Below are positions 1-64,000 of a DNA stretch of 64,000 bases, one piece after another. The stretch comes from Stomorhina lunata (Eukaryota; Arthropoda; Insecta; Diptera; Rhiniidae): NCBI GenBank assembly GCA_933228675.1, contig OW121740.1, positions 2,046,001 to 2,110,000 on the forward strand, in the 5' to 3' direction. The notes beneath the pieces are model-generated. The model ran no database searches. It had not been told where the DNA came from and worked only from the letters and a program-made list of their open reading frames with translations. How positions within the stretch are numbered: position 1 is the stretch's first letter; each line of letters begins with the position of its first letter. The position numbers and the translations under genes were made by a program.

Positions 1-1009
1 TTCATAAAAAAAATTCTATAAAAAAATTTTTGATAAAAAATTGTCTAAAGAAAAATTTTTGATGAAAAAATTTTTGATTAAAAAAAAATTCTATGGAAAA
101 ATTTTTGATAAAAAAATTTTCTATGGAAAAATTTTTGATAAAAAAATTTTCTATGAAAAAAAAATTTTTGATAAAAAAAAACTTTCTATAGAAAAATTTT
201 TGATAAAAAAATTTTCTATACAAAAATTTTTGATGAAAAAATTTTCTATACAAAAATTTTTGAAAAAAAAATTTTCTATACAAAAATTTTTGATAAAAAA
301 ATTTTCTATACAAAAATTTTTGATGAAAAAATTTTCTATAGAAAAATTTTTGATAAAAAAATTTTCTATAGAAAAATTTTTGATAAAAAAATTTTCTATG
401 GAAAAATTTTTGAAAAAAAAAACTTTCTATAGAAAAATTTTTGATAAAAAAATTTTCTATAGAAAAATTTTTGATAAAAAAATTTTCTATAGAAAAATTT
501 TTGATAAAAAAATTTTCTATAAAAAATTTTCTATAGAAAAATTTTTGATAAAAAATTTTCTATAGAAAAATTTTTGATAAAAAAATTTTCTATGGAAAAA
601 TTTTTGATAAAAAAATTTTTGATAAAAAAAATTTTTGATAAAAAAATTTTCTATAGAAAAATTTTTGATAAAAAAATTTTCTATAGACAAATTTTTGATA
701 AAAAAAAATTTTCTATAGAAAAATTTTTGATAAAAAATTTTCTATAGAAAAATTTTTGATAAAAAATTTTCTATAGAAAAATTTTTGATAAAAAAACTTT
801 CTATGGAAAAATTTTTGATAAAAAAAACTTTCTATAGAAAAATTTTTGATAAAAAAAATGTCTATAAAAAAATTTTTGATAAAAAAATTTTCTATAGAAA
901 AATTTTTGATTAAAATTTTCTATAGAAAAATTTTTGATAAAAAAATTTTCTATAGAAAAATTTTTGATAAAAAAATTTTCTATACAAAAATGTTTGATAA
1001 AAAAATTTT
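1..1009. repeat. 30-bp AT-rich satellite array
   Basis: About 33 tandem copies of a 30-bp unit that reads roughly ATTTTCTATAGAAAAATTTT followed by TGATAAAAAA. The array runs off the left edge of the window, and variants carry single-base changes or small indels. Each unit contains the perfect palindrome TTTTCTATAGAAAA, so the array could form many short hairpins. The 30-bp period is a multiple of three, so both strands stay open over hundreds of bases and give lysine/phenylalanine decapeptide repeats. These are not genes. The unit resembles the degenerate ~30-bp repeats inside the hAT-like element at 4887-6124, so the satellite may be an expansion of that internal repeat (inference). Confidence 0.95.
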
Positions 1010-1371
1010 CGTGGGTTCGAATCGGGCTCAGGTTCATGTCATAAATTATTTTTTTAATTTATGATTTTCAAATTAGATGAATAAATTTTAGGAATACTGA
1101 AAAAACTATGTGACACTTAGCAGTGTGGAATGCTGCTCGTTTTCAATTTCGCTTAAGAATTCAGTTAAATAGATGATCTTAACTACTGGCATCTAACAGT
1201 TGGTGACACAGTGTGCTGATGAAGTCCGTAGCGGGACAGAAAATGCAGCATTCCACACTGCTAAGTGTCACATAGTTTTTTCAGTATTCCTAAAATTTAT
1301 TCATCTAATTTGAAAATCATAAATTAAAAAAATAATTTATGACATGAACCTGAGCCCGACTCGAACCCACG
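1010..1371. mobile_element. Foldback element with 127-bp inverted arms
   Basis: The left arm (1010-1136) and right arm (1245-1371) are near-perfect inverted copies of each other, 127 bp each, around a 108-bp spacer. The element sits between two blocks of the 30-bp satellite, so it probably inserted into or next to the array. Both outer tips contain a tRNA B-box-like motif, GGTTCGAATCG on the left and GGTTCGAGTCG (reverse complement) on the right, one base off the usual GGTTCGANTCC. The spacer and right arm together form a hammerhead ribozyme motif on the plus strand (separate entry). No coding capacity is seen. A target-site duplication could not be assigned, and the superfamily is unknown. 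Confidence 0.9.
1203..1271 (+). ncRNA. Candidate hammerhead self-cleaving ribozyme, type I
   Basis: All three helices and the catalytic core are visible. The core strand CTGATGA is at 1216-1222 and the second core strand GAA is at 1239-1241, continuing as A-tract A1242. Stem II is GTCC (1224-1227) with GGAC (1234-1237), loop 1228-1233. Stem III is AATG (1242-1245) with CATT (1249-1252), three-base loop. The predicted cleavage site follows C1253 (UUC, a valid NUH triplet). Stem I pairs CAGTGTG (1209-1215) with CACACTG (1254-1260), then GTGACA (1203-1208) with TGTCAC (1266-1271), separated by a 5-base bulge (1261-1265) that could contact loop II. This short stem III layout is known from metazoan hammerheads in satellites and retroelements. 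The flaw is an A-A mismatch (1223/1238) at 10.1-11.1, normally a purine-pyrimidine pair, so activity may be reduced or lost. Confidence 0.75.
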
Positions 1372-1417
1372 ACCATCAACATAAATTTCTGGTTCAACTA
1401 AAATTAATTTCTTTCAA

Positions 1418-1530
1418 AAAAATTTTCTATAGAAAAATTTTTGATAAACAAATTTTCTATAGAAACATTTTTGATAAAAAAAATTTTCTATAGAAAAATT
1501 TTTGATAAAAAAGTTTTCTATAGAAAAAAA
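1418..1530. repeat. Second block of the 30-bp satellite
   Basis: Roughly three to four further copies of the same TTTTCTATAGAAAAATTTTT unit resume after the foldback element and a ~46-bp non-repetitive bridge (1372-1417). This supports the view that the foldback element and bridge interrupt a once continuous array. Confidence 0.85.
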
Positions 1531-4500
1531 AACTTTTCCTTTTTAAAAAAATCAACCTACACGTTGAAAAGTAAAAGTATAAAAAACGGCAACTCGATCC
1601 TATATACCTAGACTCTTCTGTTTTCAAAGAGAGTTCTGTGGACATCGAAATAATTGGCATTCTAAAGGGGGTATGGTCAAAATTTTGACCAGGTTGTAGC
1701 ATCATTAAATGAAATATCCTTTTCTAATCCCATTACAGACATTCCGTACAGAACTGGTTCCATTTTGTCCAGTTTTAAAAGTTAATTGCTAAAAATTTTT
1801 GGTATAATTTTATTTTTAAAACTATAAAAATAAAATCTTCCCAAAAAACTTTTCCCTTTAAGGGTTTACTTTGTTATTTTAGGCCAATCAATCAAATTGT
1901 TTTTATTTGTATTATAAAATAATTTGACTCAACAAAAGTCGACAGATTCTATTCTATCCTGGGAATAAATTAAAATAAATCTAAGTTTGTAATCAAAGTA
2001 AAAGTTTTTGTATGAATATATACTTATGCGTATATATTCTCAAAAAAACGACTATTACGTATTGAAGAACTTAAAAAGTTTCCTTCTATCCAAAAAAACA
2101 AAAACTATAAGTTTAGCAAAAATTAAAAACAAACAAAAAGATCTTAGACATTTTTTACTGAGTTAAAGATTTTATACAGAAAATGTCATATATGGGTTAA
2201 TATTTGTTTCCTATTACATGTTGGATCTTTTTTCCATTCGTTTCTGTTGTTTATTTATTTGTGTGTTTCTTTATATTTCACAGGCGTTTAAAAATTTGCA
2301 TACACTTATGCACAACACTTGCAACTTGGAAAAGTTTGACACTTGAGTGTTGTCTTGCTTTTAAATATTCGTGTCATTTACACTGTCTATTCTACTTTTC
2401 TTTAGTTTACACTATGTTTCAATGTATGTGTGAGTTTTATTTTAATATAGATGCCCTCACATGCAAGTAGATTTTCATATGTGTTACGCATCCCTGCAGT
2501 TTTCAGGAGGGGCAAAGTCTAAAAAACAAGTGAAATATCCAGAAATTTGATGAAATACATTCTAAATAGATAAACAAAGTTTCCACTAATCACATCACTT
2601 ATTTGATAGCTATTTCTTCTAGACTTACTTTCCCTTGAACTGCCGGGCTTCTACCAAATGCCACTATAGTTGACTTTGTTGGCTGCTGTAGCATTTTAAT
2701 GTAAATGGAAGGTCCTTTTAATGAACCCATATATAATTTACATACATTTTACATAAACACCCATGTGTCAAGTGCCAGTAGCCGCATTTAAAATTAATTT
2801 TTCATAATGTGCACTTAGTCTCTTGACTTGAGGTAAATGGGCACGTGAGGTTAAACTTTATAATGGAATATTAAATTTTTAGATTTAAAAACATTTTTAG
2901 CAGCCCCTATAAAACTAGTATTTGTGAATAGTTTTCCTACAATAACTATTACTTTACATTTAATATACAGATTTGAAAAATAATTATGAAAAACATTTTT
3001 TTATTTATTTATTTTTTTTTTTTGTATGGAATACTACGAATACGTATTCCATGAAATTCAAATGTACATAAATTGTACAAATAAAAAAAGAAAAACCACA
3101 TGATGCTTATGTTGTAAATAAATGTTAATATTTGTTAGCCTCCAGTCAGTTTTATGATATTTTGTCAATTTCGAAAAATGTTACAATTTTTTCAGTGCGA
3201 TGTTAAAATTCTATAAAATTTATGGGTAAAATGCAAACTAGAAAATTTATACATTCCAAGAATTAAAAGCAAGCATGTATCTATTACTTAAAAATGAGAA
3301 TCCTGACTAATACAAGTAAAAATGCATTACAGTCGCCCAAGTCCAACCATATGACACCTGCACTATACTAGCCAAATGTTAGAAGTTAAAAATTTTTGTA
3401 ATGAGGGCTGAAGAATAATATTAGCTAAATTTTGTCATTATACAAACATTTTTTAAAGATTTGAAACATTTTAAATATATTTGACTATAGCATCCATACA
3501 AGATTAGGACTTAAAAGTCCCAGAAAATTGCGATCGTAAATGTGGAGATAAAGACAGTTATTTATTAAAAGTCGTCGGAAGTAAGTTTTGTGCAAATGTA
3601 TAGCATGAGACCCTCAACCGAAAATGATTTAAATATACACAAAAAACATTAAAAAAAAGTTCTCAGTTTGACCTTAGTCTGCCTTGATCAACTACAGCAT
3701 TTTCTTGTTATTTCCCTATTTTTGTTACGTTTTTATTTAAAAAATTAAATTCATTTTTTTTAATATTTTTTTTAGAACAAACGCATTTGTCCTTGAATTG
3801 TATTGATAGTTTGTAGAGAGCATTTTAATTAGGTCAAACCTTTTTGTAATTTTTATTGAACATGAAAGTTTGTCACAAAAGCTTTGACCTGCAATATACA
3901 TCTCAAGCTTTTAATGGAATAAAATCATCAAGGCTTTTACTTAAACAAAGGTTTTTCCTTTAATATAATTTTTTCTTATTTAGAACTTATGCATTAGTCT
4001 TAGATATTTGCCAATTAGTTAGCCTTCTTCTCCTTTTTATCCTATTGTTTGCATTCCTAACGCACATACTCATATACCTAATGTCTTTACCAGTTTTTAA
4101 TTAAAAAATTCTTTATCGTTTTGGCTTTATGCTTTAGCACAACTCCTTGTATGTATGTACCTTGCAATACAGTCTAGCTTTTGTTCAGCCAACCATAAAC
4201 TGAAAAGAAATTTATTTTTTTTTTTGAAAATGTTCATCAATAATTGCCTTTGGCTTAGTTTTCATTTTTTTGCACGTGTTCTAATCGAACCTATGAGTAA
4301 TCTGTTGGAAATTTTCGCAATTAAACTTGGCTTATATTCTTTTTTACTCAGTATCGCTGGTATATGATAATTTTCTTCTCATACGAGGCCATAGCTAAAC
4401 TTGGACCTCTTGTTTTTATAAACAAACAAATTGTTTTGTAACGCCCCCACTCTGTACCTACTTAAGGTAATTCGGATATATTGAGTCCAAAGGTGATATT

Positions 4501-4886
4501 TATTTTTCTCTACTAGATAAGTGCAAACTAATTCAGATTTCCTTTTGGGAAACCTTTAATATTATTTTTTGTGTAAATATAAGGAAGACATTTTTTATGA
4601 ACAATACATATGTACATATATAAAAGAATATGTGTTCATTTCAAGTTCTTGCCTAGAAAGAAATCACTGACTGCGGATAGATTGGCAAAAGTTTGCTTAA
4701 GCAAGAGAACGTGTGTTTTGTTTCTAAGCAGTTGATTACACACTTGTATGTATTTACTCCTTTCAGAAGGAAACCACAATATTTTCAATTCACACATTTC
4801 CTGCTGTGCAACTTTTCAATTGCATTCATTCATTCTCCCTTGGCAAAACAATCTTTAATTGTGTGTGAAAGAATGTCTGATTACAT
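1531..4886. other. Intergenic AT-rich DNA, no gene recognised
   Basis: Open frames here are short, lack coding bias and show no recognisable motifs; the longest (88 codons at 2204-2470) is rich in Phe, Cys and Leu from T-rich sequence. No RNA gene or clear transposon boundary was found. Confidence 0.6.
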
Positions 4887-6124
4887 TAGGGCTGCCAGAA
4901 TTTTTTTGTGAAAAATCGGCATATTTTTCCAAAAAGAATCGGCATTATCGGTAGTAAGTTTTCAGAAATTGGCAAAAGAAAATCGGAATTGTCAAAAAAT
5001 ATATCACAAATATAGTAGAATAATAATTAAAAATGTTCTTTAGAAATGTTTCTATAGCACAAACTTCTATTAAAAAATTTTCTATAGAACAAATTTCATA
5101 TTGAAATTTTCTAAAAGAAAAAAATCTCTATACAAAAAATTTTATATTGAAAAGCTTTCTATACAAAAAGCTTTATATTGAAAATTCTTCTACACAAAGA
5201 ATTTTTATTGAAAATTGTTCTACACAAAAAAATTTTTATTGAAAATTTTTCTACACAAAAAATTTTATGGGAAATTTTTCTAAACAAAAAATTTTGTATG
5301 GAAAATTTTTCCATACAAAAAAACTGTATGTTAAAAATTTTTTTATACAAAAAATATGGAATATATTGAAAATTTTTCTATACAAAAAAAATTTGTGTAG
5401 AAAATTTTTCAATTCAAAAATTTTTGATTGAACATTTTTTAAACTAAAAAAATTACAAACTGAATGCCAAACTTGTAATACCCTTTCACCTATTGGTAAA
5501 TAAACAAAAAATTGTATATGGAAAAATTTTCTATACAATAACTTTTATATGGAAAATTTGAAAATTTTGTTTTTTGGTTTTTAAAAAAACTATGTATTAC
5601 AATAATTAATAATTGAGATCTTAGTGCAAAAAAACACTTTTTAAAAATTTTACTTTAAAAATTTTTCTATTCTTCTTAAAAAAAATTAAACTACAGCAAA
5701 AAATTTGAATAAAAAATTTTTCTATAGAAAACAATTCCTATTGAAAGTTTTTCGGTGGAAACAAATTTAAATTAAAAATTTTTCTACAGAGACAATTTCT
5801 AATGGTAAATTTTTCCATAGAAAAAAAATTTACATTGAAAATTTTTCTATAAAAAAATTTTTTTATAACACAATTTTTTATATAAAAAATTTTATTTCGT
5901 TCCCAAATTTTGACTCTGTAAATTAAAATGTATCCGAATTATCGAAAACTTATATCTTTTTTTAACCTCATATATTGAAAAAAAAAATGTTAAAAATTTG
6001 AAATTAAGTTGGTTTTTGATATTATCTTAAAAATCGCCAATTTTTTAGCCAAAATCTGTATATCAGCACTTTACTATTTTTCAGCTCAAAAATCGCCAAA
6101 ATGCCGATAAATCTGGCAGGCCTG
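4887..6124. mobile_element. hAT-type non-autonomous element with 8-bp TSD
   Basis: The element begins TAGGGCTGCCAGA and ends TCTGGCAGGCCTG, a terminal inverted repeat of the hAT CAGGxxTG type. It is flanked by a perfect 8-bp target duplication GATTACAT at 4879-4886 and 6125-6132. Length is 1238 bp with no transposase frame. The ends share further paired sequence containing AAAATCGGCA-like motifs. The interior (about 5050-5560 and 5690-5890) holds degenerate ~30-bp units such as TTGAAAATTTTTCTATACAA. These resemble the satellite at the left edge of the window. The terminal motif plus the 8-bp duplication make the hAT assignment fairly firm; the family within hAT is not recognised. Confidence 0.88.
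5050..5890. repeat. Degenerate ~30-bp repeats inside the hAT element
   Basis: Tandem-like units of 28-30 bases alternate a CTATA(G/C)AAAAA segment with a TATTGAAAATTTTT segment. They are more diverged than the left-edge satellite. Open frames over this stretch on both strands (60-95 codons) are by-products of the repeat. Confidence 0.75.
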
Positions 6125-7011
6125 GATTACATAGACTCACACACGGATATAAAAGAACACGAAAGTGGCGGTTTCCTTCTGGAATAAAAGATAAAAAACT
6201 TAAAACTATAACAAAAGGTTGTTGTTGGTCCTTTATTTGGCTATAGAATGACGTGGTTAGAAAAATCCTTACAAGATATGAGTTTGTATGTACGTGGCAA
6301 TGAATTAAAAGAAATTAAACAAGAAATTTGAAAGTGTTGCAAGCTTAATGTCTTGAGCTATTCTCATTCGTATTCAAGGGAATTTAACTTTTGAAATAAA
6401 ACTATTTACAAAACAAAAATAAAACAGAAATACAAATATTTCCAGAAGTTGATAAAATTGACATTTAGTGCTTTTAGACCAAGTACAAAAACCTGAGGAC
6501 TGTCGTAGATCATACATACACTGACAATAAAATATCTTTTAAATATTTTTTTCTTCTGTTGCCAACTTTGGTAGCAGTACAATGATATTCTAAGACTTTT
6601 AACAACATAAATGCTTTCCGAGTCGATGTTTTTGTTGCTGCTGGTGGGTTTTGCTAGTTGATAGTGTTGGGTGTTGTTTGTGTTGTTAGTAATTGTAACT
6701 ATTGTCGTTCATTCGTTTGGTTGGTGTGGTTGACATCCTTTTAGCTCTTTTAACAATGATTATTTTAAATTGTTCTTTGCTCGCTTATGTTGGGTTATTG
6801 TAACGTAATATCGTTAACCTTGCTCTGCATTTTATAAGTGTACGATTGTGTGTTTCTCCTACAAAGTAGTAAAAATGTAAAATTGTTTGCTGTCATTTTA
6901 TTGGGTATTTGCTTCTGCAGTTTGCCACTGATGAGAAAATGAATTTATTTTCATTTAAATAAGATAGTCAGTCGTTACTTTATGTCCAAGAATGTTGTTT
7001 TTTTAGGTGTT

Positions 7012-7496
7012 TATACCCTACACAACAATAAATGTATGGGTTTATGTAGATGTTTGTAACGAACTGAAATGTTTGTCTTATTTAGTCTAATGACCTCTAT
7101 TGTACAGGGAAGTCGGTCTATCTACTAGCCTAGTTCTGAAGTTGATTTGGATAAATCTAATTTTTAATCCTAAACTTAGGCAATACATATCTGTGCTATA
7201 TTTGATCACCATAAGTAAGAATTTTCTGAGATTTTTGTATATTTATGCCATTTTGGGTAATGGGCAAAACCTAAGCTATCCAGTATTTTGGTATATTCCA
7301 TAAATTTATAAGATGTTTGGGTGGGAGCTATGTTTAGATATGGACCAATTCCAAGAAAATTTGAAAAAGTGATATCTGTGCATAATTAAGACAGCGTCGG
7401 TACACTTATTATATACATACATATTATATATTTTCCTTTGTATAGTGCTTTAGGGTATCATGCGAACGAACTTAACCGACTACGCTTCCTTACTTG
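7012..7496 (+). mobile_element. Diverged DINE-1/mini-me-like copy
   Basis: A decayed relative of the ~750-bp repeat found at 10021 and elsewhere. It starts TTTATACCCTACACAACAAT, keeps GATGTTTGTAACGAACTGAA and TGTTTGTCTTA near the start, and ends with CTTAACCGACTACGCTTCC followed by TTACTTG. The GTCC microsatellite core and much of the middle are missing or unrecognisable, so this is an old or partial copy. Confidence 0.6.
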
Positions 7497-8489
7497 ATTT
7501 CATGCTTGTTTAAGTTTTTGAAAAGACGATCTGTGATATATTGAACTTTTAGTGAAAGAAATACCCTTAAACCATATGTACACAGTTACTAATACCACCA
7601 CAAAGTTTGATTTAAATAAAATCTCTTGCTTAAGGATATCCATGTCTCTGCTACGTTTTGCTGTTTCTAATTCTTAGAATTTTCTGTTGCCACTACTCTA
7701 GATTTTCTTACGTTAAATCATTAAACGTTGCCTTGATGGTGAGTTTCAACTCAATTTTTAATGTAAATAGGATTTTGCTGGATTTTTGCTTACAGCCAAA
7801 CAGGATCATCTGTTCAAAGCACCTTTTCCATTAATATATTAACAATTTCGTGCTTGTGTGTCAAATTGAATGAAAACCCTTACAAATTAATATTTATCTT
7901 TTGAAAATGGAGGTGACCTAACCGCAGCTAATTTTATTAACAAACAAGCGACAACAGTTCACTTCAATTTCAATTTAATTTTGAATTAAATATTTAATTA
8001 TTTTGTTGTTGATTTTGTTTATGAACTTATTTTTTTGCAACAAATTTACAGAAATGAAATCATTTCAAATCACGAAAAATAATTGCTCGTCTCGGTTATT
8101 TGCCATAATTTATACTTTTATTAATAATATCTCTGGTATGTATAGTACACCTGTAGTGTATCTAGATATAATTGTATAAATTTAATTGGGAATAAACAAA
8201 ACACTGAGATATCTATAAAATTGCTAATTGTATCTATTAAAATACTTTTTAACAGGTCAGTGTAATTAAAACTATTGTTTTACAAATAAGATTCGAAGAA
8301 ATAAATATAGTAAAATTTTTATTATCTTTCTATTGGCAATTTGTAAATTTAGAGCGCAAATTCATGAAAATGAATGAACATTATAAAACGATTCCCGACG
8401 AAGTTCTCAGGTAAAAAGTTGACCTTTGTACTAAATTTTCTCATAATAACAGTTACAGATTTTTACTTCAAAACTCAATAAGTCATAGA

Positions 8490-8690
8490 AAATTTAATGT
8501 GAGCAAAAAATTTTCTTATTGAAAAATTTTTATATTGAAAATTTTTGTAAATAAATATCGAAAATTTTCTTACGAAATTTTTTTTATGTAAATATTGTAG
8601 TATAGAAAATTATAAACATTTTTTATATCGAAAAAATTTTATATACAAATTCTCACATCAAAAATTTTGTATATGGGTAAATACGAAAAA
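8490..8690. repeat. Degenerate TTGAAAATTTT repeat block
   Basis: Irregular repeats of ATTGAAAAATTTT and ATATCGAAAATTTT spaced roughly 25-30 bases apart, similar in character to the interior of the hAT element at 4887-6124. No terminal repeats or target duplication were identified, so it may be a broken element. Confidence 0.5.
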
Positions 8691-9010
8691 CATTAAACCA
8701 AGGACAAAATTTTAAAACTGTCAAAATCATTTATTTGTGTTTATGAAAAACTTACCATATATTGATCCTTTAGAATATATAATGGATACAATTTTTGAAT
8801 ACTCTCTTCGTGAATGGCAGGTCTTTATTTACACCCATCTCGAATTTTTATACATTTTTTTAAATTTTTTTAAAATTTCATAAAAATCACAAAAACATCC
8901 ATTTAGGTATCAAGTTTCAGTATAGGCTAAAAGTCTGCTTAATTTTATACAGTAAGATGTAAAAGACCCCATCAAAAGTAAACGTCAAGTAAAAAGGGCT
9001 CACAGTGTGT

Positions 9011-9880
9011 AGCGTCCGTCACAGAAATAAAGGTTTTTTTAATTTGACTTGTGCAATTTTTAATTTTTCTCCAATTGAACTTGGTTCGTAAATAGAACTC
9101 ATAGTATGTTTACATTAGGCTAAAGATGTATAGATGACAATTTAGCATTTTACAAAATAATATGTATAAGAAAGTGTGAAGCGTCCGTCACAGTATATAT
9201 TTTTTTTACAAAATGATATTTATTAAATACAAAATTTACGAACACATGTCTATCTTATTCATAAAGCAATAACACTGTCTATATCCACTGATTAAATTTA
9301 AGGTATGAGGTGTTAAAAAAAACATACAGTAGGGCAAATTTGATGCTTTTGAAAAAATTATTTTTTTGATTTTTAGGCCACAGCATTCTTTCGACGAAAA
9401 ATCAGATGTAAAAGTGTAAAACTTTAAATAAATATATGTATGAAGCCGTTTTGTGAAATGTTAAATTATGCCCGAAAATCGCATTTTTAACTGCGAACAT
9501 GAAGATTAAGGAGATGAAATTCAAATAACACCATTGTTTTTACTTATTTACGAACCCTTAAAAAATATCATATATGCAGCTGTTTTGTAATCCTCTTATT
9601 TTTCTCTATCTATTATATATTAACAACTTTTTTATTACTATGACCGATTTGATGAGAATTACAGAAACATGTGTTGAAAAAAAGTCACTTCCATTTTTTG
9701 TAGCGTCCGTCACAGCACTTTAAAAGCGAATATCTTTTTCCCCCAAAACAAATATGTAAATTAACAAATAACATTCGATAGCACAATCGATGGGATAATA
9801 TTATCGGAAATCTGTGCAAAGATAAGACAATGGGATACATTTAAGTACAACAAAATCAGTACAAATGTATCGTCCGTCAC
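9011..9880. repeat. Dispersed GCGTCCGTCACAG motif cluster
   Basis: The 14-mer AGCGTCCGTCACAG occurs exactly at 9011-9024, 9180-9193 and 9702-9715, and CGTCCGTCAC recurs at 9871-9880. All are in the same orientation and unevenly spaced (about 170, 520 and 170 bases). The intervening DNA does not align obviously between copies. Short inverted matches GGGCAAATT (about 9333) and AATTTGCCC (about 9885) may mark element ends. It is most likely a decayed transposon with repeated protein-binding sites, but the family is not recognised. Confidence 0.45.
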
Positions 9881-9892
9881 GCAGAATTTGCC

Positions 9893-10020
9893 CATATCGA
9901 AAATTTCGTATATTAACTTTTTAATGCCCAAAATTTTTTATGTTAAAATTTTTATGTCGAAAATTTTCCAAATAATTTTTTTTTATGTAAAAATTTTACT
10001 TTTGAAAATTTAACAATTTT
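9893..10020. repeat. ATCGAAAATTTT repeat block, left of DINE copy
   Basis: Degenerate units with ATATCGAAAATTT and AAAATTTTTTATGTT. Similar units continue on the far side of the repeat at 10021-10751, so that repeat appears to have inserted into a pre-existing array. Confidence 0.5.
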
Positions 10021-10751
10021 TATACCCTTCACCACCATAGGTGGATAGGGTATTATAAGTTTGTGCTGATGTATGTAACGCATAGAAATATTTGTCTTAG
10101 ACCCACCTTTTTGTATACCAATAGGCTTAGAATCACTTTCTGAGTCGATTTAGCGATGTCCGTCCGTCTGGCTGGCTGGCTGGCTGGCTGGACCCCCATG
10201 TAAACCTTGTAATCAAACTACAGGTCGCAATTCTAAAGATAATTTGATGAAATTTGGCACAGATCATTTTTTTCATAATGAGACCATGGCTATTAAAATT
10301 GGTCAAAATCGGTCCATTATTTATGGTACCTCCCATAGGTCCCACTTCCCGGAATTGATATATTGGCCACAAAAATCAATATTTTTTCAATAAATTTAAA
10401 CCAAATACTGCTTATGTAAACTAAAATCACTGTACCAAATTTTGTTTGAATCGGTCCACATTTGACCATAGCACCCATACAAACTCTTCTTTAAAAACGC
10501 ACTAAATGAGACAAAAAATCGCTAAAACGCTCGTAAATCTAAAGATAATGAACATTTTGAGTTAGTTTTTGTATACATAATTTTCGTAACAACTGCAATG
10601 AATTTGCCAAATTTTGAGATAATCGGTCCACATTTGCTGGCAAAATTTAGGAAATATTTGTCTTTATACAGGAAAAATAACACCTTTGACCTTAGTGGTG
10701 AAGGGTATCGTATGGTCGGGCTAGACCGACTATAGCGCTTTCTTACTTGTT
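10021..10751 (+). mobile_element. DINE-1/mini-me-like (Helentron-type) copy A
   Basis: A nearly full copy of a family repeated throughout the window. It starts TATACCCTTCACCACCATAG. An internal core TGAGTCGATTTAGCGATGTC precedes a (GTCC)n(GGCT)n microsatellite (about 10156-10192). Near the end GTGGTGAAGGGTAT is the inverse of the start, followed by a hairpin-capable GGTCGGGCTAGACCGAC and the terminus TTTCTTACTTGTT. The conserved core plus GTCY microsatellite is the hallmark described for dipteran mini-me/DINE-1 elements, considered non-autonomous Helentrons. It has no coding frame of its own; the 79-codon antisense frame is spurious. Confidence 0.8.
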
Positions 10752-11280
10752 TATATCGAAAATTTTCTATATACAAATTTCTATATCGAAAAGTATTATA
10801 AAATTCAAATTTTTATATCGAAAATTTCTAAATAAAATTTTTTTGTATGAAAAAGTTGTCGAATCAAATAGTTTCTATATACAAATTTTTATATTGACTA
10901 TTTTCTGTATGAAAATTTGTGTATGTGTCTATATGCATGAAAGTTCTTATACCGAAAATTTTCTTTAATTGTATATATAAATTTTAATACTGAAAATTTT
11001 CTAAATAAAAATTTTCAATTCGAAAATTTATTATAAGCATATAAAGAGTATTAACAAAAATTTGTATATCCTTAATGTTCTATAAAAATTTTCGTATCAA
11101 AAATATTTTCTATAAAAATTTTCGTATCAAAAATATTTTAAATAAAAATTTTCATATAGAAAATTTTATAAAACAATTTTCATATCAAAAAAATTGCATA
11201 AAAAAATTTCATATCGATAATTTTATATATAACAATTTGGATATCTAAAATTTTCTATATACAAATTTTCAAAATTATTA
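10752..11280. repeat. ATCGAAAATTTT repeat block, right of DINE copy
   Basis: About fifteen irregular units such as TATATCGAAAATTTTCTATA and AAAAATTTTCATATC with a spacing near 30-35 bases. This continues the block at 9893-10020 that the DINE-like copy interrupts. No protein is encoded. Confidence 0.6.
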
Positions 11281-13753
11281 TTTCATGAATAACAACTTTC
11301 ATCACTGGTAATCAAAAAACTGAAATGGTGGTTTCCCTGGTATAAAAGTTCCATTATGTTGTATAGCGTATGAGTAATAAACAATTTATGTAAAGAGATA
11401 CAACAGGTCGTATAATTAACAATAATATAGAACTTATATCTAGTTTTCCCAAAAAGAGCCAATGTTATGTTAATGTTATTTTACAAAAATACTTAAACTC
11501 ATAAATATTTTAAAATATAACCAAAACGAGTACTCGTACATACTTACAATATGCAACATCAATTGTTATGTGTATAATAATTTAAATTCTGCAATAATTT
11601 ATTAAATGTGCTAAAAATTTCTTTAAAATCAATTAAAATCGTTTAACAACCAAAATATTATATCTAGTAGATATCAATAATTCATTAATTTGTTTACAAG
11701 TAAATAAATATTATAATTGTTATTAATCACAACTGTTTATTCGATTTGATTTGATTCGATTTGATTGCTGGTGTTTAAAAAAAATTTACAAAATTTTTAT
11801 TATTTTGTTTTTTTTTTTTAATTTTTTCGTTTATCATTTAATTATATTATGTATGAAACAAATAAATTAAAGTTAATGGCCAATTTATAATCAAACCATA
11901 TACGTTACAGACAATAGTTCAGAAAACAATTAATTAATCATCGAAACTGCCATAATTGTATTTAAATGACATATCAGACAAAATTTTTAAATATATGTTT
12001 AACATTTTCGTTTAAATTAAAAACAAAATTAAGAGATATATCAAATAATAGATTTTTCAGAGCATGGAAAGCACGTGTAGGCCTTTTTAAGCGGAACTAA
12101 AAATATTTATACATAAAAAATATGAAATATAATTAATAATTCCATTAAAAAAACCAATAATATGACTATCCTTAAGGTTATCAAACAATTTATTAAGAAA
12201 CATGCAATTTATTAGAATTACCCATGTTCTCTAATTAATTTATCAGTCTTATAACATTAATCCCATTGTTTTTAATAATTTAAAAGTAATAAATCTTTGT
12301 TTGTATTTTTTTTTTAATATTAATTGAATCTCACGTTTTTTATCTTAATTTATTAATTTAACACCTTTACGTATGATGATCATTTAACAAGATATTTTAG
12401 CTTTATTTTCAATTAAATGATTCATCTATAATGTTTATAGATTAAACAGATACATTTCATTTGATTTTGTGTAAACAATAGCATTTACAATAACAATTTA
12501 ACTTTAAACATTTAACAAACAAAACAAAACAATTTAAAACACTCGTTAATAGAAAAAGTTGAAATACAAACATTTTATGGGTTTCTGCTAAAACTTTCTT
12601 AAACTCTCTTTACACATGAACGAATTAATCTGTTTCAAAAATGGCAAAATCAATACAGTAGTGGTCAAAATATTAGTCTTGAAAAAAACTCTAATTTAAT
12701 TAACGTTTAAGGCTATTTTAGATTATTTGCACAAATTAACAAATAATATCAACATTTTTTGAAAATATATCCTGGCAATAAACCTCTTCATAGAATGAAT
12801 ATTATCATCCATAAAATATAATCGGTGCAGATATGCTTGTTCTTTGCATTCTTTTTAACTAAAAAACATTTGAATTCAAGTGCGCTATAATTTTTATCAT
12901 TAGAGTTTTTAGAATATCTCATATGTACATCCATATATACATATGTAACATTTTTGATATACAAATGTTCATTCATGTATTCATTTGAGTATCGCCTCAA
13001 GATAAATAAATGCTAATTTTTTTGGTATTTATTTTGTAGAATGTAAAATTTAAATAAAAATATACGCAACTTTTTCATTATTTTCTAAAAATACATATCA
13101 ATCAATGCGAATAAATAAATAAGATCTTTAAAATACAAGTATCTATGCAGGAATTGTAACAAAATATACGGTTTTCTTTAGTGCAACTTTTAAACTTAAT
13201 GAAACCAACTAATTTTTTCTAAACATATTTTCATATGTCATTAAAATGTACCGAGCGCTTTCGTGCTTGTGTCGTGCTATGTCTGTCTTTTCTTGTAAAG
13301 TTTGTAATCAAAGTAGATTCATTGATAACACAGATCAACAAAATTTTGCGGCACGAAATATGTTGATCAAATCTAGATGGCTTAGGTCTGTTAAATGCAA
13401 AAAGACATTGGTTTTCCCGAGATGGCTATAGTTTTCGAGATATAATTTTTTTTCGAAAAACGGATTTTTCGTAAATAGTATTAAAATCACTCTACAACAA
13501 TTTATTATATTTTGTTTATAACAAAAATCGAAATTCGAACAATTTGATGTTTAAGTCGTCTTCATATTTTTCTTAATCCGCTTAGTCGTTTAAGAGATAT
13601 CATAAAATTTACACCGAAAAAATTATTATTTTAACACTTATTCGTTTTTAAAAAAATTATCAAATATAGAAGAAACAAAAAAAGTATATTTTTTATTTCT
13701 TTTATCATAGAAATGGATATGTTTTAAACAAAATAAGCTATATTATACTAAAA
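11281..13753. other. Intergenic AT-rich DNA, no gene recognised
   Basis: Very AT-rich with homopolymer runs. At 13240-13745 the base composition is slightly higher in GC and the phrase GATGGCTATAGTTTTCGAG occurs, which looks like decayed repeat sequence; its family is not recognised. No supported gene. Confidence 0.5.
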
Positions 13754-14528
13754 TTCACCACCATAGGTGGAAAGGGTTTTATAAGTTTGTGCTGATGTAT
13801 GTAACGCATAGAAATATTTATTTTAGACCCACCTTTTAGTATACCAATAGGCTTAGAATCATTTTTTGAATCGATTTAGCGATGTCCGTTCGTCCGTCCG
13901 TCTGGCTGGAATCCCATGTAAACCTTGGAATCAAACTACAGGTCGCGATTCTAATGATAATTTGATGAAATTTGGAATAGACAATTTTTTGATAATGGTA
14001 ATTATCATGGCTATTGAAATTCGTCAAAATCGGTCCGTTATGAATGGCACCTCCCATAGGTCCCACTTCCCGGAATTGATATATTGGCCACAAATATCAA
14101 TATTTCGTGAAATTTAAAACAAACACTGCTTATATAAACCAAAATCACTGTACCAAATTTCGTTGAAATCGGTTCACATTTGACCATAGCTCCCATACAA
14201 ACTCTTCTATCAAAACGCACTAAATGAGACAAAAATCACTAAAACGCTCGTAAATCTAAAGATAATAAGTTTAAGTTTATTTTTTGCATACTTAATTTTT
14301 GTAACAACTGTAGTCAATTTGCCAAATTTCGATATAATCGGTTCACATTTGACCCTAGCTCTCATATATATCCAAATGACTTAAATAAATAAGTTTTGAG
14401 AAAATGTTTGTATGATGGCAAAATTCAGCAAATATTTATCATTACACAGATAAAAGAACTCCTTTGACCTTAGTGGTGAAGGGTATCGTATGGTCGGGCT
14501 TGACTGACTTAGCACTTTCTTACTTGTT
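13754..14528 (+). mobile_element. DINE-1/mini-me-like copy B
   Basis: Starts at CACCACCATAGGTGGAAAGG (the TATACCCTT tip is degraded), keeps the core CGATTTAGCGATGTCCGTTC with GTCC repeats, TCCCACTTCCCGGAATTGAT, GTGGTGAAGGGTATCGTATG and the terminal TTTCTTACTTG. It retains a CATATATATCCAAATGAC stretch lacking in copy A. The overlapping frames of 64-85 codons on both strands are by-products. Confidence 0.8.
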
Positions 14529-15261
14529 TTATTTTAAAATAAATGGAACATTTCTTGTCATTTATATTTTTTATGATTTTTTGAAAAACAAAAAATTTTT
14601 CAAAAATAAAAAAAAATTATTTAAATTGTCGAATATCTCTGTAACTGCTGAGTGGATTAAAAATTATTCTTAGGACAACTGAAAGACAGTACTGTCACCG
14701 AATTTTGTTTTTTTAGCTTAATAAATATTACAAGCCGTTTTTCACTTATATTTATAAGTCGTCTAAATCCTCTTTTTCTCAATTTTTGTTAACTTTGTAA
14801 GGCATGATCGAAATCATTTATACTTAAACTAGTCGAAGTCTGTGATTTATTTCGTTTACCGAAATTGCCTGAATTGAAACATTTACTACTTGGTTTTTGA
14901 ACACAATTTTATTGGAATCGGTCATTTTTAAGAATTGTGTCAACAGAATCAACCAAGAAAGCAACATTGGAACAAGAAGCCTATTAAAAACTGTCAATGA
15001 TTTCGGGTACTAAAAACTTTCCGAATTCAATTTTTGAGCAAAAACGATGACCGCACAAACATTGCTGTAGCGTATTTGATCTTAATCGGTCAATATTTTA
15101 CCAAACCTCAAATACAACAGCTAATCCTTAATGCCGAGCCAATTACTTATAGCAGTCAGGAGTATCAAACGTCTTTTTGACATATACTCACATACCCTTC
15201 ACGAACTATGAGATAGGAAAACAATTCTGTTTTGCCAAAGTCTCTTGCAATTTGATAATAG

Positions 15262-15369
15262 CTTGCACCTTGAGACTGACTTGAACTATGAAAATGACTT
15301 GTACTTTGAAACTAAATTTCACTCTGAAAATGACTTTCACTTTAACAATGACTTCAACTTAAACTATAA
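15262..15369. repeat. 18-bp minisatellite, six units
   Basis: Six consecutive 18-base units with consensus near CTTGNACTTTGAAAATGA, in perfect 18-base phase although individual units differ at several positions. The period is a multiple of three, but every unit carries in-frame stops in at least one frame, so a coding role is unlikely. Confidence 0.75.
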
Positions 15370-15763
15370 CTTGTATGCATTTTGATAATTTTCATGTCTA
15401 AATTGTTTTGAGTAAATTGATAAATTTTATATTTCAAGAGCATATATTTAAAACCGACTATCAACCAGATATAATATTTTTAGCGAGAGGCAAACAAAAC
15501 TGTCCTAAACCCTAAAGATTTAAATAGAAGTCAATATTTCCTCTGCAATATATTTAAGTCAAAGTTCTGAAATAGGTTTCTTCTCTTTGATTTTTATTAA
15601 AAGAGATGCGACTATTATATAAAAAGCAGTTTCCCAATATAAAACGATTTAAAAAAAATTGTTCATAGACGGTATTGAATATAATTACTCGTTTTTAATT
15701 TAATTTCTATTTGAAGGATTAAAATGTATCTGAAGGAATAAACTACATAGCCTTATACTCATA

Positions 15764-16263
15764 TGTAGACATCCGCACCAAAACATAATAATTCACGTGT
15801 ATATTGTATTGAGTAAATCAATAAAGTACATTTTTTATCAAAAAATTGTAAATTAAACTTAAATTCTATATGAGACATTAAGTTTCTTGTACATAAGAAT
15901 CAAGCATCAAATGTAGACGTCCGCATAAAACTAAACAATTTTACTTTTTGAAAAAATTCGTTAGTAATTTTTTTCTATTACTTTATAGTTTTGTAAAATG
16001 TATCGCAAAAAGTTTTAACCTATTCATCAAACACACTTGATCGAGTCAGAAAGTAACAATTTAAAAAAACAAATTAAAATGATTTTCAGTTGCTATCTTT
16101 TTAAATTTTTGTTGCACTGGGCATTACTGTAAAATGAAATGCGTTGTTTTTAAGTGTTGCTATACTAGTAGTGGTGTCAGTTGTTGGTATACATGTAAAT
16201 TTGTATTGTACTAATCATCACTGTTTTAAATTGAAATGTTACGTTTTAGTACGGACGTCTACA
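15764..16263. mobile_element. Tc1/mariner-like MITE with TA flanks
   Basis: The ends TGTAGACATCCGCA and (reverse complement of the right end) TGTAGACGTCCGTA form an inverted repeat and are flanked by TA at 15762-15763 and 16264-16265, as expected for IS630-Tc1-mariner insertion. A third, direct copy of the left tip, TGTAGACGTCCGCA, lies at about 15915, so the 500-bp unit may be two nested or partially duplicated copies. No transposase frame. Confidence 0.6.
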
Positions 16264-16265
16264 TA

Positions 16266-18365
16266 TAACTTTTTCCCATATACATAAGTATTTAGCATTA
16301 GAGTGACAACTTAGTTAATTATGACAAAAATCTTGTTTATTACCACACAAAACTTTAGAATTATAGAACTTTATTTATGAAGACAACATGTATATTACAA
16401 CTTATATAAAATGTTTAAAATTTTCTCAGAACTTGCAACAGTAATACACTGAAAGTTCCAAAGGAATTTAAATAATACTTCAACCATGCATGTCTGTATG
16501 TGTTGCAAGTATGCGTATCTAAGACAACCACAAAATTGCAAACACTTGGCAGATTTATGAGACTGTATCCAGAACTTGTAGGATATATTTAATATTATGC
16601 ACGAAATGTTGTCATCTAGTTAAATTAAGTGTTTTGTTACTCGCTTTATATGAAATTATAACTAAAGCTAGAAAATTTGATTATAAAATATGTTTTCATA
16701 TAGAAAATGTAAACAAAAAAGAGAATTGAATATTTTGCCTTATTAAGAATAAGTGTCTTTAAAAAAGTATTTATTGTTAAAAACTTGAATTTCTATTCAA
16801 TTGTTATTAATTTTTTCTAGACTATTGTTAAACTATTCTTAATATTATGACTTTGACTATTTATATATGTTTGTTTATTTGTTAAAATAAATGTGTTTGA
16901 TTTTCTTAGAAAATTTCTACCTTAATTGTAGAAAGTACAATAATAATGTTGATAAGATGTTTTTAATGTTTTGCTTTTTCTCTTGAAAATTTCCAGGAAA
17001 ATTTTACATCAACATTTGAAATGATTGGTTGATTTGAGGTTATGATGCGGGTAAATTTTACTAGAAAATTTTCTAATTACAATTCAAGGCTGTGGCAAAT
17101 ACTGTTGTGTTAGATATCATTATACAAAATTCTCGTACTTGTTCCAGGTTGTTATGTATATGTATTCTTGCATACTAATGTAATGCATTTCCTTAATTCA
17201 TGCATATTTAAGGCATTAAACAACGATAAAATAGCATTAAAAACTAAAAAGCTGGAAACTAAACGAAATAGTAGGTACGTCTTAACTTTGTTGATGTTGA
17301 CGATGGAGAGTTTTTTATTTTATCGTTTTTTGTTTGCCAAAAATATAAAAACAACCGTTGAACACTTGCAGTTTTTATGAGGCGTTAAGTTTTTAGAGGA
17401 AAAGGAAATCATGAGGAATAATTACTTGAGCAACTTAATACTAAAAGACTTTGCCAACACTTAGTCACATAAATTCTCTTCTCTCATAAACACTATACAA
17501 TACATACAAACTTAAGTGGTTGTGTTAGTTAGAAGATATATAGATTTGATTTTGACTGCCATTTTTTCTGTTTGGCTTTAAAAAGTTTTTCCTTCGAAAT
17601 CCTTTATATGCCAACATTTTAATAAACTAAAAAACATCTGCAATGTGTTTTATGGTGACATAAATACAAACTCATAAACACAATTTTAATTGAGTTCGAA
17701 ATAATGGGGATTGAGTAAAGAAAAAAAGCTTATTTAAAAGATTAATTAATAAATTTTGTTTGACAATTTGTTCGCGAATGTCTTAATAGTGTAAGAAATT
17801 AGTGAAAAAAAAGAATTAGTATAATTACATTTTTTATTGCCATTACACTTTACAAATTATTATAAAAAATGTTTGGCACATTTTTTATGTAAAAAATTTG
17901 TTTGTAGGAATTTTTTAAATTTTTATTTTGATACTAAAGAGAATTTTAAAATATAAAATTTTTACACAGATAATTTTTCAACTGAAAATTTTTAAATACA
18001 GTTTTTTTTAATATAAAATTCGAAATATTGAGTTGTTCGATAAGTAAATACGTTTTTTTTTCTTTTCAAAAATTAAATACACTTTTCTTATAATACCATC
18101 ATTTCACATGTAACTTTTCATGTTTCCAAAAATTCTGGCAAAAAGCCTGATTTTGACCCCCTTTTTAAAGTAATGGATTTATCGGCCTTCAAAATGACCG
18201 AAATAAATAATAATCCGAAAGTGCCAGACCGAATTAATGCGGCGCGCGTGGCACTGTGTCCAATTTGGCGAGTGACTAGTGGTTAAAAAAATAACATTCG
18301 CTACTACTGTATACTTATGTATTAAACAAATAAATCATAAATTTGATTTAAAGAAACTTTGTTAA
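16266..18365. other. Intergenic AT-rich DNA, no gene recognised
   Basis: No coding region supported. A short GC-richer patch at about 18180-18295 with GCGGCGCGCGTGGCACTGTG stands out from its surroundings and may be a scrap of a transposon or gene, but no protein could be recognised in it. Confidence 0.45.
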
Positions 18366-19126
18366 AACAAGTAAGAAAGTGCTATAGTCGGTCAAGCCCG
18401 ACCTTTGACTAAGGTCAAAGGTGTTATTTTTCCTGTATAAAGACAAATTTTGCCATCATACAAACATTTTCTTAAAACTTATATATATAAGCTGTTTCCG
18501 TCATTTGGACTTATATGAGAGCTAGGGTCAAATGTGGACCGATTATCTCGAAATTTGTCAAATTGAAAACAGTTGTTACAAACAAATTTATGCAAAAAAA
18601 AAAAAACTTAAAATTCTTATTATCTTTAGATTCACAAGCATTTTAGTGATTTTTGTCTCATTTAGTGCGTTTTTAAAGAAGAGTTTGTATTGGAGCTATG
18701 GTCAAATGTGGACCGATTTCACAGAAATTTGGTACAGTGATTTAAGTTTACATAAACAGTATTTGTTTTAAATTTCATGAAAAAATATTGATATTTATAG
18801 CCAATATATCAATTCCGGGAAGTGGGACCTATGGGAGGTACCATAAATAATGGACCGATTTTAACCATTATCCCATTATCAAAAAAAAAATATCTGTGCC
18901 AAATTTCATCAAATTATCTTTAGAATTGCGACCTGTAGTTTGATTACAAGGCTTACATGGGGCCAGCCAACCACACGGACGGACGGGCATCGCTACATCG
19001 ACTCAGAAAGTGATTCTAAGCCTATTGGTATACTAAACGGTGGGTCTAAGACAAATATTTTTATCCGTTACATACATCAGCACAAACTTTTAATACCCTT
19101 TCCATCTATGTTGGTGAAAAGTATAA
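18366..19126 (-). mobile_element. DINE-1/mini-me-like copy C
   Basis: Reverse-oriented copy. It begins AACAAGTAAGAAAGTGCTAT (complement of the family 3' tip), contains AATTCCGGGAAGTGGGACC, the microsatellite core as ACGGACGGACGGGCATCGC at about 18975, and ends near TTCCATCTATGTTGGTGAAA. Its length is close to the full-length copies. The 67-79-codon plus frames inside it are spurious. Confidence 0.8.
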
Positions 19127-19352
19127 AAATCTATATATTTTAAATCATTTTCTTTTCAGTGTATTAGGGGTATTTGATTAAATTGAAGCTAAAGAAATTC
19201 CGTTTTTTTAGTATTCCAATCCAGATTATTAAGTTTTGTATGTGTCATAGCCGTCTTCAAATTTTGATAAATAATTTCACTTTTAAAATTTATTTAATAC
19301 CCAACTTAAAATCAAACTCTATATTAACCCCTAAGTTACCAATAAACATTCA

Positions 19353-19515
19353 ACCGACAAAAGGGAGAGCTAGTGGGTAAAGAGTACGCTAAATTCTATT
19401 GTGCTAACCGTTTTTTAGGTAAGCTCTTAGCTTTTAGAGATATAGCGTTGTTTTAAAAATGGAGGAGGTTTCGCAATAAATATTCGCGTACCCACTAGGC
19501 TTTCCTTTTGTCGGT
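19353..19515. mobile_element. Hairpin MITE, ACCGACAAAAGG ends
   Basis: The left end ACCGACAAAAGGGAGAGC, continuing TAGTGGGTA, is mirrored at the right end (TACCCACTAGGCTTTCC, then TTTTGTCGGT). This gives an imperfect inverted repeat of about 37 bp around a ~90-bp loop. TTCAA occurs just outside both ends and may be a target duplication, though five extra T residues on the right make this uncertain. Confidence 0.6.
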
Positions 19516-22500
19516 TTTTTCAACAGTGTAATTAATTGTAATTTATCTCAATGCAACAAAATCTTTAAAATAAAATGTTTCATGAAAAAATCCTTTAAAA
19601 ATCTCCGCTTCCTTTCTTAACTTTTATACCAATTGCCTCCAGCTTAAACTTTTGTAATAAAGTTTAATTTGGATATTATTTAAATTATGTAAAAGGGAAT
19701 ACAATCAGATTGGAGATATAACTTTATAAATACAAATTATAGTTTTCTTTGAAAGGGGTCTTGTGTAGAGTGTGAAATATTTGGTAATACAAGGGTTAAA
19801 ATATGAACCCTACTCATTAAAACATTCATTCACTCATTCATTCGTTTCATCATTCATTCATTTGTGCACTCATTCTTTTTTATTTTATTAAATTTCATCA
19901 TCCCATTTATTAAATGTATTGTACATTTTGGTGTGGTGCGAAATCTTTCAGATACAAAACAAACACATACACGCATACAAATTCGTTTATCGTAGATATT
20001 CTCAAAGAATTGTTATCTTAATGAATAGATTATTGTCATTAAGTTATTGTATGAATAAAATAATGATGTTGCTGATGGTGATAATGATGTTGGCAATGGT
20101 GATGATGTTGATGTTCAAGATGTTTAATGGTGACATTTATGAGCAAAAAAAAACACAAGAGACGGCCGACCGAAACGACCGTTTTCAAAGTAAAATGTAA
20201 ATAAACTATTAAGTAAAACGAAAATAAATGAAATAATGTCCAGCAAATGTGAAAATTTTGCAATTATATTTCAAAATACTTGCACACATAAATTTCAATT
20301 TTTTTCTTACCAAGAACGGAAAATTTAAAATTTATCACATGCAATTGTTGCGACTGACACAAGACATTGACGCCGGTTGTTTTTATTTCTAATAAAGACA
20401 GACGGACAGGGTCTTTGAAGTAGAAACGCAAGCAAAAAGAAAAAAAAGAAATATTCTCATAATTTAAGTTTAACGTCAATGTAAAACACTAAATTTTTTT
20501 TCTGATAAACTTAAATTTTAAAATGTATTATTTATTAATAATAAATGTAAAGAATACAGATTTAAGCAGTTGTTGCACGTGTCCCATAAATGATAGATAA
20601 TTACAAAATGAACCAAGTTTTTGAGGCTAGGAGATATCACTGAAATCCAACAATTTACTCAAGATACTTTTGTACTATATTAAATAAGTTTATTCCTCAC
20701 TAAAACAATTTATTTTTATTTATTTATTATTTGAAAGTGCTATATCTACAATATCTTCTTAGAAGACACCCAGCCAGGGCATGTGCATTTGACAGTCAAT
20801 GACACCAAGTAGCTCTATCTCAAAGATACTTGTAATGATAGCCATGATTATATGAGATACACATTTTAATACGGAACTTAAAACAATCAGTTAAAATATT
20901 TCAGTGTCAATCATTAAAGAGTTCAAATGCATTGAAACGCGTGTGTCGAAAGCTACTAACTCACTAACTTACAATATTGTAAAATGCGTGAAAATGATTG
21001 ATGATATTTCAATTATTGTTCTAAATATGTTTTCATCAATTGTTCACAGACTTCCATAAACAACTAAAAAAGAACATGAAAAGATTTTATAAACGTAAAA
21101 GAAGAAGATACAAGAATTCATCATCGTCATTATCACCATCTGGAACATACGAGTGACAGAATGTCAGATATGACAACCAGTAGCAATGAACTTACCATGT
21201 TTTTTACGTTAACCATAATAAATTTGAAAACTTAACCAATATTAAAGAAAAACATTTTTATTTTTCTTTTAATTTGTCAAAGGAAACAGTTGTACTCCTT
21301 CGTATTTTCTTATTGTTTTTAAGTCTGAAAGTCAGGGACGACGAAAAGGTTAAAGGTCATATATTAGACGGTGATTAGGTAAGTGATAAAAAACAAAAGT
21401 ATTTTTTACGAATTCTAATAGGAGTGCAACTAAAATTGTTATACATAACAAAAACCTTTTTACTTTGCTATTAATATCTAAATTTCACTTTAATATTAAT
21501 TAAGAGTATCTAGTCTTATTGCAAGAGAAAAGTTTTCAGATTGACTACCGTTACCCTAATTAACTTAAACACAATTTTTCTTCATAACAAAGGTTTCCTT
21601 TAAACATTTTTCTATTGCATTAATTCACTCTATATAAATATTGACACTGGCACTGACACTGACATTAACATTGAGAAAAAAAATCTACGTGCAAAGATGC
21701 CACAAACTTGTAAAAAATTATAAAAGCATTCACACTTCACTGTACAACAAGAGCTATACAAGCAACAACAAATACAACAACTAAAAAATCGAACTAAAAG
21801 GCATATAATTAACAATTGGATCTACTAGATAAACAATTGATTGATAGATTGTTTGAATGTAATGTAACGCAACTGTAACGTGGGTCACGCGATAAGTTGT
21901 AGGTTGTTATATAAAGCTAATTTATAGAAGTGATTAGTTTCATAACCAAAAGAACTAAAAAATGTGAAAATAACAAACTTTTTACAATTTAAGAAATAAT
22001 CGATATAAGTATTTGTCATGTCAGAAAAACTCGTCATCAAACATTTAATAAAAAATACATATTTGATATAATATTTTTGTCATGACAAAAATACCAAGAA
22101 GCTCTATGAAAGTATCAAATGGCCAAATTCGAAAATTTGGCACAGTGGAGGTTGATTTTGGAAAACCCTTTACTAGTAATTTAATATGTATACAAAATTG
22201 TTCATAGAAAATTGTAAAAAAATAGAAAACTTTTAGATATACAATTTTTTTTATAGATATAAAAATGTTTATATAAATAATATTTATATTTTATTAAATA
22301 TATGGGCAAAAATCAAGGCAGCAGAATTTCACTTAGACTCACATTTTGTCAAATTTCGCGAAAATCGCGGTTAAATAAATAAAAAAATATTGTTAAAAAA
22401 TATTTTTTTCACTGCATAATTGCATTATTTCTTTGTGTTAAGGCATATATAAATTACCATAATACCATGAAACGTCAGAACACCTGAAAATACATAAGTT

Positions 22501-24375
22501 GTGTCAAAATCAACATAAAACTAATAAAAACAAAATAGTTTTTAATTTTTTTTAGAAATTATTGTTTTAACCGTCATAACTTCTGCGCGCATCGTGTAAA
22601 ATCATTAACGCGAACGGATTATACATTCACTAAGCTCCCTTAAAAAAAAATTTAATGTGCGATCAAAAAATTTTTTAAATTTATTTAATTCCGAAAATTA
22701 AAACTATTTGATTTATGTCCATATACATATTTCAATATTTATTTCCTCTTTGATTTCTAAGAAAATTCATAAAAACATATCATTTCTATTCTTAAAAAAA
22801 TGTTCGATTCAATAATTTTTTCATGGAATTTTTCACGAATTTTTTTAAATAAAAAATTTTGTTATACAATTATAAATTTTTTATGCTGTAATTCTGATCT
22901 AAACTAGAACTTTTATTGTTTTTTTTTTGTAATGACATATAAAACTTAAATTAAAATAAAATATTTATTTAAAAAATGTTTGATAATTTCAACAGTTATG
23001 AATTTTGAATTTTGATTGCGGAAATTGTTAACATAATAATAAACTTTTAACGAACTAGAAAAATCAATGATGCAAACTTTAGATATAAAGTGGTTTAATG
23101 TTTGGCCACAACCTAACAACACAAACACTTTTCAAAGAATTTCCACAGAATTCAGCAACAATCAAATTTATTTAGAATAAATTAGTTAATAAAAAGCATT
23201 TAATGGTTTCAATGAATTTGATTTTGTTGATATTTATCTGCGCCCCTTAAACAGCCATTAAATCACACAATGTATTCGCACTGGCTTTTTACTCTTCGGT
23301 ATCTGTATCTGAATTCATCTGTATCTTTATACATCTAATTTTCAATTGAATACAAACATTATTTTTTGTCTTCTTTATTATCAAATCATTTTATCATTGT
23401 ACGTTTGTGTAGTTAATTTTATTTGTGGCTGCTGCTGTTTTCGCATTTGAATTCTTTATTTACCCAGACTTGTCACAATTAATGCATTAACTTGACTTAC
23501 AACAGCCAACAAGATTTTGTTTGATTTCAGATTCATTTTCAACTCCGCGATGTTGTTTTTTATGTACAATATGTATGTATGTATGTATTTATGTTCGATG
23601 GATGGATGTAGATGATGGTTTGAAGTGAATAGATCCAATTGTTAAGTCTCCAGAAGCTAGGTCAGGCACGTCAATGTTATTGATTGTTGTCAACATCAAT
23701 ATCAGCAACAACAAAAACATCATCAATATTGCTAATGTTGTTGTGGTTTTTTTTTGTCGTTGTCGAACTCATTGATGTGTGACAACAATTTGTATCATCG
23801 TTCTTGCTTCTCTTCGTTAATGTTTTTGTTGTTACTTCGTAATGCGTTTTATTGCATTTGATTTTGTTGTTATAACTTTTTTTTTAAATATTGTCTTTTT
23901 TACTCTATGGTTTTTTCATTTTTTGTTTCTAATCAAAGAATCTTTTGAATGGGGTTTTAATTGCTTATGACCATCATGGCAAACAAGTTTTTTTTTCAAT
24001 TTTTGTTGTAAGCCAAACAGCTTTTCTACAATTGTTGTTGTAATCGTATACTGTAAGAGGGCATATTTTGCTGGTCAATTGATTTGTTAGGCTATTTAAT
24101 AAAGAAGAATTTAGAAAAATGCCACACATTGATGTACAAACATAATATTTATTTATATGTTACACAATTTAGACAAAATCTTTACAAAAGTATTTGAAAG
24201 TTAAAAATCTATGTCAGAGGTTGTTAAGCTAAAACTGTTCATACTTGGGTATTCCATGGCAGCCGCTTCTGGAATGCTGTAACACTTTTAGGTCAAGGGC
24301 CCTCGATTCAACAACAACTTCAGAGCTCCCAAAAAATGTACACCAAGTGCATTAAACTTTATTACATATAGTATA
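19516..24375. other. Long intergenic stretch, no gene recognised
   Basis: AT-rich DNA with low-complexity patches: ATTCATTCATTC-like repeats near 19826-19875, GATGATGTTG-type repeats at 20060-20115, TGTATGTATGTA at 23570-23588 and CAACA/GTTGTT repeats near 23690-23830. Open frames up to 93 codons match these simple repeats or have no coding features. Part of a large intron of an off-window gene cannot be excluded. Confidence 0.5.
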
Positions 24376-24699
24376 TGTGGCAACAAGGAAAAAGTGCTAA
24401 GTCGACTTAAGCATAAATTGAGTTAAGGGCAGCTTTGAAATTTTAATATTCAAAAGTACCCATGAATAAAGTTTCAATTATTTTGTACGATTTATAATAT
24501 AATTGCTTTTTGTTTATTATTGTTAATATGCAATCTCATTTGGAATAAAAGCTAAAAAAAAAACTATGAACTATTTTCCAAATAACAAATCTTCTTTTAC
24601 AACTTATTAAATAGGTTTTTTTCAAATTTACTTCGAAATTGAAAATTGCTCTCCTACAAACCAAAAATCAGACTTAAGCACTTTTTCCTCATAGCCACA
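24376..24699. mobile_element. MITE with TGTGGC ends
   Basis: The left end TGTGGCAACAAGGAAAAAGT, then GCTAAGTC, is mirrored by GACTTAAGCACTTTTTCCTC, then ATAGCCACA, at the right end. The imperfect inverted repeat is about 30 bp and the element about 324 bp. No frame and no certain target duplication. Confidence 0.55.
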
Positions 24700-27699
24700 G
24701 ACACTTATGTATGTATATTATCGTTAAAAAAAAGTTATAAAAAGATTTGTGTATTAAAGTTCAACAAAAACTTATGAACTTAAATTGTTGTTAACGCTCC
24801 AATAAAAATGTTTACACAGTCGAAAACCATATAGTTCAAACAATTAAATTTGTTTATCAAAATGAGATCTAACAGCGTTCACTGCATTCTTTGCCAAACT
24901 TTTTAAATTGTATAATCTGGAAACCAGCGACATGTGATTACAACATAACGACGCTACGTTCTTTGCCGCTTATATCACATTGGATATTCTGCATCAGCGA
25001 TTTAAATGTATAATCACTTTACATCAGTGGTGTCAATTATGATTGTGTTGGTGAGATTACTCTTGACTCTTACATTCCTAGCGGGAAAAATGTGCGGTTG
25101 CGAGGCCTTGAGATTTGTACTGCTAAAAAAAAATGCAGAAAAATACGAAGACAAGTATTTTTTATTTATCAATGCGGATTTTGATAAATAAGAAATAGAT
25201 GAGGTTAATTTTATTTTTTTTTTTTAATGTAGAAACATCGAAGTTTCACGATTATTAAATAAGTTTTACTTTGCCGTTATTGTCTAAATGATAAATAAAT
25301 ATAATTTGAACTTTGCAATAGACAAATAAAGTTAACATATATAAGTACATTGGTTCACAGGTAATTTTATGCAGAAAAAAGATATTTAATTTAAAAATAT
25401 TTCTCCAGTTTTTACCTGAACATTTGGATAGTTTAAATACAAAAAGAAACAATTTTTTGCAAAAAGCCTACATTAAGTAATTTTCGAAAAGACGCACCTA
25501 CTACATACAAGGGCTCCAGCCTTTTTATATTTATTGTATATTTATCGATAAAAATATATTTCAATTTAGAGGCCTCAAAACAGGCCTTGCGATATTTCCC
25601 GCTGAACAAGAGTATTTCTTAGTAAAAAATCATATTTTACGCTCGCAAAATAAAAGAGCGTAAGTGTCATGTGAGTTTCATTTCCACAATTGTGTATGAC
25701 GCTGACATCCCTGCTTTACATGGAGATGATGTGAAGTGGACACTGAGATCGTGGTATTAAACTCCTTAAAATTTGTGTGTGTAGTTTTCTTAAGTAGCAG
25801 GTAAAAGCGAATAAGCCACAAACCACGGCGAATTTAAAAGCCAATTGCAAATGGAAAAATCAGTCATGCTCCGGTGTTATGGAAAATTTAACGATTCGGC
25901 CTCCTCTCAGAGAAGCCGTAGCAGATATTTGAATGATGTTATTTATATTTCACAACAAATTGGATTTATAGGCCTATTCAACCAATGAAAAATGTTAATG
26001 ACAACGAATGATCTGTTAATAAAAAAATCGTTTAGATTTATATTTTTTTATTTTTATATAAATACTTCGATGTGAAACGTTATTACCAAGTCGACTTGTG
26101 TTTCTAAAATCACTTTTGTTGCTTTCTGGTATTACAGAATTACTCAACAATTATTCTTTTTCAATCAGAGTTGTAGTTTATAAAACATTATTATTTAAAA
26201 GGAATAATTAAATTTAATAAAAAAGTATTTTAGAAACTTTTTTTAAACATACATTTAGTTGTAGTAATTTCTTACAAATTTAAAGAAATTAAAAATTGTT
26301 TTCCCCCTAAAAACTACGCTTCTATGTATTTAATTTAAATCAAAGTTATTTGGCCAATTGAACTTGGTATTTTCTTGTTAACATGAAATTTAAAAGTGCA
26401 TACATATATGTATAACATTTAATAATTAATTATCTATTTTTTATATAAAAATCTAAGTTATTGTATGAATATCATGTTAACCATTGTAAAAACTACGTCT
26501 TGGTAAGCAATAAATTTCAATTAAATTTTAAATTTTCTATTAAATTTTATATTTTGTATAGATTTCCAAAAAAGATTTACATTCTATTAAAAAAATACTC
26601 GTACTGGTTTCATTTCTATTGCAATCACTTTAAATATTATTTTCATTCAATTTGCGCTGTTCCCACATCTAATGTTTAATATTAACATCGAGAACATGTA
26701 GGATAGAATCGGAAGCAATTTATTTTTCTCTTATTTCAACAAAATATTTACTTTCACACTTACGAGTTTTTAAACCTTTAAAAAAATGTCAGTTATTTGA
26801 GTTTGGAAGAACTTTACAAACATTGCTTTACTGAGCTAAAATTGTTTGAAATGTTAAATCAAATTTAAGAATTCAGTTTGAAGAAAAACTTGTATGCATT
26901 TGGATGGTACACAAGGAAAAAAAATGATAAAACTAACTAAAAATCTAAGAGTATACAAAACGGTGAAAAGTAGCCACTAAAAATTTCATTAAAGATTAAA
27001 TTATGATTTAATATAAATCAGTATTTTATTTCAGAAACTTAATAAATTACTCTATATATTATCAACAATTTTTTTGAGTGTATTATAACCTCAAAGGATT
27101 TCTATATTTTAGATTCCGAAAACATTCTCGTGTAAATGGATGTTTTGGTTAAATTTAGTGTAGCACTTCTAAGCGAAAGAGTGTAACTTACTAAGCACTT
27201 TTCAATGTTCATGTCAATTTGTTTATTTTGAAAGTTTTCTATGTTTTTCCCATTTTTTAAAATGTTTGTTTATTTATGTCTGCCTGGTACCGACTGTCAG
27301 TTGCGCTTCGAGTTTTTTCTCTTTTGAACATACACAATGGGGCTAAAGTTTAGCTAAACAGAAAATACCTTTGATTTGTAAATGATGTTTTAAGAACTTC
27401 ACTAAAAGTAAGTCTACTTTTACATAAGTCAGATTTGGCTTATCAAGTCATGAATTTGTATGAGAAAAAACTATCAAGTTTACGAAAATTTTGAAAATTT
27501 GTATGAAATTTAAGGAAAATAATATGAAAACTGGTGAAAAGAATGTTCGTGTGTGAACGTGAATGCAGGTTTAAAAAAAATTTAAAGAAAACCTGATTCG
27601 TCTGAAACGGGACCAACTAAAAAATTTCAAAAACTATTTGAAACTAGTCTTTCAAAAAGGGGTAGGGGTAATTCTAGAAATAACTTAAAAGTTGTCAAA
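24700..27699. other. Intergenic AT-rich DNA, no gene recognised
   Basis: No gene supported. A patch at about 25580-25960 has higher GC content and looks less like simple sequence than its surroundings, but neither strand gives a recognisable protein. Confidence 0.45.
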
Positions 27700-27806
27700 G
27701 GGGCTGTCCACATATTTCGTAACGTTATTTTCGCAGACAAAATTCCTCCATCGTAACAAAAGTCATACCCCTCTCTCTAAGAGCGATACATAACATGTGA
27801 ACAGCC
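27700..27806. mobile_element. Short MITE, GGGGCTGTCC ends
   Basis: The left end GGGGCTGTCCACATATTTCG, then TAACG, pairs imperfectly with the right end CGATACATAACATGTGAACA, then GCC. The GGGGCTGTCCA / TGGACAGCCCC style of ends belongs to a very widespread class of animal MITEs. About 107 bp; internal sequence CATACCCCTCTCTCTAAG fits that class. Target duplication not resolved. Confidence 0.5.
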
Positions 27807-29733
27807 ACACAGGTTTATAGGAGCATAACATCACACAACTAATTAAAAAACTTTGTATCTGTTTTATGTGTTATTGTCGGTAAAGATCGTCGCTAACTAT
27901 TATATGATCACTACGAAACATGATATGATGAATCAATTAATATTGTGATAAAACCGTCGTACTTGCACTACAATGTTCTATAAGCTTGTTTGTTTCATTT
28001 CCCCATTGTGCAATATACACACATTCAACCAAACACAGTACATTTCTCTTGGCATCTAAGTTTTTTTTTCGTTTTTTTTGCAACTTAGAAAAATTTCAAA
28101 TCCACTCGCAAAACAAAATGGGAAATGCTAAAATAATTCTAATCAATTTCAATTTCTACGACTACCAATAAATTGTTACTGAACTTGTTGTTTGTCAACA
28201 TGCTACGCAATTTTTTCTAAAAAAAATCTGACAAAATTGCACTAAAACCCACAAAAACAAAATTTTAGATATGAAATTAAGAGAGAAAAAAAAGTTCACA
28301 TACACGTTCAAGCTCAAGGCAAAAATGCATTGAACGCACGTTCTGAGACCAATGAAAATATAAGAATAAAAAAAATATAAAAATCTTATAAACAATTTGC
28401 TCAAAGATTAACAATATTATTTTAAATCTTATATTTGTTTTCATTTCCATTCCCATTTATTTAATTTAATTTAAAACAAAAAGTGAGTAAAAACAATAAT
28501 GAATTTAAAGATGAAAAACAATACAAAAAATAAAGAAAAGGTGTAAATATCGTATGACTGACTCTGAACCAAAGTTAATAAATTTTACATTGATAAATAA
28601 ATTAACAAATAAATAAAAAAAGGCTATAGTTTTGTTTTCGTTCGCCTTAAAAGTTAAATTAAAAAGTTCCTTCTAGTCTTAGCGTTTAATTTACAAATGC
28701 CTTAAATATTTAACATTTTAAATTCAACGATACGAAAATAAGAAAAGCATTTAAATATTTAAACAATACGAGTACAGATGATGTTGGTTTTCTTAATGCA
28801 GCTAAAAAACAGCTAAAGATGAAATACTCTGAAGAGGAAAATGCTATTAATAGCAACAAAATAAATATTAAAAATGGCAAAACAAAAGATTATAAGCAGC
28901 AACAAATTTTTGAAGCTAATACTTAAATGAAGTGGAAATACTCGTAAACTTTAGATTAAAAATGCAAAATTATGCAAATACAGTAAAAGCTATTTAAACG
29001 TGATCATAAACATGAGGAAAGATTTTATGTTTTATTATGAACGTGAATTGCAAAATTTTATACAATAGATAGACGTCTTGTTTTTCAAAAAGGTTTAGAT
29101 TTTTATATATCTCGTGAGTGTTGAGATTACTAATTTCAGATAAATATTTTTGTACTATTCACCCTTATACTATACTTGAAAAGAATATATTGGATAGAAA
29201 TATTAGACTGACATTCATCTTTTTTGCTTGTTATTAAATAAAAGTTCGCAATTTTGAAAATATCGATATATACAGATATATACCAAAATCTGATCATAAT
29301 TTCCCATAGTACAGCCTTCCGAAATTGAGATTTTGGTCATTTAAAGACACAAATTTGTTTACATTTCAATACTAAGACGAGTTTAAATTTAAATTTTAAA
29401 TAGTTTAGGAATATATACTGCGTTTCACTAGAATAGCACACCGTAAAGATTGAAGTTCAACCCCCTACATCTTTGTAGAAAATAAAAATCTCAATATACT
29501 CACCATTCTTTTTGAAGGTGGGTATGAAAACATAAAGGGAAGGTGCGGGAAATATGGTATACCTTTTTATAACTGTAAAATTTTTATTTTTTATCCAATT
29601 AAAATATGATTTAACCATCCATTTTATTGTAATTTTGATTTTTTATTGCAAATTTGTGTCTTCCTCTTGTATGAATCTTGTAAAAAGTTTAAAAGTTCTA
29701 AAATAAAAAGTATTTTTTTTTAGAATTTGAACT
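27807..29733. other. Intergenic AT-rich DNA, no gene recognised
   Basis: A-rich and T-rich sequence with many short spurious frames; nothing supported. Confidence 0.5.
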
Positions 29734-30370
29734 ATGTACATTAGGGCTTTTCCACCACCGAATATAAAGTATTGTTGTAAGACAGTTTCGAAAATTTTGT
29801 TTTTATTTTTTTCGATGCCAAAATACATTTTTCATTATATTTTCAGTATTTACAGTCGGATCTTAAAGTGTGATATATCGATGTTTTTGTCTCGAGGAGC
29901 CCAATATTTTGCTTTAATAGTCATTGCTCTGAGATATCCGGTTCTAGCATTTATCCATTCAGACCTAAGTTCCTACCACCCTAATGTACCTTCCTAATAT
30001 AACAAAATTAAAGCTCTTAAAAAATAGTTAAACTCTTACTAAGGAAGTAGATAATTCCAACCGAACAATTAAAAACAAGGAATTTTTGTTTTTGCCGCAC
30101 ATTGAGGTCGCCAAAATACATTTTTCATTATATCTTCGCCATTTACAGTTGGATCCTTAAGTGTTATATATCGATGTTTTATTCTAAAGAAGGCCAATGT
30201 TTTGTGTTAATAATCGCTGACCTCAAGTACACTTCTAGTACTTCCCCATGATATCTCAAAAAAATTAAAAAAAAAAAATTTCGAAACTGTCTTACAACAA
30301 TACTTTATATTCGGTGGTGTACGGCGAACTTTTTTTTATTCCATAAAAGTCGAGACGCTCTAATGTACAT
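29734..30370. mobile_element. Foldback element with internal duplication
   Basis: Two nested inverted matches define the element. The outer tips are ATGTACATTAGGGC (29734) and CTCTAATGTACAT (ending 30370). The inner arms run from CCACCACCGAATATAAAGTA at 29752-29793 to its near-perfect complement at 30279-30319 (~41 bp). Within it a ~71-bp segment is directly repeated (29817-29887 and 30110-30180, sharing GCCAAAATACATTTTTCATT). A further copy of the tip, CACCCTAATGTACC, lies at about 29980-29993, so related elements may be nested. It crosses the open frame at 29734-29997, which is therefore spurious. Confidence 0.65.
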
Positions 30371-32325
30371 ATATACCGGTATGTGATGGAAATCGACCGG
30401 TTTCAGCTATATTTTTTAGATGAGAAAGTTGAATATCAGTCAAAAGGATTAAAGCCCAAATTTTATTTTTTTTTTAGGGAAAATAACCGAAAATGATCTC
30501 AAAATTATATCGGAAACCGGATAATATATGTTCCTTTACATTAATGAAACAACCCAAACTTACACAAACGTGTTTCCATACAAAACTTTGCTGTTTTCGA
30601 GTAATTTTTGACAACTTCGGGCTGTTTTGTGTAGTTTCGGAAGAGTACGGGAACAAACATATACATATATTATAAAATCTTTACTTTTAATTTATGACTG
30701 TCTTTCCAAGGCTTGTTTTATCAAAACTTTTTTTTTATAAAAGATATTTAATCAATATTAAATTATAAAGTATTTTCTCCAAAAATATTCTCTAATTCCG
30801 GACGAGATAGTGAAATACGTGAATTCTTTTTATAGTACAATCACCATGATTTCGTCATATGTTAAAATAATGGACTAATATTTTATTTATAGAAATTAAT
30901 TAAAACTTGGGGTAATGGATATACATAAATGTGTACATATGTACAATGTACATATCTTTTAATTGATAAATTTGTTATACAATTATCTGCATTAGTGTCG
31001 CACATAAGTACATATATTAATTTATTAAACAAATGTTTCAAGAAGAAGTGCTTTTATGGATATTTATTTAAACAGACTATCAAAATGGATTAAATTTTAT
31101 TACTTACTCTACATTAAAATTAGCATAAATGAAATAAAACATTTTTTTAAAAATAAGTAATCTGGCGGCCTTTTTATTAAAACCAGCAGAAGTAAACAGA
31201 CGTCAAATAACTTTTATTTTCATGTTAAATCATTAAGAAAAAACTCATCGTGCCGACAAAAAGAGGAGGCTTTTTTGTTTTAAAGCTTGTTTTAAATGTT
31301 AATGAATTGTTTAAATAGATAAGAAAATAAACACTGAAACATATAATTTATGATTATTGAAACATTTTAAAAATTTACTTATACTGTATGTGAAAATCTA
31401 GTATTAACGACTTCCAATTTGTAGTATCTTGGAAGTAAGTTTTAATTTTTTTAATTAAGAAGGTAATACAAATAGTACCTGTTAGTTATTCCTGCCATGG
31501 TTAATGTTTAATAGTTATTTTAAACATTCTATTTTAAGCATTTAATGCTATTTATAGATAAATGTAAATTATCATTTTAACACGTTTTTGAATAATGTCC
31601 ATTAATTTAACATTTTACTGTATTATTTAAATTCATTGTCAAATCGGTAGTTATTCATATTTCAAGTTTAATAATTTGAATCGAAATTGTGGTATCTTAT
31701 GTTTTTTTCTCCTTTTTTTTTCTTCTTTGGTTTCGCTTTGATTTGAATATTTTTGTGCGAAAACCCAACTTTAACGGTAAATCAATACGTTTTCATTTTG
31801 TTGATGGTAAATAAAAGTATTTTTAACTATTACATTTGCAAAATTTTGCACTATGGCCGGAAATTGAATATATTATAAAAAAATTAATTTGTTAACATTA
31901 ATTAAACTTTAATCAACATCATTTTAAGTTTTTTAACTTCAATTAATCTTTTCGTTGCCCTAACGTAAACAGGTCAATGTAACGAATTTACGAGTATAAC
32001 AAACCTTTTACTTTAGTGTATTTGTGTCTTTCGAATAACATATTATTTCAAACTCAAGATACCCATAGTGCACAATTTAGTAAAATTAAAAATATGTTTT
32101 TATATTTTTCATCAAACGGTTCATTATTATTTGTTTATATTATTGTATGTTTTCTTCATAAATTACACTGTACAACAAAAACTAGCTCTGGTACAGGTGA
32201 AGGCATATGATTTATTGTACAATATTAGCGTTTTGAATGCTATTTATATCGGTTTATGTATATCGGTATAGATAAATATTGGGTTGTTCAGAAAGTTCTT
32301 ACTTGATTATTTATATGGCCTATAT
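30371..32325. other. Intergenic AT-rich DNA, no gene recognised
   Basis: No supported coding or RNA feature. The 60-codon frames on both strands near 30474-30675 overlap each other and lack coding character. Confidence 0.5.
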
Positions 32326-32487
32326 TTACAACCTGTTAAGGTCAAAGGCCAAGCCTATTTTAGAATTCCATGCGTTTCGATCTTGTGCGCATATTATCCA
32401 ATGTTATAGGCCAAGTTTTGAAAGCTTTTCCTCTACTCGGTATTTCCATCGAAGTTTCGGACGTGCTCTTCTAACATTAGGGGTCCG
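32326..32487 (-). pseudogene. LINE reverse-transcriptase C-terminal remnant
   Basis: One minus-strand frame of 54 codons reads RPKLRWKYRVEEKLSKLGL, then one in-frame stop, then HWIICAQDRNAW and a further IGLA stretch before a natural-looking stop. The pattern RPKLRW...VEE.L..LG..W...AQDR..W is familiar from the extreme C-terminus of insect non-LTR retrotransposon ORF2 proteins. The preceding RT and endonuclease domains are absent, as expected for a 5'-truncated LINE. The internal stop marks it as dead. Assignment is by pattern memory only and the clade is not determined. Confidence 0.5.
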
Positions 32488-33385
32488 TTTTTATTTTAAA
32501 TTTAGCTTTTTTATAGTAATTGATTTTTCCATGAGTGGGTTATCGTTCTTATATACGTAGTTCCCCGGGTGATGGCATGGGGAGGTCAGTTTCCACAGTT
32601 GAGTTGAAGGATAACCAATATAAATCTGGGCTTACCAAGTTATAACGAATCAGAACCGTTACTTGGTATTCAAAATCCCCTACATCACATCGAAGTAATA
32701 ATATACAAACTTGTATGTATTCCTTATTTGATCCTCCCTAGCAAAATTAATAGGCTGAACTTTAGGTGTTGTTCAGTGTTACCAGGCGTCATTATTAAAA
32801 TATTTTGTTTATATTTTCAATTTGTTTGTCAAGTGAATTTTTTGACTATTAAATATTTTTCATTTTCTTGCACCCATCGTCATAAATATGTTATTAATTA
32901 AACAAAGACATATCTTTAGGATAGTTTTGGCCGCTTGTCTGTATCTAATGTCTGTTTGAGGTAATAATGTTTTCATTACATTTATGTTTTTATTTTCAAT
33001 GGCTAGATTTGTCTTCGATCGTTAATGTTGATTTTGTTATTATTCTGGTTACGATTGATTTATTATAGATTTAAAAAAACAACAAATACAAAGCGATTTT
33101 CATTCCTGAATTGGGAAAAACACAAAAGAAAAACAAAGAAAATGACTTTTCAACACTTTTTGTTATCTTTAACGTTTTTAGTCTTTTTCTCGTTTAAGTT
33201 AATTTGCATTAATTTTATGGATCGATGTGTATATATTAATTCAAAATATATATCTTTATTGGAAAATTAATAGGAATTAACTTGTTTATTTTCTACGTAA
33301 GGTTGTTTGTGTGAAATGGTCGCGTGTTGGCTATTAAATGGTGAAATTTCCTTGTTTTGGTGAACAAATCATCAAAACTAATGGC

Positions 33386-33438
<53 letters not shown>

Positions 33439-36006
33439 TTTGGAATACGATCTCTGGGCCATCTCTAATTATTCTGTAACAATTAATAGGCGTTAAAATT
33501 GATTGGATTCTTGCGTTCACAATTAGACATAAAGTGATCATTTGTAAGCTACGATCTCAATACATGAACTATAGGATCAATGAAATAAACACATGTACAT
33601 GATATCTATGTATATATATGTTTATTGTATTAATTAAAGAATTTGCCCGTTTTATTAAATTATTTTCTTGTTTACAAATTTTATTCAAACGATCATAGAC
33701 ACTTCGACTGGATACTTTAGAGCGATGATTGTGCAAAACTATCAACATCTGCCCAATATTTATGTACCGTATGATCGCCATATTTATTTTAATTTGAAAA
33801 TTCTTAAGAATAAAACAATATTAAAGTAATTCTAATAAAATACATTCAAGTTCTCTAAACAAATTAATTAAATTCGGCGCATAATCCAAATTACCGCATT
33901 GCCTAAATGGCCAATTTTATGGCCCGTATTAGTCATATTATCCAAAGTCTGTGGGGAAAAACAATATGTAGTCATATCTTGTTTAGTTTTTTTTAATTGC
34001 CAAAACTTCGGACATGTTCATTTTAATATTTTTGCTTTAATTTATTGTAAAGTTTATTTATTTTATGAGTTATGGACTTTTTGGGAAAAAAAGTTGTTTA
34101 CAAATTATTGAACTTGATTTCAGTTTTGGAGCTGATCTAGGTCAATTTTAGCATTAAGAAATGTGAACATATGTCTTTTTTTTATATAAAAAAAAAACAG
34201 AAAAATAAAACTTCCTGATAAAGGTTTTTTGTCTTAATGAAATATTTTGTTTAAATAAAAGTAAACAGAAAGTTCAAAAATGTTGTTTACTGGTGTCACG
34301 TAAATTCATTTCACCCGCTTAACTTCAGTTTTAAATCAATAAAAACTATGTTAGCGGTTTCAAGGCTAATATTTCCGCCAAATACTGGATGTGTCACGTT
34401 GAAAGTGACGCAAATTAGTTATAGTACAATATAGCATAATATATTAGTTTAATATTTGGTCATACTACTAATGACTTAAGTTATTATGTTGCCAACAAAA
34501 TAGATAAGAATTTTGTTTTTAATAAAATTTATAAAAATTTGTCATTTTTATAAAAAAAAAGAAAGCTATTAAAAACTGATTTAATAAATTTATAATTCCA
34601 GTGTTATCAATAAAAAATATGAAACAATTTTATTAGGCAAATAATTTAAGCTGTGACCCTTTCGAGTTTATTTTTACAGCCAAACAAATGTGTAAATAAA
34701 TAATTAACTCTTTCAATATTTAATCCACTTGTTGCCATTTCTATTTTTATACATGACTCTAGAACAATTTAAACAAATAATTAATATAACCATATTTGTT
34801 TTATTTTATTTTATTTCTTTTTTTTTTCTTGTTGAATTTAATTTTTTCAGCTGCTTTGAGAAACACCCAAACACCATTTTCAAAACTTTAATAGATATTT
34901 TCATTAAAAATTTGTTCTTTTCGGTTTACATAAATGACTATTAAATTTCTGGTTCATAAATTTTAATTAATTTATAAAAAAATAATAAAATCTCCCCAAT
35001 ATTTATGTTTACACTTTAATGGTGGGAGTTTTTCTGTTTTTATCTATTTTAAATAAATTGTTTGGCTTTACGAATAAAATTATAATTTCTTAATAAGTTG
35101 AATAACACTTTATAAAAGAAAAAAAAAAACTGGCAACTGGCAAAAGAAAGACTAAAATCATTAAAACACTTAAGTGTAAGCATTGGAAGATCATCACCCT
35201 TGATTATTTTTTGGTTGTGGCATTTAATTGAATGTCTACTTATATGGAAAATTGACTCAACGCTTAACAATATCGAGAGCCAAAAACAATTTGTCAATCG
35301 TATAAATTTTGTAGTTTAAAATCAATCAACCATTAACAATAGCTAAAATGAATACGTCATCTAGCCACCCAGTTAGACTAAGGAGCAGGGATGTTAAGGA
35401 ATTAAATTATCAGCCATGTCACAGATGATTCATTTGTTGAAACAAAGTAGAGCTACTGATATTAATTTAAAAAAAACGTGTTTAGTAAATTTTTTTGAAA
35501 CCTAAAGAACCTAAAACCTTTTCTATCAAAATACAACTACAGAATGGTTTCAATTCCGAATAAAAGTTGTGTATGTTTTATTTGAAAAATAAAACTCTTT
35601 TTATTAAGGAAACCGATTTATTTACAATTGGTCAGATATTTACAATTGGTCAGATATTATTTGTAACCTTTTTACTTTGCCTTTTCACAGACCGAAGTTT
35701 TGAATTTGCCTTTCGGGGACCAAAAATTACACTATTATTTGAATATTGCTCAAGTGCATTTTTCACATTGTATTGTGACTATAAATCGGCTTAGAAATAT
35801 GTAGGCACTCTGTGTTGTCTTTGAAACGTTTTTGTTTATCTTGCCTGATGCCACAATGGTCTGGCCAACATTGTTTTCAATGAAATTTGCACTAGCCACA
35901 CAAAACTGTGTGGCTGAATTCGGGATCCGAATTCATCCGTAAATGGATATAAGTTCAAAAAGCTAACCGTTGTCAACTGTCAGAGTTCGGAAGTCTCTAT
36001 TGGAAT
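32488..36006. other. Intergenic DNA, simple repeats, no gene recognised
   Basis: Contains a (TA)n run at 33389-33430 followed by a T tract, a GC-richer patch at about 32560-32700 of unknown origin, and a fragment at 35401-35426 sharing ATCAGCCATGTCACAGA-type sequence with the foldback element at 57833. At 35894-35934 a perfect 9-bp hairpin (AGCCACACA/TGTGTGGCT) abuts clustered GAATTC and GGATCC sites. No coding region supported. Confidence 0.5.
33389..33430. repeat. (TA)n microsatellite
   Basis: Uninterrupted run of about 21 TA dinucleotides directly followed by a T tract. Confidence 0.95.
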
Positions 36007-36180
36007 TTTATACCCTTTACCACAAAAGGTAGAAAGGGTATATTGGGTTTGGTTTAAGTATACCGATCGACGATGTCCGTAAGCTTGTTATCAAAATACA
36101 GCTCGTAACTTCAAAAATTAAGGAAAACTTGTTAAATTGTTGGTCCATATTTGATCTTAGTAGCTTTTCTTTCTTGGTTT
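36007..36180 (+). mobile_element. DINE-1/mini-me-like fragment D
   Basis: A short diverged copy. It starts TTATACCCTTTACCACAAAA, GGTAGAAAGGGTAT, keeps GTATACCGATCGACGATGTC and ends AGCTTTTCTTTCTTGGTT. It lies immediately before full-length copy E in the same orientation, so the two form a head-to-tail pair. Confidence 0.65.
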
Positions 36181-36945
36181 TTATACCCTTCACCACCATA
36201 GGTGGAAAGGGTATTATAAGTTTGTGCTGATGTATGTAACGCATAGAAATATTTGTGTTAGACCCACCTTTTAGTATACCAATAGCCTTAGAATCACTTC
36301 CTGAGTCGATTTAGCGATGTCAATCCTTCCTCCGTCTGGCTGGACCCCCATGTAAGCCATGTAATCAAAGTACAGATCGTGATTCTAAAGATAATTTGAT
36401 GAATTTTGGCACAGATCAGTTTTATGACAATAGAGATTAGTCAAAATCTATTCATTATTTATGGGGAGGTACCATAGAACCCACTTCCCGGAAATAATAT
36501 TTTGGCCACAAATATCAATATTTTTCCATGAAATTTAAAAAAAATACCGCTTATGTACCAAATTTCGTTGAAATCGGTCCACATTTGATCATAGCTCTCA
36601 TACAAACTCTTCTGTTAAAACGCACTAAATGAGACAAAAATCTCTAAAACGCTCATAAATCTAAAAATAATAAGAATTTTGAGTTATTTTTTGCATACAT
36701 CATTTTTGTAAAAATTGTAATCAATTTTCCAAATTTCGAGATAATAGGTCCACATTTGACCCTAGCTCTCATATAAGTCCAAATGACAGAAACAGCTTAA
36801 ATATATAAGTTTTGAGAAAATGTTTGTATGATGGCGAAATTTAGCAAATATTTGTCTTTGTACAGGAAAAAGAACACCTTTGATCTTAGTAGTGAAGGGT
36901 ATCGTATGGTCGGGCTTGACCAACTATAGCACTTTCTTACTTGTT
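36181..36945 (+). mobile_element. DINE-1/mini-me-like copy E
   Basis: Near full-length copy. It has TATACCCTTCACCACCATAG at the start, TGAGTCGATTTAGCGATGTC with an eroded GTCC microsatellite, CCCACTTCCCGGAA in the middle, and GTGAAGGGTATCGTATGGTC then CTTTCTTACTTG at the end. The 75-codon minus-strand frame at 36017-36244 spans the junction of copies D and E and is spurious. Confidence 0.8.
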
Positions 36946-38453
36946 TTAAATCAATTCTACTTTTCCTTGTATTAACATAGACAAATCAATATAAAAATTT
37001 GAATAAGTTTTTACTATACGAGTATATGAATTAATTATTTTACTGCTCAGTCTGCAAACTAATATCTAGTTAAATATCTAGCCAACTACTAAAAACAAAC
37101 ATCCGCCTTCAATTTAAATGTTATTATTGTATTAAAAGTACAAAGCAAATTAGCTACACACTTTCAAAGAAACATTTGTACTTGCATACATACTTACATA
37201 TATGTATGATGGGGACAAATAGATATTACATGCACAATAAATCAATATACACAGATTTATATACATACATGAAGATACTTGTGTATTTATGCATATCTTC
37301 ATCAATGTGAATATTTTCAGAGATTTTAGTTCCCATCAGTATTATTTACCACTTCAATTAAATTCAAACGTTAGCAGTGAGAGTATAAGTATTTCACTAT
37401 TCACTTGTATTCAAACTTGATAATGTCAACCAAAATACCGTTCAGTCAATCACAGCCCAACCAAACTGACTTGACTGACAGATTGTCCACTCGATCGTGC
37501 ATTATTAATTTAATTACTTATGTTATACTTGTGGTAGATGGCTTTTGTGTAGGTACTCGTATGTATGAATGTATGTATGTATGTATGTCTGTATTAATCT
37601 GTGGGTCTTTTGTCATAAAGTCAACTCAAAATGTAATCAGTTGGTAAAATCCATTTAAGCCAAAATACAACTATCAATAGCACCTTAACGTCACTTCGAC
37701 CCAATCCACCCTTTTATCAAAGCTGCACATCATATTATGTATTATTTATGCTAATCACGTTATTGTTATATTCGAATAGAGGCAAAGTCTCGGGGCGCCT
37801 AAAGAGAAAAAGACACAGCAGCAAAGAAATATGAATGTCATAATTAGTTTAGAGGAAATTTAAGAAATTGCCTAAAGTTAAAGAAAAAGCTTAATAAGTT
37901 ATAAAGCATATTTAAGTACTTACGTATATATTATATTTATTATAGTCTGAAAGTGTTTTTGTATTCAATAAACTAATTTAGATATATACATCTATTAAAT
38001 AATCTATTTATTCAAATACAATATACAGTTACATATCGCCATAATATATTCAAATGGGCCATTCTATAGGTTATTTTTAATCTAGTTTTTGATAGCAAAC
38101 TCTTTATTTCGCCTTTTATTTGTTGCATTCATGGTCTATCTACACTAGAAGCCTTTAAATTTAACAAAATGGCTTTAAACAGTTTTAACATCTAATATTA
38201 GCATATCCTATAGATTTAAGAGTTTTTAATATAAAGTAGATTGCCCTTTTTAAATGTATACGGTCGATATGTATTTATGACTTTAATTATATATACATAT
38301 GTATATATTTATATGTAAATATATATCCATTTAACTTATCTCTACTTATTTCATTTCAATTTCTTAAATACTCAATAACTTAATATTAAATCTGTATAAT
38401 AAGCAGTACATTTTTCCTTTCACTTAATTCAGTTACTCATTTTAGTTAGTACT
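36946..38453. other. Intergenic AT-rich DNA, no gene recognised
   Basis: Contains a short GTAT/TATG microsatellite at about 37559-37588. No supported gene. Confidence 0.5.
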
Positions 38454-38615
38454 TATACCCTTCACCACCATAGGTGGAAAGGGTAAGTTTGTGCTGATGT
38501 ATGTAACGCATAGAAATATATTAAATAGAAATATTGTCTTAGACCCACCTTTTTGTATACCAATAGTCTAACAATTACATTCTGAGTCGGTTTAGAGATG
38601 TCAGTCAAACCGCCC
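38454..38615 (+). mobile_element. DINE-1/mini-me-like copy F, left part
   Basis: Starts TATACCCTTCACCACCATAG and proceeds to the core TGAGTCGGTTTAGAGATGTC, then stops at CGCCC (38611-38615), where the Transib element begins. The remainder resumes after the second CGCCC at 44141, so a single copy was split by the insertion. Confidence 0.85.
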
Positions 38616-40000
38616 CACAGTGGTTTACGGACGCTTTTTTTTGGAAATAATTCTGTAACTTTTGAACGACTGGAGATATTTGAATGAAATTTGACATGGT
38701 GGTAGTCAAGGAGTATTTGAGTTGGTTTTTAAAAGCACTGGTCCATGAGGGGTCGGGAGAGTGATTGATGGACCTTCAAAGTTGGTCACCTCGGGTGTTC
38801 GATTTTTTTAAAAATTCGCCAAAAATCCATTTATGTATGGATTGAAAAGAAATTTTAAACTTAAGTTGTCCTTGAGAAGATCTACAAAAAATATGCTTAA
38901 ATGTGTAGGTTATCTCCTTTGGATTTCGAGATATTTGGGTAAAAAGGAATTTTTAGGTTGATTTTTTACCTCTTTTTTTAAGCTTTTTTTGATCTGGTGG
39001 ACGCATCTGAGGACCAAAAATTTTTTAAGAATATTCTTTAAATTTGTAATAAAATTCTGAATAATTTTTGTGCAAGTTAGTTATAGAAATCTTCTTTTGT
39101 TTAAAAGTTAAAAATATTCAAAGTTGAAACTTACAAAAAATTTCGCTTTTTTTTTAGTTTTTCCCCAAAAGATAGCTATATTTTTTCACTAATAAAAAAA
39201 TATTTTCTTAAGAAACATAAAAAGATTTTTAAAGTTTTTAAAAGAAAAATAATGAGAATGCGTATAAAACAAATTTCTTGCTAATTGCACTTTTGGTCCT
39301 CGCACATGTCCTCTCCAAAAAATGGCAATTTGTAAAAAAAAAAATTAGTTTAAACAAAAATTTCTCAAAAGGCAAAGCACCGATTTGAAAAAAATTATAA
39401 TGTTCATATTTTCCAATATATCTGTTATTGATTAGAAAAGTTTTTTCTGAAACGCGCTGCAAATAGAGACAGTATTGCCATATTTGTAAAAAAACTCATT
39501 TTTTGAAACACCTTTTTCCCCAGTTGGGAATTGGGGAATTTTTAAGTTAAAATTGGGAATTTTTTTTAGTCTATTGCTTTTACATCTTATTGGTCTACAT
39601 TACTACAAAATTTCATTGTAATATCTTTATCCATGTCATTTCCACAGAATATCAAAGATTAAAAATATTTTCCTTAAAAAAGCAGAAAAACAATTTTTTT
39701 TTGTTTTACGATACAAAGTGTAAAAAAAGTAACGCACTTAAAAAAAACTTTTACTTAGTGCTAATCTCCTAGTCTTTCCCGATCTAATGATACTAAACAT
39801 GTATATAAAGCATTAATACCGAGTCTTAAAAAACTCTGAAAACTTTGGCCCCCGTAGCATTTTTACACTGTTTATTTAAATATAAGTGATGAATTTGTGC
39901 ATATAAAATTAATAATCATACTCAAATATTTCACTATAAGATGACAATGATCCTTCGATAACAAACAAATATTTTTTTATTTTTTTAAAGAAAATATCAT
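38616..40000. repeat. Left inverted arm of the Transib element
   Basis: About 1385 bp, matching the right arm in reverse. Small frames within it (e.g. 39238-39462 minus, 39590-39772 plus) reappear almost unchanged in the other arm only because the DNA is duplicated; they show no domain features. Confidence 0.9.
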
Positions 40001-40135
40001 GAGGATTTATGAAATATCAAAATGTAAATAATTTGTACTTATATTAAAAGGTGAAATACATTTTATTGAAGTATTTGTAGTTAAAGTTTAAACTTACAGT
40101 TTTTATTACATATTTATATAAAAGTAGTTATTTAC

Positions 40136-42172
40136 TTAATTTTTATTTTCAGTAAAATAATCAGTACAATCTATTATATCAAGAACCTCTTCCAGGTGTT
40201 CGTTTTCAGAAGTTTTTGTATAACTGCTCCACCATTTCTTTCTTATCGTTGATAGAGCAGGATCAGAAGACAACAAGAGATAATTTATTAGATCCTGATT
40301 TTGCGATTTTCTTGAGCATTTTCTGGTATTAAATAGTTGGATATACTTGAAATCTGAATTCCGCGCTTCCTGGGCCTCTTCTGTCAGTTCACCAAGTGGG
40401 AGAAGATTTGATTCAATTATTTCACGACCATGTTGAAGGACTTTATGAACTGTTGGTGTAATTTCTTTCCAGTGATACAAATGTCGTATACGAGTTAACG
40501 CGTTGAGGGCATAGCAATGAAATTTTTCAGCATTTATTTGATATTTGCTATTTATTGCCGATAATATTACGTAACATTTACGAAGAACTTCCTCATCAAT
40601 TCCAGTAATCTTTGAAGTTGTTTCATAATTTTCAAAGAATCGCCTGGCCATATTACCATCGTTTGTACTGCCATATCCTACAAGTGGTTTGTCTATGTTT
40701 AAACCCGTCATAGTTTTGAATTCTTCCTGAATCCTTTTTTTTTCACTGGATCTCATTTCAATCAGTTCCTTATTATTTCTCACGGATTTTAGCTGATTAT
40801 CAGGTATATTCCTATATTTCAGATCATATGCTATATGTAGCATAAATTCTAAAAATCGGATACGTGCATGTAGGGGCGATATACCAAATTCCAGAACCTC
40901 TTGATTAATTGCAGTACTAGCTGATGCATCTTCTGAAGTTTGTAGAAATTCCGATTTCTTCTTTCCGCATAATGAGCATTTCCAAGTTGAATGGGTTTCC
41001 GTTATAGCGTTGCTTACTTTTCCATCTATCATTGTCAATTGAAGCTCAAAATTTACATTAATCAAATATCCATGTATGTCTATGCAGACTGGACTCAAAT
41101 TGTCTATTGAATATTTGATATCATCAACCCAATTTTTTGTGCTTGCTGCATTTTCTTTTAAATATTCGAATCTGATCGGTCTGCAAAATGCCTTTGATCC
41201 TGGAGATGTGTTAACCCACACATATTCAGTACGCTCTTTTGATGTGGATGGTTCAGAACGATTCTTTCTTAATCTTAGTGGTACTAGGGATGCCATAAAA
41301 ACGCTTCTGTAGTCATTTGTGTTCTGATGAGATGTTGATTGTTTGTATTCCGGTAATCCAGATAAACCGTCACATCCCCATTTACATATTAAAGTTAAGT
41401 CCTTGTTGTCAAGTTTCTTGGCTTCTTCTTCAGACAATGTAGTAGATATCAGCCTTGATGCCGTATTTTCCAATAATTTTGATAAATCCACAGATGCACT
41501 TTCGTCTCCTATCACGTTTGTTGGTATTAAGTTTTTTTTGGTTTTTAATAACGCATTATATCCTGGTAAAATTGAGTGTCCTTTGTCTCGTAATGCCTTA
41601 CAGAGTTTAATATATTTATTTTTACTCAATTTCAACTCGAGCATAAGAGCAAGTGCTTCTTCCTCCGAAAATTCTGATTGAGAAGAAGGAGTTGGTATAC
41701 TCTTAATAATTCGCTTAAGACGTTTAGGAGAAGCCTCTGGGAGAATATCTGCTATTTGTTTAGCTTCAGCTGGTTGATTATTTCGTTTGAGCACTTCCTT
41801 AAAGGAATCTTTGATTTCAGTATCCGAATGAGTAGAAAGAACTTCGGATAATCGCATCTTTTTAGATCTTTCTCCGAGATCATCATAGATTTTTAGAGGG
41901 GCTCCAGCACCAGAAGTTTTAAGCTCAATTGAGTCCTTCAGCCAGTCTTTAAATTTAGATTCAAATCTTTTTAAACAGTAATTAACCGACTTAATTTTAA
42001 GTTCAAATAACTTTACAAATTTTACGACTTTGTCTTCCTCACTATTGAGAATCATGGAGTTAGTTTGACTTTTAGCATATCGCATGATTATTTTAATTTT
42101 TTCTGCTCTCGAACTGCTTGGTTGTTCAAAAAGAATATCGCACAACACTTTAAATTCCAATGTTATAGCCAT
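40136..42172 (-). CDS. Transib transposase (RAG1-like), 678 aa, intact
   Basis: Cut-and-paste transposase that nicks at CACAGTG ends. The RAG1/Transib core is visible in order. KWGCDGLSG holds the first catalytic Asp at D268. LTMIDGKVSNAITET holds the second at D383. A CSLCGKK zinc-binding pair follows at C399/C402. Next are SPLHARIRFLEF (433-443), a STNDGNMARRFFENY stretch (502-516) and H552, H564 and H567. LGELTEEAQEARN (593-605) carries the probable catalytic Glu. The N-terminal ~250 residues are charged and probably bind DNA. Full family-like length, no stops or frameshifts, single exon. The start at 42172 is the first ATG of the frame, in context ATCATGG. AATAAA on the minus strand at 40102-40107 is a candidate polyadenylation signal. 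Function rests on recognised motifs, not a search. Confidence 0.93.
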   Translation of the reverse strand: MAITLEFKVLCDILFEQPSSSRAEKIKIIMRYAKSQTNSMILNSEEDKVVKFVKLFELKIKSVNYCLKRFESKFKDWLKDSIELKTSGAGAPLKIYDDLGERSKKMRLSEVLSTHSDTEIKDSFKEVLKRNNQPAEAKQIADILPEASPKRLKRIIKSIPTPSSQSEFSEEEALALMLELKLSKNKYIKLCKALRDKGHSILPGYNALLKTKKNLIPTNVIGDESASVDLSKLLENTASRLISTTLSEEEAKKLDNKDLTLICKWGCDGLSGLPEYKQSTSHQNTNDYRSVFMASLVPLRLRKNRSEPSTSKERTEYVWVNTSPGSKAFCRPIRFEYLKENAASTKNWVDDIKYSIDNLSPVCIDIHGYLINVNFELQLTMIDGKVSNAITETHSTWKCSLCGKKKSEFLQTSEDASASTAINQEVLEFGISPLHARIRFLEFMLHIAYDLKYRNIPDNQLKSVRNNKELIEMRSSEKKRIQEEFKTMTGLNIDKPLVGYGSTNDGNMARRFFENYETTSKITGIDEEVLRKCYVILSAINSKYQINAEKFHCYALNALTRIRHLYHWKEITPTVHKVLQHGREIIESNLLPLGELTEEAQEARNSDFKYIQLFNTRKCSRKSQNQDLINYLLLSSDPALSTIRKKWWSSYTKTSENEHLEEVLDIIDCTDYFTENKN

Positions 42173-42734
42173 GATGTTTTAACTGTTAATAGCAGTTACA
42201 TTTAAAACTTTCTTTTTTATATTAAAAAAAAACATTTTTTATATATACCTGTATCCAAAGAATAATAAAGAAATCAATGAATTAATGTATTTTTTACCTC
42301 TAAAAATAGGTGCATATATAACTCAACCAATATGTGCGTCTCGTAAAACCTACCTGTATGGAGGTGAGTAACCATATCCTTTCTGACCATTATGAAAAAC
42401 CCAAGTTGTAACAATTTTTACCTATTGCATTAACTTTCACATTAAAAAACATTTTATAACCTTAACATAATTTTGCAATTTTTTCAAATACACCAATTTT
42501 AAATACCGGAAAAATGCCTTTAAATCTTATTTTAAATAAATTGTCACACTGTTACTATAAAAGTACTCTTCTAATTAAACTTTTGCTACAAATTATGGAT
42601 ATATTACCTTTACACTGTTATCAAAATCGGTGCCTTACTCGTACTTACTTATTTAGAATCTTTTACTAAAATTTTATTTTTTAGCTTGGAACAAAAGGCA
42701 AAATCGAATAAAATTTTTTTAAGTCATTCTTATA

Positions 42735-44140
42735 ATGTTTTCTTTAAAAAAATAAAAAACTATTTATATCTTTTTGAAGAAAATATTTGTTTATTAGCGA
42801 AGGATCATTGTCATCTTATAGTGAAATATTTGAGTATGATAATTAACTTTATATGCACAAATTCATCACTTATATTTAAATAAACAGTGTAAAAATGCTA
42901 CGGGGGCCAAACTTTTCAGAGTTTTTTAAGACTCGGTATTAATGCTTTATATACATGTTTAGTATCATTAGATCGGGAAAGACTAGGAGATTAGCACTAA
43001 GTAAAAGTTTTTTTTAAGTGCGTTACTTTTTTTACACTTTGTATCGTAAAACAAAAAAAAATTGTTTTTCTGCTTTTTTAAGGAAAATATTTTTAATCTT
43101 TGATATTCTGTGGAAATGACATGGATAAAGATATTACAATGAAATTTTGTAGTAATGTAGACCAATAAGATGTAAAAGCAATAGACTAAAAAAAATTCCC
43201 AATTTTAACTTAAAAATTCCCCAATTCCCAACTGGGGAAAAAGGTGTTTCAAAAAATGAGTTTTTTTACAAATATGGCAACACTGTCTCTATTTGCAGCG
43301 CGTTTCAGAAAAAACTTTTCTAATCAATAACAGATATATTGGAAAATATGAACATTATAATTTTTTTCAAATCGGTGCTTTGCCTTTTGAGAAATTTTTG
43401 TTTAAACTAATTTTTTTTTTTACAAATTGCCATTTTTTGGAGAGGACATGTGCGAGGACCAAAAGTCCAATTAGCAAGAAATTTGTTTTATACGCATTCT
43501 CATTATGTTTTCTTTTAAAAACTTTAAAAATCTTTTTATGTTTCTTAAGAAAATATTTTTTTATTAGTGAAAAAATATAGCTATCTTTTGGGGAAAAACT
43601 AAAAAAAAAGCGAAATTTTTTGTAAGTTTCAACTTTGAATATTTTTAACTTTTAAACAAAAGAAGATTTCTATAACTAACTTGCACAAAAATTATTCAGA
43701 ATTTTATTACAAATTTAAAGAATATTCTTAAAAAATTTTTGGTCCTCAGATGCGTCCACCAGATCAAAAAAAGCTTAAAAAAAGAGGTAAAAAATCAACC
43801 TAAAAATTCCTTTTTACCCAAATATCTCGAAATCCAAAGGAGATAACCTACACATTTAAGCATATTTTTTGTAGATCTTCTCAAGGACAACTTAAGTTTA
43901 AAATTTCTTTTCAATCCATACATAAATGGATTTTTGGCGAATTTTTAAAAAAATCGAACACCCGAGGTGACCAACTTTGAAGGTCCATCAATCACTCTCC
44001 CGACCCCTCATGGACCAGTGCTTTTAAAAACCAACTCAAATACTCCTTGACTACCACCATGTCAAATTTCATTCAAATATCTCCAGTCGTTCAAAAGTTA
44101 CAGAATTATTTCCAAAAAAAAGCGTCCGTAAACCACTGTG
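42735..44140. repeat. Right inverted arm of the Transib element
   Basis: About 1406 bp, reverse copy of the left arm. It includes ~24 bp near 42760-42785 that the left arm lacks. The outer kilobase is closest to identical; differences cluster toward the inner end. Confidence 0.9.
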
Positions 44141-44578
44141 CGCCCGTCCGTCCGTCCCACTTCCCGGAATTGATATTTTGGCCACAAATATCATGAAATT
44201 CAAAACAAATACTGGTTATGAAAACCAAATTACTGTACCACATTTCGTTAAAATCCGTCCACATTTGATCATATCTCCCATACAAACTCTTCTATCAAAA
44301 CGCACTAAATGAGACAAATATCACTAAAACGCTAGTAAATTTGAAGATAATGACAATTCTTTTGCATATCTAATTTTTATAAAAACGACTATCAATTTGC
44401 TAAATTTCAAGAAAATCGGTCCACATTTGACTTTAGCTCTCATATAAGAGAAAATGTTTGTATGATGACAAAATTGAGCAAATATATGTCTTTATACACG
44501 AAAAATAACATCTTTGACCTAAGTGGTGAAGGGTATCATATGGTCGGGCTTGGCCGACTATAGCACTTTGTTACTTGT
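44141..44578 (+). mobile_element. DINE-1/mini-me-like copy F, right part
   Basis: Begins with CGCCCGTCCGTCCGTCCCAC, that is, the target duplication running into the GTCC microsatellite. It continues through the usual CACTTCCCGGAATTGATATT and ends AGCACTTTGTTACTTGT. It abuts copy G without spacing. Confidence 0.85.
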
Positions 44579-45300
44579 TATACCCTTCACCACCATAGGT
44601 GGAAAGGGTATTATAAGTTTGTGCTGATGTTTGTAACGCATAGAAATATTTGTCTTAGACCCACCTTTTAGTATACCAATAGACTTAGAATCACTTTCTG
44701 AGTCGATTTAGCGATGTCCGTCCGTCCGTCCGTCTGGCTGGCTGGACCCCCATGTAAACCTTGTAATCAAACTACAGGTCGCAATTCTAAAGATAATCTG
44801 ATGAAATTTGGCACAGATAATTTTTTTGATAATGGGACCATGGCTATTGAAATTGGTCAAAATCGGTCCATTATTTATGGTATCTCCCATAGGTCCCACT
44901 TCCCGGAATTGCCACAAATATCAATATTTGTTCATGAAATTTAAAACAGATACTGCATATGTAAACTTAAATCACTGTACCAAATTTCAAAAAATCACTA
45001 AAACGCTCGTAAATCTAAATATAATGAAAATTTTGAGTTTATTTTTTGCATACATAATTTTTGTAACAACTGTAATCAATTTGCCAAATTTCGAGATAAT
45101 CGGTCCACTTTTGACTCTAGCTCTCATATAAGTGCAAATGACGGAAACAGGTTGAATATATACGTTTTGAGAAAATGTTTGTATGATGGCAAAATTTAGC
45201 AACTATTTGTCTTTATACAGGAAAAATAACACCTTTGACCTTAGTGGTGAAGGGTATCGTATGGTCGGCTTGACTGACTATAGCGCTTTCTTACTTGTTT
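44579..45300 (+). mobile_element. DINE-1/mini-me-like copy G
   Basis: Starts TATACCCTTCACCACCATAG directly after the terminal TTACTTGT of copy F, so the two are head-to-tail. It has the core TGAGTCGATTTAGCGATGTC, (GTCC)3 and GGCT repeats at 44716-44745, and the terminus GCGCTTTCTTACTTGTTT. An internal deletion near 44985 removes part of the segment seen in copies A and B. The 107-codon plus frame is spurious. Confidence 0.82.
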
Positions 45301-48009
45301 TTATATGTATATGTATTAATATTTTTTTACATACTTATACACATAATTTCCTTTTTGATGCATAAGATAATTAAGACATTAATGGTCGACCAATGACTTA
45401 AATTTATCTTATAAATGTTCATTAGTATCCAAAAATATTTTTTGAAAAATCGAAATTCTCGCCGGAAATAGAATCAAATTTCAAAAATTCAGCAAAGAAC
45501 AAAACTTTTTTTGACAATTGCAAAAAAAAATCCTATTAAGAAATATAATGAACAAAATTATTTTTATCGTTTATAACAGAAGACTCAAGTTTAAAATTTT
45601 TATTAAAAACTAGGTACTGAACATTAAGGTGAAAATGGTTTGTAATAATATTTATGTTGCAGTTTTAAACGGAATTTTGTAAGAATAGGTCTAAACGTTT
45701 AGTTGTGAAAATTGGAGCCAAATCGGATTACGTTCTATGGGCGCAGAAGTTTTAGAGCCCATTTTTATGGAGAAAAATAGGTTATTTTTTGTTGTTGCGA
45801 AATTTCAATAAAAAATTTTGACAAGAAAAAATAATGAAATATTAAAGAGAACACAGCTTAATTTCAAATAGTCAAGGACGATGAAGTAGTTTTGCAGTTA
45901 TTACAAATTAAATAAAAAAACAATTTTAGGTCATTTTAGACCCCATCTCTGTTAAGGGTTTAAATATATTTTTTTTAAGTATCAGTATTGGCTGCACACC
46001 ATGAACTATCGAAACTGTCTTAGTTAAAGTTCGAAGCATTCACATGAAGTATCAAACAAATCATAACTTGTAACGCTTATTCGGTAAAATTATTTGACGA
46101 AATTCTACCTGTGAACAAACAATTACTAAAACCTTAAACAAATTTACAATATAACCAAAACATAAATAATTAAAACTCGTTTAGTGAATAAATTTTGTAT
46201 ATTTTTGTTTTTAAATAAAAAAAAACTGCAGTCTCTACGTGCTTGGCTTTATAAAATACCATTTTAATATTCAATGATACTTTTAGCTTTTGCTATAAAA
46301 AAAGGATGATTATTCAAATTTTTATAATTTAGTTTTATTTAAGGCGTTTTTATTTGTTATTTTTAGCACAAAAAGTAAACAACTAATAAAAATATAAATC
46401 GAGTCAATTGAATTTGCATTCGTTGTATTCAAACCAATCGTTACATTTAAAGGATAAATGTAATAACAAGGTTAAAGTTCAATAAACAGGATTAAAAGAA
46501 ACTTATAATTCTAGAGTCTACAATCTAGACAGTTATGGGAATACCCCTTACAAATAACTATTTAAATCAACTGCATCTATTTACTTACAAATTTCAAAAA
46601 AGAAAAAATAAACGTAAATATTTGCATTTGTTTTAAACTTGAGAATATTTACTTTCAATAATAAAATTGGCTACAGCAACAAAATTAGATATTATAAATA
46701 ACGTGCACTTTAAAGCACAAAGTATAGTTTAAATATGAATGATATCTTAATGACCACTCCAATCACCCACTTTGGAATTACTTATCTACTTATTGTAGTT
46801 ACCACTCGCAACCAAATTTAGTTGACTGTTAATCAGAATGAGTGGCTAAATTTGAATTGTTCAGTCATCGCATCATTATTTTTATTTGCTTTTTTACTGT
46901 TTAGTTTTGCTGTGTGTAGTTTTTAAGTTAATTTTTTGTTAGTTATTCATTATTGTCTTTATTATTATGATTTCTCTATATTCACTACTTTAGTAGACTA
47001 TTTAAGTGGTTATGACCATTTGCAGTTTGTGTTCATACGCGTAACATTTGAGTACATACATCTCGATAATATAAGTATGTAACAACGAAAAAGCTTTTTT
47101 AAGTTATATACATATATAAAAAACTTTAAGCCATCACAGTTCGTCAGTGTTTTTCCAAAACTGGGTAAAGGGCAAAGCTTCTGCTACCTCCACTGCAACG
47201 ACCACTATTTTATTAGTTTGACCATATGTACAATATCAAGCCAAAAGCAGCCACCAAAATCTGTCCGTCATTTAGTTGACCAAACTGTATGATTTGTTGA
47301 ACAAATGCGGAATGCATTTAAAACTGGTTAAACTCATAAATATTAAATACATTCATATAAACAATACAATGAAGTAAAGAATTCAATTGTAAATTTTATA
47401 AATATTTTATAGCATGGACTCGACTCGATTTTCAGGCAGACAACTTATAGACAGACGATTTAGACAAAAGAAGAGTCTAGATGAAATAAAAAATTGTTGT
47501 CTTTTAACAAAATTTACATACCTATTTATAAAAAAGGAGCATTTCGTTTTTTTACCCCAAAAATTTGACTACAAATGAAACAGTCTCATTTTTAAAACCA
47601 AATATTTGTCGTTTCCATTAATAAACTTTTTCTTTTTTAGTGGTAAAGTGATCGATCTTTGTAAAACTTCTTAGGTTTTTAAGTGTAATAAGCACATAAA
47701 TTCTGACAATTTGAAATAACAAAACTCGTTTTAACGGACACACGACATTAATTTGTATTTGCAAGTTCTAAAGCATACGTTAGGGCATTTATTAAAATGA
47801 AGCAAAAACGATTTTTTAGTTTTATTTTTAGCCTATTTATGATTTTTAAACTCTTTAAAAGAGTCTAGATTGTTTCTTTTTAGACGTGGACAAAACTTAA
47901 AGTTTTAAACTAAAATCAGAATTTTGTAAGCAAAAGTTTTAGCAAAATGTTTGAAACGTTTTAATTCTTTTTCTTGCAAATTAAATTTTATTTTCTCTAC
48001 TTTCATATA
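45301..48009. other. Intergenic AT-rich DNA, no gene recognised
   Basis: No gene supported. A GC-richer patch at about 45660-45780 looks like decayed repeat sequence of unknown family. Confidence 0.5.
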
Positions 48010-48380
48010 TATTAAGGCCAAGGTGGACAAAATTTAGCAATTTGATTACAATTTAAATAAAATGTGCAACAAATAAACATACATTTTTCATGATCTTCAG
48101 ATTTATGAGAATTTTGACAGAAAGGTTTTTTATGAAAGATATGGTTATATATGGACCGATTTCTATGAAATTTGGTGCAGTGATTTCTTTCTGTTTATAA
48201 TTGCTTTTTATAAAAACTAATGAAAAATAAGGTCAAAATCTCAATTCTGGGAGGTACCAAAAGTAATGGACCAATTTTTTCAAATTATCCTAAAGTTGCG
48301 ATCTGTGCTTTGTTTACCAGTTTGCATGTACGGCTAAGTCAACTGGTAGACTTAAAGGTGGTCAAAGACCAATAAATATT
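48010..48380 (-). mobile_element. Diverged DINE-1/mini-me-like copy I
   Basis: Minus-oriented remnant. GGCCAAGGTGGACAAAATTT, ATGGACCGATTTCTATGAAA (then TTTGGTGCAGTGATTT), CTGGGAGGTACC and TTATCCTAAAGTTGCGATCT align in order with copy C. It is then interrupted by the MITE at 48389. Confidence 0.6.
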
Positions 48381-48388
48381 ATAATATA

Positions 48389-48969
48389 CAGGCCTGTTCT
48401 GAAAATCACATTTTGTGAAAGTTATTTAAAATCACATAAAATGTGTTCTGCAAACAAAAATCACAAAAGTTTTGTGATTTCAAATCGGTCAGCTAAGACA
48501 CTATCGATTTGAAACCACTTGTCTGTTTTACATGTAATTTTATTTTTATTTCTATTACTAATTGAATAGATTAAAAGCCTAATATGATTTTTATAATTTT
48601 GTGTAATAAAATTTGCAATTTTACTTAAAGTTCATTGAAAAATATGAAAAAACGGAAACACTCATTTTAAGCTAAACTTTTTGTGATTTTTCTTAAAGCC
48701 AACCAAGTAGAAAAATTTACTTTTTCAACGTTAAAAGTGTTAAGTTTTTGTAAAAATACTAATAAAATCAATCAAATTTTATTTATGATGCTAAAAATTA
48801 TTAAAAATAGTGCATTTGCACTAGTTTATACAAATTTCCTTGTGTTTTGAGAAGTTTAAATCACACAAAAAAACGTAAAAAATTGTGATTTACAGAACAG
48901 GTACAAATCACATTTGTGATTTCAAAACGGAATGTGATTTCAAATCACGTGATTTTCAGAACAGGCCTG
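48389..48969. mobile_element. hAT-type MITE with 8-bp TSD
   Basis: Both ends read inward CAGGCCTGTTCTGAAAATCA and are flanked by a perfect 8-bp duplication ATAATATA at 48381-48388 and 48970-48977. Length 581 bp, no transposase. Repeated TGTGATTT and AATCACA motifs near both ends may be subterminal transposase-binding sites. The tips and duplication length fit hAT. It shares CAGGCCTG with the right tip of the element at 4887-6124, but the subterminal sequence differs. Confidence 0.9.
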
Positions 48970-48977
48970 ATAATATA

Positions 48978-49971
48978 ATTATCAAAGGCTTATTGTAGGA
49001 ATTTTGTATGGAAAATTTGATTGATAAGTTTGTCATAACTTTTTTTTTTTTGTTTAACAAGAGGACGTTATATTTTTGTTAAACAAAGTTTTTCAAATTT
49101 GTAAAAACTTGTTATGTAGTATTATTTACAATTTTCAAACTTTGCATAAAAATATTATTTTCTTTTTTACATTTTCTTAAATCTTTTTATATTTGAAAAT
49201 ATTCCAAAATATTATTTGATTTCCCTAAAGTTTTAACATTTAACATAAAAACTTCACTACTTTTTAACTTTTTTAATAAATGAATGCTTTATTAATCTTT
49301 AAACAACATTTATAACAATAGTTACAATCTTAAATAGTTTATGTTTTTTTTTTAAATAATTTTTTATAGATGGGATTTGATTTAACATCATCGATATGGT
49401 AGTAAATACTAGCTCATATTTAAATTTATTATTGTTTTATTTCTTTCTTTGTTCTCGATTCAAGAGACTCTTTTAAACTAAACTAATAAAAAAAGCATTT
49501 CAGAAAGAGTCCTCTTCTTCTTTTAGTCTTCTTATTCAAAATAATTAAATATTGAAAACATTCTAAATATTTTATCTTTTTTATGTTTGATAATAATACA
49601 AAATTTGTGTGAGGTACAAGGTTTTGTTTTAAATTTTTGAAAAAGAAAGACATTTCGAGTTGTTGTTGATATTTTATGATTTTTTTTATTATTTTTTATG
49701 ATGTTTTTTTTTTATTTTTTGTGCTTAAGAATTAAAAATATAAATAAATTATATAATGTAATGATGTTGTATAATAGTTTGGCTGTCTTCTTTATAACTG
49801 ATGATTTTTGTTGTTGTTCGTTTTCTAATGACAGGATCAAATTTTGTTGTTTTTTTTTCTAATGTCTTCATCAAAATAATTACGGAGCTAAATTTGTAAT
49901 TTTTTTTTTTGTTTGTCCTTAAAAAATACATTGCAAATAAACAATTAACGTTTCTTTAGCATTTTAACAAT
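48978..49971. other. Aldolase 3' flank and probable 3' UTR
   Basis: Downstream of the distal aldolase last exon (minus strand). AATAAA on the minus strand occurs at 49711-49716 and 49685-49690, about 260-290 bases past the stop, as candidate polyadenylation signals. T-rich runs elsewhere; no other gene. Confidence 0.4.
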
Positions 49972-50067
49972 TTAATAAGCGTGGTTGGCAACGAACAAAG
50001 CAGCATCGCCTCCAGCACCTACAACACTACCGGCAACATATTTGCCAACAGCAGCTTCACCATTACC
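49972..50067 (-). CDS. Ald: Aldolase alternative last exon, distal
   Basis: Thirty-one codons plus stop, in frame with the end of the common exon at 53384. The minus strand shows acceptor ...TTTTATAG before GGT AAT GGT. The product is GNGEAAVGKYVAGSVVGAGG followed by DAALFVANHAY, ending in the C-terminal tyrosine that class I aldolases need for full activity on fructose-1,6-bisphosphate. It is one of three mutually exclusive last exons, matching the three-isoform design known for Drosophila Ald. The hairpin MITE at 50112-50252 lies just upstream of its acceptor. Confidence 0.9.
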   Translation of the reverse strand, partial: GNGEAAVGKYVAGSVVGAGGDAALFVANHAY

Positions 50068-50111
50068 CTATAAAATGGAATTATCAAAATAATTAAATTT
50101 TGGTTATTTAT

Positions 50112-50252
50112 AGTATTATGTGGGGTTTATATAACTCAAGCGACTGACGATTGGGTGAAATTTAAATGTATTTTGTTTTTGTTACAATAACAAAATACAT
50201 ATAAATTTCACTTAACCGCCAGCCGCTTGACTTATATAAACCCCGCATTAAT
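50112..50252. mobile_element. Hairpin MITE in aldolase intron
   Basis: An almost complete inverted repeat. The left arm contains GTGGGGTTTATATAACTCAA then GCG; the right arm contains CGCTTGACTTATATAAACCC then CGC. The arms are about 65-70 bp with a loop of only a few bases (ACAAT near 50184). It lies in the intron between the middle and distal last exons, its near edge about 45 bases upstream of the distal acceptor. In the pre-mRNA it would fold into a long stem there. Confidence 0.75.
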
Positions 50253-50846
50253 ATGAAATCAAAATAAAAAAAAATAATTTTTGTAAAATTCTGGATACAA
50301 ATTTAAATACAGTTAAAGTGTTGATAATCTATTGTCATAATGTTCTAATATATTAAATTATTTGAATTTGGATTAAAAAAAAAAAAAAATCCTAAATTAA
50401 ATTTAAGCTTTAACTGATTTTGTTGTTTCTCAATTCATAATCATTTCCTTCAACATAATTTTCATAATTGATCACAATTTTGTGATCATATTTAATATCT
50501 TTAATTGCTAAAATATAATAAAGACCACTTCATTTTTAATACTTTAAGAAGCATTAAAAATTGTCTTCAATATCATAGTTGCGTTTTAAATATGTTTCGA
50601 TTATTATGCAACTTTTATAAGATTGAGGTTATCTTAAATATCAATGGGTCCAACGTACATTCCAAAATGAGTGAACAATTGGCTGTTCAAAAGATTAATT
50701 TTCGTTGGATCTCTGGATCCAACATTTTGAGAACTCAAAATTTCGATTTTGTAAGTCTTCCGCCGTAGGCACCCATTGAAAAAAAAAATAAAGTTATTGA
50801 TCTCCCCGTCTATTTTTGATGATAAATATTTGCATCTTTAAAACCA

Positions 50847-50956
50847 GGGGCCTTACTGTGTAATTCGATTCGAAAGAAAAACCGTTCGTATTTATATACC
50901 TAATACATTGTGATTCGAAAAGTTTTCTTTCGAATCGAATTACACAGCAAGGCCCC
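50847..50956. mobile_element. Hairpin MITE, GGGGCCTT ends
   Basis: GGGGCCTTACTGTGTAATTC, then GATTCGAAAGAAAA, is mirrored by TTTTCTTTCGAATCGAATTA, then CACAGCAAGGCCCC, with a ~40-base loop. About 110 bp in the same aldolase intron. Target duplication not certain. Confidence 0.75.
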
Positions 50957-51385
50957 AGAGCTGTTAAATTTCGATTACGATTAGTAATTAATTACATTAC
51001 ATTTAAAAAAAATCGTAATAATTATATAATTCTCTTTTAAAGAATTTCCGATTACTAATTGATAACGATTACTAAAAATTATAATCAAATAGTAATCTGG
51101 ATTGCTTTACCATTGCAGAAAATAATCAAAAGTAATCAAAAAATAATCCGACTCCTTTAAAGATAAATTTTAATTATTTTCGTAATATTGAACAAGAATC
51201 AAAAGCAATTAAAATATTTTTGATTACTTTCGATTCTTTTCCTGTAATTTCAAGTAATTCAGATTACTTTTCCATAAGTAGTAATCAATTACTAATCATG
51301 AGAATCTGAATATAATCGTAATGTAATGATTACTTTTCACCTTTCAAAAAATGTAATTATTACGATTACTAGTCATTATGATATT
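50957..51385. mobile_element. Degenerate repeat rich in GATTACTAATC motifs
   Basis: Begins AGAGCTGTTAAATTTCGATT and carries many forms of GTAATTACGATTA and TTACTTTTGATTAC on both strands up to about 51380. It starts immediately after the hairpin element. It may be a hAT-like non-autonomous element with subterminal repeats, but clear ends and duplication are not seen. Confidence 0.4.
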
Positions 51386-52205
51386 CAAATATCCAAAAAA
51401 GCTGTTTTAGTATTTTTAAGTTTTTTAGTTATATTCTGAGTGAACGTCTGCTAGGTTTTAGTATTTTCAATATCATTGGAAATTGAATGAACAAATTTTT
51501 AGATAGCAGACGTTCGACCAGGTCAACAAGTAAAATTAATGTTTTTTATATTATTTACTTTACAATAAAATACATATTTGTATACTATATCGTAAAATAT
51601 CGCAAGGATTATTTTGGATGTAAAAATAAAAATTATTTTTATATATTAGAACATTATGACATTGATAATATATTTTGTAAATCTGAATTTTTTCTTATTT
51701 TAAAAATTATTAAAGTTATACTTAATAAAATCCTACACTCTTATTCATAAACGATTAATAAAATTAACAAAGGCTTATTGTAGATAATTTGTACGGAAAA
51801 TTTCATTTAAAATTTTATCATAACTTTATTTTTCGTTTATGACTTAGGGAGCCAATAAAATGTTTTTGTCTTGTAAATTTTATTATTATTTCTAAAAATG
51901 TTGTAATTTGTATACTTATATTAATTTAATATAACAAATATATTAAAGTAAAAATTAATGTTAATGTAAAAACATAAATTTGAATAAGACCTAAAAAATT
52001 TAAAATATTTAAATTGCACTGGTTCTTGAAAGGATTCTAATTTTAAAATTTTTGTGTAAAGTTCCAATTGTTTGTCTCCGATTTGGCTACTTCAGCTAAG
52101 ACTCCTCCCAATTTTAAATGTATTCCATAAGTCTTACGTTTAGTGTTTCAAAAGTTTAAGGCGAACGAGCGTTTTTTAAATAAAAATAAATAGTTTTTTG
52201 TTTGC

Positions 52206-52301
52206 TTAATATTTGTGCGAGGCAACAAATAAACTGGCAGTAGCAGCAAAGGAAGGAATAGAGCCAGCTTCATATTTGCCTTGGCATGCAAGTGCATTAG
52301 C
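52206..52301 (-). CDS. Ald: Aldolase alternative last exon, middle
   Basis: Thirty-one codons plus stop, same phase as the other two last exons. Acceptor CTTACGCAG precedes GCT AAT GCA. The product is ANALACQGKYEAGSIPSFAA followed by TASLFVASHKY, again ending in tyrosine. It keeps the GKY and LFVxxH positions shared by all three versions but changes the residues around them, which in flies alters substrate preference and tissue use. A minus-strand AATAAA at 51878-51883, about 325 bases downstream, could end this transcript. Confidence 0.9.
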   Translation of the reverse strand, partial: ANALACQGKYEAGSIPSFAATASLFVASHKY

Positions 52302-52943
52302 CTGCGTAAGGTTTCAGAAATGAATAATAATTTTGATGAGTAAAAAATAAAAAAAAAAAACAATTTGTGATATAAAGAAAAAAATAAAAAAAGCCAATTT
52401 ATAAACCAAAAAAAAAAACGTGCAACCAAATTTTGAAAGCATTGTGCCAATATACGATACATAGATGAAAATGAAATCAAGCCAATAAAATGCAATTAAA
52501 TAAAGATTATTTGAAAGTTTTTCTATTTCTTAAGAAATTTTAGAGTAGCAAAGAAATGGTATAATATATGAATAATAAAAAAAAAAAAATAAAATGAAAT
52601 GCATAATTGATATTTCACAAAAGGCTTTTGTTTATAAAAAAATATTACTAGCAATTTTTTAATAAACAATAGTTTAGTTTAGTAATTAAAAAATTTGAAC
52701 GATTTTCTGTGATTAATACAATAATTCATAGTTTCAATTACGGGCAAAACAAGAGCCTTACAAATTAAAAAAATATATATATTTAAAAAGAAATGATGAA
52801 AACACTTACTGCCATTTACTTTTGAATATCAATTTAATATTCAATTTGAGTTACAATGACTGAGTTCAAATTTGAAAATTTAAAAATTTTAATAAACTTT
52901 GCATGCATGAATATTGTTAGTTGATTGAAAATTTTGGTAATGA

Positions 52944-53039
52944 TTAGTAGGTATGATTTTTGACAAATAAATCAGATTTTCCTGCATAGCCTGTAACAGA
53001 ACCAGGGACATATCTTCCACACGTTGATTCACCATTAGC
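52944..53039 (-). CDS. Ald: Aldolase alternative last exon, proximal
   Basis: Thirty-one codons plus stop, reached across a 344-base intron from the last common exon. Acceptor TTATAATTAG precedes GCT AAT GGT. The product is ANGESTCGRYVPGSVTGYAG followed by KSDLFVKNHTY. It differs from the other two in having GRY where they have GKY, but retains the final tyrosine. The weak pyrimidine content before the acceptor may make its use conditional (inference). Confidence 0.88.
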   Translation of the reverse strand, partial: ANGESTCGRYVPGSVTGYAGKSDLFVKNHTY

Positions 53040-53383
53040 CTAATTATAATTATATTTAAATCAAATATATACATAAACTTAAAATTTAGAATGATATTAA
53101 AGAAACCAATAAATATTATAATAAAATAACTAATACCCAAAAATACCTAATATGTACTTTTAAGATATTTGCATAATATTCAAATAGTTAATACTTATTT
53201 ATGTTAGTGCATTTCCTTTAATATTTTTAACCATAATTTACAGAATGATTGCATTAAAAACTTAAAATTTCTTCAGCTTATGCACATAATATACATATAA
53301 ATATTTAAACCACCGTATGAAACTTAAATGACTATACAATATAAACCCATTATAGTTTGTTAGACAGAAAAATAAAAACTTAC

Positions 53384-53583
53384 CTTAGCACGCTTGATCA
53401 ATTCGTTTTGACCAGCAGCAATGTTTTCCTTCTTTCCGCCCCAGGCACGGAGTACGGAAGCTTGCAAAGCACGGCCATAAGAGAAGGTCAAAGCCCAGGG
53501 TTTCAACAAAGGAACTTGGTTAATGGCGTTCAAGTGAACGGAAGCTTCTTCTTCGGATTGACCACCAGACAAGAAGGTGATAC
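53384..53583 (-). CDS. Ald: Aldolase common exon 3
   Basis: A 200-base exon bounded by TGCTTAG on its 5' side and donor AAG|GTAAGT on its 3' side. With the one base carried from exon 2 it codes 67 residues (267-333), beginning [16 protein letters not shown] and including [19 protein letters not shown]. These supply the phosphate-binding serine and arginine of the class I aldolase barrel. It ends LIKRAK, after which any of the three last exons continues in frame, for a total of 364 residues. Confidence 0.95.
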
Positions 53584-53644
53584 CTAAGCAAAAATAAAAT
53601 ATATAGAAAAGATCCTATCAACCGTTTTATGTGGAGAAACTTAC

Positions 53645-54443
53645 CGGGAACGGCAGCAGGTACGGTTCTGCGCAAAGCGGTAACGGTAGCCAAAGCGACT
53701 TCTTGAGGTGTGTTCTTCTTGGGACATGATTGACCAGCTGTGACCATGTTGGGCTTCAACAAAGTACCTTCCAAGAAGACGTGGTGATCGTTCAAGGCCT
53801 TGTAGACGGCGGCCAAAACGGTTTCAGTGACCTTTTGGGCACGATCCAAATCGTGATCACCATCGGGCAAAACTTCAGGCTCTACAATGGGGACAATACC
53901 TTGAGATTGGCAAATGGAGGCATAACGAGCCAAAACGTTGGCATTTTCCAAGATGGATTGGTAAGATGGGGTGTTCTTGCCAATCTTCAAGACGCAACGC
54001 CACTTGGCGAAATCACAACCGTCCTTTTTGTACTGAGCGCAACGAGCAGCCAAATCATCCAAACCTTGAGTGGTGCATTCATCTTCAGAGCCCATCAATG
54101 GGACAACACCCTTGTCGACCTTGATGCCGGGAATGATACCGCGCTTCTTCAACAATTCAACGAAGGGTAAACCGTTGTCAGCTTTTTGGTACAAGGTTTC
54201 GTGGAACAAGATAACGCCGGAGATATTTTCGTTAAGTTTGTCATCAGCGGTGAACAAAAGTTGACGGTAAGCGCGACGGTTATCTTCAGTGTTCTCAACA
54301 CCGATGTCCTTGAAACGCTTGCCTACGGTAGCGACAGACTCATCAGCAGCAAGAATACCCTTACCGGGAGCGACGATAGCCTGAGCAATGCGCTTAAGTT
54401 CGGCTTGCAATTCAGCGGAGGGGTATGAGAAGTAGGTAGTCAT
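53645..54443 (-). CDS. Ald: Fructose-bisphosphate aldolase, first coding exon
   Basis: Class I aldolase: cleaves fructose-1,6-bisphosphate to dihydroxyacetone phosphate and glyceraldehyde-3-phosphate in cytosolic glycolysis. This exon codes residues 1-266 plus one base, starting [13 protein letters not shown]. Visible active-site residues (Met counted as 1) are D34 in AADES, K108 in GIKVDKG, K147 in FAKWRC, E188 in VEPEVLP and the Schiff-base lysine K230 in [10 protein letters not shown]. The donor is CCCG|GTAAGT at 53645/53644; the intron to exon 3 is only 61 bases. Codon use is GC-richer than the surroundings, as for a highly expressed gene. The apparent 307-codon frame continues into the intron and should be cut at 53645. 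Confidence 0.97.
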
Positions 54444-54465
54444 CTTGTATAGGAGATTTGCTTAA
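54444..54465 (-). other. Ald: Aldolase 5' UTR end and splice acceptor
   Basis: The minus strand reads CATTACAG, then TTAAGCAAATCTCCTATACA, then AGATG. The acceptor AG at 54466-54467 leaves 22 untranslated bases before the ATG, so at least one untranslated exon lies further upstream, as in Drosophila Ald. Confidence 0.75.
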
Positions 54466-56005
54466 CTGTAATGATAATTAAAGTTGAATTTTAAATTAGA
54501 ATCATTAACTGTATTAGTTTTTAAATGAACTAATGGAGCCGTCAAAATGTGTGAATTTTTCTAGTCCTAAGTTAAGACTTTTTTGCAAAGATACATACTC
54601 ATTATTTTATACACATTTTATATATTACAAATGTTTAGATACAATGTTGTCTTTTACGAAAATGTTTACAAGGAGGAAAACTTGGGAATGACAATGAAAA
54701 AAAAATACTGTTTTATAAATGTAAAACAAATTCCTTAAACATTAAATAACAAATTATTAACTTAAATTAAAAAAATAATAATTTTAAAAGTTTTTTTAAT
54801 AATTGATGTAAATATTCAATTCAGGCTACATTTCTGAGAGATAAGTTAGAAGATTTCTTTATCAGTTTATAAAGAACGTACACAATCTTTATGCCGTAAT
54901 CTTGTTTTTATTAAAATTCAAGTTGTTTATTTTACGAAAAAGAAATTTACTTTTAAAAAAATTATTCATACTATAAAAAATGTAAATTATTGTAATTTAT
55001 CTACAAAATTACATTTATTTTTAGATACCTTGAAGAAACTATAAGGAAGTGCCGAAGAATTTTGAACCTTTCTAGTTAACGTAACTTCACCAACTGATGT
55101 AACAACAAAATAAATAACTGAAATAATTCCTTTTTGAAAATAACAAGGAAATGTAGGAGGTATGTAAGTGGATAAATATTTACTGATTACGTAGGTGGTT
55201 GTTTTCATAGGAGACAGAGTTACTTTTTAACCAACAAACTTTTACTTTCACTCTTCCATTGAGATAAATGCAAACAAACCGGCACATGCGCCTAAATATA
55301 TTTACGTTGTTTTAAAATTTCCCTGGCTATTGTAAAATAAATGTGTGTATTCATCAATTAAATACTTTTGTATACCTATTGTATATTTTTTTGTATTCAT
55401 ATTTACACTTGTGATTCATTAGACTAAACTGTAGCGCAGTCAGAGAATTAGAACTACATTGGAAGCAACGAAAACTAAATAAAAAAACGTAAAAACATTG
55501 ACATTGACAAAGGTCATACAACAACAATGTTGCAGATACATTTTTGTTCACGCAACATTTGAATGTTTTAGTTTATTATCAAACATTTGATTTGATTAGA
55601 TACCGAAGTCTAACAACGCTCACGCATATTCTAAATGCACACGCGTACAATTCGCTAGAAGATTCAACATTTTTTAGGAGGAGAAAATTATGTCTATTGA
55701 AAACCGTAAATAATTTGACTTCCTTGACATTGAAAATGCCAGTTGTCTATATATAAAAATATTAGAATATTTTGTGTATATCATTCTGCGGTTTTGGAAT
55801 TTTTTCACACATATACATATACATTAGACAATTTATTTGAAAAAAAAACTTGTTCTTCTCTGGTAAATTACTGATGTTATAAGTTAAATATAAAAAGAAA
55901 ATATATATTTTAACACTGCACTTTCTATCTTAAATCTAACCGATTAATACTCATTTGAATATAAAAAACGTATATAGATTTTTAAAGTAATATTCACACA
56001 CACAC
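54466..56005 (-). other. Ald: Probable first intron of aldolase
   Basis: AT-rich DNA without coding features between the acceptor at 54466 and the candidate first exon at 56006-56034. If the true first exon is further away (another donor-like site ACTTGCGG|GTGAGTT is at about 59355) the intron is longer. Confidence 0.45.
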
Positions 56006-56068
56006 CTTGCTCGTTCAACGACTCAGTTAAAACTGAATTTTTTCAAAAAAATCGTCTATACTTTATGG
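56006..56068 (-). promoter_or_regulatory. Ald: Candidate aldolase core promoter and first exon
   Basis: On the minus strand an initiator-like TTCAGTT (A+1 at 56034) lies about 33 bases downstream of CATAAAGTATAG, a TATA-like element at the right distance. It is followed by a 29-base sequence ending GAGCAAG|GTGTGTG, a plausible splice donor at 56006/56005. Together with 22 bases before the ATG this would give a 51-base leader. The match is good but AT-rich DNA yields such patterns by chance. Confidence 0.4.
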
Positions 56069-57832
56069 GTCGTTCAATTTAATTTTTTAAAAGAAACGAA
56101 GGAAAAAAATAGAAACCATTATCAGTAAAAAAAAATGCGATATCAGGAAAGAAAGACAACAACAAATTAGACAAACGATTTTTGTTTTCTTTAAAGGAAC
56201 ACAAACAAATAGCATAGAGTTAATAAAAATAACACAAAAATATAAAAAATAAATAATGTTTTTTTTTTTAATATATGTATGTATATTTAAATAATATGTA
56301 CATATGTACATTTTTATATAAAAACAAGTATGTGTGTTAAAGTCCACGTTTTGCTTTAAACTCTGCGTGGAACCTTGAGTATAGAAACGAGCCCCCAATA
56401 CACAATATCTCGTACAGATACATACTATTAAAAAGGTGTGTTTCCAAGTATAAAACTTGTTTTGAAATTGAAATTTGGACACAAATTGGTATTGATTTAG
56501 CTGCATCTCTAAATACGTGGATCTTTTTTGTTAGCATTTCGTTACAGTTTTTTCATATAAGACAATTTTATTAAATTTTTTTTTTTTTGCCAAAATATTT
56601 TTTTAAATTTTCAAAGATTTTATTGATTTCAGTAACACAATAAATATTTTTAGCTTTTCAATTAATTGTGTAAATGAGTTTTTTTTTTTTGTACTTAAAG
56701 AACCTTTACCAAATTTGTTATAACAAATAAAATGTTACTTGAAAAATTGATATTTTCGAAGCAAAATAAGAAATATTTTCCAATAAATTTTAAATTCCGA
56801 ATATTTTCAAAATATTTCTGTTATAAAAAACGAGATACTTGAAATTGAAAAACAAAAAAAAAATATTTGTTATTTAACAATATTATTCTATGTGCTAATG
56901 AAAAGAAATATAAAAACATGTTTTTGAATCTAAAACCTTAAATGCTGATAAAGATGTCTACTGTTTTTTCTTAAATATTCTAGATTTTTTAGCTCATAAA
57001 TCTGTTTGTACTTTTAAATAACTTTACACAAAGTTTTCAGATATTGTTTTGGGAATAATTAAAAACATGAATTAGAAATAACAAATTCGCTAGTGAGATT
57101 AAAAAATCAACGCTCGACAACAGCATTTATTTATAAGAACTCTTTCAACAGAACTTTCTAGTTATGCCCTTTGTGCAGTAATTTGATGAAGTGTTAAGAG
57201 TTAGGGGCCTTAACTTAAGACTACGTCATTAAAGTTCCTAAATTATTATTAATTTTCTAAATATGTCCAGCTACGGCACAATGTTTAATGGTACTAGCCT
57301 TTATTTCATATCATTTTTCTTTAAGCTTTTTTAGAACTTAATCTAAAGAAGAATTTGAATCAGTTTTTAAATTAATTTGTCGGATGTACAAAATGTGCAA
57401 TTATGTCATATTATCTCAAAATTAATACATTCTTAAATTTAAAAACAGTTAACAAATTTTATTTGATAACATAAAAATTCAAATTTAGCTGCATCCTTAA
57501 CAGTTTTTTTTTTCAAACATAGCTTCTTTTTGAGCAGTTCACTTGTTATTTTTCGGAAAACTTGTTTTTTTATATATTTTTATATATTAGAGTATTTTTG
57601 GTCTTATCTAGTCGTAATTTGAAAACAATGATTTTTTTATTACTTTATAAATGACTTTTTTGTCACTAAATATTAAAAATGTAAAATCTGTCAGGCCATC
57701 CTGATCGAAAGTATAAGAGTATTAATTATTAAAACATAAAATGAGTGAGTCCATTTCAATAGAAATCAGTATATAAGAATGTGTAACAAGCCTGAAGAAA
57801 TAAATTTGTTCTTCCATATACATATTTTAATT
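56069..57832. other. AT-rich DNA, no gene recognised
   Basis: Contains T-rich runs and one 139-codon minus frame (56087-56506) dominated by Phe, Ile, Cys and Leu with no recognisable domain and no coding bias; not called. Confidence 0.5.
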
Positions 57833-58311
57833 TAAATAATCAGCCATGTCAGAGAACTCAATTCCGTTCGGAAATGGAATAAATTTAGTTTCATGCTTTA
57901 CAGAAAAAAATAAAACAAATGAAGTGAAATTGAATTTGCCTATGTTTTTCTTTGTTTTTTTTTTCAATATTTCAATTATTTCTTCAATTACTCAGTATTA
58001 TTTGTTGAAATGAAGATAAAGTTATTAAATTAATTTGAAAAAATCGTGTTTTGTAACGTTTTGAGGCATTTTTACTTTGAAAATATCATAACTGTATTTT
58101 AAACCCTTCTTAAAAATTATAAATTTTGATCTTGATTTAATTGTCACAGAAGTTAATTCCATTAGGAAGTGGTAGAATGAATTACATATTTTGATTCTAT
58201 AGAAAAAGTATACGTTTTTAGCTTTTAATATGTATATAAAACCTCGATCAGAATTCAACTACGGAAAAGTTTCCATTCCGAACGGAATTTTGTGGCATGC
58301 CAGATTATTTA
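57833..58311. mobile_element. Foldback element with CAGCCATGTCA ends
   Basis: The left arm TAAATAATCAGCCATGTCAG, then AGAACTCAATTCCGTTCGG, is mirrored by CCGAACGGAATTTTGTGGCA, then TGCCAGATTATTTA, giving arms of about 45 bp with mismatches. The interior has another AGTTAATTCCATTAGGAAGT-like repeat. A related fragment is at 35401-35426. No frame; family not recognised. Confidence 0.6.
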
Positions 58312-59665
58312 ATTTTTATAAAACTCAGATTTGTTTATCAAATATGTAGGTAGGTACATATTTCGGAAAAATTATATATTACAGATTTAAATGAAATTCG
58401 TTCTTAATCTAAATTTGTATATATTCGAATATAAAGTAACAAATGGCGAGATAACAAAATCATTAAATATTTGTACTTATTTTCAGAAAGTATCAGCATT
58501 TGAATAAATGTTCAATTTGTTATTTAATTGAAGGAAGATTTTATTTTATACAAAAAAAACATTCTTCTATTTCTTCTATGAATTTCATCAAAGTAATAAG
58601 AAATAAACAAGATCATTCTCTGTATCTGTCCCACAAGGTTTTTACAATTTAAGTTGCCATTGACCCTAACGTCAATTGCCGAAATCTATCAATTATAAAA
58701 CACTTGTGCTTTTGATAAAATAAATGAATAAATTATTCTATTTCCCTTTAAATTTCAAAGATACTTTCACTTTTGTTTTGCACGTTAAAAGTGGATGAAT
58801 GGGGACAAATGCAACATAAATAAACAGAGTCAAATAAAAGAGATCATGGGAGGTATAAACGAACCACCAGCAGAGAATAAAATTGTAGCCAACAAAACAT
58901 AGGGGTGTAATTTTAAAAATTAAAAATGACAAGTCATATTAGTGCTGGGCTGATTGAAAAAAGTTTGGGAAACAATGACCGATATAAAGAGTAAAATCTA
59001 AATGACATTTTAACACTCGTTGCACTTGCAAAAATAGAATAACAAATTTACATCATCATTAGTTAACAAATTTTAATATTGATATTTATTTATTTATACA
59101 GACATGGACAATTGTAACACAAGAAATTCGTTTGCAAATTCACTTAAATAAGTATTATCTTAAAGATACAAATTTATTTTTAAAAGTTTACACACAAGAA
59201 ATGCAATTGGGCTGACTGTTACGAAATAGGTACCCACTTTTCTCTACTGTCAAATGTTGCACTGTTTTTTGTTATTAGTTTTCAAATACAATTTTCGTAT
59301 AAATTTATTCACTTTTTATAAATTTAACAAAACAACAAAATTTTTTGGAACTCACCCGCAAGTTTAAAAAATTAACAATTTTTTTTATTTAATGAAAATA
59401 GTCCCGAAGTTCTGCTGCTGCTACTCTTCTGGAGGGCGAACAAAATACGACTTGTATTCCAAATAAAATGTTAGCGAGTATAAAAGAACAATTGATAAAT
59501 AAGCAAACGTCAAAAGGTTGTTTGAAGGTCGTTACAATTAGACACAAGCAACGAGTAAAAATGACAAAATGACAACACAAACAAAAACAGGGTTGTTTCT
59601 TCAAAAGCTAGTGCATAGAATCTAAAAGAATAAATTCTTTTAGTAAGTATGTGTTATTGTTTTAA
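58312..59665. other. AT-rich DNA, no gene confirmed
   Basis: A GC-richer patch at 59345-59480 ends, on the minus strand, with ACTTGCGG|GTGAGTT, a good donor. It could be an alternative untranslated first exon of aldolase. On the plus strand the same patch has TATAAAAG at about 59480. Neither is confirmed. Confidence 0.35.
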
Positions 59666-60311
59666 CCCAGTAAAAAATATTAGGATTAATCCATAATCGA
59701 GCAACAAAGGAGTAATGACTTGTTCATCCATTTGGAGTAATAAGCGAGCTATCGAAACTTTTTATTTTGTTTTGTTATTTATGCCTCGCTTAATACTCCA
59801 AATGGATCAACAAGGGATGCATCAGTTAGTTTTTTTTTTCTTTCTTTGACATAACAAAAAATATTTTGTTCAAATTAAATTGAAATGGATCAAAAAATAA
59901 ACAAATACAATGTTTTTTACTTTTTTTGTTTCGGTAATTGGTGAATTTTTAATTGCATGTTTTTTCTTTAATTTGTTGTCTTTTCTTTAATTTTCTTGCA
60001 GAAGTACTTAAAGACACGTTTCCAATTTAAATAAAAATCAATATTTTCTTATTTTTGTAAAAAATAACCAAATTTGTATTTTATATGAATGTTTCCCTTT
60101 ATGCTCCTTTAGGAGACAAAAACGATTACCTCTCCCTGTCGTCATTTTCAAGACTAAAGGGAGTACTCCGTAAGGAGCTTAAAAGGAGTACTCGTGTCTG
60201 CGGACATGCTGTGTTAAAAATCCTATGAGTTTCGGAGTTTTATGGAGTAATCCATTACTCGCAAAGGAGCGCTCCAAGAGTACTCTTTGGATGATCCTAT
60301 TTTTTACTGGG
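59666..60311. mobile_element. MITE with CCCAGTAAAAAAT ends
   Basis: Left end CCCAGTAAAAAATATTAGGA and right end (reverse complement) CCCAGTAAAAAATAGGATCA form an inverted repeat. Inside, GGAGTAATAAGCGAG at about 59734 is mirrored by CTCGCTTAATACTCC at about 59786, and GGAGTACTC-type motifs recur through 60150-60290. About 646 bp, no frame, target duplication unclear. Confidence 0.65.
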
Positions 60312-60954
60312 AATGAATCAAATTATTATTAAAAATTATGATGGTATCTAACACTCTCTATGTTTCATATAATTAAATTTGAATATATTAAGCTGTTATA
60401 AAGGTCCATATATAATTATCTTAATTTTGCTTGCTTCAAAACAGGAGACATTCATTTTTTTAGGCAAAATAATTGAATTAATTTTGTCTTAAATATTGTT
60501 CTATTTATTTGAGGCCCTATGCTCTACTGGGAGTCAAGGATAACAGAAGAAGAAGAATAATTGTTCTATGTACCCGAAATCACACTAAATGGATCAGTTC
60601 AAGTGTTAAGCGACTGACAACAAATGAAGTTTTTTTGTTTAAAAGATATACTCGTATTACATTTTTCTGGATTTTATTGGAATATGCAATTTTAATGATA
60701 TGTACATTTTTTTGTAATGTAAGAAAAGATTTTTTAATAGTCTATTTTTGGGAGTCTTTTTTAGTCTTAAATAGAAAATCAATACTGATTCGAAAAATAT
60801 CCAGATTCAGTAAAAATAATTAAATAAAAAGTCATCTCATGAAAAGTATTTTCTTTTTACTTGGAATGTACTGTTGAAGACAAGATTCGGCTTGATAAAT
60901 ATAATTCGGACTCAGCACCAGTAATATCAATTGTGGTTTGCTTTTCTAGGCAAA

Positions 60955-61153
60955 ATGAGCACCCGGAACGAAAAAATTGAGGAAAACATCAATAAACTCC
61001 ACAAAACAAATTTGAGTAATTGTTAAGGCTCTCAAAATATCAAAAGAGCTTGTTAAACATATCGTGAATGAATATTTGGGCATGGAAGCTCTGTTAAAAG
61101 TGGCTGCAGGAAGAGATCAAAATCAACCAAAAACACTGAATTTATATTTTTAA
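60955..61153 (+). pseudogene. mariner transposase remnant
   Basis: The plus frame from 61022 reads VKALKISKELVKHIVNEYLG, then MEALLKVAAG, then RDQNQPKTLN and a stop. This recalls the mariner helix-turn-helix region ...LGISKERVGHILHEYLGMRK and the following ...DQKQ..., in order. The arginine-rich segment between is corrupted. Just upstream (60960-61020) in shifted frames a GRPK-like and ENI.K.HK-like stretch can be read. The rest of the gene, including the DDD catalytic domain, is missing. Assignment is by motif memory only. Confidence 0.5.
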
Positions 61154-61275
61154 GCACGGTTTTTTTTTCTAAAAAACCCAAACTAGCAAATAATTTAGCT
61201 AAAAGTTTAGCCTTATCAGCAGAGGCCTTAGAAAGAGAATAAATTATGGAACTTATACTGCAAACTGAAATGTAG

Positions 61276-61473
61276 TCATCATTAACTGTTAAACCATCTT
61301 AAACTGATGAGTCTACTTGAACTGTAAAATAATCTTAAACTGCAGAGACATATTACACTGCTCAGTCATCTCGAACTGCTAGTTCATCTTAAGCTTCTGA
61401 GTAATCTTTTACTGCTGTGTCATCTCAAAATGCTGAATCATCTTAAACTGAAGAGTGATCTAGAACTAATGCA
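61276..61473. repeat. 18-bp minisatellite, eleven units
   Basis: Eleven consecutive units in exact 18-base phase with consensus TCATCTTAAACTGCTGAG. Individual units differ from it at two to eight positions. A further degraded unit precedes (61258-61275). It lies directly downstream of the mariner remnant. Stops occur in most frames, so it is probably non-coding. Confidence 0.85.
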
Positions 61474-64000
61474 TAAATTATGCACAATTTTACCAATGGC
61501 ATGAGCTATGTTAGATTTCAAGACACTGCGGTTTTGTGGCGTATTTTTATTTGACTTAAAAAAAACTAAACAATAAAAATCTAATCAAATGCACGATTAA
61601 GTGGCCAGTTTACATCACCTTCGAATTCAAATCTTTGGTGCGGAATATCCACAGTGACATAAGCGGCAAGTATCGCCATCCCGCTAAAACCATGTAGATT
61701 GTCCAATCTAAAGAAATATTGATTTAAATAGAACGACTTTATATAATATTTTCGAAATCTAATGTATAAAGAAATTGGGTTTTTGCAAAAGAAAAAAATT
61801 CACAAAAACTGGCGGTAGACAAAAAAAAAGATATTTTCCAAACTGGAAATTGTTGTTTAGTGTTAGTTGTCCAAAATATCAAATGATCTGAAACTCCAAA
61901 TATTTAAAAAACACATTATTAATTCAATTAATTTCCTAAATATTGATAAACCTAAAACATTTGTTCTGTTTGCACTACGATATCAACAAAAGAGAAAGTC
62001 AGAAGATTAGAAGTGAAGGTGACCTCTCCAAAATGTTTAAAAAAATCTAGTAAGCGATCGTAATGCACAGAAGTGATTGTGACCAATGTCATTGTTTGAA
62101 ATCTTATTAGTATAAGTTAATACGTAATATCCATTAAGTAAATATTTAAACGCTTATTAAAACAGTTTAAAACACTTGTTGATTAATGATTCACTGTGAA
62201 CCGAAATTCATGAAATACTCAAAAATTCAAAGTTCAATACATAATGAAAATAGAGCTAATAATTCTTATTCGTTTACATGCTTAACTAACATGTCAGTTG
62301 TAAGATAAAAATTCGTAATCGCTTCACTGTTCTAGGTCCACAGGAGTTAAAAGATATTAATTTTATTGATTCACGAATTCATTTTTAATAATTCTCTATG
62401 CACGTCTTATATGAAGTATTTAATAAAAACTATGAAATATATATTTTTTTCGTTTTAGATGGCTCTTCTTCATTCTATAATTCATTCATTATTTTTTGTA
62501 TGACGTCAACAGTAAAAAAGAATTTTGGAAAATTTTAACTTCAAGTAAAAATCTGCAGCAACTATTTTTTTAGGTTTTATGAAAATTTATCATACTTTGG
62601 GAATTGAAAAATATTTATATCAACCGTGGTCATTGACAAAAAAAGGATGACACAAATATATTTTAGAACTGTGAATATTTTCGAAAATAAAAACTTAAAA
62701 AAGAATTTTTTTTTGTACAATAAAGAATTTTAGTCTTAATTTAAGTTTGTAAATTACACTCAAAACACCTACCTTTCTTTTATACAAAGTTTACTTAATA
62801 ATCTGCGGGGAAAATAATTGTATTTATTTGAAAAAAAATCTAAAGCATACTTTGAGGCATTGACTAGGTTTGAATCAGCCTGTAGTCAACATAAAACAGG
62901 GTGACTCAAATAAATTTTTGCACCCCAAGATATGCTTTGGAAATTTTTTAGAATAAAAATAAAAAAAATTACCCTACTACTTTTTTTCCATTTCTGTGTG
63001 CCTGATATTTTACGTGAAATTTGAAATTTAAATTTTCGCAAAATTGAATGAATGTGACGTCACAAATGTTGGAAAGTATTGATTGGACGTGGCCGGTTTG
63101 TTGAAAAAAAATAAGCAATAAAAAATCTGTTTTTTTTGTTGTTATACTTTAAGTTTATTTTATTTTATTGTGTAGTAAATATAATAAGGACTACGACCGA
63201 CGTGACGTGTTTAATATAATTTTGAATATCAAAACAATAAAAATATTTACAATTAGTACATATTTATTATAATATATCTTTTATTACAATTTTTAACTGA
63301 ATGCTACTTAAAACAAATAAAACTCCAGCCTCCATTTTTGTTTTTTTTTTTGCTTAAAAGTTGTTTGTTTGAATTCTTCGTCTTCGTTTTTGAGAATCTG
63401 TAAAACAAGAAAAAATATTTGATTAAATAAACCAATGCAAGACATACAAATATATAGAGAAAGAAAATTTAAAATTTTATATTGTTGTTATACATATTGA
63501 ACTATTAAATTAAATTTTAATAGTTCTTTGATTTTTTATTATTCAGTTAAGGCAACAACGAAAATTAACTTTTACTAAAAAGCTTATTTTATCAAGAAAT
63601 AATGAAAGGTCCATGATTGGTGAGAATCTATATTCAACCTAAAGTTCATATATTAATAAAAGCTTTTCCCTTATTGGCAATAGGTTCATTTAAAGCTTTT
63701 TTAAGGCTTTGTCTAAACTAATGTTAGTTCGAAGAACGAAAAGCTTTTCTTGCTGTTATTCACAGTATCGTATAAAAGCTTTAAAGTCCATGTAGTTAAT
63801 AAACCAATATGGTTTAGGCATACAATACATTTTTTGCTCTTGAATAAAAGTAACATTTTTTGATGGTAACAAACAACTAAATGAAATTTAATAAACAACC
63901 ACCGCACAGTGCCTGCTACTATCTATGTAAAACAAGAAAATAAATTATTGTTTAAAAATTGGTTAATATAAATGTATTTCGTTAAATAATAATGACTAAA
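61474..64000. other. AT-rich DNA, no gene recognised
   Basis: No supported gene to the window edge. AGGGTGACTCAAATAAATTT at about 62898 and AGGATGACACAAATATATTT at about 62644 look like two related transposon tips in the same orientation, but no matching opposite ends were found. Confidence 0.45.

Follow-up and report, generated by a model that had tools for sequence, protein, structure and literature searches.

The window analysed here, a stretch of 64,000 nt from the fly Stomorhina lunata (C1:2046001-2110000 of the 728-Mb genome), carries on its minus strand an exon of fructose-bisphosphate aldolase (53520-54458), for which the best match among solved structures is 1fba, a Drosophila structure. 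A 680-codon open reading frame, also on the minus strand (40136-42178), had no match in Pfam; by eye, it presumably resembles a Transib/RAG1-type transposase. An AT-rich satellite with a period of about 30 bp, AAAATTTTCTATAGAAAAATTTTTGAT, is found at positions 4-1009, 1416-1528, 5044-5895 and others. Between the first two of these satellite tracts lies an element that is bounded by a left (999-1010) and a right (1416-1427) target-site duplication of 12 bp, AAAAAAATTTTC, which is also the longest string common to both of its flanks.

The element consists of two opposed pieces of a 562-bp repeat unit, numbered here so that u1 is the base after the predicted cleavage site of a hammerhead-like motif. 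A minus-strand piece (1009-1136) runs from u119 back to u554 and has an outer end of the type termed B below, and a plus-strand piece (1136-1417) runs from u445 through the hammerhead motif to u163, where its A-type outer end overlaps the target duplication. Mapping extended the plus-strand piece to u170; the last of these bases are a chance match, and the A end was read from the sequence. The two pieces meet 5' end to 5' end at 1136-1137, with an overlap of 1 nt. The preliminary description of this DNA had reported a ribozyme within an inverted repeat, and a repeat search recovered this repeat with two arms (1009-1136 and 1245-1372) of 128 nt that are 99% complementary and 108 nt apart. As had also been described, the spacer contains the ribozyme core and the right arm contains the 3' half of each of stems I and III.

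The type I hammerhead-like motif (1203-1271, plus strand) has a CTGATGA core at 1216-1222, GAAA at 1239-1242, a stem II formed by GTCC (1224-1227) and GGAC (1234-1237), a stem III formed by AATG (1242-1245) and CATT (1249-1252) with the loop CAG, and a TTC triplet at 1251-1253, with cleavage predicted after C1253. Stem I has 7 + 6 bp and a 5-nt bulge on its 3' side. All parts that the preliminary description had named could thus be located in the sequence. In the stem II region (1223-1238), A1223 faces A1238, and these two unpaired bases flank GTCC/GGAC. By itself, the combination of core and GAAA occurs in the window about as often as expected by chance (2 seen versus 0.87 expected, with 21 of 100 shuffles reaching 2). 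The motif stands above chance because of its conservation across the genome, where a 38-mer representing it was found, at up to 2 mismatches, 718 times in forward and 745 times in reverse orientation (1,463 matches), as compared to 0 + 0 for the reversed control. The expectation that further copies would keep the core and stems was therefore borne out, but the accompanying expectation of covariance support from Rfam was not. An Rfam search of the window found no hammerhead at the gathering score, and a search of positions 900-1600 found none at E<=10. In a genome-wide search with RF00163, in which 73 of 59,897 candidates were scored, the best score was 20.9 bits, which was reached once, at a different place and under the cut-off. 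Rfam also listed no hammerhead in four leaders of Penelope-like elements (PLEs) of this genome in which one had been read by eye. The exact 27-mer of the hammerhead was absent from the viral contigs searched.

The A-A mismatch (position 10.1-11.1), which had been regarded as the main weakness of the motif, proved to be nearly fixed, with A opposite A in nearly all copies. At the position of A1223, an A was found in 1,244 of 1,252 pattern matches, and the position of A1238 was A in all rows among the matches listed. Six of the eight exceptions at the first position have a T (C2:87518756, C7:90558176, C10:53042538, C11:48666649, C11:65165996 and C11:75881639), which, judging from the sequence, could pair with the opposite A. 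The similarity among the copies is too high for stem covariation to be read from them. An A after CTGATGA is also present in two of the PLE leaders (L066 and L067), and an extra A at that place is known from a viroid hammerhead. When folded alone, the 69-mer favours a non-hammerhead structure (-21.8 kcal/mol, as compared to -18.8 kcal/mol for the hammerhead fold); the folding energy of the 69-mer is unexceptional (z -1.66). Stem III by itself gives no stable fold, yet pairing between two copies has an energy of -9.0 kcal/mol, and the folding models therefore point to a dimeric hammerhead as the more likely putative active form. Dimeric hammerheads have been reported for PLE and newt RNAs.

A first genome search for the motif gave 97 matches (40 candidates scored), most of which were parts of repeats and not foldbacks. 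The 100 matches listed for the 38-mer represent 67 loci when matches are grouped by a 2-kb rule. Forty loci were read. Twenty of these were taken from the best matches of the first search and are a non-random set, and the other 20 were the first to be encountered along C1 in the 38-mer list. One of these loci (L030) is that of the window itself and two (L016 and L043) are the same locus. After removal of the duplicate L043 and of L012, the sequence of which was cut short at its right end, and with L017 counted as two, 39 loci were analysed. The repeat unit is approximately 562 bp long and is present in up to about 6 units per arm. It has a GC content of 31%, and the longest M-initiated open reading frame in a tripled unit has 43 codons. 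Three features that characterize animal non-LTR retrozymes were all found here: a tandem arrangement of units that measure a few hundred bp and each include a type I hammerhead-like motif, a noncoding unit with GC below 50%, and target-site duplications longer than 4 bp (the median flank match is 12 in the 39 loci). A hammerhead recognized by a covariance model, a further such feature, was not found with Rfam (RF00163). The reverse transcriptase (RT) and GIY-YIG endonuclease of an autonomous PLE are missing from the unit, which has no long open reading frame. Cervera and de la Pena (2020) described animal non-LTR retrozymes with type I hammerheads as tandem repeats of 150-450 bp and listed insects among the groups with such repeats (PMC7229834). 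Compared to these, the unit described here is longer (562 vs 150-450 bp).

Sensitive mapping showed that in most loci read, units to the left are on the minus strand and those to the right on the plus strand, with their 5' ends facing each other. Among the 100 matches listed, neighbours within 2 kb formed 15 minus-plus, 17 same-strand and 1 plus-minus pairs, and the sole plus-minus pair represents two adjacent divergent loci (L017). Two arms were called in 29 of the 39 loci, including two (L032 and L042) in which the second arm is a doubtful stub of 30-55 nt (ends u444 and u478). Site A (mapped to u159-170, with a true end near u163) is used by each of the 27 clear two-armed loci. In 24 of these, the other arm ends 37 nt away at site B (mapped to u119-136, near u126); one locus is A/A (L045), two are A/other and none is B/B. 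If ends were chosen independently, at least 26 of 27 loci with exactly one A would be expected with a P of about 2e-7. In the unselected set (L030-L049 without L043, 19 loci), 10 loci were clearly two-armed and 8 of these were A/B. The 10 one-armed loci (of 39) have six ends at A and four at B. In the two A/other loci, the second end is found at u82 (L016) and u76 (L047) instead of at B, and could possibly represent a third start site.

Flank matches of at least 10 were found in 29 of the 39 loci, i.e., in 26 of the 27 clear two-armed and in 3 of the 10 one-armed loci, as compared to 17% of control pairings across loci and 27% of control windows shifted within the same flank. Satellite surroundings raise the number of chance flank matches, but two loci outside the satellite (L036 and L014) still have matches of 12 each. 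Analysis of 27 inner junctions (including L012 and excluding L023, L032 and L042) showed overlaps of 0-5 nt in 22 and 1-18 extra bases in five. The 5' ends of the arms, which form these inner boundaries, are scattered over the unit and vary between loci. The apparent foldback in the window is a short case of such a divergent array, in which a 128-nt minus-strand piece is joined to a plus-strand piece of about 280 nt.

The same genome carries PLEs. A search for the Pfam GIY-YIG domain found two places, and one of these, fragment L051 (PF01541), was then used as a query for the endonuclease. This gave 150 scored matches of 206 candidates, 11 of which are located in open frames of 830-864 codons; both frames that were scanned (L053 and L054) encode RT (PF00078) and GIY-YIG (PF01541) domains. 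PLE neighbours within 7 kb formed 25 minus-plus, 0 plus-minus and 20 same-strand pairs. The PLE leaders have a common layout, in which a hammerhead-like motif is followed by GACC...GGTC, a G+C hairpin and the start codon; in four of them the motif is clear by eye. Hammerhead-like motifs with a CTGAAGA core, unlisted by Rfam, were seen by eye in the leaders L058 and L068. In six of the seven PLE arrays mapped, the ends lie around GGTC, with A ends at +17 to +29 and B ends at -9 to -19, and the flank matches of these six arrays are 12-17. As with the unequal ends of the retrozyme, one end of these six arrays is 30-48 nt longer than the other. In the seventh array (C2:135.68M), one end is of type A and the other lies 78 nt before GGTC; neither a B end nor a target-site duplication is present. 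A further pair (C7:108.28M, L077-L078), for the family of which no leader had been obtained, had ends that could not be placed and was left out of the comparison. The single end examined at C2:66.627M is A-type (+30). In the retrozyme, the ends relative to GGTTC are at +22 (A) and -15 (B).

This GGTTC is part of a stretch framed by GAACC and GGTTC (1346-1395 of the window, plus strand), which encloses the start sites and occupies the place that corresponds to that of GACC...GGTC in the PLE leaders; homology tests were not significant. A profile HMM of the PLE leaders scored the retrozyme at 1.9 bits, which is not significant, with its own match at u92-158 having a background score. A covariance model of seven PLE leaders gave E values of 0.26 in L009 and 1.4 in the window, neither being the best hit, and matched the retrozyme at the corresponding place (u84-185) with a background score. 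A regular-expression pattern matched by the retrozyme, which was chosen after the sequence had been seen, was also matched by 3 of 2,000 shuffles. A leader-model match elsewhere in the window (24767-24906; 24.7 bits, E 0.067) has no leader motifs by eye and was rejected.

Frangieh et al. reported that an Anolis PLE cleaves AT-rich DNA on both strands and extends them in vitro, and that it has two adjacent internal RT start sites, the stretch between which forms the 30-40 bp tail (PMC11167929). In Adineta vaga, PLEs have been described with inverted pLTRs, only one of which has an optional 31-bp tail, with target-site duplications of 8-10 bp in some copies and with head-to-head as the commonest arrangement (PMC3846280). 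The retrozyme is similar to PLEs in its divergent arrays, short target-site duplications, AT-rich targets and a hammerhead upstream of the start sites; its two putative start sites (A at u163 and B at u126), seen as one end with and one end without a tail, have the 30-40 nt spacing expected for PLEs, and its copies show the inverted 5'-5' arrangement (15 vs 1 pairs). It differs from PLEs in that its unit is without an RT/endonuclease open reading frame and in the structure of its hammerhead, which includes a stem III and a bulge in stem I that set it apart from the minimal forms of PLEs.

It is therefore highly probable that the element arose by a single insertion of a noncoding hammerhead retrozyme, with a PLE protein acting in trans as the mobiliser. 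Of the two origins suggested in the preliminary description, a retrozyme- or Penelope-like RNA stage is strongly supported by the tandem hammerhead units, the 5'-5' arrays, the target-site duplications and the PLE-like two-site ends, whereas capture of a ribozyme by a MITE does not account for a junction of opposed copies, a varying inner boundary and asymmetric outer ends. The foldback is probably a by-product of a two-sided Penelope-type retrozyme insertion. A PLE protein, perhaps as a dimer on both start sites of one RNA, would cut the two strands of an AT-rich target at positions about 12 nt apart, and the two 3' ends would then prime reverse transcription on one retrozyme RNA, starting from A in one case and from B in the other. 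Both cDNAs would pass the ribozyme site, for up to several turns or units, and the two cDNA ends would be united by end joining. An early stop would yield a short foldback such as that of the window, and a long run would yield long divergent arrays. The use of a different start site at each end suggests that both cDNAs came from one RNA or one ribonucleoprotein.

The sequences of the arms also bear on the template. In five loci with an arm overlap of at least 680 nt (L009, L010, L012, L048 and L049; compared over the last 1,200 nt), the two arms of a locus differ from each other by 1-4 changes and from arms of other loci by at least 4-7 changes, which suggests that both arms were copied from one sequence. 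Among 19 loci compared, own arms were closest in 6 and another locus was equally close in 13, mostly with short overlaps. A counter-case is L021, in which own arms differ by 11 changes over 504 nt and 15 of 18 arms elsewhere are as close. Of 70 arm pieces, 57 contain a copy that extends beyond the predicted cleavage site. A 5' end within 8 nt of this site was seen in only one of the 70 arms (about 2 expected). Because copies pass the cleavage site and ends do not cluster there, the template was a circle or an uncleaved multimer and not a ribozyme-cleaved linear monomer.

Under the proposal of a circular template, which is quite possible even if its chances are somewhat below even, each insertion would be twin target-primed reverse transcription on one hammerhead-made RNA circle, with two PLE RTs chasing each other from start sites 37 nt apart and their cDNAs joined 5' to 5'. 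Processing of the transcript would be the task of the hammerhead, which may act as a dimer, since stem III alone is too weak, or with help from the PLE protein. Alternatively, the PLE machinery could have copied an uncleaved multimeric transcript, in which case there would be no circular RNA and the hammerhead would be a dead relic; this is possible but rather less likely than not. The A-A mismatch that flanks stem II in almost every copy and the lack of Rfam support are consistent with such a relic, as are the near absence of arm 5' ends at the cleavage site and the cDNAs that continue past it, which also fit a circle. In addition, hammerhead mutants of the Anolis PLE were reported to show no change in insertion in vitro, and unprocessed RNA was held to be the main substrate (PMC11167929). 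On the other hand, core, stems and triplet are intact in the 1,463 matches, and up to 6 near-identical units are present per arm in a single insertion, both of which argue against a relic. A peak of arm lengths at one unit, from which five of 70 arms deviate by no more than about 12 nt, argues weakly in the same direction.

Inverted arms built of tandem units are also known from the Drosophila foldback elements FB and Tetris. A comparable foldback or MITE-like DNA transposon, with a captured hammerhead, terminal inverted repeats containing tandem units and gene conversion keeping the arms alike, would account for the inverted repeats, for the roughly constant target-site duplication of about 12 bp and for the tandem units within arms, and conversion could also explain the identity of long arms within loci. 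This explanation is nevertheless very unlikely, as the termini of 24 of 27 loci are offset by about 37 nt and do not form symmetric terminal inverted repeats, the inner boundaries are scattered over the unit, with overlaps of 0-5 nt at 22 of 27 junctions, and autonomous PLEs of the same genome have an identical layout; the asymmetric termini, scattered junctions and RNA-type anatomy likewise set the retrozyme apart from FB and Tetris. Least likely of all, to a degree that makes it barely credible, is a satellite that inherited its hammerhead by chance and that grew through unequal crossing-over or DNA rolling circles, since, even though the tandem arrays adjoin the AT-rich satellite, the loci are dispersed, with target-site duplications, two outer end sites and halves on opposite strands. 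MITE capture, a satellite alone and a foldback transposon were thus rejected on the basis of asymmetric ends, target-site duplications, scattered junctions and the PLE-like layout.

PLE-driven insertion of the retrozyme would answer the open question of how animal retrozymes move, for which PLEs have been proposed as a strong candidate mobiliser (PMC7229834). The insertion anatomy links a retrozyme to initiation of the PLE type within a single genome in which PLEs with long open frames are also present, provides a ready test system and explains a class of hammerhead "foldbacks" and satellite-like repeats. That both cDNAs may derive from one RNA or one ribonucleoprotein touches on a point of PLE integration left open by the in vitro work (PMC11167929). 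If twin reverse transcription on a circle is correct, retrozymes would parasitise PLEs, being mobilised by them in trans, and would place several copies of their genome in a single foldback insertion. The divergent 5'-5' arrays and paired A/B ends also distinguish this retrozyme from those reported previously; the word "inverted" is absent from the main text of PMC7229834. The literature searched, which mostly excludes subscription papers, contained no description of divergent retrozyme arrays or of PLE-type retrozyme ends, and the literature searched gave no use of "retrozyme" together with "head-to-head". Finally, satellite-like sequence was observed beside many of the retrozyme and PLE insertions read, and the AT-rich satellite may therefore be a favoured insertion target.
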